Shown one piece after another: positions 1-64,000 of a DNA stretch of 64,000 bases. The notes under the pieces are model-generated. The model was not told the origin of the DNA. It searched no databases and saw only the letters and a list, made by a program, of their open reading frames with translations. The position numbers were made by a program, and so were the translations under genes. This stretch comes from Phragmitibacter flavus (GTDB lineage Bacteria; Verrucomicrobiota; Verrucomicrobiia; Verrucomicrobiales; Verrucomicrobiaceae): contig NZ_VAUV01000007.1 in the NCBI RefSeq assembly GCF_005780165.1, positions 1 through 64,000 of the forward strand, read 5' to 3'. Each line of letters begins with the position of its first letter. The stretch's first letter is position 1.

Positions 1-62
1 CCACAGTTGGACTGTTCGATTTCAAGTTTGGCCCAAGGCTCGATGTCATCGCTTCCGCTCAT
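1..62 (-). CDS. Possible 5' end of a minus-strand gene running off the window
   Basis: Read on the minus strand from an ATG at 62 there is an open frame of 20 codons to the window edge, beginning MSGSDDIEPWAKLEIEQ. The composition looks protein-like. A GGAG lies directly against the ATG, which is closer than a normal ribosome binding site. Nothing can be said about function, and it may be chance. Confidence 0.3.
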   Translation of the reverse strand, partial: MSGSDDIEPWAKLEIEQSNC

Positions 63-122
63 CTCCAGCTTATACCGGCAAAATCCCGGGCAGCCCAATT
101 ATTTAAGTTGTGTGTAACAACG

Positions 123-300
123 AGGGCGTTGCCCCAGGCTGTCGTGGGGTCGCACCTTTGGTGCTCAAGAAAGATGCGGTAGGGATGCGACATGACGCTC
201 TCGGCGTGATGTTTTACCCCGACGTGCCACATGGCCTACATGTGACTTTGCCCGATGGCTGATATTGGGAGCGCCGCCGTCCCGGGCGGCCTTTCATCCG
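123..300. repeat. Long direct repeat, copy 1
   Basis: About 178 bp, nearly identical to 1279-1457 (a handful of substitutions and small indels). It opens with the small palindrome GGGCGTTGCCC, followed by a stretch containing GCACCTTTGGTGCTCAA, and ends in the left arm of the GC-rich hairpin at 267-290. A shorter, more diverged relative of the first 50 bp is at 52938-52983. It has no credible reading frame and is best seen as a dispersed intergenic repeat. Confidence 0.8.
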
Positions 301-367
301 ACAATTCGAATCGAATTAGGCACGTGGTGCCAGGGATTAGGTAGCCGCCCGGGACGGCGGCGTTCCC
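267..367. repeat. GC-rich long hairpin, copy A
   Basis: The two 24-bp arms at 267-290 and 344-367 are reverse complements apart from one position, and are separated by 53 nt. The arm core is CCGTCCCGGG. The same arms recur at 3416-3436 and 3502-3525 (copy C), and a left arm alone at 1424-1447 (copy B). Each copy lies just beyond an intact or decayed copy of the 3' end of the gene at 3559-4248, so hairpin and gene end appear to have been copied together. Confidence 0.8.
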
Positions 368-404
368 GGGGGCGCCGTCTCCACCCAACGAGATAGGGCG
401 TCAA

Positions 405-460
405 GCAGGGTTGGCGGTGACGCCGAGGACGTTGCTCCATTCGAGGGTGGGCTGGTCGGA
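405..460 (-). pseudogene. Decayed 3'-end fragment of the 3559-4248 gene (copy A)
   Basis: The run TTGCTCCATTCGAGGGTGGG and its flank match the last codons of the minus-strand gene at 3559-4248 (compare 3565-3613), with substitutions around the stop codon. Only about 55 bp survive. It sits on the same side of hairpin copy A as the intact gene sits of copy C. Confidence 0.6.
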
Positions 461-502
461 AAATCACAGCCAAACCTTTACCATGAGAGTGAAGTTGCAG
501 TA

Positions 503-1183
503 ATGTGCAGACGCATGAGGCTGTATTACTTGATGTTAACTTTGGCTTTTGCGGGTTGTGGATGGGTTCATTCATGTTTTGCAGACCCGCCAAAGCGGAT
601 GGTCGATCTTGAGGAGATCGCCAGGAAGGGGTTGCTTGAAGAAGGGCAAAAGGGGTTTTATGAGCTGTTCTATTTTGCGTCGGAAAACGAATATGCTCAG
701 GAGACTCGTGTGGACATGAAAGAGATGTTTGAAGCGCATTTCAAATCCGGGATTGGAGAGGTGGAGGTTTGGTCGTTGAAGGAGAAGGATTTTCATGATT
801 ACGTGATGGGAAGTTTGACGATGGGAATTTTGAGAAGATCCCCGGGCATCCCGTTGGCGTTTATCAATATCAGTCCGAAGGATGAGAATGATCCGGAAGG
901 GATGAGTTTGTGTTTCCTATTTGCCAAGGTGGATGATGGAGTCAGGGTCGTATTTGAGGAACCCACGGGGCGTGAGTCGCCATTTTTGGAGGATGGAGTT
1001 TCGGTTTGGAAGAAGAAGGATGGCGAATCGTTCCGTGGGAGATTCGTTCGGGTGTTGGATGGCAAAGCCTATTTCAGGAGCGACTTTATGGATGGGTTGG
1101 TGGTTCCAGTCGAGATGTTGGCGGCGGAGGATCGAAGCCGTGCGGAAGCGTTGGAACGGGCGGAGAAGAAGGGGAGTCGATGA
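503..1183 (+). CDS. Secreted hypothetical protein with SHD1-like C-terminal domain
   Basis: A 226-residue protein with an N-terminal hydrophobic signal (residues about 5-27, cleavage plausible after SCFA; the AGC within it could also be a lipobox). Residues about 168-206 read as a tryptophan, a G-x-F-V strand, a D-G-K turn and a closing V-P-x-x-x-L followed by D. That pattern is typical of the SLA1-homology (SHD1-like) domains common in secreted Verrucomicrobia proteins. An ATG at 515 is an alternative start. It stands alone between two copies of the long direct repeat. Its role is unknown; cell-envelope location is inferred from the signal. Confidence 0.75.
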   Translation: MCRRMRLYYLMLTLAFAGCGWVHSCFADPPKRMVDLEEIARKGLLEEGQKGFYELFYFASENEYAQETRVDMKEMFEAHFKSGIGEVEVWSLKEKDFHDYVMGSLTMGILRRSPGIPLAFINISPKDENDPEGMSLCFLFAKVDDGVRVVFEEPTGRESPFLEDGVSVWKKKDGESFRGRFVRVLDGKAYFRSDFMDGLVVPVEMLAAEDRSRAEALERAEKKGSR

Positions 1184-1278
1184 CGGTTTCGCGTCTGCGT
1201 TGGCCGGTGGCCGTCGGCGATGGGAGGGTGATAGAGCGGGCCTTCAGCCCTCATGGATGGTGGGTTGCCAATATACCT

Positions 1279-1457
1279 AGGGCGTTGCCCCAGGCTGTCG
1301 TGGGGGCGCACCTTTGGTGCTCAAGAAAGATGCGGTAGGGATGCGACATGACGCTCTCGGCGTGAATGTTTTACCCCGAGGTGCCACATGGCCTGCATGT
1401 GTCTTTGCCCGATGGCTGATATTGGGAGCGCCGCCGTCCCGGGCGGCCTTTCATCCG
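1279..1457. repeat. Long direct repeat, copy 2, with hairpin left arm (copy B)
   Basis: Near-identical to 123-300. It includes the left arm of the GC-rich hairpin (1424-1447), but the right arm is missing: after about 40 bp of spacer the sequence jumps straight into the decayed gene end at 1492. The hairpin has therefore been half deleted in this copy. Confidence 0.8.
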
Positions 1458-1491
1458 ATGGCGAAGCGTGAAATCGAATGAGATTAGGCGC

Positions 1492-1662
1492 TGTTCCATT
1501 CGAGGGTGGGTTGGTCGGAGACGAGGCAACAGGCGCGGTATTCAAGGACTTGGGGCTGACCGGGGGTTTCGATGGAACGGGTGTCGGCGAAGGGGTTGAA
1601 CATGCGGTGCCGAGGTCGGTCCAGAAAGCGGCGGCGGGGTTGCGGCTTTGCACTTTGATGCC
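1492..1662 (-). pseudogene. Frameshifted 3' fragment of the 3559-4248 gene (copy B)
   Basis: About 170 bp align to 3589-3762 of the intact minus-strand gene with roughly 90% identity by eye, covering the C-terminal 55 or so codons. One base is missing near 1604 relative to the parent, which throws the frame, and the match stops abruptly at 1662. It has no start and cannot encode the parent protein. It shows that the 3' part of this gene has been duplicated within a few kilobases. Confidence 0.75.
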
Positions 1663-1961
1663 TAGTCGAACAAAGGGCCGGACAATTGAATCGGAAAATC
1701 AGAACAAGACTTTGCGAGCGTTTTATGGGAACGCGGTATGGTTGGTTGGTCCGATGGATTTAATTTGGAGTGCTCGAATGGTCGAGGAGCTGATGCGAGA
1801 CCATGGGGAGTGATGGTCGGTGGGGGGCTTGTATGGGTCGGGTAGTGACGGGATGGGGGTTTGTAAAGGAGGTTGCCTCTGCGACAGGAGGAAACCGAAG
1901 GATAACGCGTCAGTTCAAATCCGTTGATTTGCGGATTTGACGGCTGTGTCCGGGTGTCTTA
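1663..1961. other. Intergenic region with no recognised feature
   Basis: No convincing gene or RNA is seen. A weak imperfect stem near 1872-1902 could act as a terminator for the minus-strand gene that ends at 1962, but it lacks a clear T tract. Confidence 0.3.
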
Positions 1962-2879
1962 TCAGCGGGCGAAACCTGGCCTTCTTCTGCGGAGGAGAAT
2001 GATCATGCCAGCCACGGCGGTGAAGAGGGCGCTTGAGGGCTCAGGAACGGCCGCGACGAAAGCATCGCTGAGGTCTCCCTGCAGGTCGAAGAGGGGATTG
2101 GTATTGTTTATAACCGAGACCACTGCGGTTGTCTGGTCGATCTCGAAGAACGAACCGTTGACTGCTCTAAAACCGTGGAGGGTATCGGTTAAAGGATCAT
2201 AACCGAGTCCATTCATGAGGGAGGCTGCTGAGGAGGTGTTGAAATGGAATACTGTCGGGGCATTGCCGGCGATCGCTGCGGCGACGCTCGAATAGCGCAG
2301 GAGTGCTGTCTGGGTGATGTTGATGTTTGTTGCCGAGATCCAGAGGGCTCCGTTGCCGTCGATGCTAAGGTCTCCCAATTGGAGGCCTGACCAGCCGGTC
2401 GATCCTAAATTTAACGTCGTCTGACTGACAGCGTTGCCGCCATCAAGAGTCCAGGTGCTGAGAATGGAGGACGTTGTTACGATTCCCAGATACAAGCCGG
2501 AGCCACTGTTGTCGATGGTTGCTCCATAGACGGGGAAGGCGAGTTGATTGCCCAACGAGTTCAGAAGGATTCCTTCGTCCGTCAAAGAAGCCATCGGGTC
2601 AAGTGGATCGATCGAGTAAAAGCGTTGGCCAGCCGGATCTGTGGTGTCGATGACGTAAAAGCGCTGGTTTGCCTCACTCCACGCGAGTCCGTTGAGATTC
2701 ATGCCTGTGCCGCTGTAGAAGGTCGAGGAGGCCCCTGTGGCGGTGTCAATCAGGGAAATGACATTGTCGGTGGCATGTCCGATGTAGGACTGAGCGGAAA
2801 CAGACGATGCGGCGCAGAATATCCCAAACGCGGCGACCGAGCAGAAGTTGAAAACTTGTATTTTCATTGTGGTTGACAT
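1962..2879 (-). CDS. PEP-CTERM sorting-domain protein
   Basis: 305 residues. A signal peptide occupies residues 1-29 (cleavage after SVSA). The body is a repetitive beta-rich sequence with D-x-x-T-G and Y-x-I-D-P motifs, reminiscent of a beta-propeller (DUF4394-like). The C-terminus from residue 278 is a textbook PEP-CTERM tail: VPEP, a hydrophobic helix, then RRRR. Such proteins are exported and handled by an exosortase, and usually end up in the envelope or extracellular matrix. No exosortase gene is in the window. Alternative start MKIQ is 4 codons in. Confidence 0.85.
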   Translation of the reverse strand: MSTTMKIQVFNFCSVAAFGIFCAASSVSAQSYIGHATDNVISLIDTATGASSTFYSGTGMNLNGLAWSEANQRFYVIDTTDPAGQRFYSIDPLDPMASLTDEGILLNSLGNQLAFPVYGATIDNSGSGLYLGIVTTSSILSTWTLDGGNAVSQTTLNLGSTGWSGLQLGDLSIDGNGALWISATNINITQTALLRYSSVAAAIAGNAPTVFHFNTSSAASLMNGLGYDPLTDTLHGFRAVNGSFFEIDQTTAVVSVINNTNPLFDLQGDLSDAFVAAVPEPSSALFTAVAGMIILLRRRRPGFAR

Positions 2880-3237
2880 TTTCTATCGAGTGTTGGAGGG
2901 CAAGGACACAGGTGGCTCATAAGCGAAACGCCATGAGCTTGGAACTTCGACACGTGGGGAATGTCAGTCGTTTCTCATTGCATGGGGTTCGACATTTGAT
3001 AAGATAAGCTAATACTTATGGCAAACAAAAAATGTGGTGCCAATGGAAAAAGTCGCACCGGCCAGGGCTGGGCACCCAAAAAATTTGGATTGCATTAGGC
3101 ACAAATTTTCCAGCAGCCTGTTGGGCTCGTCAAAAGCGGCTTGAATTGGAGAGGCCATCTGAAATGGGGCGTCTCTTTGTTTGGGGTTGGGTTGGGTGGT
3201 GGCCCGGGTGGAGGGTGTGAGGATTTTTGGTATTATT
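2880..3237. other. Intergenic region upstream of the PEP-CTERM gene
   Basis: About 360 bp with no supported gene. Short ORFs on both strands here lack start signals and family likeness. The region must contain the promoter of the minus-strand PEP-CTERM gene, but no clear -35/-10 pair stands out. Confidence 0.3.
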
Positions 3238-3300
3238 ACGGGTGTCGACGAAGGGATTGAGAACGGGGGATACTGAGGTCGATCCGGGCGACGGCGGGGG
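3238..3300 (-). pseudogene. Small decayed fragment of the 3559-4248 gene (copy D)
   Basis: The stretch beginning GGGTGTCGACGAAGGG matches 3679-3743 of the intact gene with several substitutions and an indel. About 60 bp are left. This is the fourth occurrence of this gene end within 4 kb. Confidence 0.5.
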
Positions 3301-3323
3301 CGAGGGACGCCCTTGATGGTTAT

Positions 3324-3370
3324 CTGAACAAGAGACGAATCCACTGTGAGGTGCGGAACTCTTTGTTCAG
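3324..3370. repeat. Inverted repeat CTGAACAAGAG / CTCTTTGTTCAG
   Basis: Two 11-12 bp arms with one bulged base enclose about 24 nt. It lies between gene remnant D and hairpin copy C. It could be a transcription stop for the minus-strand gene remnants or a repeat end; no function is assigned. Confidence 0.45.
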
Positions 3371-3415
3371 ACTACGGGGACATTTGGCTATGGAGACGCT
3401 TCTAAGGCTTCCTTT

Positions 3416-3525
3416 GGGAGCGCCGTCCCGGGCGGCTCCTTGATCCGACGGCGAAGCGTGAATCCGGATTAGATTACGCGCGTTGTGCCGGGGATTTGGT
3501 AGCCGCCCGGGACGGCGGCGCTCCC
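3416..3525. repeat. GC-rich long hairpin, copy C
   Basis: Left arm 3416-3436 (three bases shorter than copy A) and right arm 3502-3525, with a 65-nt spacer that also resembles the spacers of copies A and B (CGAAGCGTGAA-type words). It lies 33 bp past the stop codon of the intact gene at 3559-4248, so it may double as that gene's transcription terminator. Confidence 0.75.
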
Positions 3526-3558
3526 GGGGCTGCCGTCGGTCACGTGGCGGTTCCCATC

Positions 3559-4248
3559 TCACGAAGGGCTGACGGTCACGACGAGGACGCTGCTCCATTC
3601 GAGGGTGGGTTGGTCGGAGATGAGGTAGCAGGCGCGGTATTCGAGGACCTGGGGCTGACCGGGGGTTTCGATGGGACGGGTGTCGACGAAGGGGCTGAAC
3701 ATGTCGGTGCCGAGGTCGGTCCACGAGGCGGCGGCGGGGTTGCGGCTTTGCACTTTGATGCCCGACCAGCCGGATTTGTTCCAGCGGATGATGACGTTGC
3801 CGGCGGTGGCTTTTTCAAGGGTCAAGGTGGGGGCGGTGGGTTTGGTGCCGCCGGGGGTGGCGTTGATGCCGAGGTCGGCTCCGATGGCGTCGCTGTAGTT
3901 CTGGTTCTTTTTGATTTCCTGGGCGATGCGGCGGAGTCGGACCAACACACCGGGGCCGACGCTCGGTGGGGCGGCGGCAATGGCCGGGGTGGTGGGAGGG
4001 TTGGCGGGGCTGCCTTCGGGTCCATCGCTGAGGAGGTCCTTGTAGGCAATGGCGCTGGCGAGGTAGTTGCGCATGGCGGGGACGCGGGTTTGCAGTTCGT
4101 AGAGAAGGGCGGTGCAATCTGCCTGCACGGCGCTGACGGCGGCGGCATCGTAATTCAAGGTCGTGGCGTGAAGCGCGAACTTGTTGGCGAACGCGGGGAG
4201 CCAGGTGACCAGGGCGGAATCGTTGACGGGGATGGGGCTGGTAGGCAT
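3559..4248 (-). CDS. Hypothetical protein with fibronectin-like C-terminal region
   Basis: 229 residues, with no signal peptide or membrane segment. The N-terminal 90 residues are helical and include a short polar segment (MRNYLASAIAYKDLL). A P/A-rich linker follows at about 90-105, then a helix, then from about 135 a beta-strand-rich part with an I-I-R-W and Y-R-A-C-Y pattern like a fibronectin type III fold. I do not recognise the family with certainty. The 3' end of this gene, together with the adjacent hairpin, is copied in decayed form at 405, 1492 and 3238, so this copy is probably the parent of a local duplication process. Confidence 0.65.
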   Translation of the reverse strand: MPTSPIPVNDSALVTWLPAFANKFALHATTLNYDAAAVSAVQADCTALLYELQTRVPAMRNYLASAIAYKDLLSDGPEGSPANPPTTPAIAAAPPSVGPGVLVRLRRIAQEIKKNQNYSDAIGADLGINATPGGTKPTAPTLTLEKATAGNVIIRWNKSGWSGIKVQSRNPAAASWTDLGTDMFSPFVDTRPIETPGQPQVLEYRACYLISDQPTLEWSSVLVVTVSPS

Positions 4249-4434
4249 AGGGGTAGTAGGGGGATATGAGGTTTGGTTGCAGGAAATTTTTTCCTTCGAC
4301 GTGCTGAAAGCGAAAGCGGTGCAGTTGTAAAACAGTAGATTTTAATGGATCGGCGTCCGATGAGGATCGCGTAAGTGCGACTAATTGAACGCGCGCCTCT
4401 TCAGGAGCGGGTTCTGTCTTGTTGATGCGCGGTT

Positions 4435-4935
4435 GTGGAAAGGATTTGGAGCGTTGGAACTGTCAGTTGGACCGCTCCAATTGGATTCGGTAGGGTTGTA
4501 GAAAGCATTTGCCGCGTTCCAAAGCGGATTTGGAGGGTTCCAAAGGCGAAGTGTCGCTTTCCAGGAGGGAGTTGGGAGTTCCAAATCGAATTTGGAAGGC
4601 TCAAAAAGGGATTTGGAAGGCGACAGAAGGGAATGACGACGTTCCAAAAGGCATTTGGAGGGTTCCAAAAGAGAATTGCGCTGTTCCAAATGCGAGTTGC
4701 AGGGTTACAAGAGGGCGTTTGAGCGCGGCAAAAGATATTTGGAGCGTTACAAAAAGGAAGTGGAAGGTTCCAAATTGGATTTGGAAAGGCGCAGAAGGGA
4801 GTTGAAGGGCTACAAAAGGGATTTTCGATGTTCCCAAGGGAGTTGGAAGGTTCCGATTCAGATTTGGAGAATTCCAAAAGCGATTTGGGATGGGCAAATT
4901 GGCGCTTACATGGTTCAGATTCCAATGGTCTGACA
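4435..4935. repeat. Degenerate 21-bp tandem repeat array
   Basis: About 24 imperfect units of 21 bp, each built around TTCCAAA-n-ATTTGGA, so each unit is itself partly palindromic. The 21-bp period equals seven codons, and several frames on both strands are free of stops: plus-strand reading gives charged heptads (LEGSKRE-like), minus-strand reading gives N-P-F-W-N heptads. No frame has a good ribosome binding site or a non-repeat domain, so I treat it as a DNA repeat rather than a gene. It ends just before the AT-rich region leading into the cassette array. Confidence 0.75.
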
Positions 4936-5002
4936 CACAGACAGTAATTGTCTTTCCCGCGATATTGATCCCTTGATACTATCAAGAATTTTGTTATTTG
5001 AA

Positions 5003-5074
5003 GTGTTAAATAACACGCAAATCCTCGCCTAAATCTCCATTTTTGAAGAATAACACCCGAATATCCGTGTTATT
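5003..5074. promoter_or_regulatory. Two AT-rich palindromes sharing GTGTTA / TAACAC
   Basis: 5003-5016 is a perfect palindrome (GTGTTA, two bases, TAACAC). At 5049-5074 AATAACAC and GTGTTATT face each other across 10 nt. The same hexamer thus occurs four times in alternating orientation in 72 bp, in a stretch far more AT-rich than its surroundings and 90 bp upstream of the first cassette. It could be a binding site for a regulator or recombinase (attI-like region), or the second palindrome could be a terminator (TTTT follows). Confidence 0.45.
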
Positions 5075-5178
5075 TTGCAGCCCCAATTCAGTTTGATCTC
5101 GATAAATCGACAAATTTGAAACATATAGGGTGATATTATTCTACAAAACGTTGTATTAACCTTCTGTTCGCTCAAATA

Positions 5179-5937
5179 ATGATTCCGAGATTGAAACTGA
5201 TCTCCCTACTGCCGCAGCTGATTGGTTTTGATCATCCCACTCTTTCGGAGGTGAGAAAGGTGATCTCCAAAGGCAAGGTCTCGTTTTCCGCTTTAACCCA
5301 TCGATCACAGCTTTCCGACCTCAATAAGAATCAGGTCGCACTTGGATTCGCCTTCAACGCGGCCAAGGTTCCACTAATTCCTACAGCACCGACTATTGAT
5401 TTTCCTTTGGCCCCTTTGGTGGCGAATGGGCGCCAACCGATTTCCACTCGACTGTTTATTGTTGATGGCTGGCTCTGGCGCCTAGTTTGCGAAGCACCCG
5501 CACGTCGATTCCCGCGGCTTTCGGTGCTTCATTACTCCGTGGACGATGGTTGGGATCCGGCTGGTGTTCCGATCTTGACCGAGCGTGACTACTCCGCGCT
5601 GACTTCTTCATTGCACGACTGGATTCGTGAGACGGCAGGAGAAAGACCGAACGGCGATCCTCAGTTCGAACTTCCGGGACTGCCAGATCTTGAATGTCTT
5701 TTTCAGCTATACAAGACAGTTCAGATTGGTGAGTGGACATGGGAAGCTCCCGACGGCAACTCCGAGATCATTATTGACGACAATCAGTTCATTGTCGTAG
5801 CCCGAGATGATGAGGGCAACTATCTTGCGATACGTAACAGCATGGATTCTATTTGGGAGCTTTCTCATGATGAGGCCCAGCCGATCAACCGCGGCAGCGA
5901 CCTTCGCGAGATCCTGTCGTCAGCGAAACCGGAGTGA
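5179..5937 (+). CDS. Cassette 1 protein, unknown, possibly SMI1/KNR4 (SUKH)-like
   Basis: 252 residues, soluble. The ATG lies 13 bp after the cassette start GTTCGCTC and the stop codon is inside the attC 5' core, as is normal for cassettes. The C-terminal part (about 170-245: short acidic strands, a DDNQFIVVARDDEGNYL segment, then I-W-E-L-S-H-D) has the look of SUKH/SMI1-KNR4 immunity-type proteins, but this is a pattern impression only. Compact spacing and the lower GC than neighbouring chromosomal genes support acquisition as a cassette. Confidence 0.65.
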   Translation: MIPRLKLISLLPQLIGFDHPTLSEVRKVISKGKVSFSALTHRSQLSDLNKNQVALGFAFNAAKVPLIPTAPTIDFPLAPLVANGRQPISTRLFIVDGWLWRLVCEAPARRFPRLSVLHYSVDDGWDPAGVPILTERDYSALTSSLHDWIRETAGERPNGDPQFELPGLPDLECLFQLYKTVQIGEWTWEAPDGNSEIIIDDNQFIVVARDDEGNYLAIRNSMDSIWELSHDEAQPINRGSDLREILSSAKPE

Positions 5938-6058
5938 ACAAGTCGTGGATGATCAATCCCCAACCGCTGTGCGGTTGACGCTCGTAGGCAATTCGAGCAT
6001 CATTATTTCAATCCATCCGCCCGCTCGGTCGGGGATGACATCACTTAAACGTTGTGCC
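5932..6058 (+). other. attC-like recombination site 1
   Basis: The 5' core GAGTGAAC (5932-5939) matches the reverse complement of the cassette start GTTCGCTC (5166-5173) except for one base. The inner arms AAGTCGTGGATGATC and GGGGATGACATCACTT can pair with extrahelical bases. The site ends in GTTGTGCC, whose last seven bases belong to the next cassette. Confidence 0.7.
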
Positions 6059-6065
6059 AAGAATT

Positions 6066-6359
6066 ATGAGACTCCCATCTGGCGTTAGCGGCGCAATCCG
6101 AACATTTTCGTATTTCATGTCGAGCGGCACCCACTACATGCTGGAAGGCGTCGACTACATCGACCTCTACGGATCTGAGCCGAGCGCTATCGAGTTGTGC
6201 TATGCGATTTTTGCCAACGTATTGGAATACGACGAGGAAGGGAACGTGACGAATTTGAAGCATGCTGAGAAGAGGGCGACTGATTCGATACGCGCATACT
6301 GCGACTCAAGCTTTTCGGTTGTGCCTGCCTACGAAGACTGGGAGATCGAGCTTCACTAA
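6066..6359 (+). CDS. Cassette 2 small conserved hypothetical protein
   Basis: 97 residues from ATG 6066 (a GTG at 6054, inside the cassette core, would add four). It begins MRLPSGVSGAIRTFSYFM and contains the run LYGSEPSAIELCYAIFANV, then a short charged C-terminus. It resembles a small DUF family (DUF7677-like in my memory, not verifiable here). It is cytosolic with no known function. It is the only gene between attC sites 1 and 2, in the sense expected for a cassette. Confidence 0.65.
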   Translation: MRLPSGVSGAIRTFSYFMSSGTHYMLEGVDYIDLYGSEPSAIELCYAIFANVLEYDEEGNVTNLKHAEKRATDSIRAYCDSSFSVVPAYEDWEIELH

Positions 6360-6383
6360 TGCACGAGACACGAGACAACAACG

Positions 6384-6474
6384 GGCACAACAAGCCGCTC
6401 CATCCAACGGCGGGTAACACTCCTGTTTGAATTCAGGCTTCCATCCCCGCCGTGGATGAGCTAGACGTTAGCTT
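6384..6474 (+). other. attC-like recombination site 2
   Basis: The 5' core GGCACAAC (6384-6391) is the perfect reverse complement of the cassette start GTTGTGCC (6051-6058). The inner arms GCTCCATCC-A-ACGGCGGG and CCCGCCGTGGATGAGC pair with one bulged base, the hallmark extrahelical base of attC hairpins. Ends in GTTAGCTT. Confidence 0.8.
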
Positions 6475-6479
6475 AAAAA

Positions 6480-6962
6480 ATGACACAAGACGAACTCACT
6501 GAGATTTTCCGCAGGCTGGGCGTGAGCAATCCCGCATCATGGGCAAGTTCTCAGATTAACGAAGGAATTCCTCAGCTTGGGCGATTTTTGGTGATTCGTG
6601 CGATGTGGGATTGCGTCACCCGCGCGGGGACGACGAATTGGATCGACTATGAATTGAAGCATTCGGCTGATACCCCGCACGCGAAGGCTCTGCAACAGAT
6701 GCTCGACGCCGGAGTGAGCAGGGAGGCGATGACGGAGCTCGTTAGATTCAAGCAGGCTGAATCGCTTCGCGAGGTTTGCTATCTCCTTGAGGATTACACC
6801 TCCGTTCCGCAGAATTCGAATCCTGATACAGGAGAGGAATACGTCCGATGGAGTCTGCGCCAGTTGGATACGGAAGACCAACCGATGGCGTGGCCTATAG
6901 ATGGTTTACACGAGTCCTTCTGGAGCCTCGATCCTGCGCTGCCCGAGAACCAACAAAGCTAA
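6480..6962 (+). CDS. Cassette 3 hypothetical protein
   Basis: 160 residues, soluble, helix-rich in the first 110 (a region MLDAGVSREAMTELVRFKQ), ending in a GLHESFW-x-LDP motif. That ending recalls uncharacterised proteins of Planctomycetes and Verrucomicrobia in which GLHESV-x-x-x-DPTG is the end. Function unknown. The ATG is only 6 bp past the GTTAGCTT cassette boundary, and the TAA overlaps the 5' core of attC 3. Confidence 0.65.
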   Translation: MTQDELTEIFRRLGVSNPASWASSQINEGIPQLGRFLVIRAMWDCVTRAGTTNWIDYELKHSADTPHAKALQQMLDAGVSREAMTELVRFKQAESLREVCYLLEDYTSVPQNSNPDTGEEYVRWSLRQLDTEDQPMAWPIDGLHESFWSLDPALPENQQS

Positions 6963-7015
6963 CAAGGCGTGGAGCTCAAGGGCTTTCAGCCCTGAGCTCA
7001 CTTCAATGTTCTGTG
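6956..7015 (+). other. attC-like recombination site 3
   Basis: A short 60-bp site. AAGCTAAC (6956-6963) is the perfect reverse complement of GTTAGCTT (6467-6474). The centre is a near-perfect hairpin: GAGCTCAAGGGCT, two bases, AGCCCTGAGCTC. Almost the same hairpin and flanks are in attC 4, so these two cassettes share an attC type. The hairpin is not followed by a T run, which argues against a terminator. Confidence 0.85.
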
Positions 7016-7019
7016 AAAA

Positions 7020-7529
7020 ATGATGACTGCTGAAACGCCAGAGAAGCTCTTTTCGCGGATTACCGATCGCATGTCACTCTACGACGCTGGCACCTTCATC
7101 TTGGGCCTGGACGACGGAGACCTCTCGGAAGCCCAACGGGATTTCAAGCGTTGCTACGACCTCTGGCTCGGACTCGGGAACGGATTTTCAGATGTCTGCA
7201 ACGGAACCTACCTCTCGAGCTTGCCCCGTGGTGTCGCCGCCTTCGAGAGACTCGGCGTGGCGACAATCGCAATTCCTGGAAGGCTTGTTCTCGCTCAGTT
7301 TGAAAGTCGGAATTTACCGACTACGGAGGAAGAGATTTCAGACTTCATTCTGGATGACGCTGACCTTGAGCGGCTTCGCCGTGCTATCGAGAAGATCGAT
7401 GCGGAGTTTATAGATCAAATCTGGAACGACGGAGACAATATCGAGCAGAGCTTGATTACGCTTGCGTCGCGTCGCACACAACAAACCACCACAGAACAAG
7501 GCGTGAGACTCAAGGGCTTTCAGCCCTGA
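7020..7529 (+). CDS. Cassette 4 protein, possibly DMP19/DUF4375-like
   Basis: 169 residues. The N-terminal half is helical; the middle (NGFSDVCNGTYLSSLPRG, then A-A-F-E-R-L-G-V-A) resembles the N-G-x-x-x-x-x-x-N-S/T ... A-L-x-x-I-G-A pattern of the DMP19/DUF4375 family, some members of which are DNA mimics. This is tentative. The last eight codons lie inside the attC hairpin, so the extreme C-terminus is encoded by the recombination site. ATG codons at 7020 and 7023 both fit. Confidence 0.65.
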   Translation: MMTAETPEKLFSRITDRMSLYDAGTFILGLDDGDLSEAQRDFKRCYDLWLGLGNGFSDVCNGTYLSSLPRGVAAFERLGVATIAIPGRLVLAQFESRNLPTTEEEISDFILDDADLERLRRAIEKIDAEFIDQIWNDGDNIEQSLITLASRRTQQTTTEQGVRLKGFQP

Positions 7530-7549
7530 GTCCACTTCAACGTTCCCCC
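7490..7549 (+). other. attC-like recombination site 4
   Basis: CACAGAAC (7490-7497) is the perfect reverse complement of GTTCTGTG (7008-7015) that opens the same cassette. The central hairpin is nearly the same as in attC 3, with compensating changes in the arms (GACTCAAGGGCT facing AGCCCTGAGTC), so base pairing is conserved while sequence has changed. Ends GTTCCCCC. Confidence 0.85.
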
Positions 7550-7557
7550 AACTTTGC

Positions 7558-8118
7558 ATGGCCAGAATGCTGCCACAAAATCGAGTCGCGTGCATAGGGA
7601 AGATTCGAGAAGCGTTCGATTCCTGTCCCCGACCGACACCCGAACTACTTTCGCCGAATGGCGGCATTGATGGGCCATTCGTCCACAAGAACTGGGGCCA
7701 TCTGACCAGAGACGACGTCGAGGCGCTTGAGTTCTTCGGGCATTCTTTGGGAGAGGACATCACCTACATGAGTTCGGTCGCATTTCGATATTTTGTTCCG
7801 TCAGTGATGATTCTGTTCTTGAGCCGTCCGGACAGCATCGATTTTGGAGGCTTCATTTCGATGGTCAGTCGATGTGAGTCAGCTTTCCAGTGTCGCGCAG
7901 ATGGATACACCTACGGCCAGATTGCAATGACAAGGCCACAGGCCGAGGCTTTCCGCGAATGGTTTGGACAGTTGATGACAATTATACGGAAGTTTGATTT
8001 AGGATCATTTGAGGACGAGTATAAGGGACGGCTGCGTGCTCTCCGATCACGAGCGAAGACTTTCACACCGGACACCGATTATGATGCTTCCACGATTCAA
8101 GCCATCAGGCGGCGATAA
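7558..8118 (+). CDS. Cassette 5 hypothetical protein (possibly DUF6714-like)
   Basis: 186 residues, soluble. It opens with an I-R-E-A-F helix, a proline-rich turn (CPRPTPELL), then HLTRDDVEALEFFGH, followed by a hydrophobic stretch FRYFVPSVMILFL that resembles the A-F-R-Y-Y-L-P-A motif of DUF6714 proteins. The call is tentative. The start of this cassette, including the first 30 or so codons, is present again in truncated form at 9941-10037. ATG 7558 lies 16 bp after the cassette boundary. Confidence 0.6.
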   Translation: MARMLPQNRVACIGKIREAFDSCPRPTPELLSPNGGIDGPFVHKNWGHLTRDDVEALEFFGHSLGEDITYMSSVAFRYFVPSVMILFLSRPDSIDFGGFISMVSRCESAFQCRADGYTYGQIAMTRPQAEAFREWFGQLMTIIRKFDLGSFEDEYKGRLRALRSRAKTFTPDTDYDASTIQAIRRR

Positions 8119-8129
8119 ACGCCCACCAA

Positions 8130-8173
8130 GGGCGAACGCTCAAGGCGCTGGTGCCAACCAACGGGGCTGCTGG
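8130..8173 (+). other. Left part of an interrupted attC site (site 5)
   Basis: GGGCGAAC (8130-8137) is the 5' core expected for the cassette 5 family: the second copy of this cassette begins with its perfect complement GTTCGCCC at 9941, and the 7542 copy differs at one base. The arm sequence that follows is cut off near 8173 by the repeat-bounded insert. A plausible 3' core reappears at 8855 (GTTCGCC). Confidence 0.55.
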
Positions 8174-8846
8174 GAGACAATATTTGTCAGACACTATTTG
8201 TCTGTCCCTTGATACCGCGAATTTTTTCTTCCCTTTGTCGTCGCCATCTCCTAATACTGGCAGCTTTAACCCCCATTTATTCTCTTATGTTTGGAGTCTA
8301 TCTATCCTATTGGACCACGGTGTGCGTGATCCTGATCGCGATCATCATCGTGGCATCGCTGTCGGAGACGCCGTCTCGCCGCCGCTACCTGATCGCTGCA
8401 TGGTCATTTGCCATTCTGAGTTTTGGCTCTGTGTTGATACGGGTATTTCCTCTATTTTTTGACATCCAGATGGCGAACGCCTTTGGACCCCGTTCGATGT
8501 CTTCCGCGGCCTACATTTTCCCTATCTTTGTTATCCTCGCTTTCGGATATCCAGCATTGAGTCTGTTTCCGTTCATGTCAGCCGAGACGGGCCGGAAGGT
8601 GGTTTTGGCGATTGTGGGCTTGGTGGTTCTGTGGTCGACGTTTTTGTTTCTCAGGACGATGATCCGCTGGCCGCAAAGTCAGGGCGGTGGCCCTGTGGCG
8701 GCGATCATGGCCTATTTTTATCTGCTGCTTTGGTGGCGGGTCTATGATCTGCGCCGTGCGACGGATGAATCCACCTAGAGCTTGGTCTCTGTTAAAGAAC
8801 AGGTTGCAAAAAGACAGGGGACAACTAAGGGACGGACAATTAGAGC
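8174..8846. mobile_element. Putative 670-bp insert with imperfect terminal inverted repeats
   Basis: The left end 8189-8210 and right end 8827-8846 are inverted relative to each other (16 of 20 bases match, core GTCCCTT / AAGGGAC). A small palindrome (GACAATATTTGTC) lies just outside the left end. The insert splits attC site 5 and carries one membrane-protein gene but no transposase. A third copy of the left end, differing from it at 3 of 22 bases, is at 10038-10059, exactly where the second cassette 5 copy is cut. Confidence 0.5.
8209..8778 (+). CDS. Small integral membrane protein, unknown
   Basis: 189 residues from a TTG at 8209; ATG 8287 (MFGVYLSYW) is the more likely start and shortens it by 26. 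About five hydrophobic helices (VCVILIAIIIVASL, SFAILSFGSVLIRVFPLFF, IFPIFVILAFGYPALSLF, VVLAIVGLVVLWSTFLFL, AAIMAYFYLLLWW) are linked by short polar loops. No family is recognised. It is the only gene in the insert that interrupts attC site 5. Confidence 0.55.
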   Translation: MIPRIFSSLCRRHLLILAALTPIYSLMFGVYLSYWTTVCVILIAIIIVASLSETPSRRRYLIAAWSFAILSFGSVLIRVFPLFFDIQMANAFGPRSMSSAAYIFPIFVILAFGYPALSLFPFMSAETGRKVVLAIVGLVVLWSTFLFLRTMIRWPQSQGGGPVAAIMAYFYLLLWWRVYDLRRATDEST

Positions 8847-8882
8847 AAATTGACGTTCGCCAAGAATAAATCGCTTTCCAGA

Positions 8883-9326
8883 ATGAGTTTCCTTTATCCA
8901 GCTCTCGGACTCGTTGCGGGCTTGCTCCTGATGGTAGCAGCCTATTATTCGTATGCTTGCTTCTCTTGGCTACATCTGCGGAAGATGGTTTGGGATTCGC
9001 TACCCGTGACCCCAGCCGTCCCCCATCGAAGACTGAGCACCTTCATTGCCCACCGAGTCGAGATGGGTTCCTCATTCTTCGCCATACGAGATTGCTTCTT
9101 GAGGGTGACATCCAACCTAGGCGGGATCAGCCTGCAACCATGGCTTCCTGTGCCTCGCACATCTTGCATATTCCTCACATGGGCCGATCTCTCCAGCATT
9201 GGGATTCGTCCTCCTCATCATTTGCTCGGCGCTACAGTTGGTGGCATATCGATTACGGTCTGGGTCACGCCCCGGCAGCTTGAGATTCTCCGGAATGACG
9301 GCTTTGGTGCCTTCCTGCACCACTAG
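8883..9326 (+). CDS. Cassette 6 protein with one N-terminal membrane helix
   Basis: 147 residues from ATG 8883. An in-frame TTG at 8850 lies before the cassette boundary GTTCGCC (8855) and is unlikely. Residues about 4-26 (YPALGLVAGLLLMVAAYYS) form a membrane anchor; the rest is a compact domain with R-x-x-S-T-F-I-A-H-R-V and a C-terminal TPRQLEILRNDGFG. No family recognised. The domain is probably exposed to one side of the inner membrane. Confidence 0.55.
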   Translation: MSFLYPALGLVAGLLLMVAAYYSYACFSWLHLRKMVWDSLPVTPAVPHRRLSTFIAHRVEMGSSFFAIRDCFLRVTSNLGGISLQPWLPVPRTSCIFLTWADLSSIGIRPPHHLLGATVGGISITVWVTPRQLEILRNDGFGAFLHH

Positions 9327-9341
9327 CCAACAAACCCAATC

Positions 9342-9431
9342 AGCGAACAAGCCGGCACATGCGACGCCGAGGAAGCCGTCTGATGAATTTTGGGCGCTTG
9401 CCCCGGCGCCGCATGGCCTCTAACGTTCGGC
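9342..9431 (+). other. attC-like recombination site 6
   Basis: The 5' core AGCGAAC pairs with the cassette start GTTCGCC with one mismatch. The inner arms GGCACATGCGACGCC and GGCGCCGCATGGCC pair with bulges, and the site ends CTAACGTTCGGC. About 90 bp, a typical attC length. Confidence 0.75.
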
Positions 9432-9438
9432 AGAGAAT

Positions 9439-9813
9439 ATGAACCACAGCCAAGTTCAGAGTCTTGAAGGGCGGATCGGAGTTGCCCTACCAACCGCCTA
9501 TCGTGACTACTTCATCAGTGCCACCGACAAACTCCTTGAGGATGCCATCATATTCGAGTCTCCGAGGTCTGGAGTGATCGATGAGATCCTTACAGCGGAA
9601 GATGTGCTGCGGAACGACGAAGAGGGGCGTATGGGCATCCCGGAGAAATCTCTGTTACACATAGGAGGGAACTTGCTTGGTGGCTACCTCTACCTCGATT
9701 TGTCCCCCGAGGGGTTTGGGAAGTTGCTCTACATGGAGAGCTACACTTTCAAGGAGACATTCGCGTCGTTTGAGGCTCTGCTGTCTGAGCCGAGGGAGAA
9801 CCGAGAAGAATAA
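9439..9813 (+). CDS. Cassette 7 SMI1/KNR4 (SUKH) family protein
   Basis: 124 residues. It starts with an L-E-x-R-I-G-V-A-L-P-x-x-Y-R-D-Y helix, the classic opening of SMI1/KNR4 (SUKH) domains, and continues with GNLLGGYLYLDLSPEG, the G-D-x-x-x-x-D strand-turn region where this family ends its core. SUKH proteins are frequently immunity proteins against contact-dependent or polymorphic toxins. No toxin gene is adjacent, so here it may be an orphan immunity gene. The start is 14 bp past the cassette boundary. Confidence 0.8.
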   Translation: MNHSQVQSLEGRIGVALPTAYRDYFISATDKLLEDAIIFESPRSGVIDEILTAEDVLRNDEEGRMGIPEKSLLHIGGNLLGGYLYLDLSPEGFGKLLYMESYTFKETFASFEALLSEPRENREE

Positions 9814-9820
9814 CCGGAAT

Positions 9821-9948
9821 GCCGAACAAAGCGCATCGTGCAACCACTACCAGCCGTTCAGTTTCGATGATTTCACCTGATTACAACCTCAACCCCGTGA
9901 TCGACGTGTGCCGCCGCTGGTAGTGGTGCATGCGCTCATCGTTCGCCC
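9821..9948 (+). other. attC-like recombination site 7
   Basis: GCCGAAC (9821-9827) is the perfect reverse complement of GTTCGGC (9425-9431) that begins this cassette. Long arms AGCGCAT-C-GTGCAACCACTACCAGC and GCTGGTAGTGGTGCATGCGCT pair over about 20 bp with bulged bases. The terminal GTTCGCCC opens the next, truncated cassette. Confidence 0.85.
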
Positions 9949-10037
9949 AACTTTGCATGGCCAGCGTGCTGCCACAAAATCGACTCGCGTGCATAGAGAA
10001 GATTCGAGAAGCGTTCGATTCCTGCCCCCGACCCGAA
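9941..10037 (+). pseudogene. Truncated second copy of cassette 5
   Basis: 97 bp match 7542-7638 with few changes (for instance GTTCGCCC for GTTCCCCC), covering the cassette start and about 30 codons of the gene. The match stops at 10037 where a copy of the insert-end repeat (10038-10059) begins. The rest of the gene and its attC are gone. Confidence 0.75.
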
Positions 10038-10059
10038 AGACACTATTTGCTCGTCCCTT
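10038..10059. repeat. Solo copy of the insert-end repeat
   Basis: Reads AGACACTATTTG then CTCGTCCCTT; 19 of 22 positions equal 8189-8210. No inverted partner is found downstream of the next gene, so only one end is visible here. Confidence 0.6.
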
Positions 10060-10106
10060 AATTCCGACTATAATGATGTCGCACCAACGGACTTTACGAT
10101 CAAATA

Positions 10107-10556
10107 GTGAACCCATTGAACAAGAAATTTGCGCGCCGCTGGCAGAACTATCGCCAAGTGTGTCCGATAGAACGCCGTTGGCGATTTAATTCCAGATTTG
10201 GACGTAGTTATGTCCTCTTATTTGAAAGAGATATGTTTTCACCTCCTGGAGTTAAGGTGTCAGGCCTATCTGCTACGACTCACATGCCAGAGGAGTTTGG
10301 GGAATTGGTATTTGAGCATCACAATTTTCAAAGCAGAGGCGCCGAGCACTTCTTCTTTTCCGATGGCCAATTATTGAAAATTTGGAGTTACGATGGATAT
10401 CAACCTTCTTGGCTAGAGATTAGACTCGGAGCTGTTCCAGTCCCGATTAAGAATGAGCGGTGGATATCGAGCTGTTCATGCGATGATTCAGAATGGAAGG
10501 AGTATTTGGACCGATTTCACGATGCTTGGAGAGCAGTCCAAAATAAATGGAGCTGA
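10107..10556 (+). CDS. Hypothetical protein at the end of the cassette region
   Basis: 149 residues from a GTG. Basic N-terminus (NKKFARRWQNYRQ), then strand-rich sequence with G-V-K-V-S-G-L-S and W-L-E-I-R-L-G-A-V-P-V-P; ends in a short helix. No signal or membrane segment and no family recognised. No attC follows, so it is either chromosomal, the relic of a cassette that lost its attC, or cargo associated with the repeat at 10038. Confidence 0.55.
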   Translation: MNPLNKKFARRWQNYRQVCPIERRWRFNSRFGRSYVLLFERDMFSPPGVKVSGLSATTHMPEEFGELVFEHHNFQSRGAEHFFFSDGQLLKIWSYDGYQPSWLEIRLGAVPVPIKNERWISSCSCDDSEWKEYLDRFHDAWRAVQNKWS

Positions 10557-10761
10557 TAGAGGTGCCGTGGCCAACCTCGGTCACTCCATACATGACTCTT
10601 CTCGATACCTCATCTGAGAAAATCACGATCCACAGCAGAAGAAACAGATTCGTTTTTCACATTCATTCGAGAGAGCAGACATTCTAGGGAGGTGCAGGGG
10701 GATTGAATCGGTATGGAAAGGGGGTGGGGATTGGCAGGGAGGCGTGGTGACGAATCTGATT

Positions 10762-10792
10762 TTGTAGGGCGATTGGAGTGGTCGCCCTACAA
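10762..10792. repeat. Perfect 11-bp inverted repeat hairpin
   Basis: TTGTAGGGCGA and TCGCCCTACAA face each other across 9 nt. It lies in the roughly 330-bp gap (10557-10888) upstream of uvrA; apart from this and the palindrome at 10810 nothing else is recognised in the gap. Confidence 0.65.
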
Positions 10793-10809
10793 TGGGGTTT
10801 CGAATAGAG

Positions 10810-10826
10810 GCGAAGTGAAACTTCGC
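10810..10826. repeat. GCGAAGT palindrome upstream of uvrA
   Basis: GCGAAGT-GAA-ACTTCGC followed by GGTCCC. Practically the same word with GGTCCC occurs at 14082-14098 on the far side of uvrA, so the gene is bracketed by two copies of a REP-like palindrome. Confidence 0.6.
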
Positions 10827-10888
10827 GGTCCCGGTTTGCGGTGGGAGTTGATGGATCGGGGATTGCAGGGCATGTTGGGAATCCCGTT

Positions 10889-13800
10889 ATGCCGAAGATT
10901 GATGATGTTGCTGATTCCAAACTGAGTGGGCTGGCTCCGCCAGAACCAGCACTTTTGCGTGATCCGGGGATCCGAGTGATCAGGGTGCGGGGGGCGAGGC
11001 AGCACAATTTGCAAAATATTGACGTGGATGTGCCGAGGGATCGGTTGGTGGTTTTGACGGGGGTGAGTGGATCAGGAAAATCGTCGCTGGCATTTGATAC
11101 GCTGTATGCGGAGGGGCAGCGCAGGTATGTGCAGAGTTTGTCGGCTTATGCGCGGCAGTTCCTGGATCAGATGGACAAGCCGGAGGTGGATTTTATTGAT
11201 GGGTTGTCGCCGGCGGTGGCGATTGAACAGCGGACGGTGGCGCATAATCCGCGGTCGACGATTGCGACGGTGACGGAGATCTACGATTATCTGCGGGTGT
11301 TGTATGCGGCGGCGGGGAGACCGCATGATCCGGTGACGGGGGAGGCGCTGCACAAGATGACGGCGAAGGAGATTGCGGATGTGATGCTGGCGCTGCGAGA
11401 AGGGGAGAAGCTGGTGGTGCTGGCGCCGGTGGTGGAGCATGAGAAGGGGGATTTCCGGGGGTTGTTTGAAAAATTGCAGCGGCAGGGGTTTGTGAGGGTG
11501 AGGCTGGATGGGGAGATTCATGAGCTGGAGGAGAGGATCAAGACGGTGAGGTCGGAGCCGCATTCGATTGAGGTGGTGGTTGACCGGCTGGTGGTGCGGG
11601 AGGGGATTCGGGGGAGGCTGATGGAGTCGCTGGAGACGGCGCTTAAGTGGAACCGGCATGAGGTGCGGTTTTTGCTGGGGAATGGGGAGGTGAGGAGCTT
11701 TACGACGGCGTTTGCGAATCCGTCGACGGGGTTGGTGTTGGAGGATTTTACGCCGAAGCATTTTTCGTTTAACACGCATGTGGGGGCGTGTCCGGAGTGT
11801 GAGGGGGTGGGGACGGTGATGGCGGCGGATCGGCATTTGTTGGTGCCGGATGAGTCGAAGTCGCTGAAGGATGGGGCGGTGAAGTCGTGGTGGGCGCGGC
11901 AGCCGAGGTTGAAGGGGCTGCATGATCGGGCGATTGAGGGACTGGCGAGGGTTTACAAGGTGGACATGGAGGTGCCGTTCAAGGTTTTGCCGGACAAGTT
12001 TAAGGAGGCGTTGTTTTATGGGACGGGGGAGGTGGCGGTGCCGACGGGGTGGAAGATTGATTCGAGCAGGCGGAGTTTGGCGAAGCCGTTTGAGGGTTTA
12101 CTAATTCAGGCGGAGCGGTTGATGGCGGAGACGAAGACGGACAAGCTGCGGGCGATGCTGGCGAGGTTCATGAATGCGCTGCCGTGCAAGGTGTGTGGGG
12201 GGCGGAGATTGCGGCCGGAGGTGCTGGCGGTGCGGTTGTTTGGTGGAGGGGAGGGTGAGAAGGAGTCGGGGTTGGGGATTGATGAGTTTACGGGGTTGTC
12301 GGTGAGTGGGGCGATGGAGTGGATGCGGGGGTTGGTGATGACGGAGCAGCAGCGGGTGTATTGTGCGGAGTTGCAGGGGGAGATCGTGAAGCGGCTGGAG
12401 TTTTTGAGTGAGGTGGGGTTGGGGTATCTGACGCTGGATCGGGAGAGCGGGACGTTGTCGGGTGGGGAGTCGCAGAGGATTCGATTGGCGTCGCAGATTG
12501 GGGCAGGGTTGTCGGGGGTGCTTTATGTGCTGGATGAGCCTAGCATCGGGCTGCATCCGGCGGACAATGAGCGGTTGATCGGGACGCTGAAGCGATTGAG
12601 GGATTTGGGGAATTCGGTGCTGGTGGTGGAGCATGATGAGGAGACGATGCGGGCGGCGGACTGGATCATTGAGCTGGGGCCGGGTGCGGGTCCGCATGGG
12701 GGGAGGATTGTGTCGCAGGGGACGCCGGAGCAGGTGATGGCGGATGGGAATTCGGTGACGGGAGGGTTTTTGGGGGAAAGGCTCAAAATTGCGGTGCCGA
12801 AACATCGGGTTGCACCGAGGAGGTGGGAAGTCGGAGGTGGGAAGTCGGAAGTCGGAAGTGGGGAACGTCGAACGTCGAACGCTGAACGTCGAACTTCGAA
12901 GGGGGGAGGGCGGGAGGCGGAGGTGGGGGAACTTTTCGGGAATACTTCCGACTTCCGACCTCCGACTTCCGACTTTGACGACGCCTGGCTGACGGTGCAT
13001 GGGGCGAGGGAGCACAACTTGCAGAACGTGACGGTGGGATTTCCGCTGGGGTGTTTTGTTTGTGTGACGGGGGCGTCGGGGAGCGGGAAGTCGTCGCTGG
13101 TGGACACGATTTTACGACGGGCGTTGATGCGGCATTTTCATTCGGCCAAGGATGAGCCGGGGAAGCATGAGCGGATTTCGGGGATGGCGGGGATCGACAA
13201 GGTGGTGGTGATTGATCAGTCGCCGATTGGGAGGAGTCCGAGGTCGAATCCGGCGACTTATACGGGGGCGTTTACGCCGATCCGGGAGTTGTATGCGCAG
13301 TTGCCGGCGGCGCGGGTGCGGGGGTATTCGGCGAACCGGTTCAGCTTTAATGTGGCGGGGGGACGAGGCGAGAAGGGTGGGGGGGACGGGGTGCTGACGA
13401 TCGACATGCATTTCCTCAGCGATGTGCAGGTGACGTGTGAGCAGTGCCGGGGGATGAGGTATAATGCGGAGACGCTGGAGATTGCGTTTAAGGGGCGGAA
13501 TATTGCTGAGGTGCTGGAGATGACGGTGGCGGAGGGGGCGCGGTTTTTTGAGAAGAGTCCGAACATTTTTCCGAAGCTGCATGCGCTGGAGCAGGTGGGG
13601 TTGGGGTATGTGAAGTTGGGTCAGAGTGGGGCGTCGTTGTCGGGGGGGGAGGCGCAGCGGGTGAAGCTGGCGGCGGAGCTGGCGAAGCGTGCGACGGGGC
13701 GGACGGTTTATATCTTGGATGAGCCGACGACGGGGCTGCATTTTGCGGACATTGAGACGTTGTTGGTGGTGCTGATGCGGTTGAGGGATGCGGGGAATAC

Positions 13801-13978
13801 GTTGATTGTGGTGGAGCACCATTTGGATGTGATCAAGTGTGCGGACTGGATCGTGGACATGGGGCCGGGCGGGGGGACGAATGGCGGACAGGTGGTGGTG
13901 GAGGGGCCGCCGGAGGTGGTGGCGGCATGTGAGGGGAGTGCGACGGGAAGGTTTTTGAGGAAGGCGCTTAAAGGATAA
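10889..13978 (+). CDS. uvrA: UvrA excinuclease subunit, atypical
   Basis: 1029 residues from ATG 10889; a GTG at 10841 would add 16. UvrA is the damage-recognition ATPase of nucleotide excision repair and loads UvrB. Both ABC modules are present: Walker A at about residues 58-66 and 728-736 (G-x-S-G-S-G-K-S-S), signatures LSGGESQR near 523 and LSGGEAQR later, and DEP Walker B motifs. Cysteine pairs are seen near 300 and 433. Two oddities: residues about 645-696 are a low-complexity insertion made by an intergenic-type repeat, and in the C-terminal zinc module the first CxxC is replaced by GEKG (residues 827-830) while the second (850-853) remains. It may be a UvrA paralogue rather than the main repair copy. 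Confidence 0.9.
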   Translation: MPKIDDVADSKLSGLAPPEPALLRDPGIRVIRVRGARQHNLQNIDVDVPRDRLVVLTGVSGSGKSSLAFDTLYAEGQRRYVQSLSAYARQFLDQMDKPEVDFIDGLSPAVAIEQRTVAHNPRSTIATVTEIYDYLRVLYAAAGRPHDPVTGEALHKMTAKEIADVMLALREGEKLVVLAPVVEHEKGDFRGLFEKLQRQGFVRVRLDGEIHELEERIKTVRSEPHSIEVVVDRLVVREGIRGRLMESLETALKWNRHEVRFLLGNGEVRSFTTAFANPSTGLVLEDFTPKHFSFNTHVGACPECEGVGTVMAADRHLLVPDESKSLKDGAVKSWWARQPRLKGLHDRAIEGLARVYKVDMEVPFKVLPDKFKEALFYGTGEVAVPTGWKIDSSRRSLAKPFEGLLIQAERLMAETKTDKLRAMLARFMNALPCKVCGGRRLRPEVLAVRLFGGGEGEKESGLGIDEFTGLSVSGAMEWMRGLVMTEQQRVYCAELQGEIVKRLEFLSEVGLGYLTLDRESGTLSGGESQRIRLASQIGAGLSGVLYVLDEPSIGLHPADNERLIGTLKRLRDLGNSVLVVEHDEETMRAADWIIELGPGAGPHGGRIVSQGTPEQVMADGNSVTGGFLGERLKIAVPKHRVAPRRWEVGGGKSEVGSGERRTSNAERRTSKGGGREAEVGELFGNTSDFRPPTSDFDDAWLTVHGAREHNLQNVTVGFPLGCFVCVTGASGSGKSSLVDTILRRALMRHFHSAKDEPGKHERISGMAGIDKVVVIDQSPIGRSPRSNPATYTGAFTPIRELYAQLPAARVRGYSANRFSFNVAGGRGEKGGGDGVLTIDMHFLSDVQVTCEQCRGMRYNAETLEIAFKGRNIAEVLEMTVAEGARFFEKSPNIFPKLHALEQVGLGYVKLGQSGASLSGGEAQRVKLAAELAKRATGRTVYILDEPTTGLHFADIETLLVVLMRLRDAGNTLIVVEHHLDVIKCADWIVDMGPGGGTNGGQVVVEGPPEVVAACEGSATGRFLRKALKG
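12822..12977. repeat. In-frame repeat insertion inside uvrA
   Basis: Purine-rich direct repeats of GTCGGAAGTCGGAGGTGGGA type (12822-12860), then ACGTCGAACGTCGAAC-type repeats (12865-12899), then the inverted complement of the first block (ACTTCCGACTTCCGAC, 12944-12975). The two outer blocks can pair as a hairpin. This kind of sequence is normally found between genes; here it stays in frame and adds about 52 codons between the two ABC modules. Confidence 0.8.
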
Positions 13979-14306
13979 GGGAGTTTCAAAAGGCTAAAGG
14001 ATAAGGGATAAAGGCTAAAATGGGAGTAGGCGGTTGGGGCCGAGGGGGATGGAAGGGGACGTGGGAGGTTTGGATGGTGATGCGAAGTGCAACTTCGCGG
14101 TCCCTTTGCCGGATCGCTGTGCCGAATGTTGGATGGCTCGTGCCGGGTCTATCCTTTATCCCTTAGCCTTTATCCTTTCATGATCTGCCTGCTGACTACT
14201 GACGGCGTTCTGGAGAACGCCCCTCCTTGGCTATGCGTGCGGCTTTATCCTTTCATGATCTTGCTTTCTCTTGATGGGGTTTGCTTGATGGGGCAGAGTG
14301 GGCGGA
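13979..14306. repeat. Intergenic repeats between uvrA and the TPR gene
   Basis: AAGGCTAAAGGATAAGGGATAAAGG-type sequence at 13990-14020 is the approximate inverse of 14150-14180, and a shorter copy (GGCTTTATCCTTTCATGATC) follows at 14230-14250. The GCGAAGT palindrome is at 14082-14098. No gene is supported in these 328 bp; the 84-residue plus-strand frame here is made of repeat sequence. Confidence 0.55.
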
Positions 14307-16874
14307 ATGCTGTTCTTGGGGCGAAAATTCGATGGTTTTAACGGGACTTTGGTCGCGTGGAGCTGGGGTGTGCTGGGTTGGATGATGATGGCGGCGGGAA
14401 CGCAGGCGCTGGTGGATCGGCCGGAATATCAGTCGGCTTTGCGGGCTTCGGCAGAGGGACAGCACGAAGTGGCGGCGGTGAGGTTTGAACGATTGTGGAA
14501 TGAAAAGGGGATGACGGGGAAGGCGAAGGTGAAAATGGCGGAGCGGTTGGTGGATGCCTGGCTGAGGTCGGGACAGGGGGATCGGGCATTGAGCTTTTTG
14601 GAGGAGACGGGTGAGAAGAATTGGACGGAGTGGGGGTTTTACCGGGGGCAGGCGTTGTTGCTGGTGCGTCGATTTCGCGATGCGGAGTTGCAGTTGAAGG
14701 CTTACCTGGAGTCAGGTGGGAAACATGCAGAACTGGCCCGGATGGCAATGGCGAAGTCGACCATTGCGCAGGGCAGGGAGAATCCGGGGAGGCGGGAGTT
14801 GCAGGATTTGATGAGTTCAAAAGACGCAGGGATGGCGCGCAGGGCCTGGCTGTTGTGGAACGAGTCGGACATTGTGGCGGGCAGGGCGGCCAATGTTTTG
14901 AAGCGACTTGAAGGGGAGAATGAGGATGAGGATCGGGAGGTGCTGTTTTTGCGGGGGTGTGCGTGGATGCAGACAGGGGAGACGAGACGGGCGCTTTCGG
15001 TGTTGAGATCGCTGGCAAAGGAAGGGGCGAAGTCGGGGATCAACAAACGGTTGAGAGATTCAGCACAGGTGCGAATGGCGGAGGCGTTTGTGTTGTTGGG
15101 GAATCCGCAGGAGGCGGAGAGGACGATGCTGAGGTTTCTCAATGAGGATGCGGAGAGCGATGCGCATGAGCCGGCCTTTGCGGTCCTGGATGGGGTGCGC
15201 ATGCCGGAATCGGAGGCTACTTTGACGTTGCCGGCGTATGAGCGATGGTCCAAGAACGAGCAGGTGCGGAGTCGGCACGCGCTGGCTTTGTATTATCTGG
15301 CGTTGAACCGGATGGAGGGGAAACGACATCAGGAGGCGATGGAGCTTTTGGAGGAGTTTTTCAGGCGGTATCCGCTGCATGAGCGAGCCAATGAGGCGTT
15401 GCGTTTGTTGATGGGGGTGCATGGGACGTTGCGCAATGATGCGCGGGTTTTGGAGCTGGCGAATGAGTGGCGCAGGCGTTATGGAACAGGGGGGGAGGAC
15501 ATGGTGGATTACCTGGCGGCGATGGTGTTTTTTGAGCGGCAGGAATTTCCGGAGGCGATGGAGTTGTTTGAGCGGGCGTCGAACACGGCGCATGAATTGA
15601 CGCTGGGGGTGCTGGCCCTTTATAACAAGGCGGTGTGTGCGACGAGGATGGGTCAGGAGCAGGTGTATCGGCAATGCATGGCGGAGTTGAGCAAGCCGGA
15701 GTCAGTGCTGCCGGAGTCGAATGCGCGCAACATGATGAATGTGCCGCGGGATCAGGCGGCGCATTTGTTGATCGAGAGGGGACTGGCGCTGGCGGCGCAG
15801 CGGGACGTGGCCGCGGAGACGACGTTGCAGGAGTTTATTGGGAAGTATCCGCAGCATCCGAGGCTGGCGGAGGCGCATCTGGCGCTGGCGGAGTTTTGTT
15901 TGTTGTCGGTGCCGACGAGGGCGCGGACGGCGCGGACGGCTTTGGATGCGGCGCAGAAGATTTCGCCGTTGCCGGAGGTGATGCTGGAGGCGCTGGAGTA
16001 TGCGCGGTTGTGGTTGTGCGAGGCGGAGGGGAATCTGGCGGAACTGGCGGAGGTGGGGAATGCGTATTTGAAGAACTGGCCGAAGTCGACGAGACGGGAT
16101 GAGGTGCGCATGAAGATGGCGCAGGCGTTTTATCGACTGGAGGATTTCGCCAAGGCGGAGGCGGAGTTTGAGTTGGTGGAGCAGGAAACGCCGGGTTCGC
16201 CTTTTGCGGAGGTGGCGTTGTTTTTTGCCGGGAAGTCAGCGATGAATCTGCCAACGGAGGGAGCGGAGCGGGCGTTGACGTTATGGGCGCAGGTGGTGGA
16301 GATGAAGGGACCGCTGGCAAGGGAGGCGCAACGGCAGCAGGCGGCGGCGAAGCGCCGGCAGGGCAAGGAGTCGGAGGCGCTGCCGGTGATTGATAATTTG
16401 CTGCTGGTGAAGGATCTGCCGGTGGAGGAGCGGCATTCCTTGTTGCTGGAGCGCGGGGAGTTGCTGGAATTGTTGGGGCGGACCGATGCGAAGCGGCTGG
16501 AGGAGGCTCAGCAGGTGTTTGAGGGGGTCGCGGAGGATGTGGCGGCGAAGCGGGAGACGCGTTGTCGTGCGTGGGTGATGCTGGCAAGGTGTTATCGGCA
16601 GGCGGGCAGGAATGCGGAGGCGCTCGAGGCTTATTACAAGGTGGTGGAGGCGTGTTTGGATTCAGTGCAGGCGGACGCGATGAATCCGTTGGAGTATCAG
16701 TGGTTTTACCGGGCGGGATTTGCCGCGTTGGATCTGATGGAGGAGGGCCGGCAGTGGCAGGCGGCGGCGGATCTGGCGGATCGCATGGTGGCGGTCGGTG
16801 GGGAGCGGGCAACGGAGGCGGAGTCGCGTGCGACGCGCATCCGGCTGGAACATTTTTTGTGGGAGGAGAAATGA
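14307..16874 (+). CDS. Secreted tetratricopeptide-repeat protein
   Basis: 855 residues from ATG 14307 (an in-frame GTG lies at 14298). A signal-like hydrophobic stretch spans residues about 15-33 (WSWGVLGWMMMAAGTQA). The remainder is almost wholly helical with repeated A-x-x-x-x-x-x-A-E-x-x-L and Y-P motifs of TPR/Sel1 type (for example E-A-M-E-L-L-E-E-F-F-R-R-Y-P and Y-R-L-E-D-F-A-K-A-E-A-E-F). Such proteins act as periplasmic scaffolds for envelope complexes. No enzymatic domain is seen. The stop codon is followed at once by a 7-bp tandem repeat. Confidence 0.8.
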   Translation: MLFLGRKFDGFNGTLVAWSWGVLGWMMMAAGTQALVDRPEYQSALRASAEGQHEVAAVRFERLWNEKGMTGKAKVKMAERLVDAWLRSGQGDRALSFLEETGEKNWTEWGFYRGQALLLVRRFRDAELQLKAYLESGGKHAELARMAMAKSTIAQGRENPGRRELQDLMSSKDAGMARRAWLLWNESDIVAGRAANVLKRLEGENEDEDREVLFLRGCAWMQTGETRRALSVLRSLAKEGAKSGINKRLRDSAQVRMAEAFVLLGNPQEAERTMLRFLNEDAESDAHEPAFAVLDGVRMPESEATLTLPAYERWSKNEQVRSRHALALYYLALNRMEGKRHQEAMELLEEFFRRYPLHERANEALRLLMGVHGTLRNDARVLELANEWRRRYGTGGEDMVDYLAAMVFFERQEFPEAMELFERASNTAHELTLGVLALYNKAVCATRMGQEQVYRQCMAELSKPESVLPESNARNMMNVPRDQAAHLLIERGLALAAQRDVAAETTLQEFIGKYPQHPRLAEAHLALAEFCLLSVPTRARTARTALDAAQKISPLPEVMLEALEYARLWLCEAEGNLAELAEVGNAYLKNWPKSTRRDEVRMKMAQAFYRLEDFAKAEAEFELVEQETPGSPFAEVALFFAGKSAMNLPTEGAERALTLWAQVVEMKGPLAREAQRQQAAAKRRQGKESEALPVIDNLLLVKDLPVEERHSLLLERGELLELLGRTDAKRLEEAQQVFEGVAEDVAAKRETRCRAWVMLARCYRQAGRNAEALEAYYKVVEACLDSVQADAMNPLEYQWFYRAGFAALDLMEEGRQWQAAADLADRMVAVGGERATEAESRATRIRLEHFLWEEK

Positions 16875-16878
16875 CAGT

Positions 16879-16916
<38 letters not shown>

Positions 16917-16961
16917 AGTTGAGTGAGCCCGGGGCGATGATTGTTACGTAATTTTTATATA

Positions 16962-17834
16962 ATGACTGAGATGATGAAGGATGAGGTGATTTATGTGGAT
17001 TCACACATGCACACGACATTGTGCAAACATGCATTTGGCGAGCCGGAGGAGTATGCGGAGATGGCGTTGCAGCGGGGATTGAAGGGGATGATCATTACCT
17101 GTCACGGGCCAATGCCAGACGGATTTTGGCCGCAGGTGCGGATGGATCTGGGGCAGTTTGAAGAGTATGTGGTGCTGGTGGAGCGGTGTCGGAAGGTCTA
17201 TGAGGGACGGCTGGAAGTGAGGCTGGGGCTGGAGAGCGATTATTTTCCGGGGATGGAGGAGTGGGCGGAGAAGCTGCATGCGATGGTTCCTTTGCATTAT
17301 GTGCTGGGATCGGTGCACTGGCAGGGGTCGGAGTATCGGGATCGGTATGGGGACACGGATGAAAAGGGGTTCAGAGTTTCGTATTTTGAGAATCTGGCGG
17401 CTTCGGCGGAGACGGGGTTGTTTGATTGCCTGTCGCACCCGGATTTGATCAAAAATTTCATGCCGGGGTTGTGGCGTTTTGAGGACTGGGAGGAGACGAT
17501 TGCGGCGTCGCTGGACCGGATTGCGAAAACGGGGGTGGCGATGGAGCTGAACACCTCGGGATTAAACAAGGTTTTCAAGGAGATGAATCCGGGGCCCCAG
17601 ATGCTGGCGATGATGGCGCAGCGGGGGATTCCGCTGGTGATTGGCTCGGATTCACACGTGCCGCACCGGGTGGGGGATCGTCATTTGGAGGCGCTGGAAA
17701 TGGCACAGCAGGCGGGGTGGAAGACGATCAGCGTGTTTAAGGATCGGAAACGTCAGGAACTGCCGATTGTTGAAGTGAGGTCGCAGTTGGTGGCTGCTCA
17801 GAAGCAGGCGCAGGAGGTGGCGGAGTCTCGGTGA
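16962..17834 (+). CDS. PHP-domain phosphatase (histidinol-phosphatase-like)
   Basis: 290 residues from ATG 16962 (TTG 16941 is an upstream option). PHP metallo-phosphoesterase motifs appear in order: D-S-H-M-H-T-T-L-C-K-H at the start, G-L-E-S-D-Y-F-P, Y-V-L-G-S-V-H-W, C-L-S-H-P-D-L-I and G-S-D-S-H-V-P-H at about 233. These supply the histidines and acids of the tri-metal centre. Closest in style to HisK/HisJ histidinol-phosphatases (histidine biosynthesis), but no other his gene is nearby, so the substrate is uncertain. Its last 98 bp overlap the convergent glycosyltransferase gene. Confidence 0.85.
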   Translation: MTEMMKDEVIYVDSHMHTTLCKHAFGEPEEYAEMALQRGLKGMIITCHGPMPDGFWPQVRMDLGQFEEYVVLVERCRKVYEGRLEVRLGLESDYFPGMEEWAEKLHAMVPLHYVLGSVHWQGSEYRDRYGDTDEKGFRVSYFENLAASAETGLFDCLSHPDLIKNFMPGLWRFEDWEETIAASLDRIAKTGVAMELNTSGLNKVFKEMNPGPQMLAMMAQRGIPLVIGSDSHVPHRVGDRHLEALEMAQQAGWKTISVFKDRKRQELPIVEVRSQLVAAQKQAQEVAESR

Positions 17835-19734
17835 GCTTGGGCTGCCACTTGAAAATGCGATAGCTGAAGAGTTCTTCGAGGCCTTTGAATTCGGCCACGG
17901 GCAGGTAGTGCCCGGACTCGCGGATGTGCTGGGTGAGGTCGGGATTGCGCTGGGTGGTGGCGGTGACTTCGCCGCAGAAGAACACAAAGAGGGGGAGTTT
18001 TTGGGAACGGGCCTCGGACTCGAGGGCGAGGAGCTCGTCGAGGTTATCGAGGACGCGAGCTCTGGGCAGGTAGCTGGCGGATTGGTTGTCGCTGACGCCC
18101 CAAGTGGCGACGAGAGAGTTGGTGGATTGTTGGTTGATCCACTGCGCGGTTTGGCGGATGGGCTGGCGGTCGTGGTTTCGTTTGAGTTGGGTGGCGTCGT
18201 GAACGCTGTAGGCGTAGGCGGCGATGATGAGGGTCAGAAGAATGGGGGCGAGAAGGCGATGGTTTCTGGCGAGGGTGGTGATGCCAAGGCAGATGAGTAG
18301 GGCAAGGGAAGGGAGGATGAATACGTAGTGCCAGACGACCATGGGGCTGTTGTTGGCGGAGTTGTGGGCGAAGGAGAGGGCGGCGGCGAGGAGGGGGGCT
18401 ACGATGGCGAGGCGTGCGGTGATGTTTTTGCAGCAGGCGGCGATGAGTCCGACGAGGGCGAGAAGGGGGATCAGAATGATGGCGAAGCCGGTGTGGAGCA
18501 GCCAGGGGGTGGTGTCGCGGAAGGCGGTCCAACTGGTGCCGAAATGCTGGTCGGGCAGGAGATTTTGATAGCCGAAACCGAGGTAGAGGGAGCAGAAGAG
18601 GTCGCGCAACCAGGCGCTGTCCATGGGATGGAGGCCGGTTTCCGCTTTGCTGAGATGGAGGAGGGCCTGGGGGATGCTGGGGGCGGCCCAGATGATGACG
18701 GGAATGGCTCCGATGAGGTTGAAGGCGATGAGGGTGGGAATGATGTTGAAGCGTCGGCTGCGGAGGAGTTCGATGAGAACGATCAAATTGGTGACGACGG
18801 CGAGGTAGATGGAGGCGGGGAAGCAGAGGAGATAGGCGGCTTCGCTGAGGCCGAAAAGCAGCCACCAGCGGATGCGGTTGGTTTGCAGGGCTTTGATGAG
18901 GCCGACGGTGTGAAGCAGGATGAAAAACATCAGTTCGCTGTAACCTTTGGCATCGGTGGCGTAGTGGACATGCCAGGGGATGAAGGCGAGCAGAATGGCG
19001 GAGGCGGCACCGAGGAGGGGGGAGCCGACTTGGGTTCCCAGCCAGGCGACGAGGGCAATGGAGGCGAGCGCGGCGAGCAGCGAAGGCAAACGCACGGCGG
19101 TTTCGCTGAAGGCTTCACGAGGTGCTCCGGTGACGGTGCGCCAGGTGTTGAGGCTTAGGCGGGTGAGCAAGGAGTCGACGAGGTGGTTGTTGATAAGCCG
19201 GTTGGAGAACAGCGTTTCCTTCCAGGTGACGGGGGTGAAGGCGAGAGTGCCGTCCTTCTGGGTTTCCCAGGCACCGTGAGCGAAACGACGCATGGCATAT
19301 TCTTCGTCATTCCAGAGACTTTGCGAGAGTCGGGGAATGCCCTGCCAAAGGCAGATGGCCATGGCGGCGAGGATGGGGACGAGCCAGAGGCGGTTGGATC
19401 GTGGCTTGGGAGCGTCGACTTCCTTTGTGATGATCTTGGGAAGCCACCAACGATGGGTGATGAGCAGCACAACAAGGATGACGGCGCTGGCGAGAACGGC
19501 CCACCAGAGGCCGATGATGATCCATTCGTTCAGTTGCAGTTCCTGCCCTTTGGTGAGGCGTTTTTGGACGGTTTTGCCCCAGGGATTTTCGGCTTCCGCC
19601 AAATAAATCAGGCCGCTGATGAGAGCCACGGCGAGGGTGGCGAGGAGCGCGGCATTGGCTTTCCCGTAGCGAAGCGGCAGATTGAGGCACCATGAGAAGC
19701 CTGGAATTCGACGGGTGGGGCGGGGTGCTGACAT
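17737..19734 (-). CDS. Membrane glycosyltransferase, GT39/PMT-like
   Basis: 665 residues with about a dozen hydrophobic helices. After the first helices comes an exposed loop with NDEEYAMRRFAHG, matching the acidic motif in the first large periplasmic loop of polyprenyl-phosphate-sugar-dependent transferases (GT39/ArnT type). A soluble domain of about 110 residues ends the protein, with a P/S-rich tail. It likely transfers a sugar from a lipid carrier to protein or lipid at the outer face of the inner membrane. The acceptor is unknown. The 3' end overlaps the PHP gene by 98 bp, tail to tail. Confidence 0.8.
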   Translation of the reverse strand: MSAPRPTRRIPGFSWCLNLPLRYGKANAALLATLAVALISGLIYLAEAENPWGKTVQKRLTKGQELQLNEWIIIGLWWAVLASAVILVVLLITHRWWLPKIITKEVDAPKPRSNRLWLVPILAAMAICLWQGIPRLSQSLWNDEEYAMRRFAHGAWETQKDGTLAFTPVTWKETLFSNRLINNHLVDSLLTRLSLNTWRTVTGAPREAFSETAVRLPSLLAALASIALVAWLGTQVGSPLLGAASAILLAFIPWHVHYATDAKGYSELMFFILLHTVGLIKALQTNRIRWWLLFGLSEAAYLLCFPASIYLAVVTNLIVLIELLRSRRFNIIPTLIAFNLIGAIPVIIWAAPSIPQALLHLSKAETGLHPMDSAWLRDLFCSLYLGFGYQNLLPDQHFGTSWTAFRDTTPWLLHTGFAIILIPLLALVGLIAACCKNITARLAIVAPLLAAALSFAHNSANNSPMVVWHYVFILPSLALLICLGITTLARNHRLLAPILLTLIIAAYAYSVHDATQLKRNHDRQPIRQTAQWINQQSTNSLVATWGVSDNQSASYLPRARVLDNLDELLALESEARSQKLPLFVFFCGEVTATTQRNPDLTQHIRESGHYLPVAEFKGLEELFSYRIFKWQPKLTETPPPPAPASEQPPTATSLQQSAVPDVSDP

Positions 19735-19821
19735 GATACGTTCGTTTGACGCCTTGAGGGGTCGCTTTTATGTTGCGCATGCCTCCCGGCAAGCAACTGC
19801 ATTTTCTCCTTTTCCATTTTT

Positions 19822-20355
19822 ATGAGCGATACCTACCATTGGGCCACCCGTTTCGGCGAACTGTTTGTCAGCTGCTGCGACGAATACGAAGAGGGCAATC
19901 AGGAGTTCGGAGAGTGGTTCGACGAGGATGATTTGATGTTTTTGGAGTCGATCGGACACACGACTCGTGAAGTTTTTGATTTTGTGGAGGACTGCTGCAG
20001 CGCAGAGGGGGACGAGCCAACGCCGGAGACGGCGCTTTTGGTGGCGGCGGTGCGACGGGATTATTTTTTGGTGGAGCAGGGCGGGGTGGCGAGCACCAAT
20101 GTGGTGAGTGCAGCTTCTCTTCCTCCGAAAGCGGCCGAGCTGGCCGGGGTGCCATGGCTGCCGCGAATCATTGCGAAGGCGGAGGCAAAATTGCGTGGCG
20201 AAATGGATCCGGACATCATGTTTGGCTGCGGCGGAGACCGGGCGTTTCTTTCCGAGGTGGGCATCCATCCGGCGGATTTCCTTCGGATGATCTGGGCGGC
20301 GAAGGGTGATCAGGACCGGGTGGTGAAGTTCGTGAAGACGGGCGAATACTCTTGA
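19822..20355 (+). CDS. DUF5069-like hypothetical protein
   Basis: 177 residues, acidic, no signal peptide. The first 75 residues are D/E-rich and helical. The C-terminal part from about 108 (V-P-W-L-P-R-I-I-A-K-A-E-A-K-L-R-G, then D-R-A-F-L-S-E-V-G-I-H-P-A-D-F) follows the pattern of DUF5069, a family common in Verrucomicrobia with a L-P-R-M-x-D-K-x-R motif and a terminal F-x-x-x-L-G-I. Function unknown. It is divergent from the glycosyltransferase gene. Confidence 0.7.
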   Translation: MSDTYHWATRFGELFVSCCDEYEEGNQEFGEWFDEDDLMFLESIGHTTREVFDFVEDCCSAEGDEPTPETALLVAAVRRDYFLVEQGGVASTNVVSAASLPPKAAELAGVPWLPRIIAKAEAKLRGEMDPDIMFGCGGDRAFLSEVGIHPADFLRMIWAAKGDQDRVVKFVKTGEYS

Positions 20356-20473
20356 TGAGGCCGTCGTTTGGCGGGGTGGTCATGCCACTTTTGGACCGGT
20401 TTGCTTTCAATAGTTTGTCACAACCCGGCGGATGTCCTACAATGGTCTTTAGCGTTCAATTCTCTTCCTCTCT

Positions 20474-21325
20474 GTGCCCAGTCATTCCCCAAGTTTCCTC
20501 GATTCACTTCCCATTGTCGACGTTGGTCGAGGTGTGAAACTGGATGGTTCCCAGTTGGTCTTTATTCTCGGTCCGTGTGTGATGGAGAGTGAGGCATTTG
20601 TGCGTGACATGGCGCGCCGCATTCACGAAATTGCCAGCGAATTGAAGCTGAAATGGATTTTTAAGGCCTCGTATGACAAGGCAAATCGCAGTGCCGGGGG
20701 CAGTTTCCGCGGACCAGGTTGCGAAGCGGGTTGTCGTTTGCTGGGGGAGATCGGGGAGGAGTATGGTATTCCGGTGACGACGGATGTTCACAGCGTGGAG
20801 GACATTGAAATTGCCTCGCAGTGGATCGATCTGTTGCAGATCCCCGCTTTTTTGTGTCGGCAGACGGACTTGATTCTGGCGGCAGGTCGCAGTGGTCGTG
20901 CGGTGAATGTGAAGAAAGGGCAGTTCCTTGCTCCTTGGGATGTGAAGAACATTGCCGACAAGCTGAAGTCGGTGGGTTGTGCAAATTTTGCTTTTACTGA
21001 ACGGGGCACGACGTTTGGGTATCAGAACCTCGTGGCGGATATGAGATCTCTTTACTGGATGCGCGAGTTGGGTTGTAGGGTGATCATGGACGCGACGCAT
21101 TCGGTCCAGCGGCCTGGTGGACTGGGCACCGCGACGGGTGGCGATGGCAAACTGGCTCCGGTGCTGGCGCGCGCGGCGGTGGCAGCGGGTTGTGACGGGG
21201 TGTTTATTGAGACTCACATCAATCCTGCCGAGGCATTGTCCGACGGCCCGAATCAAATTCCGCTCGATCAATTGCCTGAACTATTGCAACAGTTGCAACG
21301 TATCCACGAAGTCGTGACTGCCTGA
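20474..21325 (+). CDS. kdsA: 3-deoxy-8-phosphooctulonate (KDO-8-P) synthase
   Basis: 283 residues from GTG 20474. Condenses arabinose-5-phosphate with phosphoenolpyruvate to KDO-8-phosphate for LPS inner core. Motifs: F-I-L-G-P-C-V-M-E-S, F-K-A-S-Y-D-K-A-N-R-S, V-T-T-D-V-H, D-A-T-H-S-V-Q-R-P-G-G and F-I-E-T-H-I-N-P. The cysteine in GPC together with the later His, Glu and Asp are the metal ligands of the metal-dependent class, so this enzyme should need a divalent metal. It heads the LPS transport genes, 7 bp before the next ORF. Confidence 0.95.
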   Translation: MPSHSPSFLDSLPIVDVGRGVKLDGSQLVFILGPCVMESEAFVRDMARRIHEIASELKLKWIFKASYDKANRSAGGSFRGPGCEAGCRLLGEIGEEYGIPVTTDVHSVEDIEIASQWIDLLQIPAFLCRQTDLILAAGRSGRAVNVKKGQFLAPWDVKNIADKLKSVGCANFAFTERGTTFGYQNLVADMRSLYWMRELGCRVIMDATHSVQRPGGLGTATGGDGKLAPVLARAAVAAGCDGVFIETHINPAEALSDGPNQIPLDQLPELLQQLQRIHEVVTA

Positions 21326-21332
21326 TTAGCCC

Positions 21333-22064
21333 ATGAATTTTACTCGACCCATGTTCCTTCCCCTGCTGGCCTGCGCCATGCTGGTTTTTGCAGGCATGAA
21401 TTTGAGTTGGGCGCAGGAGAATGACAAGAAGACGGACGTGAAGTCTGTGAATGGGTCCACTCCAGCCAAGCCGAAAGCGAAGAAGGGCAAAGAGGTTCCG
21501 GCGAAGGAAATGGAGGAAGACATGAAACCCGTGGTGCAGGGGCTCGGCGCGTTTGGTCAGCTTCTGCCGTTGGGTCGCAAGAATCTGGATGTGCAGATTC
21601 CTTCCTTTAAAGATGGCATTCCGAGTTCGATTTTGAAGGCGGAAAGTCTGACGCGGGTGGATGATTCGATGATGACGATGGAGCAGATGGACATCTGGCT
21701 TTACGGTTCGAATCGGGATTCTGACATGCGGGTGCAGCTGCCGTTGGCGGATTACAACATGAACACGCAGATTCTAAGCAGTGATGAGCGTAGCCGCATC
21801 AGCCGGCAGGATTTTCAGATGGAGGGTGATTCGATGATTTTTGACACCGTCACCCAGCAAGGCAAGATGACGGGCAGGGTGGAGATGATCATATTTAACA
21901 CCAGCAGTCTCGTGGGGTCCAAGCCGGGGGCGGCGGACACGTCTGATGGCTCGCCTGCGGCTCCTGAAACATCTGGGCAAACACCGGAGGCTCCCGTCGC
22001 ACCTGCACCTGCATCTGCATCTGGAGATGCCTCCAAACCATCACCTTCCAATGAGAAAAAGTAA
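21333..22064 (+). CDS. LptC-like periplasmic LPS-export protein (tentative)
   Basis: 243 residues. A signal peptide or anchor spans residues about 6-27 (FLPLLACAMLVFAGMNLSWA), followed by a K-rich linker. The middle (V-Q-I-P-S-F-K-D-G-I-P-S-S-I-L-K-A-E, then I-W-L-Y-G and D-M-R-V-Q-L-P-L-A) is the kind of I-P-x-F-x-x-x-G/L-x-x-A strand pattern seen in LptC/LPS-export proteins. An A/P-rich tail ends it. Position between kdsA and lptA/lptB supports an LptC role; sequence alone is only suggestive. Confidence 0.65.
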   Translation: MNFTRPMFLPLLACAMLVFAGMNLSWAQENDKKTDVKSVNGSTPAKPKAKKGKEVPAKEMEEDMKPVVQGLGAFGQLLPLGRKNLDVQIPSFKDGIPSSILKAESLTRVDDSMMTMEQMDIWLYGSNRDSDMRVQLPLADYNMNTQILSSDERSRISRQDFQMEGDSMIFDTVTQQGKMTGRVEMIIFNTSSLVGSKPGAADTSDGSPAAPETSGQTPEAPVAPAPASASGDASKPSPSNEKK

Positions 22065-23049
22065 CTCGAACCTTTTCTGGCTTTTTTGCCTGTTAGCGCT
22101 GCCTGCGTGGTCAGCGACCGCTGAGACTGTCTCTGAAGAGGCAGCCCGCATGTTTCGTCAGGCTCAGCAGAGTGCCGATGTGGAACGGGATCTGCAACAG
22201 GGGCAGGGGGCCAATGATGCACGGGCGCAGCGTTTGTTTGTGCAGGCGCGCAATGGCCAGGGTCGGATGCCGGTGGATGCTGTGGAACAGGCCAGGCTGG
22301 ATGCGGCATCGTCCCGATTGAAGGATGCCATGTCGAATGCATCGCCTGAAGGCAAGATTCTGCTGGCACAGAACGACGCCGCTCCTGCGGCGAGGTCTGC
22401 GCTCGCTGAGAAGTTGGTTCCGGCCAATGAGGTGACGATTGCCGATGTGGCGGGAGCGAAACCTGAACCCATGCGCGCCACTCCTTTGGAAGATCCGAAG
22501 AAAAAAGTGGGAGACAGCACAGTGATCAATTGCAGCGGAGCCGCCTTTTTCGACTCCAAAGAGGCCATCGGGGTGTTTAGCGATGATGTAGTAGTTCAAA
22601 ATCCACAGTTTCACATCACTTGTGACACGCTGGAGGTGTTCATGAAAAAAGAGGGTGAGGCCAAGAAGGATGCTCCTCCGGCTCCGGCGCACGGAGCCGC
22701 CCCGGCGCTTCCAGGTGACAAACCGGCGGGCAACTCCATGGCGGATAGCGGCATCGAACGAGCCATTGCCAAGGGGCGCAAAGTGGTGATTCAGAAGCTC
22801 AACGCCGCCGGTGCGATTCAGATTGGGGTTTGCCGGCATGCGACTTACGAAGGCAGCAGCGGGGACATCATTTTGCGTGACTTTCCTCAGGTGCAGGACG
22901 GCGGCAGGGTGGTGACGGCTACGGATCGTTCAACGGAGATTATCCTCAGGCAAAACGGACAGTTTGAGACGAAGGGTCCCCACAAAACCGAGTTGTCCCG
23001 GGTGAATCCGAAGCCAGCGGCAGCAGCGGTGGCACCAGCGAATCCTTAA
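22051..23049 (+). CDS. lptA: LptA/OstA-like LPS transport protein
   Basis: 332 residues from ATG 22051, overlapping the previous stop by 14 bp, so translation is probably coupled. A signal peptide is at 1-22 (LFWLFCLLALPAWSA). A helical region of about 100 residues precedes the OstA fold, which starts near residue 150 (V-I-N-C-S-G-A-A-F-F-D-S-K-E, V-F-S-D-D-V-V-V-Q-N-P-Q, I-T-C-D-T-L-E-V-F). This matches the D-x-V-x-V ... L-x-A-D-x-L-x-V rhythm of LptA. It bridges LPS across the periplasm. The long N-terminal extension is unlike E. coli LptA. Confidence 0.8.
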   Translation: MRKSNSNLFWLFCLLALPAWSATAETVSEEAARMFRQAQQSADVERDLQQGQGANDARAQRLFVQARNGQGRMPVDAVEQARLDAASSRLKDAMSNASPEGKILLAQNDAAPAARSALAEKLVPANEVTIADVAGAKPEPMRATPLEDPKKKVGDSTVINCSGAAFFDSKEAIGVFSDDVVVQNPQFHITCDTLEVFMKKEGEAKKDAPPAPAHGAAPALPGDKPAGNSMADSGIERAIAKGRKVVIQKLNAAGAIQIGVCRHATYEGSSGDIILRDFPQVQDGGRVVTATDRSTEIILRQNGQFETKGPHKTELSRVNPKPAAAAVAPANP

Positions 23050-23078
23050 TCACCCCATTCCAAGAGCATTTATTTACT

Positions 23079-23885
23079 GTGAAGAAAACCGGAAATTCAG
23101 GAGGAGCTGGCGGCATTGCCGTTGCGAACAAGACACCTGCAACGGCTGGTAAAAGCAAGGGGGAGGCATTGCTTCACACGCATGGATTGAAGAAAGTTTA
23201 CGATGGTCGGGCGGTGGTAAACGGGGTCGACATCGAAGTGCGAAGCGGTGAGATCGTCGGACTGCTTGGGCCCAACGGTGCGGGCAAAACCACTTCATTT
23301 TACATGATCGTTGGTCTGGTCCAACCGAATGGTGGCGAGGTGTTTTTTGATGGCATCAACACCACGCGTGAGCCGATGTATAAACGGGCGCGCCTGGGGA
23401 TGGGATATCTTCCGCAGGAGGAATCCATCTTCCGCAAACTGTCCGTGCGCGACAATATTCTGGCGGTGATGGAAACGCAGAATCTGCCCGCCAGTGCCCG
23501 CAAGGCGCAGTGCCAGCAGTTGTTGGAAAAATTTGGCATCGACCATGTGGCGGACAATCTGGCGTTAACCCTTTCCGGCGGTGAAAAGCGCCGGTTGACC
23601 ATAGCCCGTTCTTTGGTGACGGAGCCGAAGCTGATTATGTTGGATGAGCCGTTCTCTGGCGTCGATCCGCTGGCGGTGGAGGACATCCAGAAAATCATCC
23701 TGATGCTTAAAGAGGCCGGTCTGGCCATTTTGATCACCGATCACAACGTTCGTGAGACGCTGGGGATTGTGGACCGTGCCTATCTGATCCACGAAGGCCG
23801 CGTGCTGTTGCACGGAACCAGGGACTACATCGTCAATCATCCGCAGGCCCGGGAGCGATATCTCGGCGAAAATTTCAGCATGTAA
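23079..23885 (+). CDS. lptB: LPS export ABC transporter ATP-binding protein LptB
   Basis: 268 residues from GTG 23079. Walker A G-P-N-G-A-G-K-T-T-S, Q-loop L-P-Q-E-E-S-I-F, signature L-S-G-G-E-K-R-R, Walker B L-I-M-L-D-E-P-F-S-G-V-D-P and H-loop I-T-D-H-N-V-R-E-T, all diagnostic of LptB. It powers LPS extraction from the inner membrane with LptF/LptG; a LptF/G-type permease is at 31640. The first 30 residues are an extra G/A/K-rich extension not found in typical LptB (about 240 aa), so a later start would be possible, though no good ATG exists before the conserved region. Confidence 0.95.
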   Translation: MKKTGNSGGAGGIAVANKTPATAGKSKGEALLHTHGLKKVYDGRAVVNGVDIEVRSGEIVGLLGPNGAGKTTSFYMIVGLVQPNGGEVFFDGINTTREPMYKRARLGMGYLPQEESIFRKLSVRDNILAVMETQNLPASARKAQCQQLLEKFGIDHVADNLALTLSGGEKRRLTIARSLVTEPKLIMLDEPFSGVDPLAVEDIQKIILMLKEAGLAILITDHNVRETLGIVDRAYLIHEGRVLLHGTRDYIVNHPQARERYLGENFSM

Positions 23886-23930
23886 TTGTCTGGCGTTGCG
23901 CGCCATCCATGCGCTAACCTTCAAATAACC

Positions 23931-23937
23931 AAGGAGT
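23931..23937 (+). promoter_or_regulatory. Strong ribosome binding site of hpf
   Basis: AAGGAG lies 7 nt before the ATG at 23944, the clearest Shine-Dalgarno sequence in this operon. It fixes the start. Confidence 0.8.
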
Positions 23938-23943
23938 AAAACC

Positions 23944-24540
23944 ATGCAAGTTCACAACGTAAACCTGCCCATCACCGTCACTGGACGTCACGTTTCTGTC
24001 ACAGAAGCGATGCGTGAGTATGCACAAAAAAAAATCGAGCATCTGCACCTCGATTACCCCCGAATCATTGACGTCAAAGTGATTCTCGATGTGGAGAAAA
24101 AGGCGAGGCAGAAGGCGGAGATCATCCTCCATTGTGCCAATCATATTGTCATTGAGGTCGATACCGTAAGCGACGACATCTATGCGTCGATTGACGACTG
24201 CATCTCGAAAATGGCGAGGCGCATGCGCAAATACAAAACGCGTCTGCTGAAAAGCCATCACCGTCCAAGACAGGGCTCGATCAAGCACCTTGAGGAAACC
24301 GTGTTCCATGAGGATGCGATGGAAACGACGGATGAGCACATCGAGCCGGTGATCATTCACAAGGAGAATTATCGGGTCAAACCCTTGTTTCCCGATGAAG
24401 CGATCATGGATCTTGAGCTGAGCGAACGCCCTTTCGTGATGTTCCACAATGCGAAGAGCAACCGTATCGCCATCATTTTCCGTCGAAAAGACGGAGAATA
24501 TGGCATGATCGAGCCCGATGCCGGCAGTCAGGCTGCTTAG
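23944..24540 (+). CDS. hpf: Ribosome hibernation promoting factor, long form
   Basis: 198 residues. The N-terminal 95 residues form the HPF/YfiA domain (I-T-V-T-G-R-H-V-S-V-T-E-A-M-R-E-Y, K-V-I-L-D-V-E-K, D-D-I-Y-A-S-I-D-D). The C-terminal 60 form the dimerisation domain of long HPF (H-K-E-N-Y-R-V-K-P-L-F-P-D-E-A-I-M-D-L, F-V-M-F-H-N-A-K-S-N-R-I). It dimerises 70S ribosomes into 100S particles in stationary phase. Gene order lptA-lptB-hpf recalls the proteobacterial lptA-lptB-rpoN-hpf cluster, without rpoN. Confidence 0.95.
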   Translation: MQVHNVNLPITVTGRHVSVTEAMREYAQKKIEHLHLDYPRIIDVKVILDVEKKARQKAEIILHCANHIVIEVDTVSDDIYASIDDCISKMARRMRKYKTRLLKSHHRPRQGSIKHLEETVFHEDAMETTDEHIEPVIIHKENYRVKPLFPDEAIMDLELSERPFVMFHNAKSNRIAIIFRRKDGEYGMIEPDAGSQAA

Positions 24541-24589
24541 GGTTTGAACGGAAGATGAGTCTTCCGTGTCGCTAATCTTTTTGTAAACC

Positions 24590-24622
24590 AACCGCCATCC
24601 AGCAATGGGTGGCGGTTTTTTT
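24590..24622 (+). terminator. Rho-independent terminator after hpf
   Basis: Stem AACCGCCATCC / GGGTGGCGGTT with a short loop, followed by seven T residues. A second small hairpin (GGAAGA-TGAG-TCTTCC) precedes it at 24550-24565. It closes the kdsA-hpf transcription unit. Confidence 0.85.
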
Positions 24623-24743
24623 ATGAATTAGAGCCAAGAAACTCAAAATAGGCGCAGCAAAAAGAAATACTTGCTAAAGTAGGAATTTCTGGAAAAATCG
24701 TCAGGAAACCCTAATAATCACAATTCCTAAATTGTTCGTGGCC

Positions 24744-25460
24744 ATGAAAAAAATTTGTCTGATCGCTTTTCTCGCTTCCTCCATCGTGGCCGGGGTGCAA
24801 GCACAGGGATATGAAAGCCAGTATCCCTATGACCCTTACAGTCCGGCACCGCAGCCGCAGCCCAAGGGGCAGCAGAGCTATCAGACCTATGGTGGCAGTG
24901 GGGATTACGGTGGCGATTACAGCTCGCAGAGCACAAATAGTTTGCTCACCTATGGGTATTTGAGCGGGCATTACACGTATAACGATTTGAAGGATGACGA
25001 CCTCGAAGGAGGCAGTGGCTTTGGGATCGATTTGAGCGTGGAACTCATGAAACCGCTGTTTTTACACTTTGGTTTGGATCGTTTAACGAGCGAGACGCCC
25101 GATGCGAAAGAGATCGATGTGACAAGTGTCACGGGAGCGGCGGGCTTGTATCTGCCGTTCGCCTCGCGTTTTCACATGTTCGGGGAAGTTGGGGTGAGGT
25201 ATGATTTCGTGAACAGCGACTACGAGGTCGTTTACACGGACGATTTTGCGGTGTTTGTGCGTCCTGGGATTCGGTTTGCGGTGACTGACAAACTGGAACT
25301 GGGTGCGAGCCTGTTGTTTAACAACACGGACAATTACAACGAGTTCGTGGTGGAGATTGATGCGTTTTATGCGCTCTTCAGCTGGCTGGATGTGCATGCG
25401 GGGGTGGACTTCTCGGATGACATCAATTCGTATCAGCTTGGCGGACGCTGGCGCTGGTAG
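24744..25460 (+). CDS. Outer-membrane beta-barrel protein
   Basis: 238 residues from ATG 24744. Signal peptide 1-21 (A-S-S-I-V-A-G-V-Q-A cleavage). Residues about 22-65 are a Y/P/Q/G/S-rich linker. From about 70 onward alternating amphipathic strands (Y-L-S-G-H-Y-T-Y, F-H-M-F-G-E-V-G-V-R-Y-D-F, L-E-L-G-A-S-L-L-F-N) form an 8-10 strand barrel and the protein ends in W-R-W, an aromatic terminal residue as used by the BAM machinery. Porin-like or structural role; no specific family. Confidence 0.8.
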   Translation: MKKICLIAFLASSIVAGVQAQGYESQYPYDPYSPAPQPQPKGQQSYQTYGGSGDYGGDYSSQSTNSLLTYGYLSGHYTYNDLKDDDLEGGSGFGIDLSVELMKPLFLHFGLDRLTSETPDAKEIDVTSVTGAAGLYLPFASRFHMFGEVGVRYDFVNSDYEVVYTDDFAVFVRPGIRFAVTDKLELGASLLFNNTDNYNEFVVEIDAFYALFSWLDVHAGVDFSDDINSYQLGGRWRW

Positions 25461-25500
25461 TTTTTGGTGGCCTGCCGTTTTGCCACATTCAAGACGCATG

Positions 25501-25585
25501 AGGCGTCCCGATAGGACGCCTTGATATTCCGCCGAAGTCCCCGGCACCCTGTGCCGGGCTAATATGAGTTGTCCCGTTGGGACAA
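25501..25585. repeat. Three consecutive hairpins between convergent genes
   Basis: AGGCGTCC-CGAT-AGGACGCCT (25501-25521), CCCGGCAC-CCT-GTGCCGGG (25540-25558) and TTGTCCC-GTT-GGGACAA (25569-25585) follow one another between the barrel gene and the convergent HTTM-like gene. They look like REP-type palindromes and could serve as a bidirectional transcription stop. Confidence 0.75.
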
Positions 25586-25602
25586 AGCTTCCGGAAATTT
25601 AT

Positions 25603-26523
25603 TTAGAGTGCGCCCAAGGAGTTTTTGCGCTTCAGGGCATGGCCAATGTTGGGCATGACGAGGAATATGAGGATGGCGGCAATGTGTTGGTTGAACGTCA
25701 GGTTCATGACGTAGAAAATGCCGACGTGGAGGGAAACAAGGGCGAGGCCGAACCAGAAAGCGAGCTGGCGGTTGATGAGAACGATGAAGGCAGTGAGTTC
25801 AAGGACCAGGCCGGAACCAAAGAAGAGGCGGGCTAGATTGGGATGGTCGATGATGAGGCGGGTTGCTTGTTCGAGCCATGCGGGCGGGGAGATCCCTGTG
25901 TCATAAAATCCCGCCCAGTTGTTTTTGAGCAACTGAACGGCGAGGTAGGGGACGCGGATCACCCACTGGAAGTCGGAAGCGATGAGTTTGACGATTCCGG
26001 AGACAACGTATGAAGCGGCGATGACTACGGTGGCGGTGTAGGCGACGAGTTGCTGTCGTTCCAGTTGGGGGGCAAGCAGGGTGCGTGTTTGCCATCGTAG
26101 CGCGCCGAGGGGGGTTCGTTGGGGCAGCAGACAGACGATGAACTGACCGAGGCACATGAGCGTGACGAGCTGCCAGCTGTGTTGGGTTTCTCCCTGAGAG
26201 TTAACGAGGGTGCCGATGCAGATGCTGTAGAAAAGCGCGGGAAACAATCCCAAAGCGGGGGCGATTCCGATGGTGTAGAGGAAAAGTCCGGCCATGACGA
26301 TGGCCTTGGTGGCGAAACCTGGGGGATCGTCGGCAAGCCAGGTCAGGTCGACAAAGTTGGCGATGCCGGTGGGGTGGGCCTGGGTGGTGTAGGTTTTCGT
26401 TGCCCACTTGATGTTGTCAAAAACGAGAAACGAAAAACCGGCGCGGACGAGCCACAGCTGCCATTGCCGATAGGAAAAAGGATTTGGCTGCCACCAGGGA
26501 CGGTAGGATTCGAGAGGTGTCAT
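25603..26523 (-). CDS. HTTM / vitamin K-dependent gamma-carboxylase-like membrane protein
   Basis: 306 residues with about seven hydrophobic helices. It starts W-Q-P-N-P-F-S-Y-R-Q-W-Q-L-W-L-V-R-A, a layout common to HTTM-domain proteins, which are distant relatives of vitamin K-dependent gamma-carboxylase. Catalytic identity cannot be judged; many bacterial HTTM proteins are uncharacterised. The start codon overlaps the stop of the upstream gene by 4 bp (ATGA), so the two are translationally coupled and probably work together. Confidence 0.7.
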   Translation of the reverse strand: MTPLESYRPWWQPNPFSYRQWQLWLVRAGFSFLVFDNIKWATKTYTTQAHPTGIANFVDLTWLADDPPGFATKAIVMAGLFLYTIGIAPALGLFPALFYSICIGTLVNSQGETQHSWQLVTLMCLGQFIVCLLPQRTPLGALRWQTRTLLAPQLERQQLVAYTATVVIAASYVVSGIVKLIASDFQWVIRVPYLAVQLLKNNWAGFYDTGISPPAWLEQATRLIIDHPNLARLFFGSGLVLELTAFIVLINRQLAFWFGLALVSLHVGIFYVMNLTFNQHIAAILIFLVMPNIGHALKRKNSLGAL

Positions 26524-27032
26524 GAATCGGCGGGCGAGGTGGAGGGAATGACTAAGATTTGAGTGGCGAGCAGCTCGGGAACATGTTCGCGGACGTGATC
26601 CTGTTCGCGGTCAAATTCAAAGGTGCGGAGGTAGAGGCGTAGTTCGCGGGTGTCAGGATTGAGTCGTCTGTCGTTGAGGGCATAGATGAGGCTTTGAAGC
26701 ACGATGGCACCGGCTTTCTGCCTTTCCGCTGGAAGAGCATCATTGATGTTGCGATTGCTTTTTTTGCAGAGTTCGCTGAGCTCCTTCTTGTAGCGTTTTT
26801 TGGCGCTGCTGGAGCTCGTCCTGAGCAGCGGTTTCATGGAGAGGGGCTGGTCGTTCTCGTCAGTGACATACATGACGTCGGCGTCGAGTCCGAAGTTGGA
26901 ATACATCGGGAAATTGGAGAAGGGGAACTGTTCGCCGACGACATAGAGGAAGATGACAAGGGCGGTCATGTGGCGGAAGGGGAGCTTGAGCCACCAGCGC
27001 TTCCAGGTTTCAGATGAGGGAATTCGGATCAT
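26520..27032 (-). CDS. Partner protein of the HTTM-like gene
   Basis: 170 residues from ATG 27032 (a frame 14 codons longer exists but lacks support). One hydrophobic segment near residues 22-37 (MTALVIFLYVVGEQFPF) is followed at once by S-N-F-P-M-Y-S-N-F, a motif I associate with small proteins that accompany HTTM/thiol-disulfide genes. The rest is a charged helical domain. It probably sits in the inner membrane with its C-terminal domain on one face. First gene of a two-gene operon. Confidence 0.65.
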   Translation of the reverse strand: MIRIPSSETWKRWWLKLPFRHMTALVIFLYVVGEQFPFSNFPMYSNFGLDADVMYVTDENDQPLSMKPLLRTSSSSAKKRYKKELSELCKKSNRNINDALPAERQKAGAIVLQSLIYALNDRRLNPDTRELRLYLRTFEFDREQDHVREHVPELLATQILVIPSTSPADS

Positions 27033-27188
27033 GGGACGACAGCCCTCTTGAGGGCGGAAAGGGGGGTAAGCCAACTTCGAAAAGGCGCAATGTCAATTGT
27101 GGCCCATCTGCATGGGCAGTGTTGAGAAGAGGGGAAATGATAAATTTACCATTTGCGAGTGTGTAATCTGGCGCTTTGATCTCGCTTC

Positions 27189-27911
27189 ATGAAAAGCCGT
27201 TTCTTGTGGCGATCTTTTAAGTCCCGTTTTCGGGATCATGTGGCGGAACTGGCGGTGATTCGCGAGGCGGTGAAGCCAGGTGAGGTGATCGTTGATATCG
27301 GTGCCAACAAGGGAAGTTATCTTTACTGGTTGTCGCGATGGGTGGGCAATGGTCGGGTTTATGCGTTTGAGCCGCAAAGGAGTCTGGCCGAATATTTGCA
27401 GAAAGCCTGTGCGGCCTGTCGTTTGCACAATGTGACCATTGAAGCGAAGGCCGTTTCCTCACAGGCAGGCATGTTTGAGTTGCTGATCCCTGGGGAGGGT
27501 GATTCGCCGGGAGCGACGCTGAATCGGAAAATTACAGAACGTGAGAATTGCCGGTCGGAGCAGGTGGAGGTGGTGACCCTTGATGAGTATTTTCCTGCGA
27601 ACGTGAGGATTGGCGCATTAAAAATCGATGCGGAGGGGGCGGAACTGGCGATCTTTGAGGGGGCACAGCGAATTCTTGCCGAACAATCTCCGGTGCTGGT
27701 GTTTGAGTGCGAGCAGCGACACTTGGAAAAGGGGACGGTGCAGGACGTTTTTGAATATCTTGGTTCACGAGGTTATCAGGGGCATTTCATCGATGGTCGC
27801 ATCTTGCGTCCGCTGCAGGAATTTGATCTGGGCGTGCATCAAAATAACACGGGGGAGCGGTTTTGGGATGCGAAGGGTTACATCAATAATTTCGTCTTCA
27901 GAAAACGGTGA
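27189..27911 (+). CDS. FkbM family methyltransferase
   Basis: 240 residues. SAM-binding motif I V-I-V-D-I-G-A-N-K-G-S-Y, the acidic loop V-Y-A-F-E-P-Q, then T-L-D-E-Y-F and I-G-A-L-K-I-D-A-E-G-A-E-L-A-I-F-E-G-A, the standard FkbM sequence order. Members O-methylate sugars or other small molecules, often in surface polysaccharide synthesis. Cytosolic; substrate unknown. It is a single-gene unit divergent from the HTTM-like pair. Confidence 0.9.
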   Translation: MKSRFLWRSFKSRFRDHVAELAVIREAVKPGEVIVDIGANKGSYLYWLSRWVGNGRVYAFEPQRSLAEYLQKACAACRLHNVTIEAKAVSSQAGMFELLIPGEGDSPGATLNRKITERENCRSEQVEVVTLDEYFPANVRIGALKIDAEGAELAIFEGAQRILAEQSPVLVFECEQRHLEKGTVQDVFEYLGSRGYQGHFIDGRILRPLQEFDLGVHQNNTGERFWDAKGYINNFVFRKR

Positions 27912-28018
27912 AGGGCGATGAGCGGAAAATGCCGGGGACGGCCTATTTTGCGAGGATCCGGCGAATTGGCCGCATGATATAGTGCGATAAACCTTTTGCG
28001 TGTGCCCCCCTTCTGTCT

Positions 28019-29890
28019 ATGGTCTCCTCTCCCATGTCTCCTGAGGTTGAAAAATTGGTTAATGCCGGAAAGCTGTCGCGCGATGACGGTGAAAAATTGT
28101 CAAAATTAACCACTGGTGCGTTTTGTGTGCACAAAAGCTGGGGGGCGGGACGCGTGGCGGAATGGGACCTTTTGGGTGACAAGATTGTCATCAATTTCGA
28201 AGACAAAGCGGGTCATGCGATGAAGTTGAGTTTTGCGGTGGGGTCGCTGGAGGTGTTGCCGGATGATCATTTGCTGGCACGTCGGGTGGGCGATCTTGCG
28301 GGGTTGAAGGCTTTGGCAAAGAGTGATCCGGTTGGACTGGTGGTGGCGGCTTTGAAAAGCCATGGCGGCAAGATGTCGCTGGACACGCTGGAAAAATTCA
28401 TGTCACCCAAGGTGCTGACCGCGTCAGAATACAAGTCGTGGTGGACGGCGGCGAAGAAGGCATTGAAGGACAAACGTCACATTGTGGTGCCAGCCAAACG
28501 CACGGAGTTGCTGGTGTTGCGCGAGGAGGATGCAAGTCCGGGTGCAGCGATGCTGCTGGATCTGGTCAACGCCCGCGATTTGAAAGCCAAGCTGGCGGCG
28601 GTTTCGCGTTTGATGAAGGACATTGATTTGGTGAATGATCCCGAGACGGAACTGAAGCCGGTGTTTGAAGAGATCAGCAGCACGGTGAGCAAGTCCTGGC
28701 GTTTGAATTTGAAGGATTCGTTGCATTTGCTGGTGGCCCGCGATGAGTTGCAGGACGAGGCCAAGGTGGCGGAGTTGCCGGCGGGTTCGTTAACTTTGGT
28801 GGAGCTGATGCGTGAGAACCGCGCCCAGTTGGCGGATGCCGTGAACGGTTTGCCTGCGGCATTTTTGGGACGTGTCTACCGGGTGTTTCCCCAGGCGTTT
28901 CCTGAGCGTGGATGGGTGGTCGAATCATTGAATCATCTTACCCGCACGGGTGGTCGCGCCGTGGCGGAAATTGCTTCGGTGCTGGATGCCAATGACGAGC
29001 TGGATGTGCTTGCGGAGTTTTTGAAGAAGGCGGTGCGCAATCGTCAATTGAGCACGGATCTTTTGATCTGGATGTGCAAGGAACGGAAAGGCAAAGCGGA
29101 GAGTGTTTTCGACATGGATCTTGGCAATGCAATTCTGAGTGCCTTGGAGGACGATCACATTGCGGGTGGTCCGAAACGCACCGGGCGTTTGAGTGATGCG
29201 TTTACGGAAGACGTGGGTCTGGTGCCGGAGATGGTGGCAGATGCGGATGCGGATGAAGTTCGTTTGTTTGGTAAACGCATTTTGGCGACGCCGGTGTTTG
29301 ATGGATTGACCCGTCGTTCGTTGATGGGTCGTTTGATCAAGACGCGTCCAGAAATGCAGGCGCTGATGGACGAAGGTTCGCAGTCGACCGAGCAGATGGC
29401 CCTGGTGGTATCGTGGGAGAGCATGGAGCATCGCAAGCTGGAGCTGGAAGACCTAGTAAAGGTGCAGATTCCGCAAAACAAAAAAGACATTCAGATCGCG
29501 CGTGAGTATGGCGATTTGCGCGAGAACTTCGAGTATAAGAGCGCGCGTCAGCATCAGGCGGTGTTGTTGCGATTGCAGTCGAAGTATGAGCGTGAACTGC
29601 GCAATGCACGCGGCACGGATTTTGTTGGCGTCGGCACGGAGAGTGTTGGCATCGGCACGGTGGTGGACCTCGAAGATGTGGCCACGGGCGAGAAGGAAAC
29701 GCATTCAGTTCTTGGTGCCTGGGATGGCAATCCGGACAAGTTCATTTTGTCTTACCTGTCGGAGATGGCGAAGGCGATCATTGGCAAAAAGATTGGCGAG
29801 GAGGCGGATATCCCCACGGATACCGCCGGGACCCGCAAGGTGCGGGTGACGGGTATCCGGGCGTATCGGACGGAACCGCCACTTGCGTAG
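28019..29890 (+). CDS. GreA-like transcription factor with very long N-terminal extension
   Basis: 623 residues, about four times the size of GreA (about 158). The C-terminal 165 residues are Gre-like: a coiled coil containing A-R-E-Y-G-D-L-R-E-N-F-E-Y-K-S-A, with the D and E that act at the polymerase active site in GreA, then an FKBP-like domain (V-G-I-G-T-V-V-D-L-E, S-Y-L-S-E-M-A-K-A-I-I-G-K-K). The first 60 residues contain a small beta-domain (W-G-A-G-R-V-A-E-W-D). The middle 350 are helical, with no known domain. Presumably rescues backtracked RNA polymerase; the extension may add partners. An ATG at 28034 is an alternative start. Confidence 0.85.
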   Translation: MVSSPMSPEVEKLVNAGKLSRDDGEKLSKLTTGAFCVHKSWGAGRVAEWDLLGDKIVINFEDKAGHAMKLSFAVGSLEVLPDDHLLARRVGDLAGLKALAKSDPVGLVVAALKSHGGKMSLDTLEKFMSPKVLTASEYKSWWTAAKKALKDKRHIVVPAKRTELLVLREEDASPGAAMLLDLVNARDLKAKLAAVSRLMKDIDLVNDPETELKPVFEEISSTVSKSWRLNLKDSLHLLVARDELQDEAKVAELPAGSLTLVELMRENRAQLADAVNGLPAAFLGRVYRVFPQAFPERGWVVESLNHLTRTGGRAVAEIASVLDANDELDVLAEFLKKAVRNRQLSTDLLIWMCKERKGKAESVFDMDLGNAILSALEDDHIAGGPKRTGRLSDAFTEDVGLVPEMVADADADEVRLFGKRILATPVFDGLTRRSLMGRLIKTRPEMQALMDEGSQSTEQMALVVSWESMEHRKLELEDLVKVQIPQNKKDIQIAREYGDLRENFEYKSARQHQAVLLRLQSKYERELRNARGTDFVGVGTESVGIGTVVDLEDVATGEKETHSVLGAWDGNPDKFILSYLSEMAKAIIGKKIGEEADIPTDTAGTRKVRVTGIRAYRTEPPLA

Positions 29891-29898
29891 TGTGCTAA

Positions 29899-31221
<1,323 letters not shown>

Positions 31222-31270
31222 TCTAGTCGAGGTTAGTTTTGGCTTAACGATTTATCTTCACACCTTCACC

Positions 31271-31618
31271 ATGCTTGACGAGGATTTCGATGTTGAACAG
31301 TCGCAGACTGGGCGCTCGAAATTGCTGTCAGGTTTGGTGAAGGTGAATCGTTATTTGCTGGCGTTGCTGATTGTGCCGGCGGGATTGATTTATTTTTGGC
31401 CGCCATTTGAAGATCAGAAGGTGGCTTTGGAAAAGCTGGATGGATTGACGGTGCAGCGCGACTCGATGAAGGCGCGTGCGGCATTGATGGAACAAAAGCT
31501 GGAATTGATCCAGAAGGATGAGGACTATCTGGAGGCCATGGCCCGTGACCGCCTGCACCTTCAGAAGGATGGAGAGGTGATTGTCCGCTTTGAAGATGGC
31601 AATGGCCCGGTAAAATGA
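31271..31618 (+). CDS. FtsB/DivIC-type septum formation initiator protein
   Basis: 115 residues: a cytosolic N-terminus of about 28, one membrane helix (Y-L-L-A-L-L-I-V-P-A-G-L-I-Y-F-W), a coiled coil (about 49-85) and a short conserved end E-A-M-A-R-D-R-L-H-L-Q-K-D-G-E. This is the bitopic layout of FtsB/DivIC, which links FtsQ and FtsL in the division complex. The eno-ftsB neighbourhood is also seen in Proteobacteria, which supports the call. Confidence 0.85.
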   Translation: MLDEDFDVEQSQTGRSKLLSGLVKVNRYLLALLIVPAGLIYFWPPFEDQKVALEKLDGLTVQRDSMKARAALMEQKLELIQKDEDYLEAMARDRLHLQKDGEVIVRFEDGNGPVK

Positions 31619-31639
31619 GGCTGTAAGGGTGAAGCTCAC

Positions 31640-32785
31640 ATGGGACCAAAGATTTTTGATCGTTATATCTGGCGTCAGGTGGCGTCTTCGACCCTGACCG
31701 GCGTGCTCGTATTGACGGGTGTGATGGTGCTGGGGAACGTGTTTAAGGAGATGGAGCGCCTGCTGGGGGATACGGTGGGACTGCCGATATTGCTGGTGTT
31801 GCAGTTCATCAGTTATGTGGTGCCCTATTCGTTGGTGTTCACGATTCCGTGGGCATTGCTGACGGCGATTTTGCTGGTGTTCGGACGCATGAGTGCGGAC
31901 AACGAGATGACGGCGTTGCGCATGACAGGCATGTCCATGCCGCGCATTTGTCTTCCGGTATTTATCTTGGCGACGTTGATGAGCGGGTTGTGTTATTTTG
32001 TGAATTTGGAATTGGCTCCGCTGACGAAAAACAAGATCAAGCGACTGTTTTACGATGTGGCGTTGGATGATCCGGCGATGCTTTTCCAACCGGGGAAGGT
32101 GTTGGACCGGTTTCCGGGTTATCGGATTTACGTGGCCAAGCGCGAAGGCAACAATCTTGAGGGGGTGGAGATTTATCAGACCGACGGTTCGCGCAGTGAG
32201 AGCTATATTCGGGCAAAGAACGCCGAGTTGGAGATAACGCCGGGAGTCACAGATTTTATTTTGTTGCTGCGGGATGGTCAGGTGGAGACTTGGGATGGAG
32301 GCGAGGACGGGTCGTCAACAGATGTGTTGAATGATTTGCAGCCGGTGTCGTTCCGGGAGATGCCAATCACTTTTCCTCTAAGCCGGCTGCAGAAAAAGTC
32401 CGAAAAAGTCTCTAACAGCATGAAGACGACGGAGGCCCTTTGGCAGGAGGTGAAAAGCGGCGTGAGCACGGTGGACCAATTGCCGATGAACGAGAAGCTG
32501 GTGTCCTCTTCGCGAACTGAACTGTCGATGCGCTACAGTTTCTCGCTGGCGGCGGTGGTGTTTGTGCTGGTGGGGATTCCGCTGGGGATCACGGCGCAAC
32601 GGAGGGAGACCTCGATTGGGTTTGCGTTGAGTTTGATCGTAGCGGTTTCGTATATTTTCGTGATCATTTTTGCGAGCACGCAGGCGGAAAAGCCGAGTTC
32701 GTATCCGCATCTGTTGATGTGGCTGCCGAATGTGGTGTTCATTGCGGTGGGCAGCCGCCTGTTTTGGAAACTGTGTCAGCGGTAG
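31640..32785 (+). CDS. LptF/LptG family LPS export permease
   Basis: 381 residues. Three hydrophobic helices in the first 115 residues (including Y-V-V-P-Y-S-L-V-F-T-I-P-W-A-L-L and the coupling segment D-N-E-M-T-A-L-R-M-T-G-M-S), a periplasmic beta-jellyroll of about 170 residues, then three more helices, as in LptF and LptG. Works with LptB (23079) to pull LPS from the inner membrane. Only one such permease is in the window, and whether it is LptF or LptG cannot be told. Confidence 0.9.
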   Translation: MGPKIFDRYIWRQVASSTLTGVLVLTGVMVLGNVFKEMERLLGDTVGLPILLVLQFISYVVPYSLVFTIPWALLTAILLVFGRMSADNEMTALRMTGMSMPRICLPVFILATLMSGLCYFVNLELAPLTKNKIKRLFYDVALDDPAMLFQPGKVLDRFPGYRIYVAKREGNNLEGVEIYQTDGSRSESYIRAKNAELEITPGVTDFILLLRDGQVETWDGGEDGSSTDVLNDLQPVSFREMPITFPLSRLQKKSEKVSNSMKTTEALWQEVKSGVSTVDQLPMNEKLVSSSRTELSMRYSFSLAAVVFVLVGIPLGITAQRRETSIGFALSLIVAVSYIFVIIFASTQAEKPSSYPHLLMWLPNVVFIAVGSRLFWKLCQR

Positions 32786-32800
32786 AGGGATAAGAAAGTA

Positions 32801-32849
32801 GAAGGCCCGTCCCGGGCCTTGGACGAAGCAAGGCTCGGGACGAGCCTTC
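32801..32849. terminator. Bidirectional terminator between convergent genes
   Basis: Two mutually inverted GC-rich blocks: GAAGGCCCGTCCCGGGCCTT and, 9 nt on, its near-inverse AAGGCTCGGGACGAGCCTTC, which can also pair internally. It sits between the LptF/G gene (plus) and the 608-residue gene (minus). Confidence 0.7.
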
Positions 32850-32860
32850 AACTTTCTCGG

Positions 32861-34687
32861 CTACGGGTTTTGAGCGAGCTGCTCGACGAGGCGGTTGAGG
32901 CCCTGGCGGGCGTAATCGCTCTGGGGATACTGGCTTTTGGCTTTCAGATACCAGGCGAGAGCAGAGCCGGTTTGATGTCGGTCTTCACATTGTCTGGCGC
33001 GTTGTAGGGCGCCGACGAATTCAGAGGCTTTGACACTGAGGTCGGAACGAAGACGGGCGACTTCGGGATCTTCGGGGAATTCTTCGTAGGCTTTCTCAAT
33101 GATCTCCCAGGCACCGGCGCTGTTGCTGTTCTGCGACTGGCTGTTGGCGGCGGCGATGTTGAGGTTGACCTTGTTGACATCGGTGAGGACTTTTTTGAGG
33201 ATCTCCTGGCGGGCGGGATCGTCAAGGACGGAGGCGAGGTAGCGGCCCTGGTCGTTGTAGATCTGACGGTAGTTGCGCTGGGAGAGGAGGCGGTCGAGAT
33301 CGATGGCGGCCTGGGTTTTGATGTCGGCGTTGCTGCCGATCATGTTGGTGAATTCGCGCAACTTGGGGTTGGTGGGCCACAGTTCGGCGGCCTGGGTGAG
33401 GGCTTCGGTGCTGCTTTTCTGGTCGCCCTGCATGGCGGCGACCTTGGCCTTGTTGAGGTGCATGTCGCTGACGGTGCGGGCGGTTTCGATGGCAGCCTGT
33501 GGTTTGCTGTAATCGAAGTCTTTGGCGAGGCCACGGAGCTTTTGGACCAACTCGGCGGCGAGGGTGTAATCCTTCATCTCCATGGCGGAAACGAGTTGGT
33601 GTCCATCGCGGGTGAAATCGAGCACGGCGAACTTTTTCGCGGCCGGGACGCGACGAACGCGCGGGAGGTATTCGCCGATCATGAGTGCTTCGCTGATGCG
33701 CTGGGAGGCGCTGGCGAGGTCGCCGCGTTCGAGGAGATATTCGAAGGCAACGATGGCTTCGTCGACGTCGCGGATCATCTCATTGGCAAAGGCATCAAGG
33801 GCGGAGATGGTGGGGGAGGTGCCAAGGGAGTCGGCAAACATTTGTTCGGCCGTGGAACCCTCTTTGATTTCAATCATGCCGCTGGGGTCGTTGGAAAAGA
33901 TGTGGCGGTAGAAACGGCAGGCGAGGACCACGTGTTCGAAGCGCCGCTGCATGGCGAACTGGAGGATGATGGCCTGAAATTCGAGTTTGGCTGCGGTGAT
34001 GTTGACCCCGATGGCAAGTTCGTTGGCCTTTATCTTTGCCTCGAGTTCTACGAGTTTGGCGGCGTCGCGGGCGAGCGCCATGGTTTCACGGGTTTCTTGG
34101 GTGGTTTCGCCATTCTTGAGAATGCGGTTTTGTAATGGAGTGCCGCGATCATTGCGATTGAGGAAATTTTCGTTGCGGATGCGATTGTCCATCGCGTGGT
34201 TGGTGGCGGCCAGACCGGCGGTGTTGCGTTGGGCGAGCCAGACACCGAAGATGGCGTTTGCCAGGGTGTCACACAGTTTGGCATCGATGGGATGAGACGC
34301 GGCGGCAGGGAGGAGAGCAACGGCTCCGGGCACGTTGGCACCGCGACCAGGCGAGAGGAGCTTGGTGATTTCTTCGAGAATGTCGCGATAAGCCTGATCT
34401 TCGGCTTCGTCGGCGGGGGGGCTGGCGAGGTATTTTTCCAGGCGGGCGCGGGACATGCGGGTGTTGGTGACACTCCACATTTTGCCATCCCAGGTGACGG
34501 TCTCGCTGCCGGAGTCAAAGCTGGGCAGTTCGTTGCCGAGGGTGCTCTGCTGTTTTGGCTGGCTGCTTGGAGGAGGGGCGCTGTCGGTGGTTCCGCCGCT
34601 GTTGCCCCCTCCCGGTGGCAGGACCTGGGCCTGAATGTGAATGGGGAGTGCTACGAGGCAGATGAGGAGGGCGATTTTCATTTTCAT
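32861..34687 (-). CDS. Secreted helical-repeat (TPR-like) hypothetical protein
   Basis: 608 residues. Signal peptide 1-20 (A-L-L-I-C-L-V-A-L-P-I-H-I-Q-A), then a P/G/S/Q-rich stretch to about 50. A W-D-G-K-M-W-S-V-T-N segment follows, after which the protein is helical to the end. The last 200 residues have TPR-like pairs (A-A-E-L-W-P-T-N-P-K-L-R-E-F, E-E-F-P-E-D-P-E-V-A-R-L, Y-L-K-A-K-S-Q-Y-P-Q-S-D-Y-A-R). Periplasmic or outer-membrane scaffold role is inferred. Lies 15 bp downstream of the small anchored protein gene, so likely one operon. Confidence 0.75.
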   Translation of the reverse strand: MKMKIALLICLVALPIHIQAQVLPPGGGNSGGTTDSAPPPSSQPKQQSTLGNELPSFDSGSETVTWDGKMWSVTNTRMSRARLEKYLASPPADEAEDQAYRDILEEITKLLSPGRGANVPGAVALLPAAASHPIDAKLCDTLANAIFGVWLAQRNTAGLAATNHAMDNRIRNENFLNRNDRGTPLQNRILKNGETTQETRETMALARDAAKLVELEAKIKANELAIGVNITAAKLEFQAIILQFAMQRRFEHVVLACRFYRHIFSNDPSGMIEIKEGSTAEQMFADSLGTSPTISALDAFANEMIRDVDEAIVAFEYLLERGDLASASQRISEALMIGEYLPRVRRVPAAKKFAVLDFTRDGHQLVSAMEMKDYTLAAELVQKLRGLAKDFDYSKPQAAIETARTVSDMHLNKAKVAAMQGDQKSSTEALTQAAELWPTNPKLREFTNMIGSNADIKTQAAIDLDRLLSQRNYRQIYNDQGRYLASVLDDPARQEILKKVLTDVNKVNLNIAAANSQSQNSNSAGAWEIIEKAYEEFPEDPEVARLRSDLSVKASEFVGALQRARQCEDRHQTGSALAWYLKAKSQYPQSDYARQGLNRLVEQLAQNP

Positions 34688-34702
34688 GGCCAGGTGGAGG
34701 AA

Positions 34703-35119
34703 TCAGGCTTTGGTGAGTTCGATGACTTCGAGGATGCCGGTGCCGGCTTGCACAGTGACTTTGAAACTGAAACGTTGTCCGCGTTGGATATTGGTGCTGT
34801 TGAACTTGGAGGGGACAAGCACGGGGAGAGGGGACTGGCGGTTGCCTTCTTCGGCAAGGACACTGAACAAACGGCCCTGGCTTGAGCTCCAGTTGTCGAG
34901 TCGCTCGTCAACGGTGCCCTGAATGCGGTAGGTGTTGTTGCTGAGGGCGTTGGAGTTGTCGAGGTAATCGCGCAGGTCGAGCTCGGTCGTGCCGGTGAAA
35001 TTGGTGGCAGTGCCCCCGTCGCGAAGCAGCGCAAAACCGCCAATGGCGACGATGGCTATGGCAGCGAGGATGCCGCCGAGTTGGAGAGGACTGAGGGTGG
35101 TTTTTGCGCGACGGGCCAT
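34703..35119 (-). CDS. Small membrane-anchored protein with OB-like domain
   Basis: 138 residues from ATG 35119 (six extra codons upstream are possible). One N-terminal membrane helix (L-G-G-I-L-A-A-I-A-I-V-A-I-G-G-F-A-L-L). The exported part reads as a small beta-barrel (Y-R-I-Q-G-T-V-D-E-R-L, R-L-F-S-V-L-A-E, L-P-V-L-V-P, G-Q-R-F-S-F-K-V-T-V), OB-fold in style. Function unknown; cotranscribed with the helical-repeat protein downstream. Confidence 0.7.
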   Translation of the reverse strand: MARRAKTTLSPLQLGGILAAIAIVAIGGFALLRDGGTATNFTGTTELDLRDYLDNSNALSNNTYRIQGTVDERLDNWSSSQGRLFSVLAEEGNRQSPLPVLVPSKFNSTNIQRGQRFSFKVTVQAGTGILEVIELTKA

Positions 35120-35266
35120 GGGATAAGAAGGAGACAAGTGGACGGCCTCAAATGCTGGATGATTTCCCGGTGATAGGAAAGGGAAAATTCATGGTTGGTT
35201 TAATGATCGGCGGACTTTCGGCGAAGTTCTCTATCAGCCCATGTGGTCGTCGCGAATCTGCTTGAA

Positions 35267-35297
35267 ACAAGTAAACCGCTCGAAGTGAGCGGTTTAC
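35267..35297 (-). terminator. Rho-independent terminator of ssrA
   Basis: GTAAACCGCTC and GAGCGGTTTAC form a perfect 11-bp stem around a 5-nt loop (35271-35297). Read on the minus strand it comes 19 nt after the tmRNA 3' end and runs into TTGTTT. Confidence 0.8.
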
Positions 35298-35315
35298 AGC
35301 AGTTGGATTAAAAAA

Positions 35316-35670
35316 TGGTGGAGGCGAGGGGAGTTGAACCCCTGTCCGAACCATCATCGATGAAAGCGTCTCCATGCTCAGTGAATGATTTAATCTCGAC
35401 TCGGGAGCTGCCATTCACAGCATCTCCCTCGCCCAGCGTCCTGTTGATCTCGCCTTGGAACCGGTCGCCCGTTCTGTTGGCCAGCCTGTAAGTAGTCACC
35501 CCTCCACTGACCAGGCTTCAGCAGAGGAATGTCGCTGTCAATTAAGCAGCGAGTGCGAGCTCGTTAGAGTTTGCATTTAGAGTTGTTGATTCGATTTTTA
35601 ACGCGGCCAACGAATCATCCGCGGCATGCAGCCTTCACTTCAGATCGCCCGTCGAAACCAGAACGCCCCC
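35316..35670 (-). ncRNA. ssrA: Transfer-messenger RNA (tmRNA)
   Basis: 355 nt. The minus-strand 5' end GGGGGCGTTCTGGTTTCGAC is the tmRNA consensus start, and the 3' end GGTTCAACTCCCC then CGCCTCCACCA carries the T-arm, acceptor strand and encoded CCA. The acceptor pairs GGGGGCG with CGCCTCC. The tag frame is at 35542-35574 and encodes ANSNELALAA followed by TAA; the C-terminal LAA is the usual degradation signal for ClpXP. It rescues stalled ribosomes with SmpB, which is not in the window. One-piece (not permuted) form. Confidence 0.95.
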
Positions 35671-35817
35671 GAATTGAAAGTTGAACGTTTAGGGTATCAT
35701 GGGTTGGGCGAATGTCAAGAAAAGGTGCAAGGGCGACATGCGTTGGTGGGGGAGGGTCCACGATAGAACAGGTGAGAATCATCATGTAGGGAGCGAATCC
35801 TTGTCATTCTTGCAAAT

Positions 35818-35833
35818 CTGAAATACATTTCAG
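35818..35833. promoter_or_regulatory. Palindromic operator before the toxin-antitoxin genes
   Basis: CTGAAAT-AC-ATTTCAG is a perfect 7-bp palindrome 2 bp before the antitoxin ATG. Its position suggests autoregulation by the antitoxin or complex. A TTGTCA at 35801 could be the -35 element. Confidence 0.6.
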
Positions 35834-35835
35834 CC

Positions 35836-36048
35836 ATGGTGACGTTGACTGAGATTGAAGCACAGGCTTTGCGGCTACCAGATGGTCAGAGAGCTGTTCT
35901 TGCGGCGCATTTGTTGGACTCGCTGCCCGCAGTTTTGCATGATGATGATGGCGGCATCGCTGAAGCGATGCTTCGGGATGCCGAACTTGATCGTGATCCA
36001 TCCGCCGGTATGACCTTGGAAGAATTTAAAGCTGCTTTTGATCGTTGA
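35836..36048 (+). CDS. Antitoxin, addiction module component family
   Basis: 70 residues. I-E-A-Q-A-L-R-L-P-D-G-Q-R-A-V-L-A-A-H-L-L-D-S-L is the typical start of the putative addiction module component family (TIGR02574-like), and a short acidic tail ends it. It should bind and neutralise the ParE/RelE-type toxin encoded directly downstream. The TGA stop shares one base with the toxin ATG. Confidence 0.85.
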   Translation: MVTLTEIEAQALRLPDGQRAVLAAHLLDSLPAVLHDDDGGIAEAMLRDAELDRDPSAGMTLEEFKAAFDR

Positions 36049-36347
36049 TGGAGGCGCGGGTCATTTTTCACCCACTGGTCCAGCAGGATATGGATGGTGT
36101 GTTGAGTTATTATAGCGAAGAAGCGTCCGTCTCGGTAGCGGATCGATTTTTTCAAACTTTTCTTCGAACCGTTGATCGAGCGTTGTTCAATCCTCAAGGA
36201 TTTCACTTTGCCAACCGAGTCTATCGCAGAGCTGATGTCGCCGGGTTTCCTTATCATTTTCTCTATCGCGAGATGCCCTATGGGATTCGCATCCTGGTTC
36301 TTCGCCATGATCGACGACACCCATCTTTTGGCATGAAACGCCAGTAA
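36048..36347 (+). CDS. RelE/ParE family toxin
   Basis: 99 residues from ATG 36048. It has the RelE/ParE fold pattern: V-I-F-H-P-L-V-Q-Q-D-M-D-G-V-L-S-Y-Y, a helix with F-F-Q-T-F-L-R-T-V, then F-P-Y-H-F-L-Y-R-E and I-R-I-L-V-L-R-H-D-R-R-H-P. Either an mRNA interferase or a gyrase inhibitor; the sequence does not decide. Forms a type II module with the antitoxin before it. Confidence 0.85.
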   Translation: MEARVIFHPLVQQDMDGVLSYYSEEASVSVADRFFQTFLRTVDRALFNPQGFHFANRVYRRADVAGFPYHFLYREMPYGIRILVLRHDRRHPSFGMKRQ

Positions 36348-36491
36348 GTGCGACTTTAGGCCGATTGCTTTTGAGTGAGGGGGCAAGGAAAGTTGCAAGG
36401 GGGCGATGGGTGGTTGGTGACGAGCAGGTTGTGAACACCGAAAGCGAGAAAAGCGCAAAAATCTTTCGGTGAGAGGGGTATTTGTAGACGT

Positions 36492-36815
36492 ATGAACGAG
36501 CGGTTTTTGTCCCAAACTTTGAAACACAGCCTGTCTGAATGGACTGATGCCGATGTGGCGGCTTACTACGTTGCGATTGCTCTTGGTTTGGCCCCTGATC
36601 CAGGTGGTGAATGGAAGTTTTGGGGAGGCAAAAAATGGGTATTTTGGTCGGCCAATCCTCTTGGAGATGGGTTGTATCGGATTCTTGAAATGCTTACCGA
36701 GAACGGTGTGATCGAGAAGGATGGAGAGGAATCGAAGTATCGATGGAATCCGACTTATGATTGGGAACTTTATGTTGGACCCACGGGGCCTGACGTGGTG
36801 ACGCCATCCGAATAG
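36492..36815 (+). CDS. Hypothetical protein
   Basis: 107 residues, soluble, with aromatic-rich centre (E-W-K-F-W-G-G-K-K-W-V-F-W) and a helix-turn like R-I-L-E-M-L-T-E-N-G-V-I-E-K-D that could be a winged-helix fragment. No family recognised. It ends 5 bp before the convergent Rrf2 gene. The start ATG 36492 lacks a strong ribosome binding site. Confidence 0.55.
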   Translation: MNERFLSQTLKHSLSEWTDADVAAYYVAIALGLAPDPGGEWKFWGGKKWVFWSANPLGDGLYRILEMLTENGVIEKDGEESKYRWNPTYDWELYVGPTGPDVVTPSE

Positions 36816-36820
36816 CGCTA

Positions 36821-37234
36821 TCAGATCTCGAAATTGACGGCGCCTTGGGTTTGTTCTTTTTGCAGAATGTCGGTGATGGTGGTGTTGGTGAGCCAGGTTA
36901 ACATTTCCTGCTGGAGTTCCATGAAGGCGGATTGCAGGGCGGGGCTTTGCGTGGTGCTGCCGGGGAGGATGTCGAGGGGGCCGTCGACGAGATGGAGGAT
37001 TTCGCCGATGGTGATTTGGGCGGCGGGTTTTGCGAGTTGATATCCGCCACCGGCACCGCGTCGGCTGTGGAGGATGCCGCCCTTGCGGAGGATGAGGAGG
37101 ATTTGTTCGAGAAACTTAAGGGGGATGCGTTCGTCGTGGGCGAGGGTTTGGATGGAGAAGGTGGTGCCGGGGGCGCTGCGACAGATGGCGAGCATGGCGC
37201 GTAGGGCGTATTCGGCTTTTTTGGAGATTTTCAT
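36821..37234 (-). CDS. Rrf2 family transcriptional regulator
   Basis: 137 residues from ATG 37234; the frame is open further upstream but the family starts at M-K-I-S-K-K-A-E-Y-A-L-R-A-M-L. Winged helix with I-P-L-K-F-L-E-Q-I-L-L-I-L-R-K and the hallmark S-R-R-G-A-G-G-G-Y-Q-L-A. The three conserved cysteines of iron-sulfur members (IscR, NsrR) are absent, only one Cys being present (residue about 18), so it senses something else or partners with another factor (CymR type). Divergent from rarA. Confidence 0.9.
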   Translation of the reverse strand: MKISKKAEYALRAMLAICRSAPGTTFSIQTLAHDERIPLKFLEQILLILRKGGILHSRRGAGGGYQLAKPAAQITIGEILHLVDGPLDILPGSTTQSPALQSAFMELQQEMLTWLTNTTITDILQKEQTQGAVNFEI

Positions 37235-37253
37235 GGAAGGGGTGACGGAATAA

Positions 37254-37275
37254 TTCCTAGTAAAGCCATAGGGAA
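37254..37275. promoter_or_regulatory. Possible Rrf2 operator
   Basis: TTCCTA and TAGGGAA form an imperfect inverted repeat with a 9-nt spacer, 20 bp upstream of the Rrf2 start and in the shared region with rarA. A plausible autoregulatory site, by position only. Confidence 0.4.
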
Positions 37276-37337
37276 AGGGGTTTGCAACTGTGGATCGTTT
37301 GGATGTGGTCTTTGCGAAGTGTGGGGTTGAGGTTAGG

Positions 37338-38702
37338 ATGGGGGGAATGTCTGATTTTTTTGAAGCGGCTGATCCGGCGGCGTTGACGCCGGCGCAGGTG
37401 CTGGCGGGTGCGCCTCTGCCGGCTCGGATGAGGCCGAGGTCGTTGTCGGAATATGTGGGACAGCAGCACATTTTGGGGGAGGGGAAGCTGCTTCGGCGGG
37501 CGATTTTGGCGGACCGGTTTTCGTCGCTGATTTTTTACGGTCCGCCGGGGGTGGGGAAGACGACGTTGGCAAACATCATTTCATTTGAGACGAAGTCACG
37601 TTTTGTGACGTTGAGCGGGGTGGAGAGCAATGTGGCGGAGATTCGTCAGGTGGCGGACATGGCGGAGAAAATGCAGCGACTGCATGGAAAAGGGACGATC
37701 CTTTTTGTGGATGAGATTCACCGGTTCAACAAAGCGCAGCAGGATGTGTTGCTTCCGCATCTGGAGCGGGGGACGTTGCGGTTCATTGGGGCGACGACTC
37801 ACAATCCGTTTTTTTACATCAATAGTCCGCTGGTGAGCCGGTCGCAGCTGTTTACGCTGGAGGCGATCGGAGTGGAGGATTTGGAGCGGTTGCTGGAGAA
37901 TGCAGTGGCGGATGAGGAGCGGGGGTTGGGGAAGTTGAAGGTGGATCTGAAGCCGGAGGCGAAACGTCATATTGCGACGATTTGTGATGGGGATGGGCGC
38001 AAATGTTTAAGTGCGCTGGAGATTGCGGTTTTGACGACGCCGCCGGATGAAGAGGGGCGGATTGTGATTGATCTGGCGGTGGCGGAGGAGTCGGTGCAGC
38101 AGAAAACCATTGTGTATGATGGGGATGGGGATGCGCATTACGACACGATCAGTGCGTTCATCAAGTCGATGCGTGGGAGCGATCCGGATGCGGCGGTGTA
38201 TTGGCTGGCGAAAATGTTGTATGCGGGGGAGGACATCCGGTTCATTGCGCGGCGGATTGTGATTTGTGCGAGTGAGGACGTGGGGATGGCGGACAGCAAC
38301 GCGTTGCGGGTGGCGATTGCGGCGCAGCAGGCGGTGGAGTTTGTCGGAATGCCGGAGGCGCGGATTCCGTTGGCGCATGCGACGATTTACATTGCGACGG
38401 CTCCGAAGAGCAACCGGGCTTATGTGGCGATCAATGCTGCGCTGGAGGATGTGAAGAACGGGCGAACCTTGGCCGTGCCGAAGTATTTGCGCAGCACGGC
38501 CTATAAGTCAGCGAAGAAGTTGGGGCATGGCGAGGGGTATCAGTATAGCCATGACAGTGAGGAGGGCTATATTCCGCAGGCGTATTTGCCAGAGGGGCGG
38601 CGGTATTATGAGCCGTCGGGGAATGGGATGGAGGTGAAAGTGCGGGAGCGGTTGGATTACTGGCGGAAGAGATTTGAGGAGAGTCGGAGCGCTGAAGAGT
38701 GA
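37338..38702 (+). CDS. rarA: Replication-associated recombination protein A (MgsA/RarA)
   Basis: 454 residues from ATG 37338 (GAGG six bases before it; ATG 37347 also possible). Clamp-loader-like AAA+ ATPase: L-S-E-Y-V-G-Q-Q-H-I-L-G-E-G, Walker A Y-G-P-P-G-V-G-K-T-T, Walker B I-L-F-V-D-E-I-H-R-F-N-K-A-Q-Q-D, sensor G-A-T-T-H-N-P, then D-T-I-S-A-F-I-K-S-M-R-G-S-D-P-D-A-A and the tetramerisation end. Acts at stalled replication forks with RecA and SSB. Standard length. Confidence 0.95.
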   Translation: MGGMSDFFEAADPAALTPAQVLAGAPLPARMRPRSLSEYVGQQHILGEGKLLRRAILADRFSSLIFYGPPGVGKTTLANIISFETKSRFVTLSGVESNVAEIRQVADMAEKMQRLHGKGTILFVDEIHRFNKAQQDVLLPHLERGTLRFIGATTHNPFFYINSPLVSRSQLFTLEAIGVEDLERLLENAVADEERGLGKLKVDLKPEAKRHIATICDGDGRKCLSALEIAVLTTPPDEEGRIVIDLAVAEESVQQKTIVYDGDGDAHYDTISAFIKSMRGSDPDAAVYWLAKMLYAGEDIRFIARRIVICASEDVGMADSNALRVAIAAQQAVEFVGMPEARIPLAHATIYIATAPKSNRAYVAINAALEDVKNGRTLAVPKYLRSTAYKSAKKLGHGEGYQYSHDSEEGYIPQAYLPEGRRYYEPSGNGMEVKVRERLDYWRKRFEESRSAEE

Positions 38703-38793
38703 TGCAGGTCAAATGGGGAGGGCGCACACATGCTTTCCACTTGTGCCACGCATGGGAAACAAGCTGATCAGTTGAAACTCATGATCAGACGGA

Positions 38794-39600
38794 TCAAACT
38801 TCTTCTTTTTTCGCTTCGGTTTCGACCTCGGGTGTGGCTTTTGACTCGGCCTGGGACTCGGTGCCTTCATGCTCTGGTTCTTGAACCTTTTCGATCAGTT
38901 CCCCGGAGAAATTTTCCAGCAATCGCGTAAGCACCTTGTCGGCGCCTCCAAACTTGAGATCATCGATGACCGCTTTGCGCGAGGCCGCCTCCTCTGATGG
39001 TTTGTAAAAAGCGTAGGCGAGGCCTTTGTTGTCCCACTTGCGTTTGTCGACCTTGAAGACGGAATCGTATCGCACTTCCACCCCGTTTGGCATGACCATG
39101 TGTTCGGGATGCCCGATGAACTTCTTGTTCCGGTTCAGCAGTAACAGGATGCCCGTGAAGAATCCGCCCGCCAGCACCACGCCACCCCACCAAAATTGTT
39201 GTTCGATCTCCTCGGCACTGTATTTTTTGGGATCAGAAGCCCAGCCATATGGTGCAGCAAAATCGTCCCAGCGCGGTTCCTGCATTTGCGAACTTACCAC
39301 CCATTGCTTTTTGCGAGCCTCCTCCATCCATAAAGTGATGGCTTCTGGGCCTGCGGCTTTTGCTTCCTCATACGAACCAGCGGCAGGTGGGGTGCCCGTG
39401 CCGACCACTTCGCGTTCGAACCACTCTTTGCGCTCCGCGACTTCATTTTTTTTCGGGTATCCCCATTTGCCGTCGTAAATGAAATAAAGGCCCATGCCGA
39501 TGAACATGGCGGTCAGCAATCCCATGCGACGGTAATACCAGCGCGTCACGTGGCACACGATCGCCCCTTTATCATCTTTCGGCCCGGAAGTTTCGCTCAT
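38794..39600 (-). CDS. Two-helix membrane protein, unknown
   Basis: 268 residues from ATG 39600. One helix is near the N-terminus (M-G-L-L-T-A-M-F-I-G-M-G-L-Y-F-I-Y), and a second around residue 140 (W-G-G-V-V-L-A-G-G-F-F-T-G-I-L-L-L-L). Between them lies a charged region rich in W and E; the C-terminus is cytosolic and very acidic (E/K/A repeats over the last 35 residues). No family recognised. It is convergent with rarA and divergent from the YdjY gene. Confidence 0.7.
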   Translation of the reverse strand: MSETSGPKDDKGAIVCHVTRWYYRRMGLLTAMFIGMGLYFIYDGKWGYPKKNEVAERKEWFEREVVGTGTPPAAGSYEEAKAAGPEAITLWMEEARKKQWVVSSQMQEPRWDDFAAPYGWASDPKKYSAEEIEQQFWWGGVVLAGGFFTGILLLLNRNKKFIGHPEHMVMPNGVEVRYDSVFKVDKRKWDNKGLAYAFYKPSEEAASRKAVIDDLKFGGADKVLTRLLENFSGELIEKVQEPEHEGTESQAESKATPEVETEAKKEEV

Positions 39601-39713
39601 CCCTCCATTCAAAAACCAGAATCGCCCCATGTGCAAGACAAGATCGCAAGTTCACCGTGAACCTTGCGATGGATAGAGTTGCAAAAACCTTCAGTAATTC
39701 ATAATCTCGCATC

Positions 39714-40499
39714 ATGACTCGAATATTTCCCCTGCTTCTTTGCCTGTTTTTGGTCGCTGCCGTGGGCGCCCAGGAAGGGGCTGAGTCCCCCCGTCAAATG
39801 GCTCCCGATGCCGCCGGAGCCGCCATCGCCACCAGAAAACTCGAAGAGGCCAAACAACGGGTGCAAAAGACCGGGGAGAACCGTTACGAGATCGGGACCA
39901 TCAAGATCAACAGCAAAACCCGCGAAATCACCTTTCCGGCTACTCTCAACATGACTGAAGGCCTGTTGGAATACGCATTGGTTCATGAAAATGGCAAAAC
40001 CCATGAGAGTTTGCTCAGCACGAAGGTCAGCCCTACGGAACTCAATCTCGCCCTGCTTCTCGCCAATTATGAAGCCCATCTCGGCGATGCCGCCAAACAT
40101 CTGCCTGACCTGTTGCCCGCCACCCGCTCTTTGATTGCCCAACCGATGGAAAACCCGGGTGCCAATCGCGTCAACATCACGCTCATCTGGAGCGATAAAG
40201 ACGGGCGCGAGAAGCGCGTGCCCATGGCCGAGTGGATTCATGACAAAAAGACCGGAAAACCCCTTCTAACTCCCTACTGGTCCTACACGGGTTCGCTGGT
40301 GCGCGAGGTCGGTTTCGCGGCTGAATTTGACGGTTCGGTGATCGGCATCTATTTTGACATGATCGCGATGATCAACTGCCCCGTTCCGGGCAATGTCAGC
40401 GATGAAGTCTGGCAGGTGGAGACGCAGGACGTGCCTGCGCTTGAAACCCCGATTGTCGTGAGTATCACCCCGTATATCGCCGAGCCCCAAGCTCCCTAA
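39714..40499 (+). CDS. YdjY domain-containing secreted protein
   Basis: 261 residues. Signal peptide 1-19 (L-L-L-C-L-F-L-V-A-A-V-G-A). Core matches the YdjY family: I-K-I-N-S-K-T-R-E-I-T-F-P-A, then L-L-E-Y-A-L-V-H-E-N-G-K-T-H-E-S-L-L and a closing I-C/N-C-P type segment (M-I-N-C-P-V-P). In E. coli YdjY is a possible electron-transfer accessory protein; its role here is open. Likely cotranscribed with the terpene-cyclase-like gene 33 bp downstream. Confidence 0.85.
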   Translation: MTRIFPLLLCLFLVAAVGAQEGAESPRQMAPDAAGAAIATRKLEEAKQRVQKTGENRYEIGTIKINSKTREITFPATLNMTEGLLEYALVHENGKTHESLLSTKVSPTELNLALLLANYEAHLGDAAKHLPDLLPATRSLIAQPMENPGANRVNITLIWSDKDGREKRVPMAEWIHDKKTGKPLLTPYWSYTGSLVREVGFAAEFDGSVIGIYFDMIAMINCPVPGNVSDEVWQVETQDVPALETPIVVSITPYIAEPQAP

Positions 40500-40532
40500 G
40501 ATCATTCACTTTTCCACGTTAAACCCATCATC

Positions 40533-41699
40533 ATGAAAACTGTCTTTCTACTTTCCTTGATTCTCGCCCTCGGGGGCGCCAGTCCGTGCCTTCATGCCCA
40601 GACCAATGGCAATGCTTCGCTCAAGCAGGAGATCCAATTGTCCATCTCGCGTGGACTCGATTTCCTCAAGTCGCAGCAAAAGCCGGATGGTTCATGGAGC
40701 CTTTCCGAGGAACCCGCGATTTCCGCCCTCGTGCTCAGTTCTTTTATGGGCGATCCCAATCGTAAACCTTCCGATCCCGTGCCTGCCGAGATCGCCAAAG
40801 GTTACGCGCAGCTCCTCAGCAACGTCAAACCTGACGGCGGCATCTACGTGAAAGGTCGCGCGAACTACAATACCGCCATCGCGTTGCTGGCGCTCTCCCT
40901 AAATCCGCAGCCTGAATATCAGCAGGCCACTTTGGCGGCCCGGAAATTTGTGATCGGACAACAAAACGATTTCGACAAACCCGGTGAGACCGACAATGCA
41001 TTTGACGGCGGCATTGGTTATGGCAAACCCGGGCCCAATACCCCTCCGCACGCCGATCTTTCCAACACGCACTTCGCCTTGGAGGCCTTGCATTACTCGA
41101 AAAAAATCTTTGAAGACAATGCCCCGCCTGAAGACAAGGAAAAGGATTTGAACTGGGCCGCTGCCATCAAGTTTGTCGAGCGTTGTCAGAATCGTCCGGA
41201 ATCCAATGACCAGGCCTGGGCCAGCAACGATCCGAAAAATGCGGGTGGTTTCATCTATGAACCCGGCGTCAGCAAGGCCGAAGAGGACAAACTGCCCGAT
41301 GGCCGTGTTGCCATGCGTTCCTACGGCAGTATCAGTTATGCCGGCATGCTCAGCTTCATTTATGCCGGGTTGACTCCTGATGATCCACGCGTTCAGGCTG
41401 CCCAACAGTGGCTGGCCGACAACTACACTTTGGAAGAAAACCCCGGCATGGGCCAGGAAGGCAAATTTTATTATTATCACACCATGGCGAAGGCGTTGAG
41501 CGTCGCCAATGTTGACACCTTGACCACCAAAGAAGGCAAGGCCATCGACTGGCGCAACGGTCTGGGAAAACACCTGCTGAACATTCAGAAGTCGGATGGT
41601 TCCTGGACCAACGACACTGGTCGCTGGATGGAGAGTGATCCAGTTTTGGTGACGTCTTATATCCTGCTCGCGCTTGAGCATATGTATCGCAGCCTGTAA
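40533..41699 (+). CDS. Secreted prenyltransferase/squalene-cyclase repeat protein
   Basis: 388 residues. Signal peptide 1-22. The remainder shows alpha/alpha-toroid repeats of the prenyltransferase and squalene oxidase type: G-L-D-F-L-K-S-Q-Q-K-P-D-G-S-W near the start, Y-N-T-A-I-A-L-L-A-L and, near the end, H-L-L-N-I-Q-K-S-D-G-S-W. The DxDD catalytic motif of real squalene-hopene cyclases is not seen. Probably a periplasmic non-cyclase relative. It follows the YdjY gene. Confidence 0.85.
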   Translation: MKTVFLLSLILALGGASPCLHAQTNGNASLKQEIQLSISRGLDFLKSQQKPDGSWSLSEEPAISALVLSSFMGDPNRKPSDPVPAEIAKGYAQLLSNVKPDGGIYVKGRANYNTAIALLALSLNPQPEYQQATLAARKFVIGQQNDFDKPGETDNAFDGGIGYGKPGPNTPPHADLSNTHFALEALHYSKKIFEDNAPPEDKEKDLNWAAAIKFVERCQNRPESNDQAWASNDPKNAGGFIYEPGVSKAEEDKLPDGRVAMRSYGSISYAGMLSFIYAGLTPDDPRVQAAQQWLADNYTLEENPGMGQEGKFYYYHTMAKALSVANVDTLTTKEGKAIDWRNGLGKHLLNIQKSDGSWTNDTGRWMESDPVLVTSYILLALEHMYRSL

Positions 41700-41750
41700 T
41701 GCACTGACATCTCGTTTAACCGATCCAGTTGACCAATCAGGCAAAAAGAT

Positions 41751-42290
41751 ATGTCCAACCCTGAGTTCAGCGAAGTTAAGCGTGATCCCGCTACCGTTTC
41801 AGCCACCGGCCAGCTGTTGACCCAGTTGCCTGATGGTGTGCGGTTTCGTTCCGCCGTCACTCATTTCGACGACCGCGGCAGTGTTTGCGAGCTTTTCGAC
41901 GAGCGCTGGAGCTGGCATGATGAGCCGCTGGTGTTTTCTTACATGTTTACGCTGCGCCCCAACAAGGTGAAGGGCTGGGGGAAACACATGCTGCATGAGG
42001 ATCGTTATTTTGTGATGTTCGGGGAGATGGAGGTGGTGATGTATGACACGCGTGAAGATTCGCCGACGAAAGGCTTGCTGGCGCGTGTGCATCTGTCGGA
42101 ATGGGAGCGCCGGTTGATGTGCATTCCCATCGGCGTGTGGCATGCCAACTTTAATCCCGGGACGAAGGATGCGGTGATTGTGAACTTTCCCACCCAACCT
42201 TACGATCACGGCAATCCCGACAAATTCCGGCTGCCTCTGGACACCGATCAAATACCTTATCAGTTTCCTCCCGGGGTGAACGGCTGGTGA
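41751..42290 (+). CDS. RmlC-like cupin protein
   Basis: 179 residues, no signal. A double-stranded beta-helix core is visible (D-D-R-G-S-V-C-E-L-F, S-Y-M-F-T-L-R-P-N-K-V-K-G-W-G-K-H, F-G-E-M-E-V-V-M-Y-D-T-R, C-I-P-I-G-V-W-H-A-N-F-N). This is how dTDP-sugar 3,5-epimerases and related sugar epimerases look; the H in K-G-W-G-K-H aligns with the catalytic or ligand histidine region. It lies 4 bp before a glycosyltransferase start, suggesting nucleotide-sugar or glycan work in one operon. Confidence 0.75.
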   Translation: MSNPEFSEVKRDPATVSATGQLLTQLPDGVRFRSAVTHFDDRGSVCELFDERWSWHDEPLVFSYMFTLRPNKVKGWGKHMLHEDRYFVMFGEMEVVMYDTREDSPTKGLLARVHLSEWERRLMCIPIGVWHANFNPGTKDAVIVNFPTQPYDHGNPDKFRLPLDTDQIPYQFPPGVNGW

Positions 42291-42294
42291 GCTT

Positions 42295-43338
42295 ATGCGA
42301 GCCACCATCATCTGTCCCACCCACAATCATGGGCACCTGATTCATGCAGCCCTGCGCAGCGCCTTGCGGCAAACGCATCAGGATTTCGAATTGTTTGTCA
42401 TTGGCGACGGGGTTACTGCGGAGACGCGTGAGGCGGTGCTGGAATCCATGCAGTGGGATCCGCGCTTTCATTTCGTGGAGCGTGAGAAATCCAGCCGGCA
42501 TGGCGAGACTTACCGTCATGAAGTGTTGCAGCTGCAGGCCACCGGCGAGTTTGTCTGTTACCTCTCCGATGACGATCTGTGGCTGCCGCATCACCTTGGT
42601 TCAATGTGCGACGCCCTGCGGCGCTTTGACGTGGCCCATTCGCGCACCCTATGGATTCCGGTGGAAGGGATGATCGGCTCAAGCTTGGTGAACTGGTCGG
42701 CGGCATCATGGCGGGAGTGGACATTAAATCCACCGCGCAAAAATGGCGTCGGACTTTCCCAGTGCGGACATCGGATGGATTTTTACCGAACCCTCCCGCA
42801 TGGCTGGCGCACCACCCCTCCGGATGCCTGGAGCGACCATTACATGTGGCAGCAAATCCTGCGGCAGCCGGGACGGGGAGCGACCGGCACTGGTGATCCG
42901 TCCACCATCCAGTTTCCCAGCCCGATCCGGGGTGGGATGACGTTGGCGGAACGTTATGAAGAGATGTGCGGGTGGGAGAAAAAGATGGTGTCTGATCCGG
43001 ATGCACTGAGTGAAGAGCTGCGCGGATATGCCACGGACTGGGAGGCTGCATCTTATCTCTCCATGGAAAATGAATTGCGATACATGAAGGAGACCACGGT
43101 GGTAGATCTTCGCCTGCAACTGCAGCAGTTGCAGCAAGTTCAATGTGAGTGGACGCAGTCGATGGAACTCCAACGACTCGAAATCAATAAGCTCAGACAA
43201 CGCGAGTCGGCGATGCGCGAAAAATTGATCAAAGCCAAAAGTGACCGTGAAAGGTGGAAGAATCGTTATGAGGGGCTTCCACGCTGGCTTCGTAGCGTGG
43301 GCAGACGACTCTCAGGTGGAGGCCGAAAGGGGAGTTAA
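42295..43338 (+). CDS. Family 2 glycosyltransferase with C-terminal coiled coil
   Basis: 347 residues. The GT-A start I-I-C-P-T-H-N-H-G-H-L-I, the donor segment F-V-I-G-D-G and the metal motif L-S-D-D-D-L-W-L-P-H-H are all GT2 features. From about 258 the protein becomes a coiled coil (R-L-Q-L-Q-Q-L-Q-Q-V, then I-N-K-L-R-Q-R-E-S-A-M-R-E-K) ending in a basic tail, probably a membrane or partner contact. Cytosolic; sugar and acceptor unknown. Confidence 0.85.
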   Translation: MRATIICPTHNHGHLIHAALRSALRQTHQDFELFVIGDGVTAETREAVLESMQWDPRFHFVEREKSSRHGETYRHEVLQLQATGEFVCYLSDDDLWLPHHLGSMCDALRRFDVAHSRTLWIPVEGMIGSSLVNWSAASWREWTLNPPRKNGVGLSQCGHRMDFYRTLPHGWRTTPPDAWSDHYMWQQILRQPGRGATGTGDPSTIQFPSPIRGGMTLAERYEEMCGWEKKMVSDPDALSEELRGYATDWEAASYLSMENELRYMKETTVVDLRLQLQQLQQVQCEWTQSMELQRLEINKLRQRESAMREKLIKAKSDRERWKNRYEGLPRWLRSVGRRLSGGGRKGS

Positions 43339-43346
43339 TTTTTCGT

Positions 43347-46085
43347 TCACGGCATTTGCCAGAGGAGACGGAGGGCGTCCAGTCGCAAGCGCGAGGCTCC
43401 GAGGGCGGTTTGGAGATCGGTCTGCTGCTTGCGCATGGCGTCGACCTCGGCGGGTTGCACGTGGTCGTTGAGCTTCTGCAGATCTTCCAGTCGCTCGATC
43501 TCAGCTTGAAGCTGGGTGTCCATGGTGCCGGTGGCGCTTTCGACGGCAGCAGTCATGCGCGCGTTGGCGAGGGCTTTCGCTTTTTTCAGCATGTCAGGGA
43601 CGATCTTTTTCTTCACCACCCCGCGATCAAGCAGTTTGGTAATGTCGCCTTTTTCGAGTCGGGCACTGGCGAGGTCGGCGGTCTCTGTCTGGTCCTTCAT
43701 GGCATGATCGACCACGATACGGATGGGCAGGGGAGGAAGGAACCGGTCAACATGCAACGCGGCAGGGGCGGGGCATTCAACGACGAAACAAGCTTCGAGC
43801 ATTAAACCCTCACCACCGGAGGCACGCCAGACGGAGAAGGCGGAGTTGCCGTCTTTTTGTCCGAGAAGATGATCCAGCGCGCCGCGAACGAGCGGATGAT
43901 CGGTGGTCATGAACGCGATGTTTTCGCGGCTCAGGGCGCGGGTGCGATCAAAGGTGACGGACAGGCCTTCCTCGGGCATGCCAGGAAGGGCATGAGTGGT
44001 TTTGTTGCCGGGAGTGATGAGGTAGGTGCGATGGCTGAGGTCCTCAACCTGAAGGCCAAAGCTGTCGAGGATTCTCAGGAAGAAGTCCTCGAATTCGCGG
44101 TCGGTGTCCTGCACCTGAATCTGCTCAATGATGTCGCTGGCTTTCTCGGGCTGGCAGGAACTGAGTTCGAGCAGCCGGTCATGTCCAAGCTCCATTTTTT
44201 TGCCGATCACCTGGTGTTGTTTGATGGAGTTCTTGATCAGCGCAGTGAGCTTCTTCGCGTCAAATTTTTCGATCAGAGGAGTGAGGGCGGGTTCGAGGGC
44301 TTTGACGATTTCAGAAGCGCCGTGAAGGCTTTTCTGAAAGGCATCCAGTCCTTCGTGATACCAGCGCGCAAGGAGTTCGCCGGTGGTGCCTTTGAGGTAA
44401 GGGACGTGGATGTTGATGGTGGAAGTCTGGCCGATGCGGTCGAGTCGACCAATGCGTTGTTCGAGCAGTTCGGGGTTCTGCGGGAGGTCGAAGAGGACGA
44501 GATGATGGGCGAACTGGAAGTTACGCCCTTCGCTGCCAATCTCGGAACAGATGAGAATGCGGGCGCCTTCTTCGTCGGCAAAGTGGGCGGCGTGTCGGTC
44601 GCGTTGCAGGAGGGTCAAACCTTCGTGAAACAGGGCGCTGTTGACGTTAATTTCGCGGAGGAGGCGTTCGTTGAGATCCTCGGCCATTTCACGAGAGTGG
44701 CAAATGAGCAGGACTTTGGCTTCGCCGAGGTCTTTGAGCAACTGGGCGAGCCATTTGACCTTGGGCTCGATGAGGTCGTCGTCTTTGGTCGACAGAGGAT
44801 AGAGATGGGCCTGGCGTTCCGGGAAGTTTTTGAGCGCGGCGCGGGTGTTGCGGAACATGACACGACCAATGCCGAATTCGTCGAGGAGTTCGCTGACGAG
44901 AAGATGGCGGGCTTCTTCATTGCCACCAGCGAGATCGGCGCAGTGGCGTTTGATACGCTCGGATTTGCTGCTGAAGAGTTTTTGGTCGGCTTTGCTGAGA
45001 GCGCCACCTTCGAGGAGACGGTCGGCGGCTTTGGCGACGTGTTGGTAGTGCTCGGCTTCTTCGAGGAATTTTTCGAGGCTGGCGTAGCGATCGGGATCAA
45101 GCAGGCGCAGGCGGGCGAAGTGGCCTTCGGGTCCGAGTTGTTGAGGGGTGGCGGAGAGCAGGAGGATGCCGGGGGCTTTCGCGGCGAGCGCTTCGACGAG
45201 GGAGTATTCAGCGCTGGCCTCGGTGGGGGTCCATTCGAGGTGATGGGCTTCGTCGGCAATGATGAGGTCCCATCCGGCGGCGATGGCTTGCGAAGCGCGC
45301 TCGGGGCTGTTGGCAAGGAAGTCGAGACTGGCGATGACGAGCTGGCTATCGAGGAAGGGGTTGGCTTCGGCGTCGTTGGCCTGGATGGAGGCGCAGCGGT
45401 CTTCGTCGAAAATGCTGAAGAGCAGGTGGAAGCGGCGATAGAGTTCGACAAACCACTGGTTGACGAGCGGCTCAGGGAGAAGGATCAGGACGCGGTCGGC
45501 CCGACGGGTGAGGTGCAGCCGGTGAAGGATGAGACAGGCTTCAATGGTTTTGCCGAGGCCGACCTCATCGGCGAGGAGCACGCGGGGGAGGAGTCGAGAG
45601 GAGACTTCATGCGCGATGAACATCTGATGGGGCAGCAGGTCGACGCGGGCACCGACGTATCCGCGCACGGGGGAGTGGCGGATGGCGCTGAATTGTTCGA
45701 GGGCTTTGAGGCGCAGGTTGAAGGAGGCGGTGTCGTCGATTTGTCCGAGAAGCAGGCGTTCCTCGGGGGCACTGAAGCTGATGGCGTCAGAAAGCTCGGC
45801 TTCGGGAAGGTCGCGTTTGTCGGTTTTGTAGGTGAGCAGTCCGTTGCGTTCTTCGATGGACTGCACCACGAAATCGTCCCCGGAATGGGACTGGACGTGA
45901 TCGCCCTCTTTGAATTGAACGCGCCTCAGTGGGGCGGATTTGATGGCGTATTGGCGGTGTTCGTTGGCGGCAGGAAAGAGCACTTCCACCACGTTGAAGT
46001 TGGCTTTGAGAATGATGCCGAGCCCGAGTTCGGGTTCGGTGTCGCTGACCCAACGTTGTCCTGGAACCGGCTTGTCTGTAGGCAT
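43347..46085 (-). CDS. rapA: RNA polymerase-associated Swi2/Snf2 ATPase RapA
   Basis: 912 residues from ATG 46085 (an open extension of 57 codons upstream is unconserved). The N-terminal Tudor-like part (G-Q-R-W-V-S-D-T-E-P-E-L-G-L-G) is followed by helicase motifs L-L-A-D-E-V-G-L-G-K-T-I-E-A, I-I-A-D-E-A-H-H, L-L-S-A-T-P-Q-Q and S-E-I-G-S-E-G-R-N-F-Q-F-A-H-H plus L-E-Q-R-I-G-R-L-D-R-I-G-Q. These match E. coli RapA (968 aa) motif by motif. It recycles RNA polymerase. Convergent with the glycosyltransferase gene. Confidence 0.95.
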   Translation of the reverse strand: MPTDKPVPGQRWVSDTEPELGLGIILKANFNVVEVLFPAANEHRQYAIKSAPLRRVQFKEGDHVQSHSGDDFVVQSIEERNGLLTYKTDKRDLPEAELSDAISFSAPEERLLLGQIDDTASFNLRLKALEQFSAIRHSPVRGYVGARVDLLPHQMFIAHEVSSRLLPRVLLADEVGLGKTIEACLILHRLHLTRRADRVLILLPEPLVNQWFVELYRRFHLLFSIFDEDRCASIQANDAEANPFLDSQLVIASLDFLANSPERASQAIAAGWDLIIADEAHHLEWTPTEASAEYSLVEALAAKAPGILLLSATPQQLGPEGHFARLRLLDPDRYASLEKFLEEAEHYQHVAKAADRLLEGGALSKADQKLFSSKSERIKRHCADLAGGNEEARHLLVSELLDEFGIGRVMFRNTRAALKNFPERQAHLYPLSTKDDDLIEPKVKWLAQLLKDLGEAKVLLICHSREMAEDLNERLLREINVNSALFHEGLTLLQRDRHAAHFADEEGARILICSEIGSEGRNFQFAHHLVLFDLPQNPELLEQRIGRLDRIGQTSTINIHVPYLKGTTGELLARWYHEGLDAFQKSLHGASEIVKALEPALTPLIEKFDAKKLTALIKNSIKQHQVIGKKMELGHDRLLELSSCQPEKASDIIEQIQVQDTDREFEDFFLRILDSFGLQVEDLSHRTYLITPGNKTTHALPGMPEEGLSVTFDRTRALSRENIAFMTTDHPLVRGALDHLLGQKDGNSAFSVWRASGGEGLMLEACFVVECPAPAALHVDRFLPPLPIRIVVDHAMKDQTETADLASARLEKGDITKLLDRGVVKKKIVPDMLKKAKALANARMTAAVESATGTMDTQLQAEIERLEDLQKLNDHVQPAEVDAMRKQQTDLQTALGASRLRLDALRLLWQMP

Positions 46086-46301
46086 TGCGTGATTTGAGGA
46101 AAGTGAAAAAATGAGGGGGAGCAGGTTATGCTGGTCTGTGCACGGTGCAATGCTTTTTACATCCCGCATTTGGCGCGTCGCAAATGGGGGAACGGAGGAT
46201 GGGGTTGAAGGAAGCGGGTTGGGCTGCGCACCCTCGGTTCGCTGGCGATGCAGCATGGTAGTGGTTGACCTGGGGACATGACTTTTCTATGGTGACCTCC
46301 A

Positions 46302-47039
46302 ATGAATAGGCTCTTTTATTTATGCGGATTCTTGCTGGCGGGGATTGCCCTGCCGCTGAATGCCGCGGTGTTGCAGCAGCAGATGGCCGGGGTGCTGGCT
46401 TTTGAGGCGGAGAGTTTCTCCACCTTGATCAATGGGCCGACGGGGAGCAATTTTTCGATCATTACGACGACATCCGGTGTCAAACCGCTGCCAGCAAACA
46501 CCAATGCCGTAGGGGCGGCGATCTACGCCAACCGGTCTGGCGGTGCAGAGGATGCGTTTGCCACCTACCAACTGGCATTTACCTCCAACGGGACCTACAA
46601 TCTCTATGCGAGATATTCGTTCTATGAGGTCAGCACCAACACGGACTATGGGCAGGAGGATTCCTATTACTCGCCTACGGCTTTTGGACAGGCGGCCACG
46701 ACCACCGGTTCCTGGAGTGCGGAGTTTTTGAGCTTCGGAGGCTACCATCCCACGAACAATCCCAACGAAGGCGCGTTTTTTCTGTGGGATGCGGGTTTGT
46801 CCACCTATGTGATCACCGGAGCTTCGGAGGCTGACCCGGTGATGGTGACGTTTACCATTCGCATGCGAGAAGGGGGGACGGCGCTTGATCGTTTTGTGCT
46901 GACGACGACGCCTCAGACGATTGCCAACGGGCTCAGTTCGACGCTTGATGCGATGGTTTCAGTTCCCGAGCCTGGCAGGGCCGTGATGGTGATGTTGGGA
47001 GCCTTGGGATTGGTGCTGGTGCGGCGACGGAGCCGTTGA
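46302..47039 (+). CDS. PEP-CTERM sorting-domain protein
   Basis: 245 residues. Signal peptide 1-21. The body has a carbohydrate-binding-module-like layout: L-A-F-E-A-E-S-F at the start, Y-N-L-Y-A-R-Y-S-F-Y-E-V in the middle, F-T-I-R-M-R-E-G-G-T-A-L-D-R-F-V-L near the end, as in CBM6/DUF-type domains that include a final D-x-F-V-L strand. The C-terminus from 221 is V-P-E-P then a hydrophobic helix and R-R-R. Exported and sorted by an exosortase not present here. Confidence 0.85.
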   Translation: MNRLFYLCGFLLAGIALPLNAAVLQQQMAGVLAFEAESFSTLINGPTGSNFSIITTTSGVKPLPANTNAVGAAIYANRSGGAEDAFATYQLAFTSNGTYNLYARYSFYEVSTNTDYGQEDSYYSPTAFGQAATTTGSWSAEFLSFGGYHPTNNPNEGAFFLWDAGLSTYVITGASEADPVMVTFTIRMREGGTALDRFVLTTTPQTIANGLSSTLDAMVSVPEPGRAVMVMLGALGLVLVRRRSR

Positions 47040-47047
47040 AACCGATG

Positions 47048-47066
47048 AAACGTCGCGACGTTTTTT
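47048..47066 (+). terminator. Short terminator after the PEP-CTERM gene
   Basis: AAACGT-CGCG-ACGTTT followed by three further T residues, 8 bp past the stop and between two convergent genes. The stem is short, so efficiency is uncertain. Confidence 0.5.
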
Positions 47067-47947
47067 CAAGATGAGCTGGCGGGAAGTTGTTGCAGCCAGT
47101 CGATACGGGCCTGAAGTTTTGCTTTTCGTTCAGGGTTGGGATTGGGGTAGAGGATCGGATACCAGGCGGACATGACGGCGGCGCGGGCGATGAGGCTGTG
47201 GTGTAGGGCGGTGGGGTCGATGTGGCCTCCGGCATGACGGTAGGCGCTGAGGATGGTTTCGACGGTGGGGTGGTCGTTGTCGAGAATTTGCGCGTTCCAG
47301 ATGACGGACGCGAGGTCCCATTCGACGGGGCCGGAGAAGGTGTCTTCCCAGTCGGTCCAGAGCAGGCCGATGGTGGTGTTCATGAGGTTGCCCATGTGGG
47401 CATCGCCGTGAAGGGGTTGATGGGGGAAGGTGCTGAGGATTTCGAGAGAAGTGGTGAGGTGGGATTGGAGGAGTTGACGGGTGGGCGAGGGGAAGTCGTT
47501 GCGGGTTTGGAGGATCCGGAGGCTTTCGGTGAAGATGGCGAGTTTGGGAAGTGGCTCGGGGAAGGTGGAGAGGATATGGTGGCAGTGATGAAGGGTGCTG
47601 CCGATGGCTTGGGGTGCGGGCGGGGTGTTGATGGCGGTGACGTATTGCCAGAAATTGATGGGGTAACCGAGGTGTTGATGGGGGCCGGGTGGGAGGTCGG
47701 GATGGAGAGGGATGACCGGGGCACCGTGAGTGGTAAGGTGGTGGGCGATGGCGTTTTCGCGGGCAAACCATGCGGTGCCCTGGCGCGGGCCCTCTTTGTC
47801 CTGGACGACACGGGCGACGAGAGTTTCGGTGAGGCGAAGGACGAGGGTGTTGCCGTTTTGGAGGATGTCGCAGCGGTCGGGGTTGATGCCGTGAGCGAGG
47901 GCGGTTTCGGTGGCGGAGCGAATGGGGAGGTCGAGTGAGGATGGCAT
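47066..47947 (-). CDS. Aminoglycoside/choline-kinase-type phosphotransferase
   Basis: 293 residues. Catalytic loop P-L-H-G-D-A-H-M-G-N-L-M and metal motif W-T-D-W-E-D, with N-terminal V-A-R-V-V-Q-D replacing the usual V-L-K. This is the APH/choline kinase fold. It presumably phosphorylates a small molecule; the substrate (antibiotic, choline, sugar) cannot be told from sequence. Ends in the 26-bp gap next to the PEP-CTERM gene; 6 bp separate it from the membrane protein gene upstream. Confidence 0.8.
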   Translation of the reverse strand: MPSSLDLPIRSATETALAHGINPDRCDILQNGNTLVLRLTETLVARVVQDKEGPRQGTAWFARENAIAHHLTTHGAPVIPLHPDLPPGPHQHLGYPINFWQYVTAINTPPAPQAIGSTLHHCHHILSTFPEPLPKLAIFTESLRILQTRNDFPSPTRQLLQSHLTTSLEILSTFPHQPLHGDAHMGNLMNTTIGLLWTDWEDTFSGPVEWDLASVIWNAQILDNDHPTVETILSAYRHAGGHIDPTALHHSLIARAAVMSAWYPILYPNPNPERKAKLQARIDWLQQLPASSS

Positions 47948-47953
47948 GGAAAA

Positions 47954-48886
47954 TTAGCGCGGTGGCGGGTCGTCGGGAAGGGGTGGGATGCCGGCCCATT
48001 CTTGGGCATAGTGGCTGGCGACGCGCAGGATGTCTTGACGCATGGTGTGGATTTCGGGACGGGCACGCGAGAGGGCGAGGATCTCCAGCAACTCGCGGAC
48101 GAAGTCGTCGGGGGAACCACCATTGGCGGGTTCGCGCAGGAGACGCGCGGTGGCGATCCATGAGCTGAAGCGGACGGCGGTTTCTCCGGCGAGTTCGTAG
48201 GAGGGGTCTTCGGCTTCAGGCGTTGCGTTGACTTCGCGGATGAGTTTGGCGAGGTGGCTTCCGCAGGCGGCGACTCCAGCTTTGAGCTCGGGTGCGGGGG
48301 GCATGGGCAGTTGGGTGACGAGGCGCAGCGCGTTGACAGCGGTGGGTCGGTCGGGGGAGATGAGGAGGGCGTTGATTTCGGCGATGTGACCGGGCTTGGC
48401 GAGGATGTGTTGCAGGGCAGTGGCACGAAGTTTGAGATCACCGCCTTCGCCGGTGTAGGGGAACCACTGGGGGATGGGTGCATTGGGTGGAATGGCGTCG
48501 AACAACTCCTGGGCGCGTTGTTTTTGGAGGGTTTCGTGGTCGGGTAGTGGCGATGTTGGCGGGTGGGTTTCGACGTGGGGTTCTGGCTGGCGGGGAGCGA
48601 AGAGGCAGGCGACGAGGGCGATCAGAGCGCAGAGAAGGATGTTGGTGCCGCCGGCCCAGACGAGTTCGGTGGCCATGCCAGGTCCGGTTTTGCGGGCGAC
48701 GATCCAACCGATGATGGTGCCGATGAAGCCGGCGAGCAGGGCGTTGACGACGACAAAATAACCGGAGGCTCCTTCGCGCGAGGGGATGCGATACCAGTCG
48801 ACGATCCCGAGGGCGACGAGCAGCATGCTGGCGAAGGCGATGATGCCGGCGAGGAGTGCCACTGTGATTGAAATGAGGTGGGACAT
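47954..48886 (-). CDS. Membrane protein, unknown
   Basis: 310 residues. Three N-terminal helices (I-T-V-A-L-L-A-G-I-I-A-F-A-S-M-L-L-V, Y-F-V-V-V-N-A-L-L-A-G-F-I-G-T-I-I-G-W, T-N-I-L-L-C-A-L-I-A-L-V-A-C-L-F), then a proline-rich linker and a helical cytosolic domain of about 190 residues without known motifs. Probably cotranscribed with the phosphotransferase gene 6 bp downstream. Confidence 0.7.
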   Translation of the reverse strand: MSHLISITVALLAGIIAFASMLLVALGIVDWYRIPSREGASGYFVVVNALLAGFIGTIIGWIVARKTGPGMATELVWAGGTNILLCALIALVACLFAPRQPEPHVETHPPTSPLPDHETLQKQRAQELFDAIPPNAPIPQWFPYTGEGGDLKLRATALQHILAKPGHIAEINALLISPDRPTAVNALRLVTQLPMPPAPELKAGVAACGSHLAKLIREVNATPEAEDPSYELAGETAVRFSSWIATARLLREPANGGSPDDFVRELLEILALSRARPEIHTMRQDILRVASHYAQEWAGIPPLPDDPPPR

Positions 48887-49035
48887 TGATTGGGAGTTTA
48901 TTTATGGGGTCTCGCCACGGATTCGGCAACTGGCGTATCAACGAGTTTTTTGCTGATGAGAACTTGCAACGGATGAAGGCTGGTGATTGAGTTGGGGCCA
49001 AGGAGTTTCTCCGAGATCGCACCTTTTTAATCCCG

Positions 49036-50106
49036 ATGTCTGTCAATTTTTTGAGATGGTTTGTAGGTCTTATGGCCGTCACAGGCACGGTGGTTGCGGC
49101 ACCGGTTGGTGTTGAGAGCCCGTCCAAGGCGGTCGAGGCGTTTTATGAGGAATTGATTGCTCGAAAAGTGAGCGGACTGCCGCAGGGGGAGGCTTGGACT
49201 GCATTGCAACCGCGTATGACGGAAGCATTGGTGGCGAGCATTGAAGCGGCGCGGAAGGAGCAGGCGAATTTCAGGAAGGCGCAGCCGGATGAAAAGCCGC
49301 CGTGGATTGAAGGGGATTTGTTCAGCAGTTTGTTTGAAGGACCGCAGAAGTTTACTGTGGGCAAGGTCGAAGTGAAGAAGGATCGGGCCTTCGTTTCGAT
49401 TGGATTTATCTTCGAGAGTGAAGGTGAGACGTCGAAGTGGACGGACACGGCGCTGCTTCGAAAGGTTGGCAAAGGCTGGCTTGTCGATGATGTGTTTTTT
49501 GGTGGCGAGTGGGCTTTTGGAAGGAAAAGCACCTTGCAGGACGCGTTATCGCCTGAACCAAGTTCGGTGTCGCCTGACGGGCGGTTTGAGTTTGTGGCCT
49601 ACAGCATTGAGGAGAACAATGAAGGGAAGCCGCCGTTTGGGATTGTGGAACGGGCGTCGGGGAAGCTGGTGTGGTTTTCGGAGGAGGATTTGGGCGATGT
49701 TTCGCGTCCAGAGGAGTGGGTGTTGTGGTCGCCTGACTCGAAACGGTTTGCCCTTGTGACGCGGGTAAGCACGCGGCGGCTCGGCACGTTTTTTTATGGG
49801 TTGGAGGGTGAGGGTTTTGTCTCATTGGCGTGGAAGGATGCGGGGAAGCTCGAATTGCTGGCTGATGCCAAGGTGGTCGCTGCGGGCAGGAGAGACGGCT
49901 TTACGAAGAAGGCTCAATGGGGGCAGATCATTGCTGACGACACACTGCCGGTGCGGTGGTTGGATGTGAATTCAGTGGTGGTGGTTCGTGCGATGGATCG
50001 GATTGTTACGGAGGAGGGCAAGGATGAGTCGACCGCTTCTGGCACGGCGCGGGTCATTCTTCGTTGGGATGCGAAGACGCGAGGGTTTTTGATGGTGGGG
50101 GAGTGA
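49036..50106 (+). CDS. Secreted protein with DUF3828-like domain
   Basis: 356 residues. Signal peptide 1-22. The region 25-170 reads as a cystatin/SnoaL-like DUF3828 domain (A-V-E-A-F-Y-E-E-L-I-A-R-K, L-F-S-S-L-F-E-G-P-Q-K-F, D-T-A-L-L-R-K-V-G-K-G-W-L-V-D-D-V). The following 180 residues are beta-rich (V-L-W-S-P-D-S-K-R-F-A-L-V), somewhat propeller-like. Function unknown. Ends 4 bp before the convergent tsaA stop. Confidence 0.75.
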   Translation: MSVNFLRWFVGLMAVTGTVVAAPVGVESPSKAVEAFYEELIARKVSGLPQGEAWTALQPRMTEALVASIEAARKEQANFRKAQPDEKPPWIEGDLFSSLFEGPQKFTVGKVEVKKDRAFVSIGFIFESEGETSKWTDTALLRKVGKGWLVDDVFFGGEWAFGRKSTLQDALSPEPSSVSPDGRFEFVAYSIEENNEGKPPFGIVERASGKLVWFSEEDLGDVSRPEEWVLWSPDSKRFALVTRVSTRRLGTFFYGLEGEGFVSLAWKDAGKLELLADAKVVAAGRRDGFTKKAQWGQIIADDTLPVRWLDVNSVVVVRAMDRIVTEEGKDESTASGTARVILRWDAKTRGFLMVGE

Positions 50107-50109
50107 CCA

Positions 50110-50790
50110 TCAGAGTGGTTCGCATTTTTCTATGAGGCAGTGGGTGGCATGGAGGGTCCATTCGATGTGCCAGCCGTCGATTTCGGTGGCGTATCGGCGT
50201 GGGGATGGCGACTGATTTTCGTGGTAGGCGGGTTGGGGTTGCAGGGCGAGGGATTGCTCGATGATGCTGCGAGCGGGTTCGGGAGGTTGAAGAATGCTTT
50301 GCCACTGGACGGGGAGTCGGGATGGGGGTTCGTCGGCGAAGCTGCTGTAGGACTCGGGGATGGAGTCGGCGTAGCGGACATATGGCTTGATGTCGAAGAC
50401 GGGGGTGCCATCGACGAGGTCGATGCCGGAGACATGGAGGCGGGGGGCGAGGGGGCCGTCGAGTTCCACGCGGTCGAGTTTGACGACGGTGAGGGTGAGC
50501 CGGTTGGGTCGGAAGGGGGAGCGTGTGGCGAAAACACCGCGTCGTTCATTGCCGCCGAGTTTGGGGGGGCGGACGGTGAGGGCGGTGGGTTCTTGGGTGA
50601 CGAGATGGAACTGGGTGATGAGCCAGAGATGACTGAAGGTTTCGATGCCACGGATGGCTTCGATGCGTCGGTAGGCGGGTTCAAATTCGATGATGCCCCA
50701 AGCTTCCGGAACGAGTCCGGATTGACGTGGCACGCCAAATTTGTCGGTGTAGCAGGTGCGCAAGATGGCGATGGGCGTGATGGTGGACAT
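50110..50790 (-). CDS. tsaA: tRNA (N6-threonylcarbamoyladenosine37-N6)-methyltransferase TrmO/TsaA
   Basis: 226 residues. YaeB/TsaA beta-barrel SAM enzyme: I-A-I-L-R-T-C-Y-T-D-K-F-G-V-P-R-Q, then R-I-E-A-I-R-G-I-E-T-F-S-H-L-W-L-I, G-N-E-R-R-G-V-F-A-T-R-S-P-F-R-P-N and D-I-K-P-Y-V-R-Y-A-D. It N-methylates t6A at position 37 of certain tRNAs. Length fits the family (about 235). It is 6 bp downstream of the next minus-strand gene, in a run with pyrC. Confidence 0.93.
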   Translation of the reverse strand: MSTITPIAILRTCYTDKFGVPRQSGLVPEAWGIIEFEPAYRRIEAIRGIETFSHLWLITQFHLVTQEPTALTVRPPKLGGNERRGVFATRSPFRPNRLTLTVVKLDRVELDGPLAPRLHVSGIDLVDGTPVFDIKPYVRYADSIPESYSSFADEPPSRLPVQWQSILQPPEPARSIIEQSLALQPQPAYHENQSPSPRRYATEIDGWHIEWTLHATHCLIEKCEPL

Positions 50791-50796
50791 GGATGA

Positions 50797-51477
50797 CTAT
50801 CGATGCAGGAGTTGGAGGATCAGACGCCACGCGATTTGGTCTGAGGCTTTGTCGGGATACAGGGTTTTGGAGGTTTCCCAGTCGTAGAACCTGCGTAGGA
50901 AGACGAGGAAGGTCGGTTCGTCGGTGAAGGTTTCTGAGGCATTTGACTCGCCGTAGTCCTGACGGTAGAAGTGGCAGTTGCGGTAGCCGATGTGCGTGCC
51001 GCCTTCTTTGTGTGAGGTGGTGTAGGTGGCTCCATGGCGCAGGGCATCGAGGATTTGTTGTTGGATGAAGGGAATGTTGTCGAGTTGCGTTTCGGCGTTG
51101 AGAGCTTCGGTGGCGAGTTCGCTGTAGCGGGTGGGGAGGCTTTCGTTTTTGGCGGAGGGGAGCGGTGTAAGGTCGCGGCTCCAGAGGTCGAACCAGCTTG
51201 CTGAGGATTTTTCGAAATACTCATGGGTGTCCGGTTTCATCTGGGACCAGGATAGCTGCATGAACAGGGTGTAGTCGTTGGTCGAAGAGCGGGCGGCTTG
51301 ATAGTCGAGTTGGAAGGTGCAGGGGAGGCCGTTGTGTTTGCCGGCTGCGTGGAAGGTAAGATGACCTTTGTGCAGATTGGCTTTGAATGGCATGAGGTGA
51401 TCGCGTTCCAAGGCGCAGCGCATTTGGTGCGGGGAGCGGGCATCGGTGAAATGGACGGTCTGCGAGGCGCTTTGCAT
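50797..51477 (-). CDS. Conserved-looking hypothetical protein
   Basis: 226 residues, soluble, without signal. Contains H-K-G-H-L-T-F-H-A-A-G, Y-T-L-F-M-Q-L-S-W-S, G-T-H-I-G-Y-R-N-C-H-F-Y-R-Q-D-Y-G-E-S and F-L-V-F-L-R-R-F-Y-D-W-E. The many aromatic and histidine residues suggest a compact enzyme-like or binding domain, but I recognise no family. Located 2 bp from pyrC, hence probably one operon pyrC - this gene - tsaA. Confidence 0.65.
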   Translation of the reverse strand: MQSASQTVHFTDARSPHQMRCALERDHLMPFKANLHKGHLTFHAAGKHNGLPCTFQLDYQAARSSTNDYTLFMQLSWSQMKPDTHEYFEKSSASWFDLWSRDLTPLPSAKNESLPTRYSELATEALNAETQLDNIPFIQQQILDALRHGATYTTSHKEGGTHIGYRNCHFYRQDYGESNASETFTDEPTFLVFLRRFYDWETSKTLYPDKASDQIAWRLILQLLHR

Positions 51478-51479
51478 CG

Positions 51480-52571
51480 TCAGGCAATCTGCCAGGTGAG
51501 TTCGATGCCCAGGCCGACGGACAGGGGGGTGACCGGGCCGTTAGGGGTATCGAGGAGGGAGGCTTGGGAGGGGGCTTTGTGCATTTGGAAGGTTTGGGTG
51601 GATGCGGGGAATTGGTAGAAGGCGGGGCCGTTGAGGCAGAGGAAGTTGGTGAAGGCAGATTGTCCTTCGGTGGTGGAGAGATCGAGGCCGGCTTCTTCAA
51701 AGGCCATGGCGTAAAGTTGTGGGGCAATGCCGCCGGTGAAGCAACCTGCGGCGCATCCGCAAGGGGTGGCTTTGGTGGTGTGCGGGGCGCTGTCGGTGCC
51801 GGCGAAAAATTTGGACTGGCCGGGTTGGGTGGCTTGTTCGCGCAGGGCGGCGCGGTCGTCTTGGAATTTGACGACGGGCAGGCAGAAGAGGTGATATTTG
51901 AGGCCCTGGATGAGGTGTCCGAGGGTGTAGAGAAGATGTTGCGGGGTGATGGTTGCACCGATGTGGTCGGGAGTGCTGGCGACGAACTCGGCGGCGGTGC
52001 GGGTGGTGATGTGTTCGCAGACGATGCGCAGTCGGGGATGGGCTTCGATGAGGCGCGGCATGCGTTCGCGATAGAAGCGGGTTTCGGCGTTTTGGGTGGC
52101 GTCGAGGTAGTCGGGTCCGCTGAGCGCGTGTTGTTCGCCGTGGATGCAGAGGATGATGCCGTGGTCTTCCATGGCGCGGAGAACTTCGCCGCCGATGAGG
52201 TCATCCATGGGCATTCCATGTTCGGCGTTGGTGGTGCCGTGAGGTGGGTAATATTTGCAGGCGCGGAGGATGCCGGAGGTTGCTCCATCGCGGATCATCT
52301 GGGCGGTGGTTTGGCGGGTGAGGTAGAGGGGGACGATGAGGTGTTCGAAATTGCCGGCACCAGCGGCCTTGAGGTCGGCGGAGTAGCTTTCGATGGACCA
52401 GCTATCGGGTTGGGCGCTGCCGGAAACACGGGAGACAGGAGGTTGGGTGTTGGGCATGGCGAGCGCTCCTGCGCAGCCCATGTTGAGATGGGCTTTGAGG
52501 TAATCGGCCATGGCAGGGCCTTGGCGGAAGTGGGTGTGGAGGTCGAACCATTTGGGGAGAGTCAGTGTCAT
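51480..52571 (-). CDS. pyrC: Dihydroorotase, class II
   Basis: 363 residues from ATG 52571 (upstream open frame is not conserved). Third step of pyrimidine synthesis: ring closure of carbamoyl-aspartate to dihydroorotate. Zinc ligands H-T-H in F-D-L-H-T-H-F-R-Q, the carboxylated lysine in R-A-C-K-Y-Y-P-P, I-H-G-E, then E-H-I-T-T-R and G-T-D-S-A-P-H-T-T. Length and motifs fit the E. coli-type PyrC (348 aa) rather than class I. First gene of a three-gene minus-strand run. Confidence 0.95.
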   Translation of the reverse strand: MTLTLPKWFDLHTHFRQGPAMADYLKAHLNMGCAGALAMPNTQPPVSRVSGSAQPDSWSIESYSADLKAAGAGNFEHLIVPLYLTRQTTAQMIRDGATSGILRACKYYPPHGTTNAEHGMPMDDLIGGEVLRAMEDHGIILCIHGEQHALSGPDYLDATQNAETRFYRERMPRLIEAHPRLRIVCEHITTRTAAEFVASTPDHIGATITPQHLLYTLGHLIQGLKYHLFCLPVVKFQDDRAALREQATQPGQSKFFAGTDSAPHTTKATPCGCAAGCFTGGIAPQLYAMAFEEAGLDLSTTEGQSAFTNFLCLNGPAFYQFPASTQTFQMHKAPSQASLLDTPNGPVTPLSVGLGIELTWQIA

Positions 52572-53019
52572 GAGATGGGATGGGTTAAGTGGTAGCCTTG
52601 TTGGACGCGGGATCAACTGGGAGGTGATGCATGGATCGGATGGGCAGAGTTGACGGATGAAGCATATTGAGCCCATGAGCGAGACGGTGCCCTTTTCTTG
52701 AGCGTGAAGTTGAGAGGCGTTTGGCCGGTTGTGGGGACGGCTCAACTGGAACGGCTGCTTTCTACGGCGGAGCAAGGTAAGGTTTGAGAGAATGCATTGG
52801 GTGAGTATTAAAGGAAACAGGGGCAGGTGTGGGTGGTGGCTTTCGGAGCGGCTTACCTCGAAGCGACGTTCTGTCTAACATCTCTGGCAATGGAACGGAC
52901 TTTTAGCCCTTCACCAATCGATTCACCCAACCTTGGGCGTTGCCCAAGGCTCTCATCAAGCTGCACCTTCGGCGCTCAAAACATAGACCCCAATACAGGT
53001 CGAAGATTCGCCTCCACGA
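52572..53019. other. Intergenic region with a diverged GGGCGTTGCCC repeat
   Basis: 448 bp without a supported gene. At 52938-52983 the sequence TGGGCGTTGCCCAAGGCT, a short gap, then GCACCTTCGGCGCTCAA is a diverged third copy of the first 50 bp of the long direct repeat at 123 and 1279. The 72-residue frame across it is a repeat translation, not a gene. Confidence 0.6.
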
Positions 53020-54120
53020 TCACTTCGTGGCTGGATGGGCAATGAGTCCGGTGCTTGCTTGTTGGAGTTTTGCGTGTTCGACTTGGTTGACTGGCAGTGG
53101 CTCGGGGCGGAAGGCGGGGAGAAGTTTGCTCCAGACGAGGTCGAGTTCAGCCTGCATTTGTCCGGTTTGGGCGGTGATGGCGATGACGGCGTCGTGTTCG
53201 GGAATGACGAGGCAGATTTGTCCGTCGCGTCCGTCGCCACGGTAGGCGTTGTGTTGGCTGCGCCAGAACTGGAAACCGTAGCCTTGCTGCCAATCAGGAG
53301 TTCTCGCGCTTGGGGCTTTGCTATTGTCGACGTGTTTTGAGGTGGCTTCGGTAACCCATTTTTCGGTGAGCAGGGGTTTGCCGTTCCACTGGCCTTTTTG
53401 CAGGTAGAGCTGCCCGAACTTGGCAATGTCTTCGGTGCGGATGAAAAGGCCGTAGCCACCGAGACTGTAACCTTCGGAAGTGGTGGCCCATTCGGGATCT
53501 TTGATGCCAAGGGGTTCGAACAGGCGCGGTGTTAAGTAGTCGGGAACGGTCTGTCCGGTGGCTTTGGTGACGATGGCGGAGAGCACATAACTTCCTGGAG
53601 TGTTGTAGCGAAAGTGGGTGCCGGGTGGGTGGGGCACGGGATGAGCAAGAAAGTCCTTTACGGACGGGCCTTGGTCGAAGGTGAACTTGGGTTCGACGTC
53701 GTGTCCGCCGCTCATGGTCAGCAGGTCGCGGACGCGCATGGCCTTGAGGTTTTCGCCGGGGTCGGCGGGTGCTTCCGTCGGGAAGAATTTCAACACCGGG
53801 TCGTCGAGGTTGAGTTTGCCTTCTTCGACAGCGAGTCCGACCGCAGTGGCGGTGAAGCTTTTGCTCAGTGACCACATGATGTGTTTTTTGTCGGCGGTCT
53901 CCGGATTCCACCAGGCTTCAGCGATGACTTTGCCGTGACGCACGAGCATGAAGCTGTGTAGGGTATGGATTTCTTTGTCGGCGGTTTCGATGAAGTCGCG
54001 GATGGCGGCGGAAGAAATGCCTTCGGCTTCCGGGGTGCTGCGTGGTAGTGAGGTGTCGGTTGCTGAAACGGGATCGTTTGAGACGAGGAGCAGAAGGAGC
54101 GCGACGGATGGAATCTTCAT
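53020..54120 (-). CDS. Serine hydrolase, beta-lactamase family (class C-like)
   Basis: 366 residues from ATG 54120. Signal peptide 1-20. S-x-x-K motif in M-W-S-L-S-K-S-F-T-A-T-A-V-G at about 88, Y-N-T in H-F-R-Y-N-T-P-G-S-Y at about 175, and Y-G-F-Q-F-W-R-S, G-R-D-G-Q-I near the end where a H/K-x-G would be. Members are periplasmic esterases or peptidases and rarely true beta-lactamases. Monocistronic; the 5' end is divergent from the acidic hypothetical gene. Confidence 0.88.
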   Translation of the reverse strand: MKIPSVALLLLLVSNDPVSATDTSLPRSTPEAEGISSAAIRDFIETADKEIHTLHSFMLVRHGKVIAEAWWNPETADKKHIMWSLSKSFTATAVGLAVEEGKLNLDDPVLKFFPTEAPADPGENLKAMRVRDLLTMSGGHDVEPKFTFDQGPSVKDFLAHPVPHPPGTHFRYNTPGSYVLSAIVTKATGQTVPDYLTPRLFEPLGIKDPEWATTSEGYSLGGYGLFIRTEDIAKFGQLYLQKGQWNGKPLLTEKWVTEATSKHVDNSKAPSARTPDWQQGYGFQFWRSQHNAYRGDGRDGQICLVIPEHDAVIAITAQTGQMQAELDLVWSKLLPAFRPEPLPVNQVEHAKLQQASTGLIAHPATK

Positions 54121-54242
54121 GGTGGGTTGGAAGTGGAGGCGAGTGGAATTTGAATGGGCCAAGTTACAATGAAAGCTTGGAGCCAGTCATGATTTTTCGT
54201 GTCTGGATGTTGCAACAAGAAGGTGCGTGAAGATATTGCTCC

Positions 54243-55379
54243 ATGGCCTGGCGTATTGAGGAGCATGTAATTCGTGGGGAGATTGACAACCGGGTGCGGG
54301 GTCGTGTGGTAGGGAAGGTGTGGTTGTCGGGAGTTGGGCAGCCGTTGATTCTCGATTTGAAGGGGGACTGCCATCCGGATCTTGCGGGTTGCCTGCTGGG
54401 GTTTGAGAATCCGAGGGCCACTCCTATGCCTGCGGGTCCGCCTGCCACGCGTCAACGGGGAACGGTGGGGGACATGACCGCGGCGCGCAAGGTGCGTGTT
54501 TATGATGTTCCGTTGAGTGAGGCGCTGGCGATGATCAAGAGCGGTGGCAAGCCGCCGGAACACATGGCGAATTCGCTGTATCTTGAATGGTTCAGTGCGT
54601 TGAGCGGACGGGTGGTGATTGAAAGTGCGGATTATCGTTTGCAGGTTTCTGAGCCGGCCTGGTGTTTCAGCGCTGAGGAGTGGGCCGAGCGTGAACGGCT
54701 GACGGCGGAAGCGGCGAATCCCTTTGCCAATTCTTTTGATCAGGACGCGAACGAAGAACAGGAGCCCTGGGATGAGTTTCGGTTTGAGCAACTGCTCAGG
54801 GAGAGTGATTTGGCTGGGGAGAAGTATCGGAAGCTGATGGAAGAGTATATGGATCATCCTGATCGGGATCGGATCATCGCGCACGAGATGGGCTGGGAGG
54901 GGCTGGAGGAGGGCGGCGACGGCGATGAGAAGACATTGGAGGATGATGTGATGGCCGATGGGGATGATGAGGGCGACGATGAGGATTGGTCGTTTGGGGA
55001 TCGGAACGTTCATCCCGTCGCGCAGCGGGCGCGTGACTTGCTGGATGCGTGGCTCGTCGATCATGGCGAAGATGACGGGGAGGAGGAGAAGCCGGGCGTT
55101 GAATTGATGGAGGCGTTGATGAGTTTGCGCGTTAAAGTTGATACGCACCTGGGTTTTGTTGTGGAGGAGGATCGCTCAATGGAGGCGGGCATGCTGATCG
55201 CGTGGCTCAAGCGGGACTTGGAGATTGCCAATCGTGCTCTCGCGGCGGTGGAGTTGTTGAATGATCATCCGGCTTTTTCGGTCGAGCGATTGAGTCATTA
55301 TCGATCTGAGCTGTTTGCCATTCGTGAGGGGGTGCTCGGCGTCATTGCTGACTTGCGGGAAGGTGACGGGAGATGGTGA
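54243..55379 (+). CDS. Acidic hypothetical protein
   Basis: 378 residues, strongly acidic, no signal. The N-terminal 60 residues are beta-rich (H-V-I-R-G-E-I-D-N-R-V-R-G, V-W-L-S-G-V-G-Q-P-L-I-L-D-L-K-G-D). Then a helical portion with an E/D-rich middle at about 220-275. The last 100 residues are helical (A-G-M-L-I-A-W-L-K-R-D-L-E-I-A-N-R-A-L-A). Similar full-length proteins occur in Verrucomicrobia as uncharacterised proteins, to my memory. Function unknown. Confidence 0.7.
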   Translation: MAWRIEEHVIRGEIDNRVRGRVVGKVWLSGVGQPLILDLKGDCHPDLAGCLLGFENPRATPMPAGPPATRQRGTVGDMTAARKVRVYDVPLSEALAMIKSGGKPPEHMANSLYLEWFSALSGRVVIESADYRLQVSEPAWCFSAEEWAERERLTAEAANPFANSFDQDANEEQEPWDEFRFEQLLRESDLAGEKYRKLMEEYMDHPDRDRIIAHEMGWEGLEEGGDGDEKTLEDDVMADGDDEGDDEDWSFGDRNVHPVAQRARDLLDAWLVDHGEDDGEEEKPGVELMEALMSLRVKVDTHLGFVVEEDRSMEAGMLIAWLKRDLEIANRALAAVELLNDHPAFSVERLSHYRSELFAIREGVLGVIADLREGDGRW

Positions 55380-55476
55380 TGGTGATGGCGGCGATGGTGG
55401 TGGTGGAAATAGAGCAAATATTGCGGCGGTTGGGCACGTTTGATTGAGTCTGGGTCGTCACCTTCATTTGATTTTT

Positions 55477-57510
55477 ATGCGCTGCGCCTTCCTTGTTGTT
55501 TTGTTTTTATGCTTTCCTGTTTTATTTCCGGCTGCGGAGAAAACGTTGACTGCAGACATCGTGGTTTATGGGGATTCGCCTTCGGCTTTGTCAGCGGCGC
55601 TTGAGCTGGCGATTTCTTCGCAGGATGTTTTGCTCGTTGGTCCGGTGGCGCATGTGGGGGGGATGATGGTTGAAGGGTTGGGGCATCAGGATGTGGACTG
55701 GCGCAGTGGCGATGGTGATCCGATTGGAGGACTCACATCGGAGTTTTTTCTACGCATCGGAGAGGCTTATGCGCCGGGCTCCGGGAAACGGCGATTTGAT
55801 TTTGAAGCGAAGGTTGCGCAACGGGTGATCAACGAATGGCTGGAGGAGCACAAGGTTCGTCAGATGCGCAATGCGAGGCTGGTTGAGGGGACGCAAGCTG
55901 TTGAAAAATCAGCAGGCCGTATCAATGCAATCAAGCTAGAAGATGGAACCCGGGTCGCGGGCAAGGTGTTTATTGATGGGACGGTGGAGGGGGATTTGAT
56001 GGCGGCAGCGGGAGTGACGCATACCTACGGCCGGGAAGGGAATGCGGTTTATGGGGAGAATTTCGGGGGGGTGATCAACCCGACGAAGAAGGATCAGTTT
56101 CAGGTGAAGATCGATCCTTTTGTGGTTCCGGGTAATCCGTCGTCTGGAGTGATTTTTGGCGTGCAGAACGAAGGAGTTGGAGAACATGGTGCTGGCGACA
56201 AGGCGGCGATGGGTTTCTGTTTGAGGTTGCCGTTGACGAAGAATCCGTCAAACAAAGTTCCGATCACGGCACCTGATGATTATGATGCCAGGGATTATGA
56301 GATCTACCGACGGTATCTGGTTGCCGGGGGCATGAACGACTGGCTGAATGGTCCGGGGAACGTCGACAAAAATCCAACCAAGAAGCTGTTTGACCTAGGC
56401 AGTTGGCATGACCTTTCGGGGAATTTTTATGGGCGGAATCATGAGTATCCGATTGCCGACGCTGCTGGCAGAGAAGCGATTTATCGCGAGCATCAGCAGT
56501 ATACGCAGGGGTTGATTTACTGGCTTTCGAACGATCCTGCCGTGCCTCAGGCGATCCGCGACGAATGGAGCCGATGGGGATTGCCTGCGGATGAATTTAC
56601 CGACAACGGGGGCTGGCCGAGGCGGCTTTATGTGCGGTGCGCGAGGCGGATGATTTCGGACTATGTGATCACGGAGGCGGATGTTCGTCGGAGGCCTGTA
56701 GGATTGGTCACGCCGCGTCCGATGGTGACTGATTCAGTCGGCATGTGCTACTGGCCCATCGATTTCCACAATGCCCGCACGGTGATTCGTGATGGGGCGG
56801 TTTACAATGAAGGGGCCTATTTTGACCTCACCAATTACCGGCCTTTTGGGATACCTTACCGGTCGATTGTTCCGAAACGCAGCGACTGCGTGAATCTGCT
56901 GGTTCCGTCGGCACTTTCATCGAGCTACAGTGGATACGGGGCTTTGCGGCTTGAGTGGACCTTTATGGTGTTGGGTCAGTCGGCAGCGGTGGCTGCTGCG
57001 ATGGCGGTTGAGGGTAATGTGGCGGTGCAGGATGTTGCTTATGATGAGCTGAAGAAGCGGTTGCTGACTCGAGGTCAGCGGCTTACTCCAGAGGACTCGG
57101 CGGTGGGGATTATCATCGACAATGCGGATGTGGAGGGTATCTCAATTACCGGGGCATGGGAGACTCATGTTGAACCTCGAAGTGATCTCGGGGGCTGGTT
57201 GCACGATGGGAATCAGGGGCAGGGAAGCAAGTCGGTTCGGTTCACGCCGGACATTCCCGAGTCGGGTGTTTACTCGGTGCAGGCGCGATGGAAGTCGGAC
57301 GAGAAAAATGCGAGCGCGGTTCCAATGGAGATTGCTCATGCTGATGGAACCGCGAAACCTGTGGTCAATCAGCGGGAGAAAGGAAACCGGTGGAATGTGC
57401 TGGGGAGCTATGAGTTTAAAGTAGGAACTTCGGGATTTGTGAGCATCGGCAATGAAGGCGCTGATGGACGGGTGGTGGTCGACGCGGTGCGATTTGTGAG
57501 GGTGGAATGA
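55477..57510 (+). CDS. Secreted FAD-dependent oxidoreductase with golvesin-like C-terminal domain
   Basis: 677 residues from ATG 55477 (TTG 55444 is an extra 11 codons upstream). Signal peptide 1-20. An FAD-binding beta-alpha-beta start (I-V-V-Y-G-D-S-P-S-A-L-S-A-A-L-E-L-A) leads to the FAD_oxidored fold often annotated xanthan lyase-like, with L-L-V-G-P-V-A-H-V-G-G-M-M-V-E-G-L-G. It continues to about 540. From about 555 a golvesin C-terminal-like jellyroll (V-R-F-T-P-D-I-P-E-S-G-V-Y-S-V-Q-A-R-W, D-A-V-R-F-V-R-V). Probably acts on polysaccharide-derived compounds outside the cytoplasm. Confidence 0.85.
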   Translation: MRCAFLVVLFLCFPVLFPAAEKTLTADIVVYGDSPSALSAALELAISSQDVLLVGPVAHVGGMMVEGLGHQDVDWRSGDGDPIGGLTSEFFLRIGEAYAPGSGKRRFDFEAKVAQRVINEWLEEHKVRQMRNARLVEGTQAVEKSAGRINAIKLEDGTRVAGKVFIDGTVEGDLMAAAGVTHTYGREGNAVYGENFGGVINPTKKDQFQVKIDPFVVPGNPSSGVIFGVQNEGVGEHGAGDKAAMGFCLRLPLTKNPSNKVPITAPDDYDARDYEIYRRYLVAGGMNDWLNGPGNVDKNPTKKLFDLGSWHDLSGNFYGRNHEYPIADAAGREAIYREHQQYTQGLIYWLSNDPAVPQAIRDEWSRWGLPADEFTDNGGWPRRLYVRCARRMISDYVITEADVRRRPVGLVTPRPMVTDSVGMCYWPIDFHNARTVIRDGAVYNEGAYFDLTNYRPFGIPYRSIVPKRSDCVNLLVPSALSSSYSGYGALRLEWTFMVLGQSAAVAAAMAVEGNVAVQDVAYDELKKRLLTRGQRLTPEDSAVGIIIDNADVEGISITGAWETHVEPRSDLGGWLHDGNQGQGSKSVRFTPDIPESGVYSVQARWKSDEKNASAVPMEIAHADGTAKPVVNQREKGNRWNVLGSYEFKVGTSGFVSIGNEGADGRVVVDAVRFVRVE

Positions 57511-57661
57511 CCCAAACTTCTGAGTCTTTGCGTGGTGCAGCACTCAAAGACGCAATAAGGAAATCATTCGGCTGAGCGATAAGTTCCAACCAATAAAGTT
57601 GTTCTACGTCAATGATGCAGAACAATAGCCTGCAAAGCGACAGTCCGCACTGGCCTCGGCT

Positions 57662-57877
57662 TCAACTGAAGCGGCCGGTGATGTCTTCTTCGGTTTGTTT
57701 CTGGCCGGGGTTCTGGAAAAGCTGAAGGGTGGGGGCGTATTCGATCAGTTTGCCTAGGTGGTAGAAGGCGGTGCGGTCGGAACAGCGGGTGGCTTGTTCC
57801 ATGTTGTGGGTGACCATGACGATGGTGAACTCGCTTTTCAACTGCACGATGAGTTCTTTGACCTTGGCGGTGGCGAG
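57662..57877 (-). pseudogene. 3' fragment of pstB
   Basis: 71 codons, ending at a proper stop, that match the C-terminus of the phosphate ABC transporter ATPase Pst[31 protein letters not shown] and [10 protein letters not shown]. The N-terminal two thirds with Walker A, signature and Walker B motifs are missing; the match starts abruptly at 57877. The frame runs on upstream into unrelated antisense sequence. Cannot make a working ATPase. Confidence 0.85.
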
Positions 57878-57976
57878 ACTGGAAAAGGCGGCTGAGTTGT
57901 TGAAGGATGAGTCGATGCCGGTGGAGGTGGAGCATGAGGACCGGGTGATTTCGCAATACACGATCGAAGGGCATGA
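57878..57976 (+). pseudogene. Gene fragment, possibly DUF6428
   Basis: About 33 codons in the plus-strand frame reading [20 protein letters not shown] and [11 protein letters not shown]. This resembles part of DUF6428, a small family that tends to sit beside arsenic-resistance genes. Both ends are cut: by the pstB fragment on one side and the arsC fragment on the other. Confidence 0.45.
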
Positions 57977-58213
57977 GACGTGGACGAATTTTTGGAGGCG
58001 GGCGTGACGACGGTGATCACGGTATGTGGGCATGCGGATCAGGCTTGTCCGATGTTTCCCGGGAAGGTGCGGCGGCATCATTTTCCGTTTGATGATCCGG
58101 CGCATGCAACTGGGGATGAGGAGGCGCAGATGGTGGTGTTCCGGCGGGTGCGTGATGAGATTCGCGCGGTGTTTGGCGCGTATGCGGCGGGCAGGTTGGA
58201 TGAGCGGGGGTGA
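57977..58213 (+). pseudogene. 3' fragment of arsC (arsenate reductase / LMW phosphatase type)
   Basis: About 77 codons matching the second half of thioredoxin-type ArsC proteins: [17 protein letters not shown] and [12 protein letters not shown], then [16 protein letters not shown]. The N-terminal half with the C-x5-R phosphatase loop is absent, and an in-frame stop lies just upstream at 57974. Remnant, not functional. Confidence 0.8.
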
Positions 58214-58320
58214 GCGGTGCTGGGGAAGTTGTATTCCTTTCGCGCACGATCGTGTGATGCGGTCTGGGGTGCGGGGGGGATGACCGGTGGGTATGATGGC
58301 TGACGATCTTTGCACCCGTT

Positions 58321-61300
58321 ATGACTGTTTCTTCTCTTTCTCTGTGTTTCTCCGCCGTTCCAGGACGGTTGGGATGTTTGGTGATGGCAATTGTGGTTGG
58401 TGGTGGTTTGACCGGGTTTGCGTGGGGTGCTGAATCGGCAACGTTGGCTGCCAGATGGGCCTTCGATGGTCAGGATGTTTTGGGTGAGTGGCAGGGGCGG
58501 GGGACTCGTCCAGCACCGGGGCCGCGGGAGCCAAGGTATCCAGGTTTTGCGGCGGGTAATCAGGCGATGGAACTGGCGGGTAGAGACGCGGCGTTGATGG
58601 TGCCGGATGCGCCGGAGTTGCGTTTTCAGAAAGGCGATGGCATCACGCTCGAAATGTGGGTGAAGGTGCGCAAGATCCGTGATGGGCAGATTGTGCATCT
58701 TCTGGGCAAGGGGCGGAACGGCACGAGAGAGTTTGGCGACAAGAATCAGAATTACGGATTGAGACTAAACGGGATGAATGGTGGGGCGGCGATTGGGTTT
58801 ATCTTCACCAGCGCTGCCGAGGATGGGCAGATGCCCAAGTGGCACCGTTGGTGCAGCAAGGAGTGGATGCAGATTGATACAGGCTGGCATCACATTGCGG
58901 TGAGTTACACTTTTGGTAAGAAGGATAGTTTGCGTGGTTACATTGACGGGGTGGAAGTTAGTGGTGGATGGGATCTTGATGGGGCCACGGATCGCGGTCC
59001 GGTAAGTGATGGTGATACGCTGGTGATTGGCACGGGTTATTCACGCGGACCGTCGGAGACGCTGGATGGCTGGATGGATGAGGTGGCGATTCACCGTGCG
59101 GCGCTGCCTGCGGCCGAGTTGAAGAAACGTTATGCCATGGTTCCCGCACCGGTCCCTGCGATGGACCGCAGCAGGTTGCAGGATGGTCGTGTGTTGGTGG
59201 AGTTGTGCGAGAAGGGGGTGCCGCAAAAAACGCAGTGGCCGGTGGAGCCGCCGGTGGCGACGGAGTCCTACTTTGAAGACGTGTTTGGGTTTGCTGATCT
59301 GCCGCAACGTTATGTGGGGACGGGAGTGAGGGGGGATCGGGCCGGGACTTTTTTGTTGCGTGCGTCGGCGTTGGTCAAGTTTCCAAAGGGCAGCAACCGG
59401 ATGTTACTGCGGGGACGTGGAGCGGCGCGATTGTTTATTGATGGCAAGATGGTGTTGCAGACGGCTTTTCCCAAGCGTGGAAGGGATGGGTATGCGCTGC
59501 TTTCTGAGCAGGACAAGTATCTGAATTTGGGTGCTGATTTTCGGTTTGCACCACCTGGCAACCTTGAGGTGACGGGGGCTTTCACTGGAAATGATGAGTA
59601 TCAACTGGTGGTGTTGGAGACGTTGGTGGGAGGCGGGGCCGGGGAGAGGCGTTACCGACCGGAGTTGGGGGAAACGGTGGTGGCGATTTCGCCGGAGGGT
59701 GCTGGTTCCTGGAAGCTGCTTTCTCCGGGAACGCGTCAGGTAACTTATACCGATGCGGGTTGGGAGAGTTATGAGAGGGAGCGGAAGGAGCATTTTGCAA
59801 AGGTGAATCGTGAAGCGCGCGCGGCCCGTCGTGGTGAGCATGCGGCTTATTGGAATGGACGCAGGGAGGCGGCGGATAAGTGGATTAAATCAACGCCGGA
59901 AGTGAAGGTTCCGGTTTTGCCAGCGGGTTTTCCGGCTCATAACGAGATCGATCATTTTATTGCGGCGCGCATCGTGGAAGTGGCGGGGGATTCCTCGGCT
60001 GGTTCAGCGGATGGCGTGGATTATTATCGGGATGTGCAGCCCATTCTGGAGGCGAAATGTTACAGCTGTCATCAGGGTGGCGATGCCAAGGGCGGTCTGA
60101 GCCTGGACACTTTGGCGGCAGCGCTCAAAGGCGGGAAATCGGATGGTGCGGCCATTGTGCCTGGCAAACCGGCGGAGAGCGCGGTGCTGTTGCGTGCCAC
60201 GGCGGATCCAGATGACATCATGCCTCCGGAGGGCAAAGGGGAGTCGCTTAACCGGGCGGAACTGGCAACGCTTGAACGCTGGATTGCAGAGGGTGCTCAT
60301 TGGCCTGATCTGCGTGTTTCGACGTTGAAGATGACACCGTTGACCGAGGATTTGACTTTCCTCCGCAGGGTGATGCTGGACACGGTGGGGGTGGTGCCGA
60401 GTGAGGCGGAGATTCAGGCGTTTTTGGAGGATGATGCACCGAATCGCAGAGAAGAATGGATTGATCGTCTGCTTGCTGATCCACGCTGGGCGGACCGCTG
60501 GATGGGATATTGGCAGGATTTGCTGGCGGAGAATCCGAACATTCTCAATCCGACCTTGAACAACACGGGGCCGTTCCGTTGGTGGATTTATGAGTCGTTG
60601 TTGGACGACAAGCCGATGGACCTGTTTGTCACGGAGCTGATTCGCATGGAAGGCAGCACGCTTTTTGGCGGGCCGGCGGGGTTTGGCATGGCATCGCAAA
60701 ACGATGTGCCGATGGCGCAGAAGGCGATGATCGTGAGCAGTGCTTTTCTGGGGGTTGAGATGAAGTGCGCCCGCTGCCATGATTCGCCGGCGAATGTGAC
60801 GAAACAACAGGAGCTTTTTGAGCTGGCGGCGATGATGGGCAGGAAGCCGATCAAGCTGCCTGAAACGAGCAGTGTGCCGCTGGATCGCATTCATCAGAGT
60901 GGGCGTGAGCCGTTGATCAAGGTGACGTTGAAGCCGGGCAGCACGGTGGTGCCCAAGTGGCCGCTCGGGCAGTTTAGTTCCGAGGGGGTGGCGGCTGCAC
61001 TGGCGTTAAAGGCCGACGATTCGCGGGACCGGCTGGCGGCGCTGATCACGGCGCCACAGAATGCCCGCTTTGCGCAGGTGATGGTGAACCGTTTCTGGCA
61101 GCAGTTGATGGGACGTGGTGTGGTGGAACCGGTGGAGGATTGGGAAAAGGGGCGGCCTTCCCATCCGCAGCTTCTTGAGTGGCTGGGTCGTGAGTTTGTG
61201 CGCTCGGGGTATAACATCAAAGCAATTCAGCGGCTGATTTTGAATTCGCATGCCTATCAGCGTCAGGTGGATGAAACGTTGTCGGCTCAGGAGCCGCTGT

Positions 61301-62046
61301 TTGTTTCGCCCGCGCCGCGGCGGCTTGCGGCAGAGCAGATTGTGGATTCGCTTTTTGCCGCGACGGGAAAGCCTTTTGATGTGGAGGAAATGAGCCTGGA
61401 CATTGATGGGGATCGAACGGCGAACATTTCGCTAACGCTTGGCAGCCCACGGCGTGCATGGATGCTGGCGTCGACTTCGAATGAGCGTGATCGTCCAAGT
61501 TTGATGTTGCCTCGCATTCAGGCGGTGGCGGATGTGTTGGAGATTTTTGGCTGGCGCGGGGCACGGGTGGATCCGGTGAGCAAGCGTGAGACGTCACCAA
61601 ATGTGCTGCAACCGGCGATCATTTCCAACGGCACGGTGGGTGGGTGGCTTACCCGGCTGAGTGATGATCATGGGTTGACGGAACTGGCCTTGGAGGAGCA
61701 GAAGGTGGAGGTGCTGGTGGAGCGGCTTTTCCTGCGTTTGCTTACCCGCAAACCGACGGCGGACGAGCTGGAGATTTACGTGTCGCTGTTATCTCATGGA
61801 TATAACGAGAGGATGGTTACGATGGAGAAACTTCCTGTCGTGAAAGCTCAGCCGCGAGTGCGGGAAAGGTATGTTAGTTGGTCCAATCATGTGGATGCGG
61901 AGGCGAATGTTTTGCGGGAGAAACACTCGGCACAGGCGAGGAAGGGTGACACCCCGACGAACCGGCTGGAGGCTGACTGGCGCAGTCGGATGGAAGATGT
62001 GGTTTGGGCACTGATCAATGTGCCGAGCTGGATTTCGGCTCCCTGA
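58321..62046 (+). CDS. Large DUF1549/DUF1553 planctomycete-type cytochrome protein
   Basis: 1241 residues. Signal at about 15-37. Residues about 40-260 form a LamG/concanavalin-like domain. Residues about 570-660 are the planctomycete cytochrome C domain (PSCyt1) with the heme motif C-Y-S-C-H at 576. DUF1549 (about 670-860) follows, including a second C-A-R-C-H at about 814, then DUF1553 (about 930-1200, with F-A-Q-V-M-V-N-R-F-W-Q-Q-L-M-G-R-G-V-V). Such proteins are paired with DUF1501 proteins and are thought to act in periplasmic degradation of sulfated or other complex glycans. The DUF1501 partner starts 31 bp on. Confidence 0.9.
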   Translation: MTVSSLSLCFSAVPGRLGCLVMAIVVGGGLTGFAWGAESATLAARWAFDGQDVLGEWQGRGTRPAPGPREPRYPGFAAGNQAMELAGRDAALMVPDAPELRFQKGDGITLEMWVKVRKIRDGQIVHLLGKGRNGTREFGDKNQNYGLRLNGMNGGAAIGFIFTSAAEDGQMPKWHRWCSKEWMQIDTGWHHIAVSYTFGKKDSLRGYIDGVEVSGGWDLDGATDRGPVSDGDTLVIGTGYSRGPSETLDGWMDEVAIHRAALPAAELKKRYAMVPAPVPAMDRSRLQDGRVLVELCEKGVPQKTQWPVEPPVATESYFEDVFGFADLPQRYVGTGVRGDRAGTFLLRASALVKFPKGSNRMLLRGRGAARLFIDGKMVLQTAFPKRGRDGYALLSEQDKYLNLGADFRFAPPGNLEVTGAFTGNDEYQLVVLETLVGGGAGERRYRPELGETVVAISPEGAGSWKLLSPGTRQVTYTDAGWESYERERKEHFAKVNREARAARRGEHAAYWNGRREAADKWIKSTPEVKVPVLPAGFPAHNEIDHFIAARIVEVAGDSSAGSADGVDYYRDVQPILEAKCYSCHQGGDAKGGLSLDTLAAALKGGKSDGAAIVPGKPAESAVLLRATADPDDIMPPEGKGESLNRAELATLERWIAEGAHWPDLRVSTLKMTPLTEDLTFLRRVMLDTVGVVPSEAEIQAFLEDDAPNRREEWIDRLLADPRWADRWMGYWQDLLAENPNILNPTLNNTGPFRWWIYESLLDDKPMDLFVTELIRMEGSTLFGGPAGFGMASQNDVPMAQKAMIVSSAFLGVEMKCARCHDSPANVTKQQELFELAAMMGRKPIKLPETSSVPLDRIHQSGREPLIKVTLKPGSTVVPKWPLGQFSSEGVAAALALKADDSRDRLAALITAPQNARFAQVMVNRFWQQLMGRGVVEPVEDWEKGRPSHPQLLEWLGREFVRSGYNIKAIQRLILNSHAYQRQVDETLSAQEPLFVSPAPRRLAAEQIVDSLFAATGKPFDVEEMSLDIDGDRTANISLTLGSPRRAWMLASTSNERDRPSLMLPRIQAVADVLEIFGWRGARVDPVSKRETSPNVLQPAIISNGTVGGWLTRLSDDHGLTELALEEQKVEVLVERLFLRLLTRKPTADELEIYVSLLSHGYNERMVTMEKLPVVKAQPRVRERYVSWSNHVDAEANVLREKHSAQARKGDTPTNRLEADWRSRMEDVVWALINVPSWISAP

Positions 62047-62076
62047 TTTGACCGATAGAATTTGCTGAATACGATT

Positions 62077-63378
62077 ATGAAAACGAATGCATCTCTAACT
62101 ATAAGTCGCCGTCATTTCATGCAGCGGGCAGCTACTTTGGCAGCGACTCCATGGCTTGGTCAATGGGGCGGGGCGACAGAGTCAACGTCATTGCCAATGG
62201 GCAATGCTGAGCATTGCATCTTCGTCTGGTTGGGCGGCGGAATGTCGCAGATCGATACTTTTGACCCCAAACGTCGCGGCAATGCCAAGGCGTCGCCGAA
62301 GGTGGCCGGTTCAGACTACGCGGCGATCGACACGGCGGTTCCGGGGGTGCAATTTACTGAGCACCTGCCGGGGATGGCGCGGCTTGCGGAACGGATGACG
62401 GTGGTGCGCACGGTCAATCATCATGTGGTAGATGAGCATGCTTTTGCGACCAATCTGGTTCACACCGGGCGGATGATCAGCGGCACGGTGATTTACCCTT
62501 CGATCGGTTCCATCGTGGCCCAGCAGCGGGGTGCGGTCAGTGCGGATGTGCCGGCCTACATGCTCATGGGATTTCCGAACGTGAGTCGCGGACCTGGTTT
62601 TTTGGGGGCGAGACATGGGTATGTGTATCTGCTGGATACGGAGTCAGGACCGGCGGGGTTTTCCCGTCCGGAATGGGTGAACATGGACCGGGCGGACCGG
62701 CGGCAGGCTTTGTTGAAACCTTTGTTGGAACGGGCTCCGGCGGGCACGATGAGCGGAGAGTATGAGGTGGCTCAACGCGAGGCGCTGCGGCTTGCGGGGC
62801 CGGATTTCATGCGGCACTTCAAGCTGGGTGAGGAGCCGGATGTTTTGCGACAGAAGTATGGAGGTGAGTTTGGACAGCGCTGTCTGCTGGCGCGGCGGCT
62901 GGTGCAGGCGGGGGTGCGTTTTGTTGAGGTGTCGCACAACCTGAATTTCATCAATGGCACGGGCTGGGACACCCACAATGAGGGGCAGGTCAATCAGCAC
63001 ACGTTGGTCAAGGAACTGGACACGGCGATGTCGGCATTGATCGTTGATCTGGAAGAGAAAAAATTGCTCGACAAGACATTGGTGGTGATCGCCACGGAAT
63101 TTGGCCGTCCAGCGGAGTTTGATGGTCGGGGTGGACGCGGGCACCAGGGGGCGGCGTTCAGCATGGTGCTGGCGGGTGGCGGATTAAAACATCGGGGGGT
63201 GTTTGGGGTGACGGATGAGCTGTCGAAAAAGATTGTGGAGAGTCCGGTGTCGATTCCAGATTTTCATGCGACGATTCATGCCGCGCTGGGGATTGATCCG
63301 CACCGGTCATTGATGGATGGCACCCGCCCGATTCCGATCACGGATGAAGGTAAACCTATTGCAGCGTTGTTTGGTTGA
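62077..63378 (+). CDS. DUF1501 family protein, Tat-exported
   Basis: 433 residues from ATG 62077 (TTG 62062 is in frame). A twin-arginine signal is visible in [13 protein letters not shown]. The body is an alkaline-phosphatase-fold DUF1501: [19 protein letters not shown], then [26 protein letters not shown] and G-R-G-H-Q. The metal-binding D/H residues are present. It forms a pair with the upstream DUF1553 protein. Confidence 0.92.
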
Positions 63379-63395
63379 GGTGTAGGCTGGTGGGC

Positions 63396-64000
63396 ATGGT
63401 CGAGGGCATCTGCATGAATGTGATGGGCAAGGCGGGTATCCGCTGGTCAATCATGCTGGCCATGGGCTTGGGTGGCGTGACAGGTGTTGCTGCTGAAGTT
63501 CCGGTGTTGAGAACGGCTTTGGAAGTGCGTTCGTTGCCTGTTGAGGAGGCGGAGAAGGGGCTTCCGGTGGAAATACGTGGCACGGTGATTTTTGTTGATC
63601 TGAAGATCGGTTCCGCACTGATCCAGGATGACACGGCCGGGACCTATTTTCGTGGCCATGGTCTTTCCGGACTGCGTCTGGGTGACGAGGTGGAGGTGAA
63701 GGGTATCACTTTTCCTGGTTTGTATCTGACGGGGATTGAAAAGGCGAGTTATAAGAAGCTGGGGCAGCGGCAAATGCCGGAGGCATCAACGGCCACTTAC
63801 GGAGATTTGCTTTCCGGTCGGTTTCATTACCAGCTTGTCGCTGTGGAGGGAGTTGTTCATGCGGCGGGGGAGGCAGGGGATGGAAATCACGCCACGCTTC
63901 TGGTGGCGATGAATCAGGACTTGCTGGAAGTGCAGGTGTTTGCACTGCCGGAGCAGATGGATTCGCTGGTGGACAGTTATGTGCGCATTGAAGGACTGGC
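63396..64000 (+). CDS. Secreted OB-fold protein, N-terminal part (probably sensor kinase)
   Basis: 201 codons visible, open to the window end. Start at ATG 63396 (ATGs at 63414 and 63423 also fit). A signal-like helix (W-S-I-M-L-A-M-G-L-G-G-V-T-G-V-A-A), then two OB-like repeats: V-E-I-R-G-T-V-I-F-V-D, L-I-Q-D-D-T-A-G-T-Y-F, G-D-E-V-E-V-K-G-I and again V-A-V-E-G-V-V-H, Y-V-R-I-E-G-L. In Verrucomicrobia such tandem OB segments often begin sensor histidine kinases, but the kinase part is outside the window, so that is inference. Confidence 0.7.
   Translation, partial: MVEGICMNVMGKAGIRWSIMLAMGLGGVTGVAAEVPVLRTALEVRSLPVEEAEKGLPVEIRGTVIFVDLKIGSALIQDDTAGTYFRGHGLSGLRLGDEVEVKGITFPGLYLTGIEKASYKKLGQRQMPEASTATYGDLLSGRFHYQLVAVEGVVHAAGEAGDGNHATLLVAMNQDLLEVQVFALPEQMDSLVDSYVRIEGL

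Follow-up and report, generated by a model that had tools for sequence, protein, structure and literature searches.

An integron cassette array that probably has an attI of its own, one of nine such arrays dispersed in a Verrucomicrobial chromosome

The question raised by this locus is how an array of integron gene cassettes comes to stand in a chromosome with no integrase beside it. The window, by which we mean the whole stretch of 64,000 nucleotides that was analysed, had been predicted to carry an orphan cassette cluster of the CALIN type in a Verrucomicrobial host, and the host was named correctly. As a local description the orphan CALIN holds, in that there are attC sites without an intI. 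It is incomplete because an attI-like leader at 4978-5165 had been missed, and at the level of the genome the arrangement is one of dispersed attI-headed arrays, one of them with a truncated intI start. Our data indicate that the region is probably a cassette array with its own attI and one of nine attI-headed arrays dispersed in one Verrucomicrobial chromosome. The anatomy and polarity of the attC sites, the matching ends of the cassettes and a multi-copy leader that ends at the cassette boundary were observed directly, as were one 5′ intI stub, an assembly with no intact intI and the same arrangement in relatives.

Re-derivation of the map from the sequence gave seven cassettes and a truncated eighth at 5166-10036, all on the plus strand, with six complete attC sites and one broken attC. 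The predicted six attC-like sites and one split site were thereby reproduced in coordinates and cores, and the units are genuine cassettes, all in the same orientation. The features are the following:

4978-5168, plus strand: attI-like leader, ending at the GTT (5166-5168) that starts cassette 1
5166-6050, plus strand: cassette 1, ORF 5179-5937 (252 aa, without Pfam family) and attC 5933-6057
6051-6466, plus strand: cassette 2, ORF 6066-6359 (97 aa, DUF7677, Pfam PF24725) and attC 6385-6473
6467-7007, plus strand: cassette 3, ORF 6480-6962 (160 aa, without Pfam family) and attC 6957-7014
7008-7541, plus strand: cassette 4, ORF 7020-7529 (169 aa, without Pfam family) and attC 7491-7548
7542-8854, plus strand: cassette 5, ORF 7558-8118 (186 aa, without Pfam family), attC interrupted
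8178-8843, plus strand: probable insert of about 670 bp that interrupts the attC of cassette 5; REP-like ends in inverted orientation, and an ORF to 8778 resembling a membrane protein
8855-9424, plus strand: cassette 6, ORF 8850/8883-9326 (without Pfam family) and attC 9342-9431
9425-9940, plus strand: cassette 7, ORF 9439-9813 (124 aa, SMI1/KNR4 SUKH-1) and attC 9821-9947
9941-10036, plus strand: cassette 8 remnant, repeating the start of cassette 5 in truncated form

The attC sites are imperfect inverted repeats with R″/R′ cores and with extrahelical bases on one arm, as in an integron array. One layout (NNNNAAC, 2-5 nt, stem, spacer, GTT) is common to all six complete sites, and in all six the 5′ arm of the top strand carries extra bases near the start of the stem; in five of the six an extrahelical A follows the first extra base at a distance of 5-6 nt and is a T on the bottom strand. 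An extrahelical T on the bottom strand is the canonical polarity of attC. When both strands of the 64 kb were scanned with a strict detector, defined as this layout with the extrahelical bases required, exactly six sites were found on the plus strand and none on the minus strand (0.135 expected), and none of 200 shuffles reached six sites or gave more than two. Chance inverted repeats were ruled out as the source of the sites by the shuffles and the reverse-strand control. A covariance model was trained on 18 attC sites from other genomes, most of them beside intI in the same family and none from the window, that had been picked by the same strict detector, so that base-pair counts lean towards the structure. 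With the filters off, the six window sites were the top-ranked matches (60.7, 45.3, 36.7, 34.6, 21.9 and 17.4 bits), and with default filters three of the six were recovered. The bottom strands of the sites folded with z-scores of -2.4 to -4.3. Both the covariance search and the folding upheld the predicted sites.

In an integron array the 5′ end of each cassette is also complementary to its own 3′ core, reflecting the circular form, and this pairing was found here. The comparison of each start with the reverse complement of its own 3′ core gave 8/8 matching bases in cassettes 2, 3, 4 and 7, 7/8 in cassettes 1 and 5, and 6/8 in cassette 6, the weakest. Over the five variable core bases of the seven cassettes, 31 of 35 matched their own partner, a value reached by two of the 5040 partner permutations, the true one included (permutation mean 15.7); the pairing that had been claimed is confirmed.

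The broken attC of cassette 5 retains its 5′ half from 8130 (GGGCGAAC), and its 3′ arm was lost at the insert. The insert is single copy in the genome; its REP-like ends are of the AGACACTATTTGTCTGTCCCTT type, and a similar stretch occurs at 10038-10066. The cassette 8 remnant is 93% identical to the start of cassette 5 over 98 bp (7537-7634 and 9936-10033), and it carries GTTCGCCC, to which the GGGCGAAC core of cassette 5 is exactly complementary. The better core (GTTCGCCC) is the one kept by this truncated copy, which stands at the end of the array. A tmRNA gene (Rfam RF00023) lies at 35316-35670 on the minus strand, distant from the array.

The only Pfam families in the cargo are DUF7677 (cassette 2) and SUKH-1 (cassette 7), which agrees with the predicted content of genes mostly without known function plus a SUKH protein, and PADLOC and NCBIfam searches of the cargo proteins gave no matches. 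A relative of the DUF7677 protein (74%) is encoded on a different Verrucomicrobial contig (L011), with an attC site on either side of it, which indicates that this gene travels as a cassette elsewhere. Relatives at 89-90% are found in Verrucomicrobiaceae MAG contigs (L009 and L010) in which the model found no attC; in these the gene is present outside cassettes.

The leader of about 190 bp (4978-5165) lies directly left of cassette 1 and contains an AAC-N5-GTT core pair and an inverted repeat, AATAACAC-N10-GTGTTATT. Twelve BLAST matches to it, itself included, were found in its own genome. Positions 4978-5182 of the window are repeated upstream of other arrays, and the alignments stop at the GTT of the first cassette or a few bases past it, the copies being conserved up to CTGTT and divergent beyond. 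Nine copies end exactly at GTT, each followed by a different cassette and by same-strand attC sites, so that the leader recurs at eight other cassette-bearing loci. Two further copies are decayed and without the GTT, with no attC found within 1.5 kb, and the twelfth match is a 34-bp fragment. The stretch shared at the nine array heads is about 105-190 bp long and ends at the insertion point, and the nine copies are 71-94% alike over their last ~105 bp. On contig C23 the array region holds a pair of attI copies separated by 5.7 kb.

The leader copy on contig C8 has upstream of it a divergent intI start, MNPSNKIKLEARLREAIRQRHYSIRTEDCYV, which then breaks off and which aligns to residues 1-31 of the IntI of a relative (tblastn E about 0.02). 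This is the only copy in the genome with a clear intI stub; a degraded intI trace was read by eye at the copy on contig C3. In ordinary integrons intI stands divergent from attI, at the position seen on contig C8, and it is this position of the stub that identifies the leader as an attI. From its homology to the stub-bearing copy and its place at the GTT, the leader at 4978-5165 is a putative attI at the head of the array, as is found in complete integrons. Between the stub and the attI on contig C8 lies a TGTTC-N4-GAACA palindrome, one of eight in the genome and a putative SOS box; we take this sequence to be the Verrucomicrobial LexA box. A search for a cassette promoter (Pc) at 4900-5300 of the window, which covered promoters of the sigma-70 type, gave no match. 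Degenerate repeats of ~21 bp (ttccaaaagggatttggaagg) occupy 4500-4900, left of the leader, and are open on both strands.

The genome has roughly 60 attC sites, spread over about 12 places: beside the six of the window, ~58 were found by the covariance model on the array strand in eleven other regions (E up to about 0.01). Four of the array places (contigs C1, C4, C6 and C9) have no recognisable leader. A profile search of the assembly with TIGR02249 found no intact IntI, nothing scoring over the cut-off, and none of the TIGR02249 matches of the genome falls in positions 1-64000, in keeping with the claim that no tyrosine recombinase is encoded there. The array thus has at least two attC sites without a neighbouring intI, as a CALIN does, and it is not adjoined by the intact intI of a complete integron. 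The best IntI-like gene of the genome (C23:38020-38880) was rejected as the missing integrase: it adjoins an IS91-type HUH transposase ORF, and profile positions about 180-227 are missing from its TIGR02249 matches. This IS91-like pair (L080 2835-4911; a 374-aa HUH transposase ORF and a 309-aa recombinase) has inserted into a different cassette array of this genome.

The leader type of this genome was absent from the other 67 family genomes and from about 130 further genomes of the order. Among the 68 family genomes, IntI was over the cut-off in 24 and attC was present in 63, and the core pattern of a different, unrelated attI type was found in 29, commonly in 2-7 copies; the reversed control of this pattern gave no matches in the 68. 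The pattern also matches in a sister family. Many of the relatives' attI copies carry the 5′ part of intI as stubs of about 19-108 codons, or a full-length intI. In the genome G009, 124-411 bp adjoining the only intact intI recur at the heads of three other arrays; these attI copies are 98-100% identical, their first cassettes are all different, and two of the three orphan copies retain 54 or about 105 intI codons. Repeated leaders are also present in genomes G003, G002 and G045. At 18 of 25 attI-headed loci the start of the first cassette matched its own attC core exactly (permutation mean 4.7, maximum 13 in 20000 permutations), as expected if cassettes were inserted at attI by site-specific recombination. 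Draft assemblies break at arrays, and copies at contig ends therefore count less; the argument rests on internal copies, namely those of G009 on C11 and C22, those of G045 (235 kb-1.26 Mb contigs), and most copies of the window's own genome.

These observations are consistent with a mechanism in which an integron integrase would have put circular cassettes, by way of the folded bottom strands of their attC sites, into these attI sites. The attI sites would have arisen by copying of an intI-attI platform in which intI was then truncated. The truncated platforms would have kept the attI and possibly also a cassette promoter, and a later loss of the last intact integrase would have left the arrays frozen. 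Two routes of copying were considered for G009 and set aside. Circles made by IntI that carry attI are unsupported, because two copies have left junctions elsewhere than at G|TT and the third has an IS insertion there. Duplication of entire arrays as segments was rejected because the arrays share attI, with no cassette homology listed outside attC. Trans action by one integrase on dispersed attI platforms is plausible, and for at least one relative (G009) one integrase likely served all sites in trans. As a general account of the integron in these Verrucomicrobiota, we offer more tentatively, as something that may hold, a dispersed network in which attI, often together with an intI stub, multiplies around the chromosome as independent docking platforms served in trans by one integrase that is sometimes later lost.

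The same stubs can be read in another way, namely that the arrays began as complete integrons, each served in cis by an intI of its own and each either acquired or duplicated as a whole, and that the integrases were lost independently. The varying length of the intI stubs beside many attI copies fits this account, as does genus g8, in which the attI copies interleave among species and group across them rather than within the genome, so that some may be what is left of integrons acquired separately. In G009, G003 and G062 the copies group within the genome, and the two patterns together indicate contributions both from amplification in situ and from inheritance or acquisition. Independent loss sits poorly with a leader type that occurs in no other family or order genome searched and whose copies are 71-94% alike, and with G009, where nearly identical copies accompany a single intact intI and yet head different cassettes. 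We regard this account as possible, on the doubtful side. That an integrase exists and was missed, in an unassembled gap or on a plasmid, so that the arrays are still live, is unlikely: the genome is a draft of 44 contigs in which a gap could still hold intI, and IntI is common in relatives, but completeness is 99.89%, the best tyrosine recombinase match is the IS91-associated one on contig C23, the intI stub is truncated, and decay is visible in cassettes 5 and 8 and in the insert at 8178-8843. Least probable is off-target insertion at chromosomal attG-like sites followed by integrase loss, with the shared leader a coincidence, which the leaderless arrays on four contigs and the known origins of CALINs (off-target insertion, intI loss and rearrangement; PMC8618304) would allow, whereas random attG sites would have only a few bases in common and not the long stretch, in one case with an intI start, that ends at the insertion point of nine arrays. 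The data on the nine arrays with a leader already contradict this account, which could hold for the four others.

The detection of attI by IntegronFinder is limited to class 1, and orphan arrays are consequently classed as CALINs without an attI search. If many CALINs are attI-headed platforms, then attI duplication with intI truncation would be a fourth origin of CALINs, and the trans action of IntI on a distant attI would be directly testable, for example in G009. If the trans network is true, cassettes at many loci could be loaded and shuffled by one enzyme. In the part of the literature that was searched, no account of several attI sites dispersed in one genome was found, which is not proof of novelty.

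Integrons typically have one attI close to the integrase, and a CALIN is defined by at least two attC sites with no neighbouring intI (PMC9024848). The present locus resembles a CALIN in having several attC sites in one orientation and no intI nearby, and differs in its multi-copy attI-like head, in the presence of nine such arrays in one genome, and in the one intI 5′ stub. With the sedentary chromosomal integrons of Vibrio and Xanthomonas it shares an attI and an array of genes mostly of unknown function, and it is canonical in the folding of its attC sites, in their extrahelical bases and in the matching of cores; in contrast to the textbook case of one attI adjoining intI, the attI here is dispersed and an intact intI is absent. 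The available part of the account of Xanthomonas truncated-intI integrons and CALINs (PMC12444791) likewise describes arrays retained after loss or truncation of intI, but places intI at one ancestral locus (ilvD), and in that part multiple dispersed attI sites are not described. The Delta-attI-type cassettes of mobile integrons (PMC12901181) also have attI sequence outside its normal single place, and there it is recombination-competent; they are resistance cassettes whose recombination site is a partial attI, whereas here attI heads arrays in the chromosome and is often accompanied by an intI stub.
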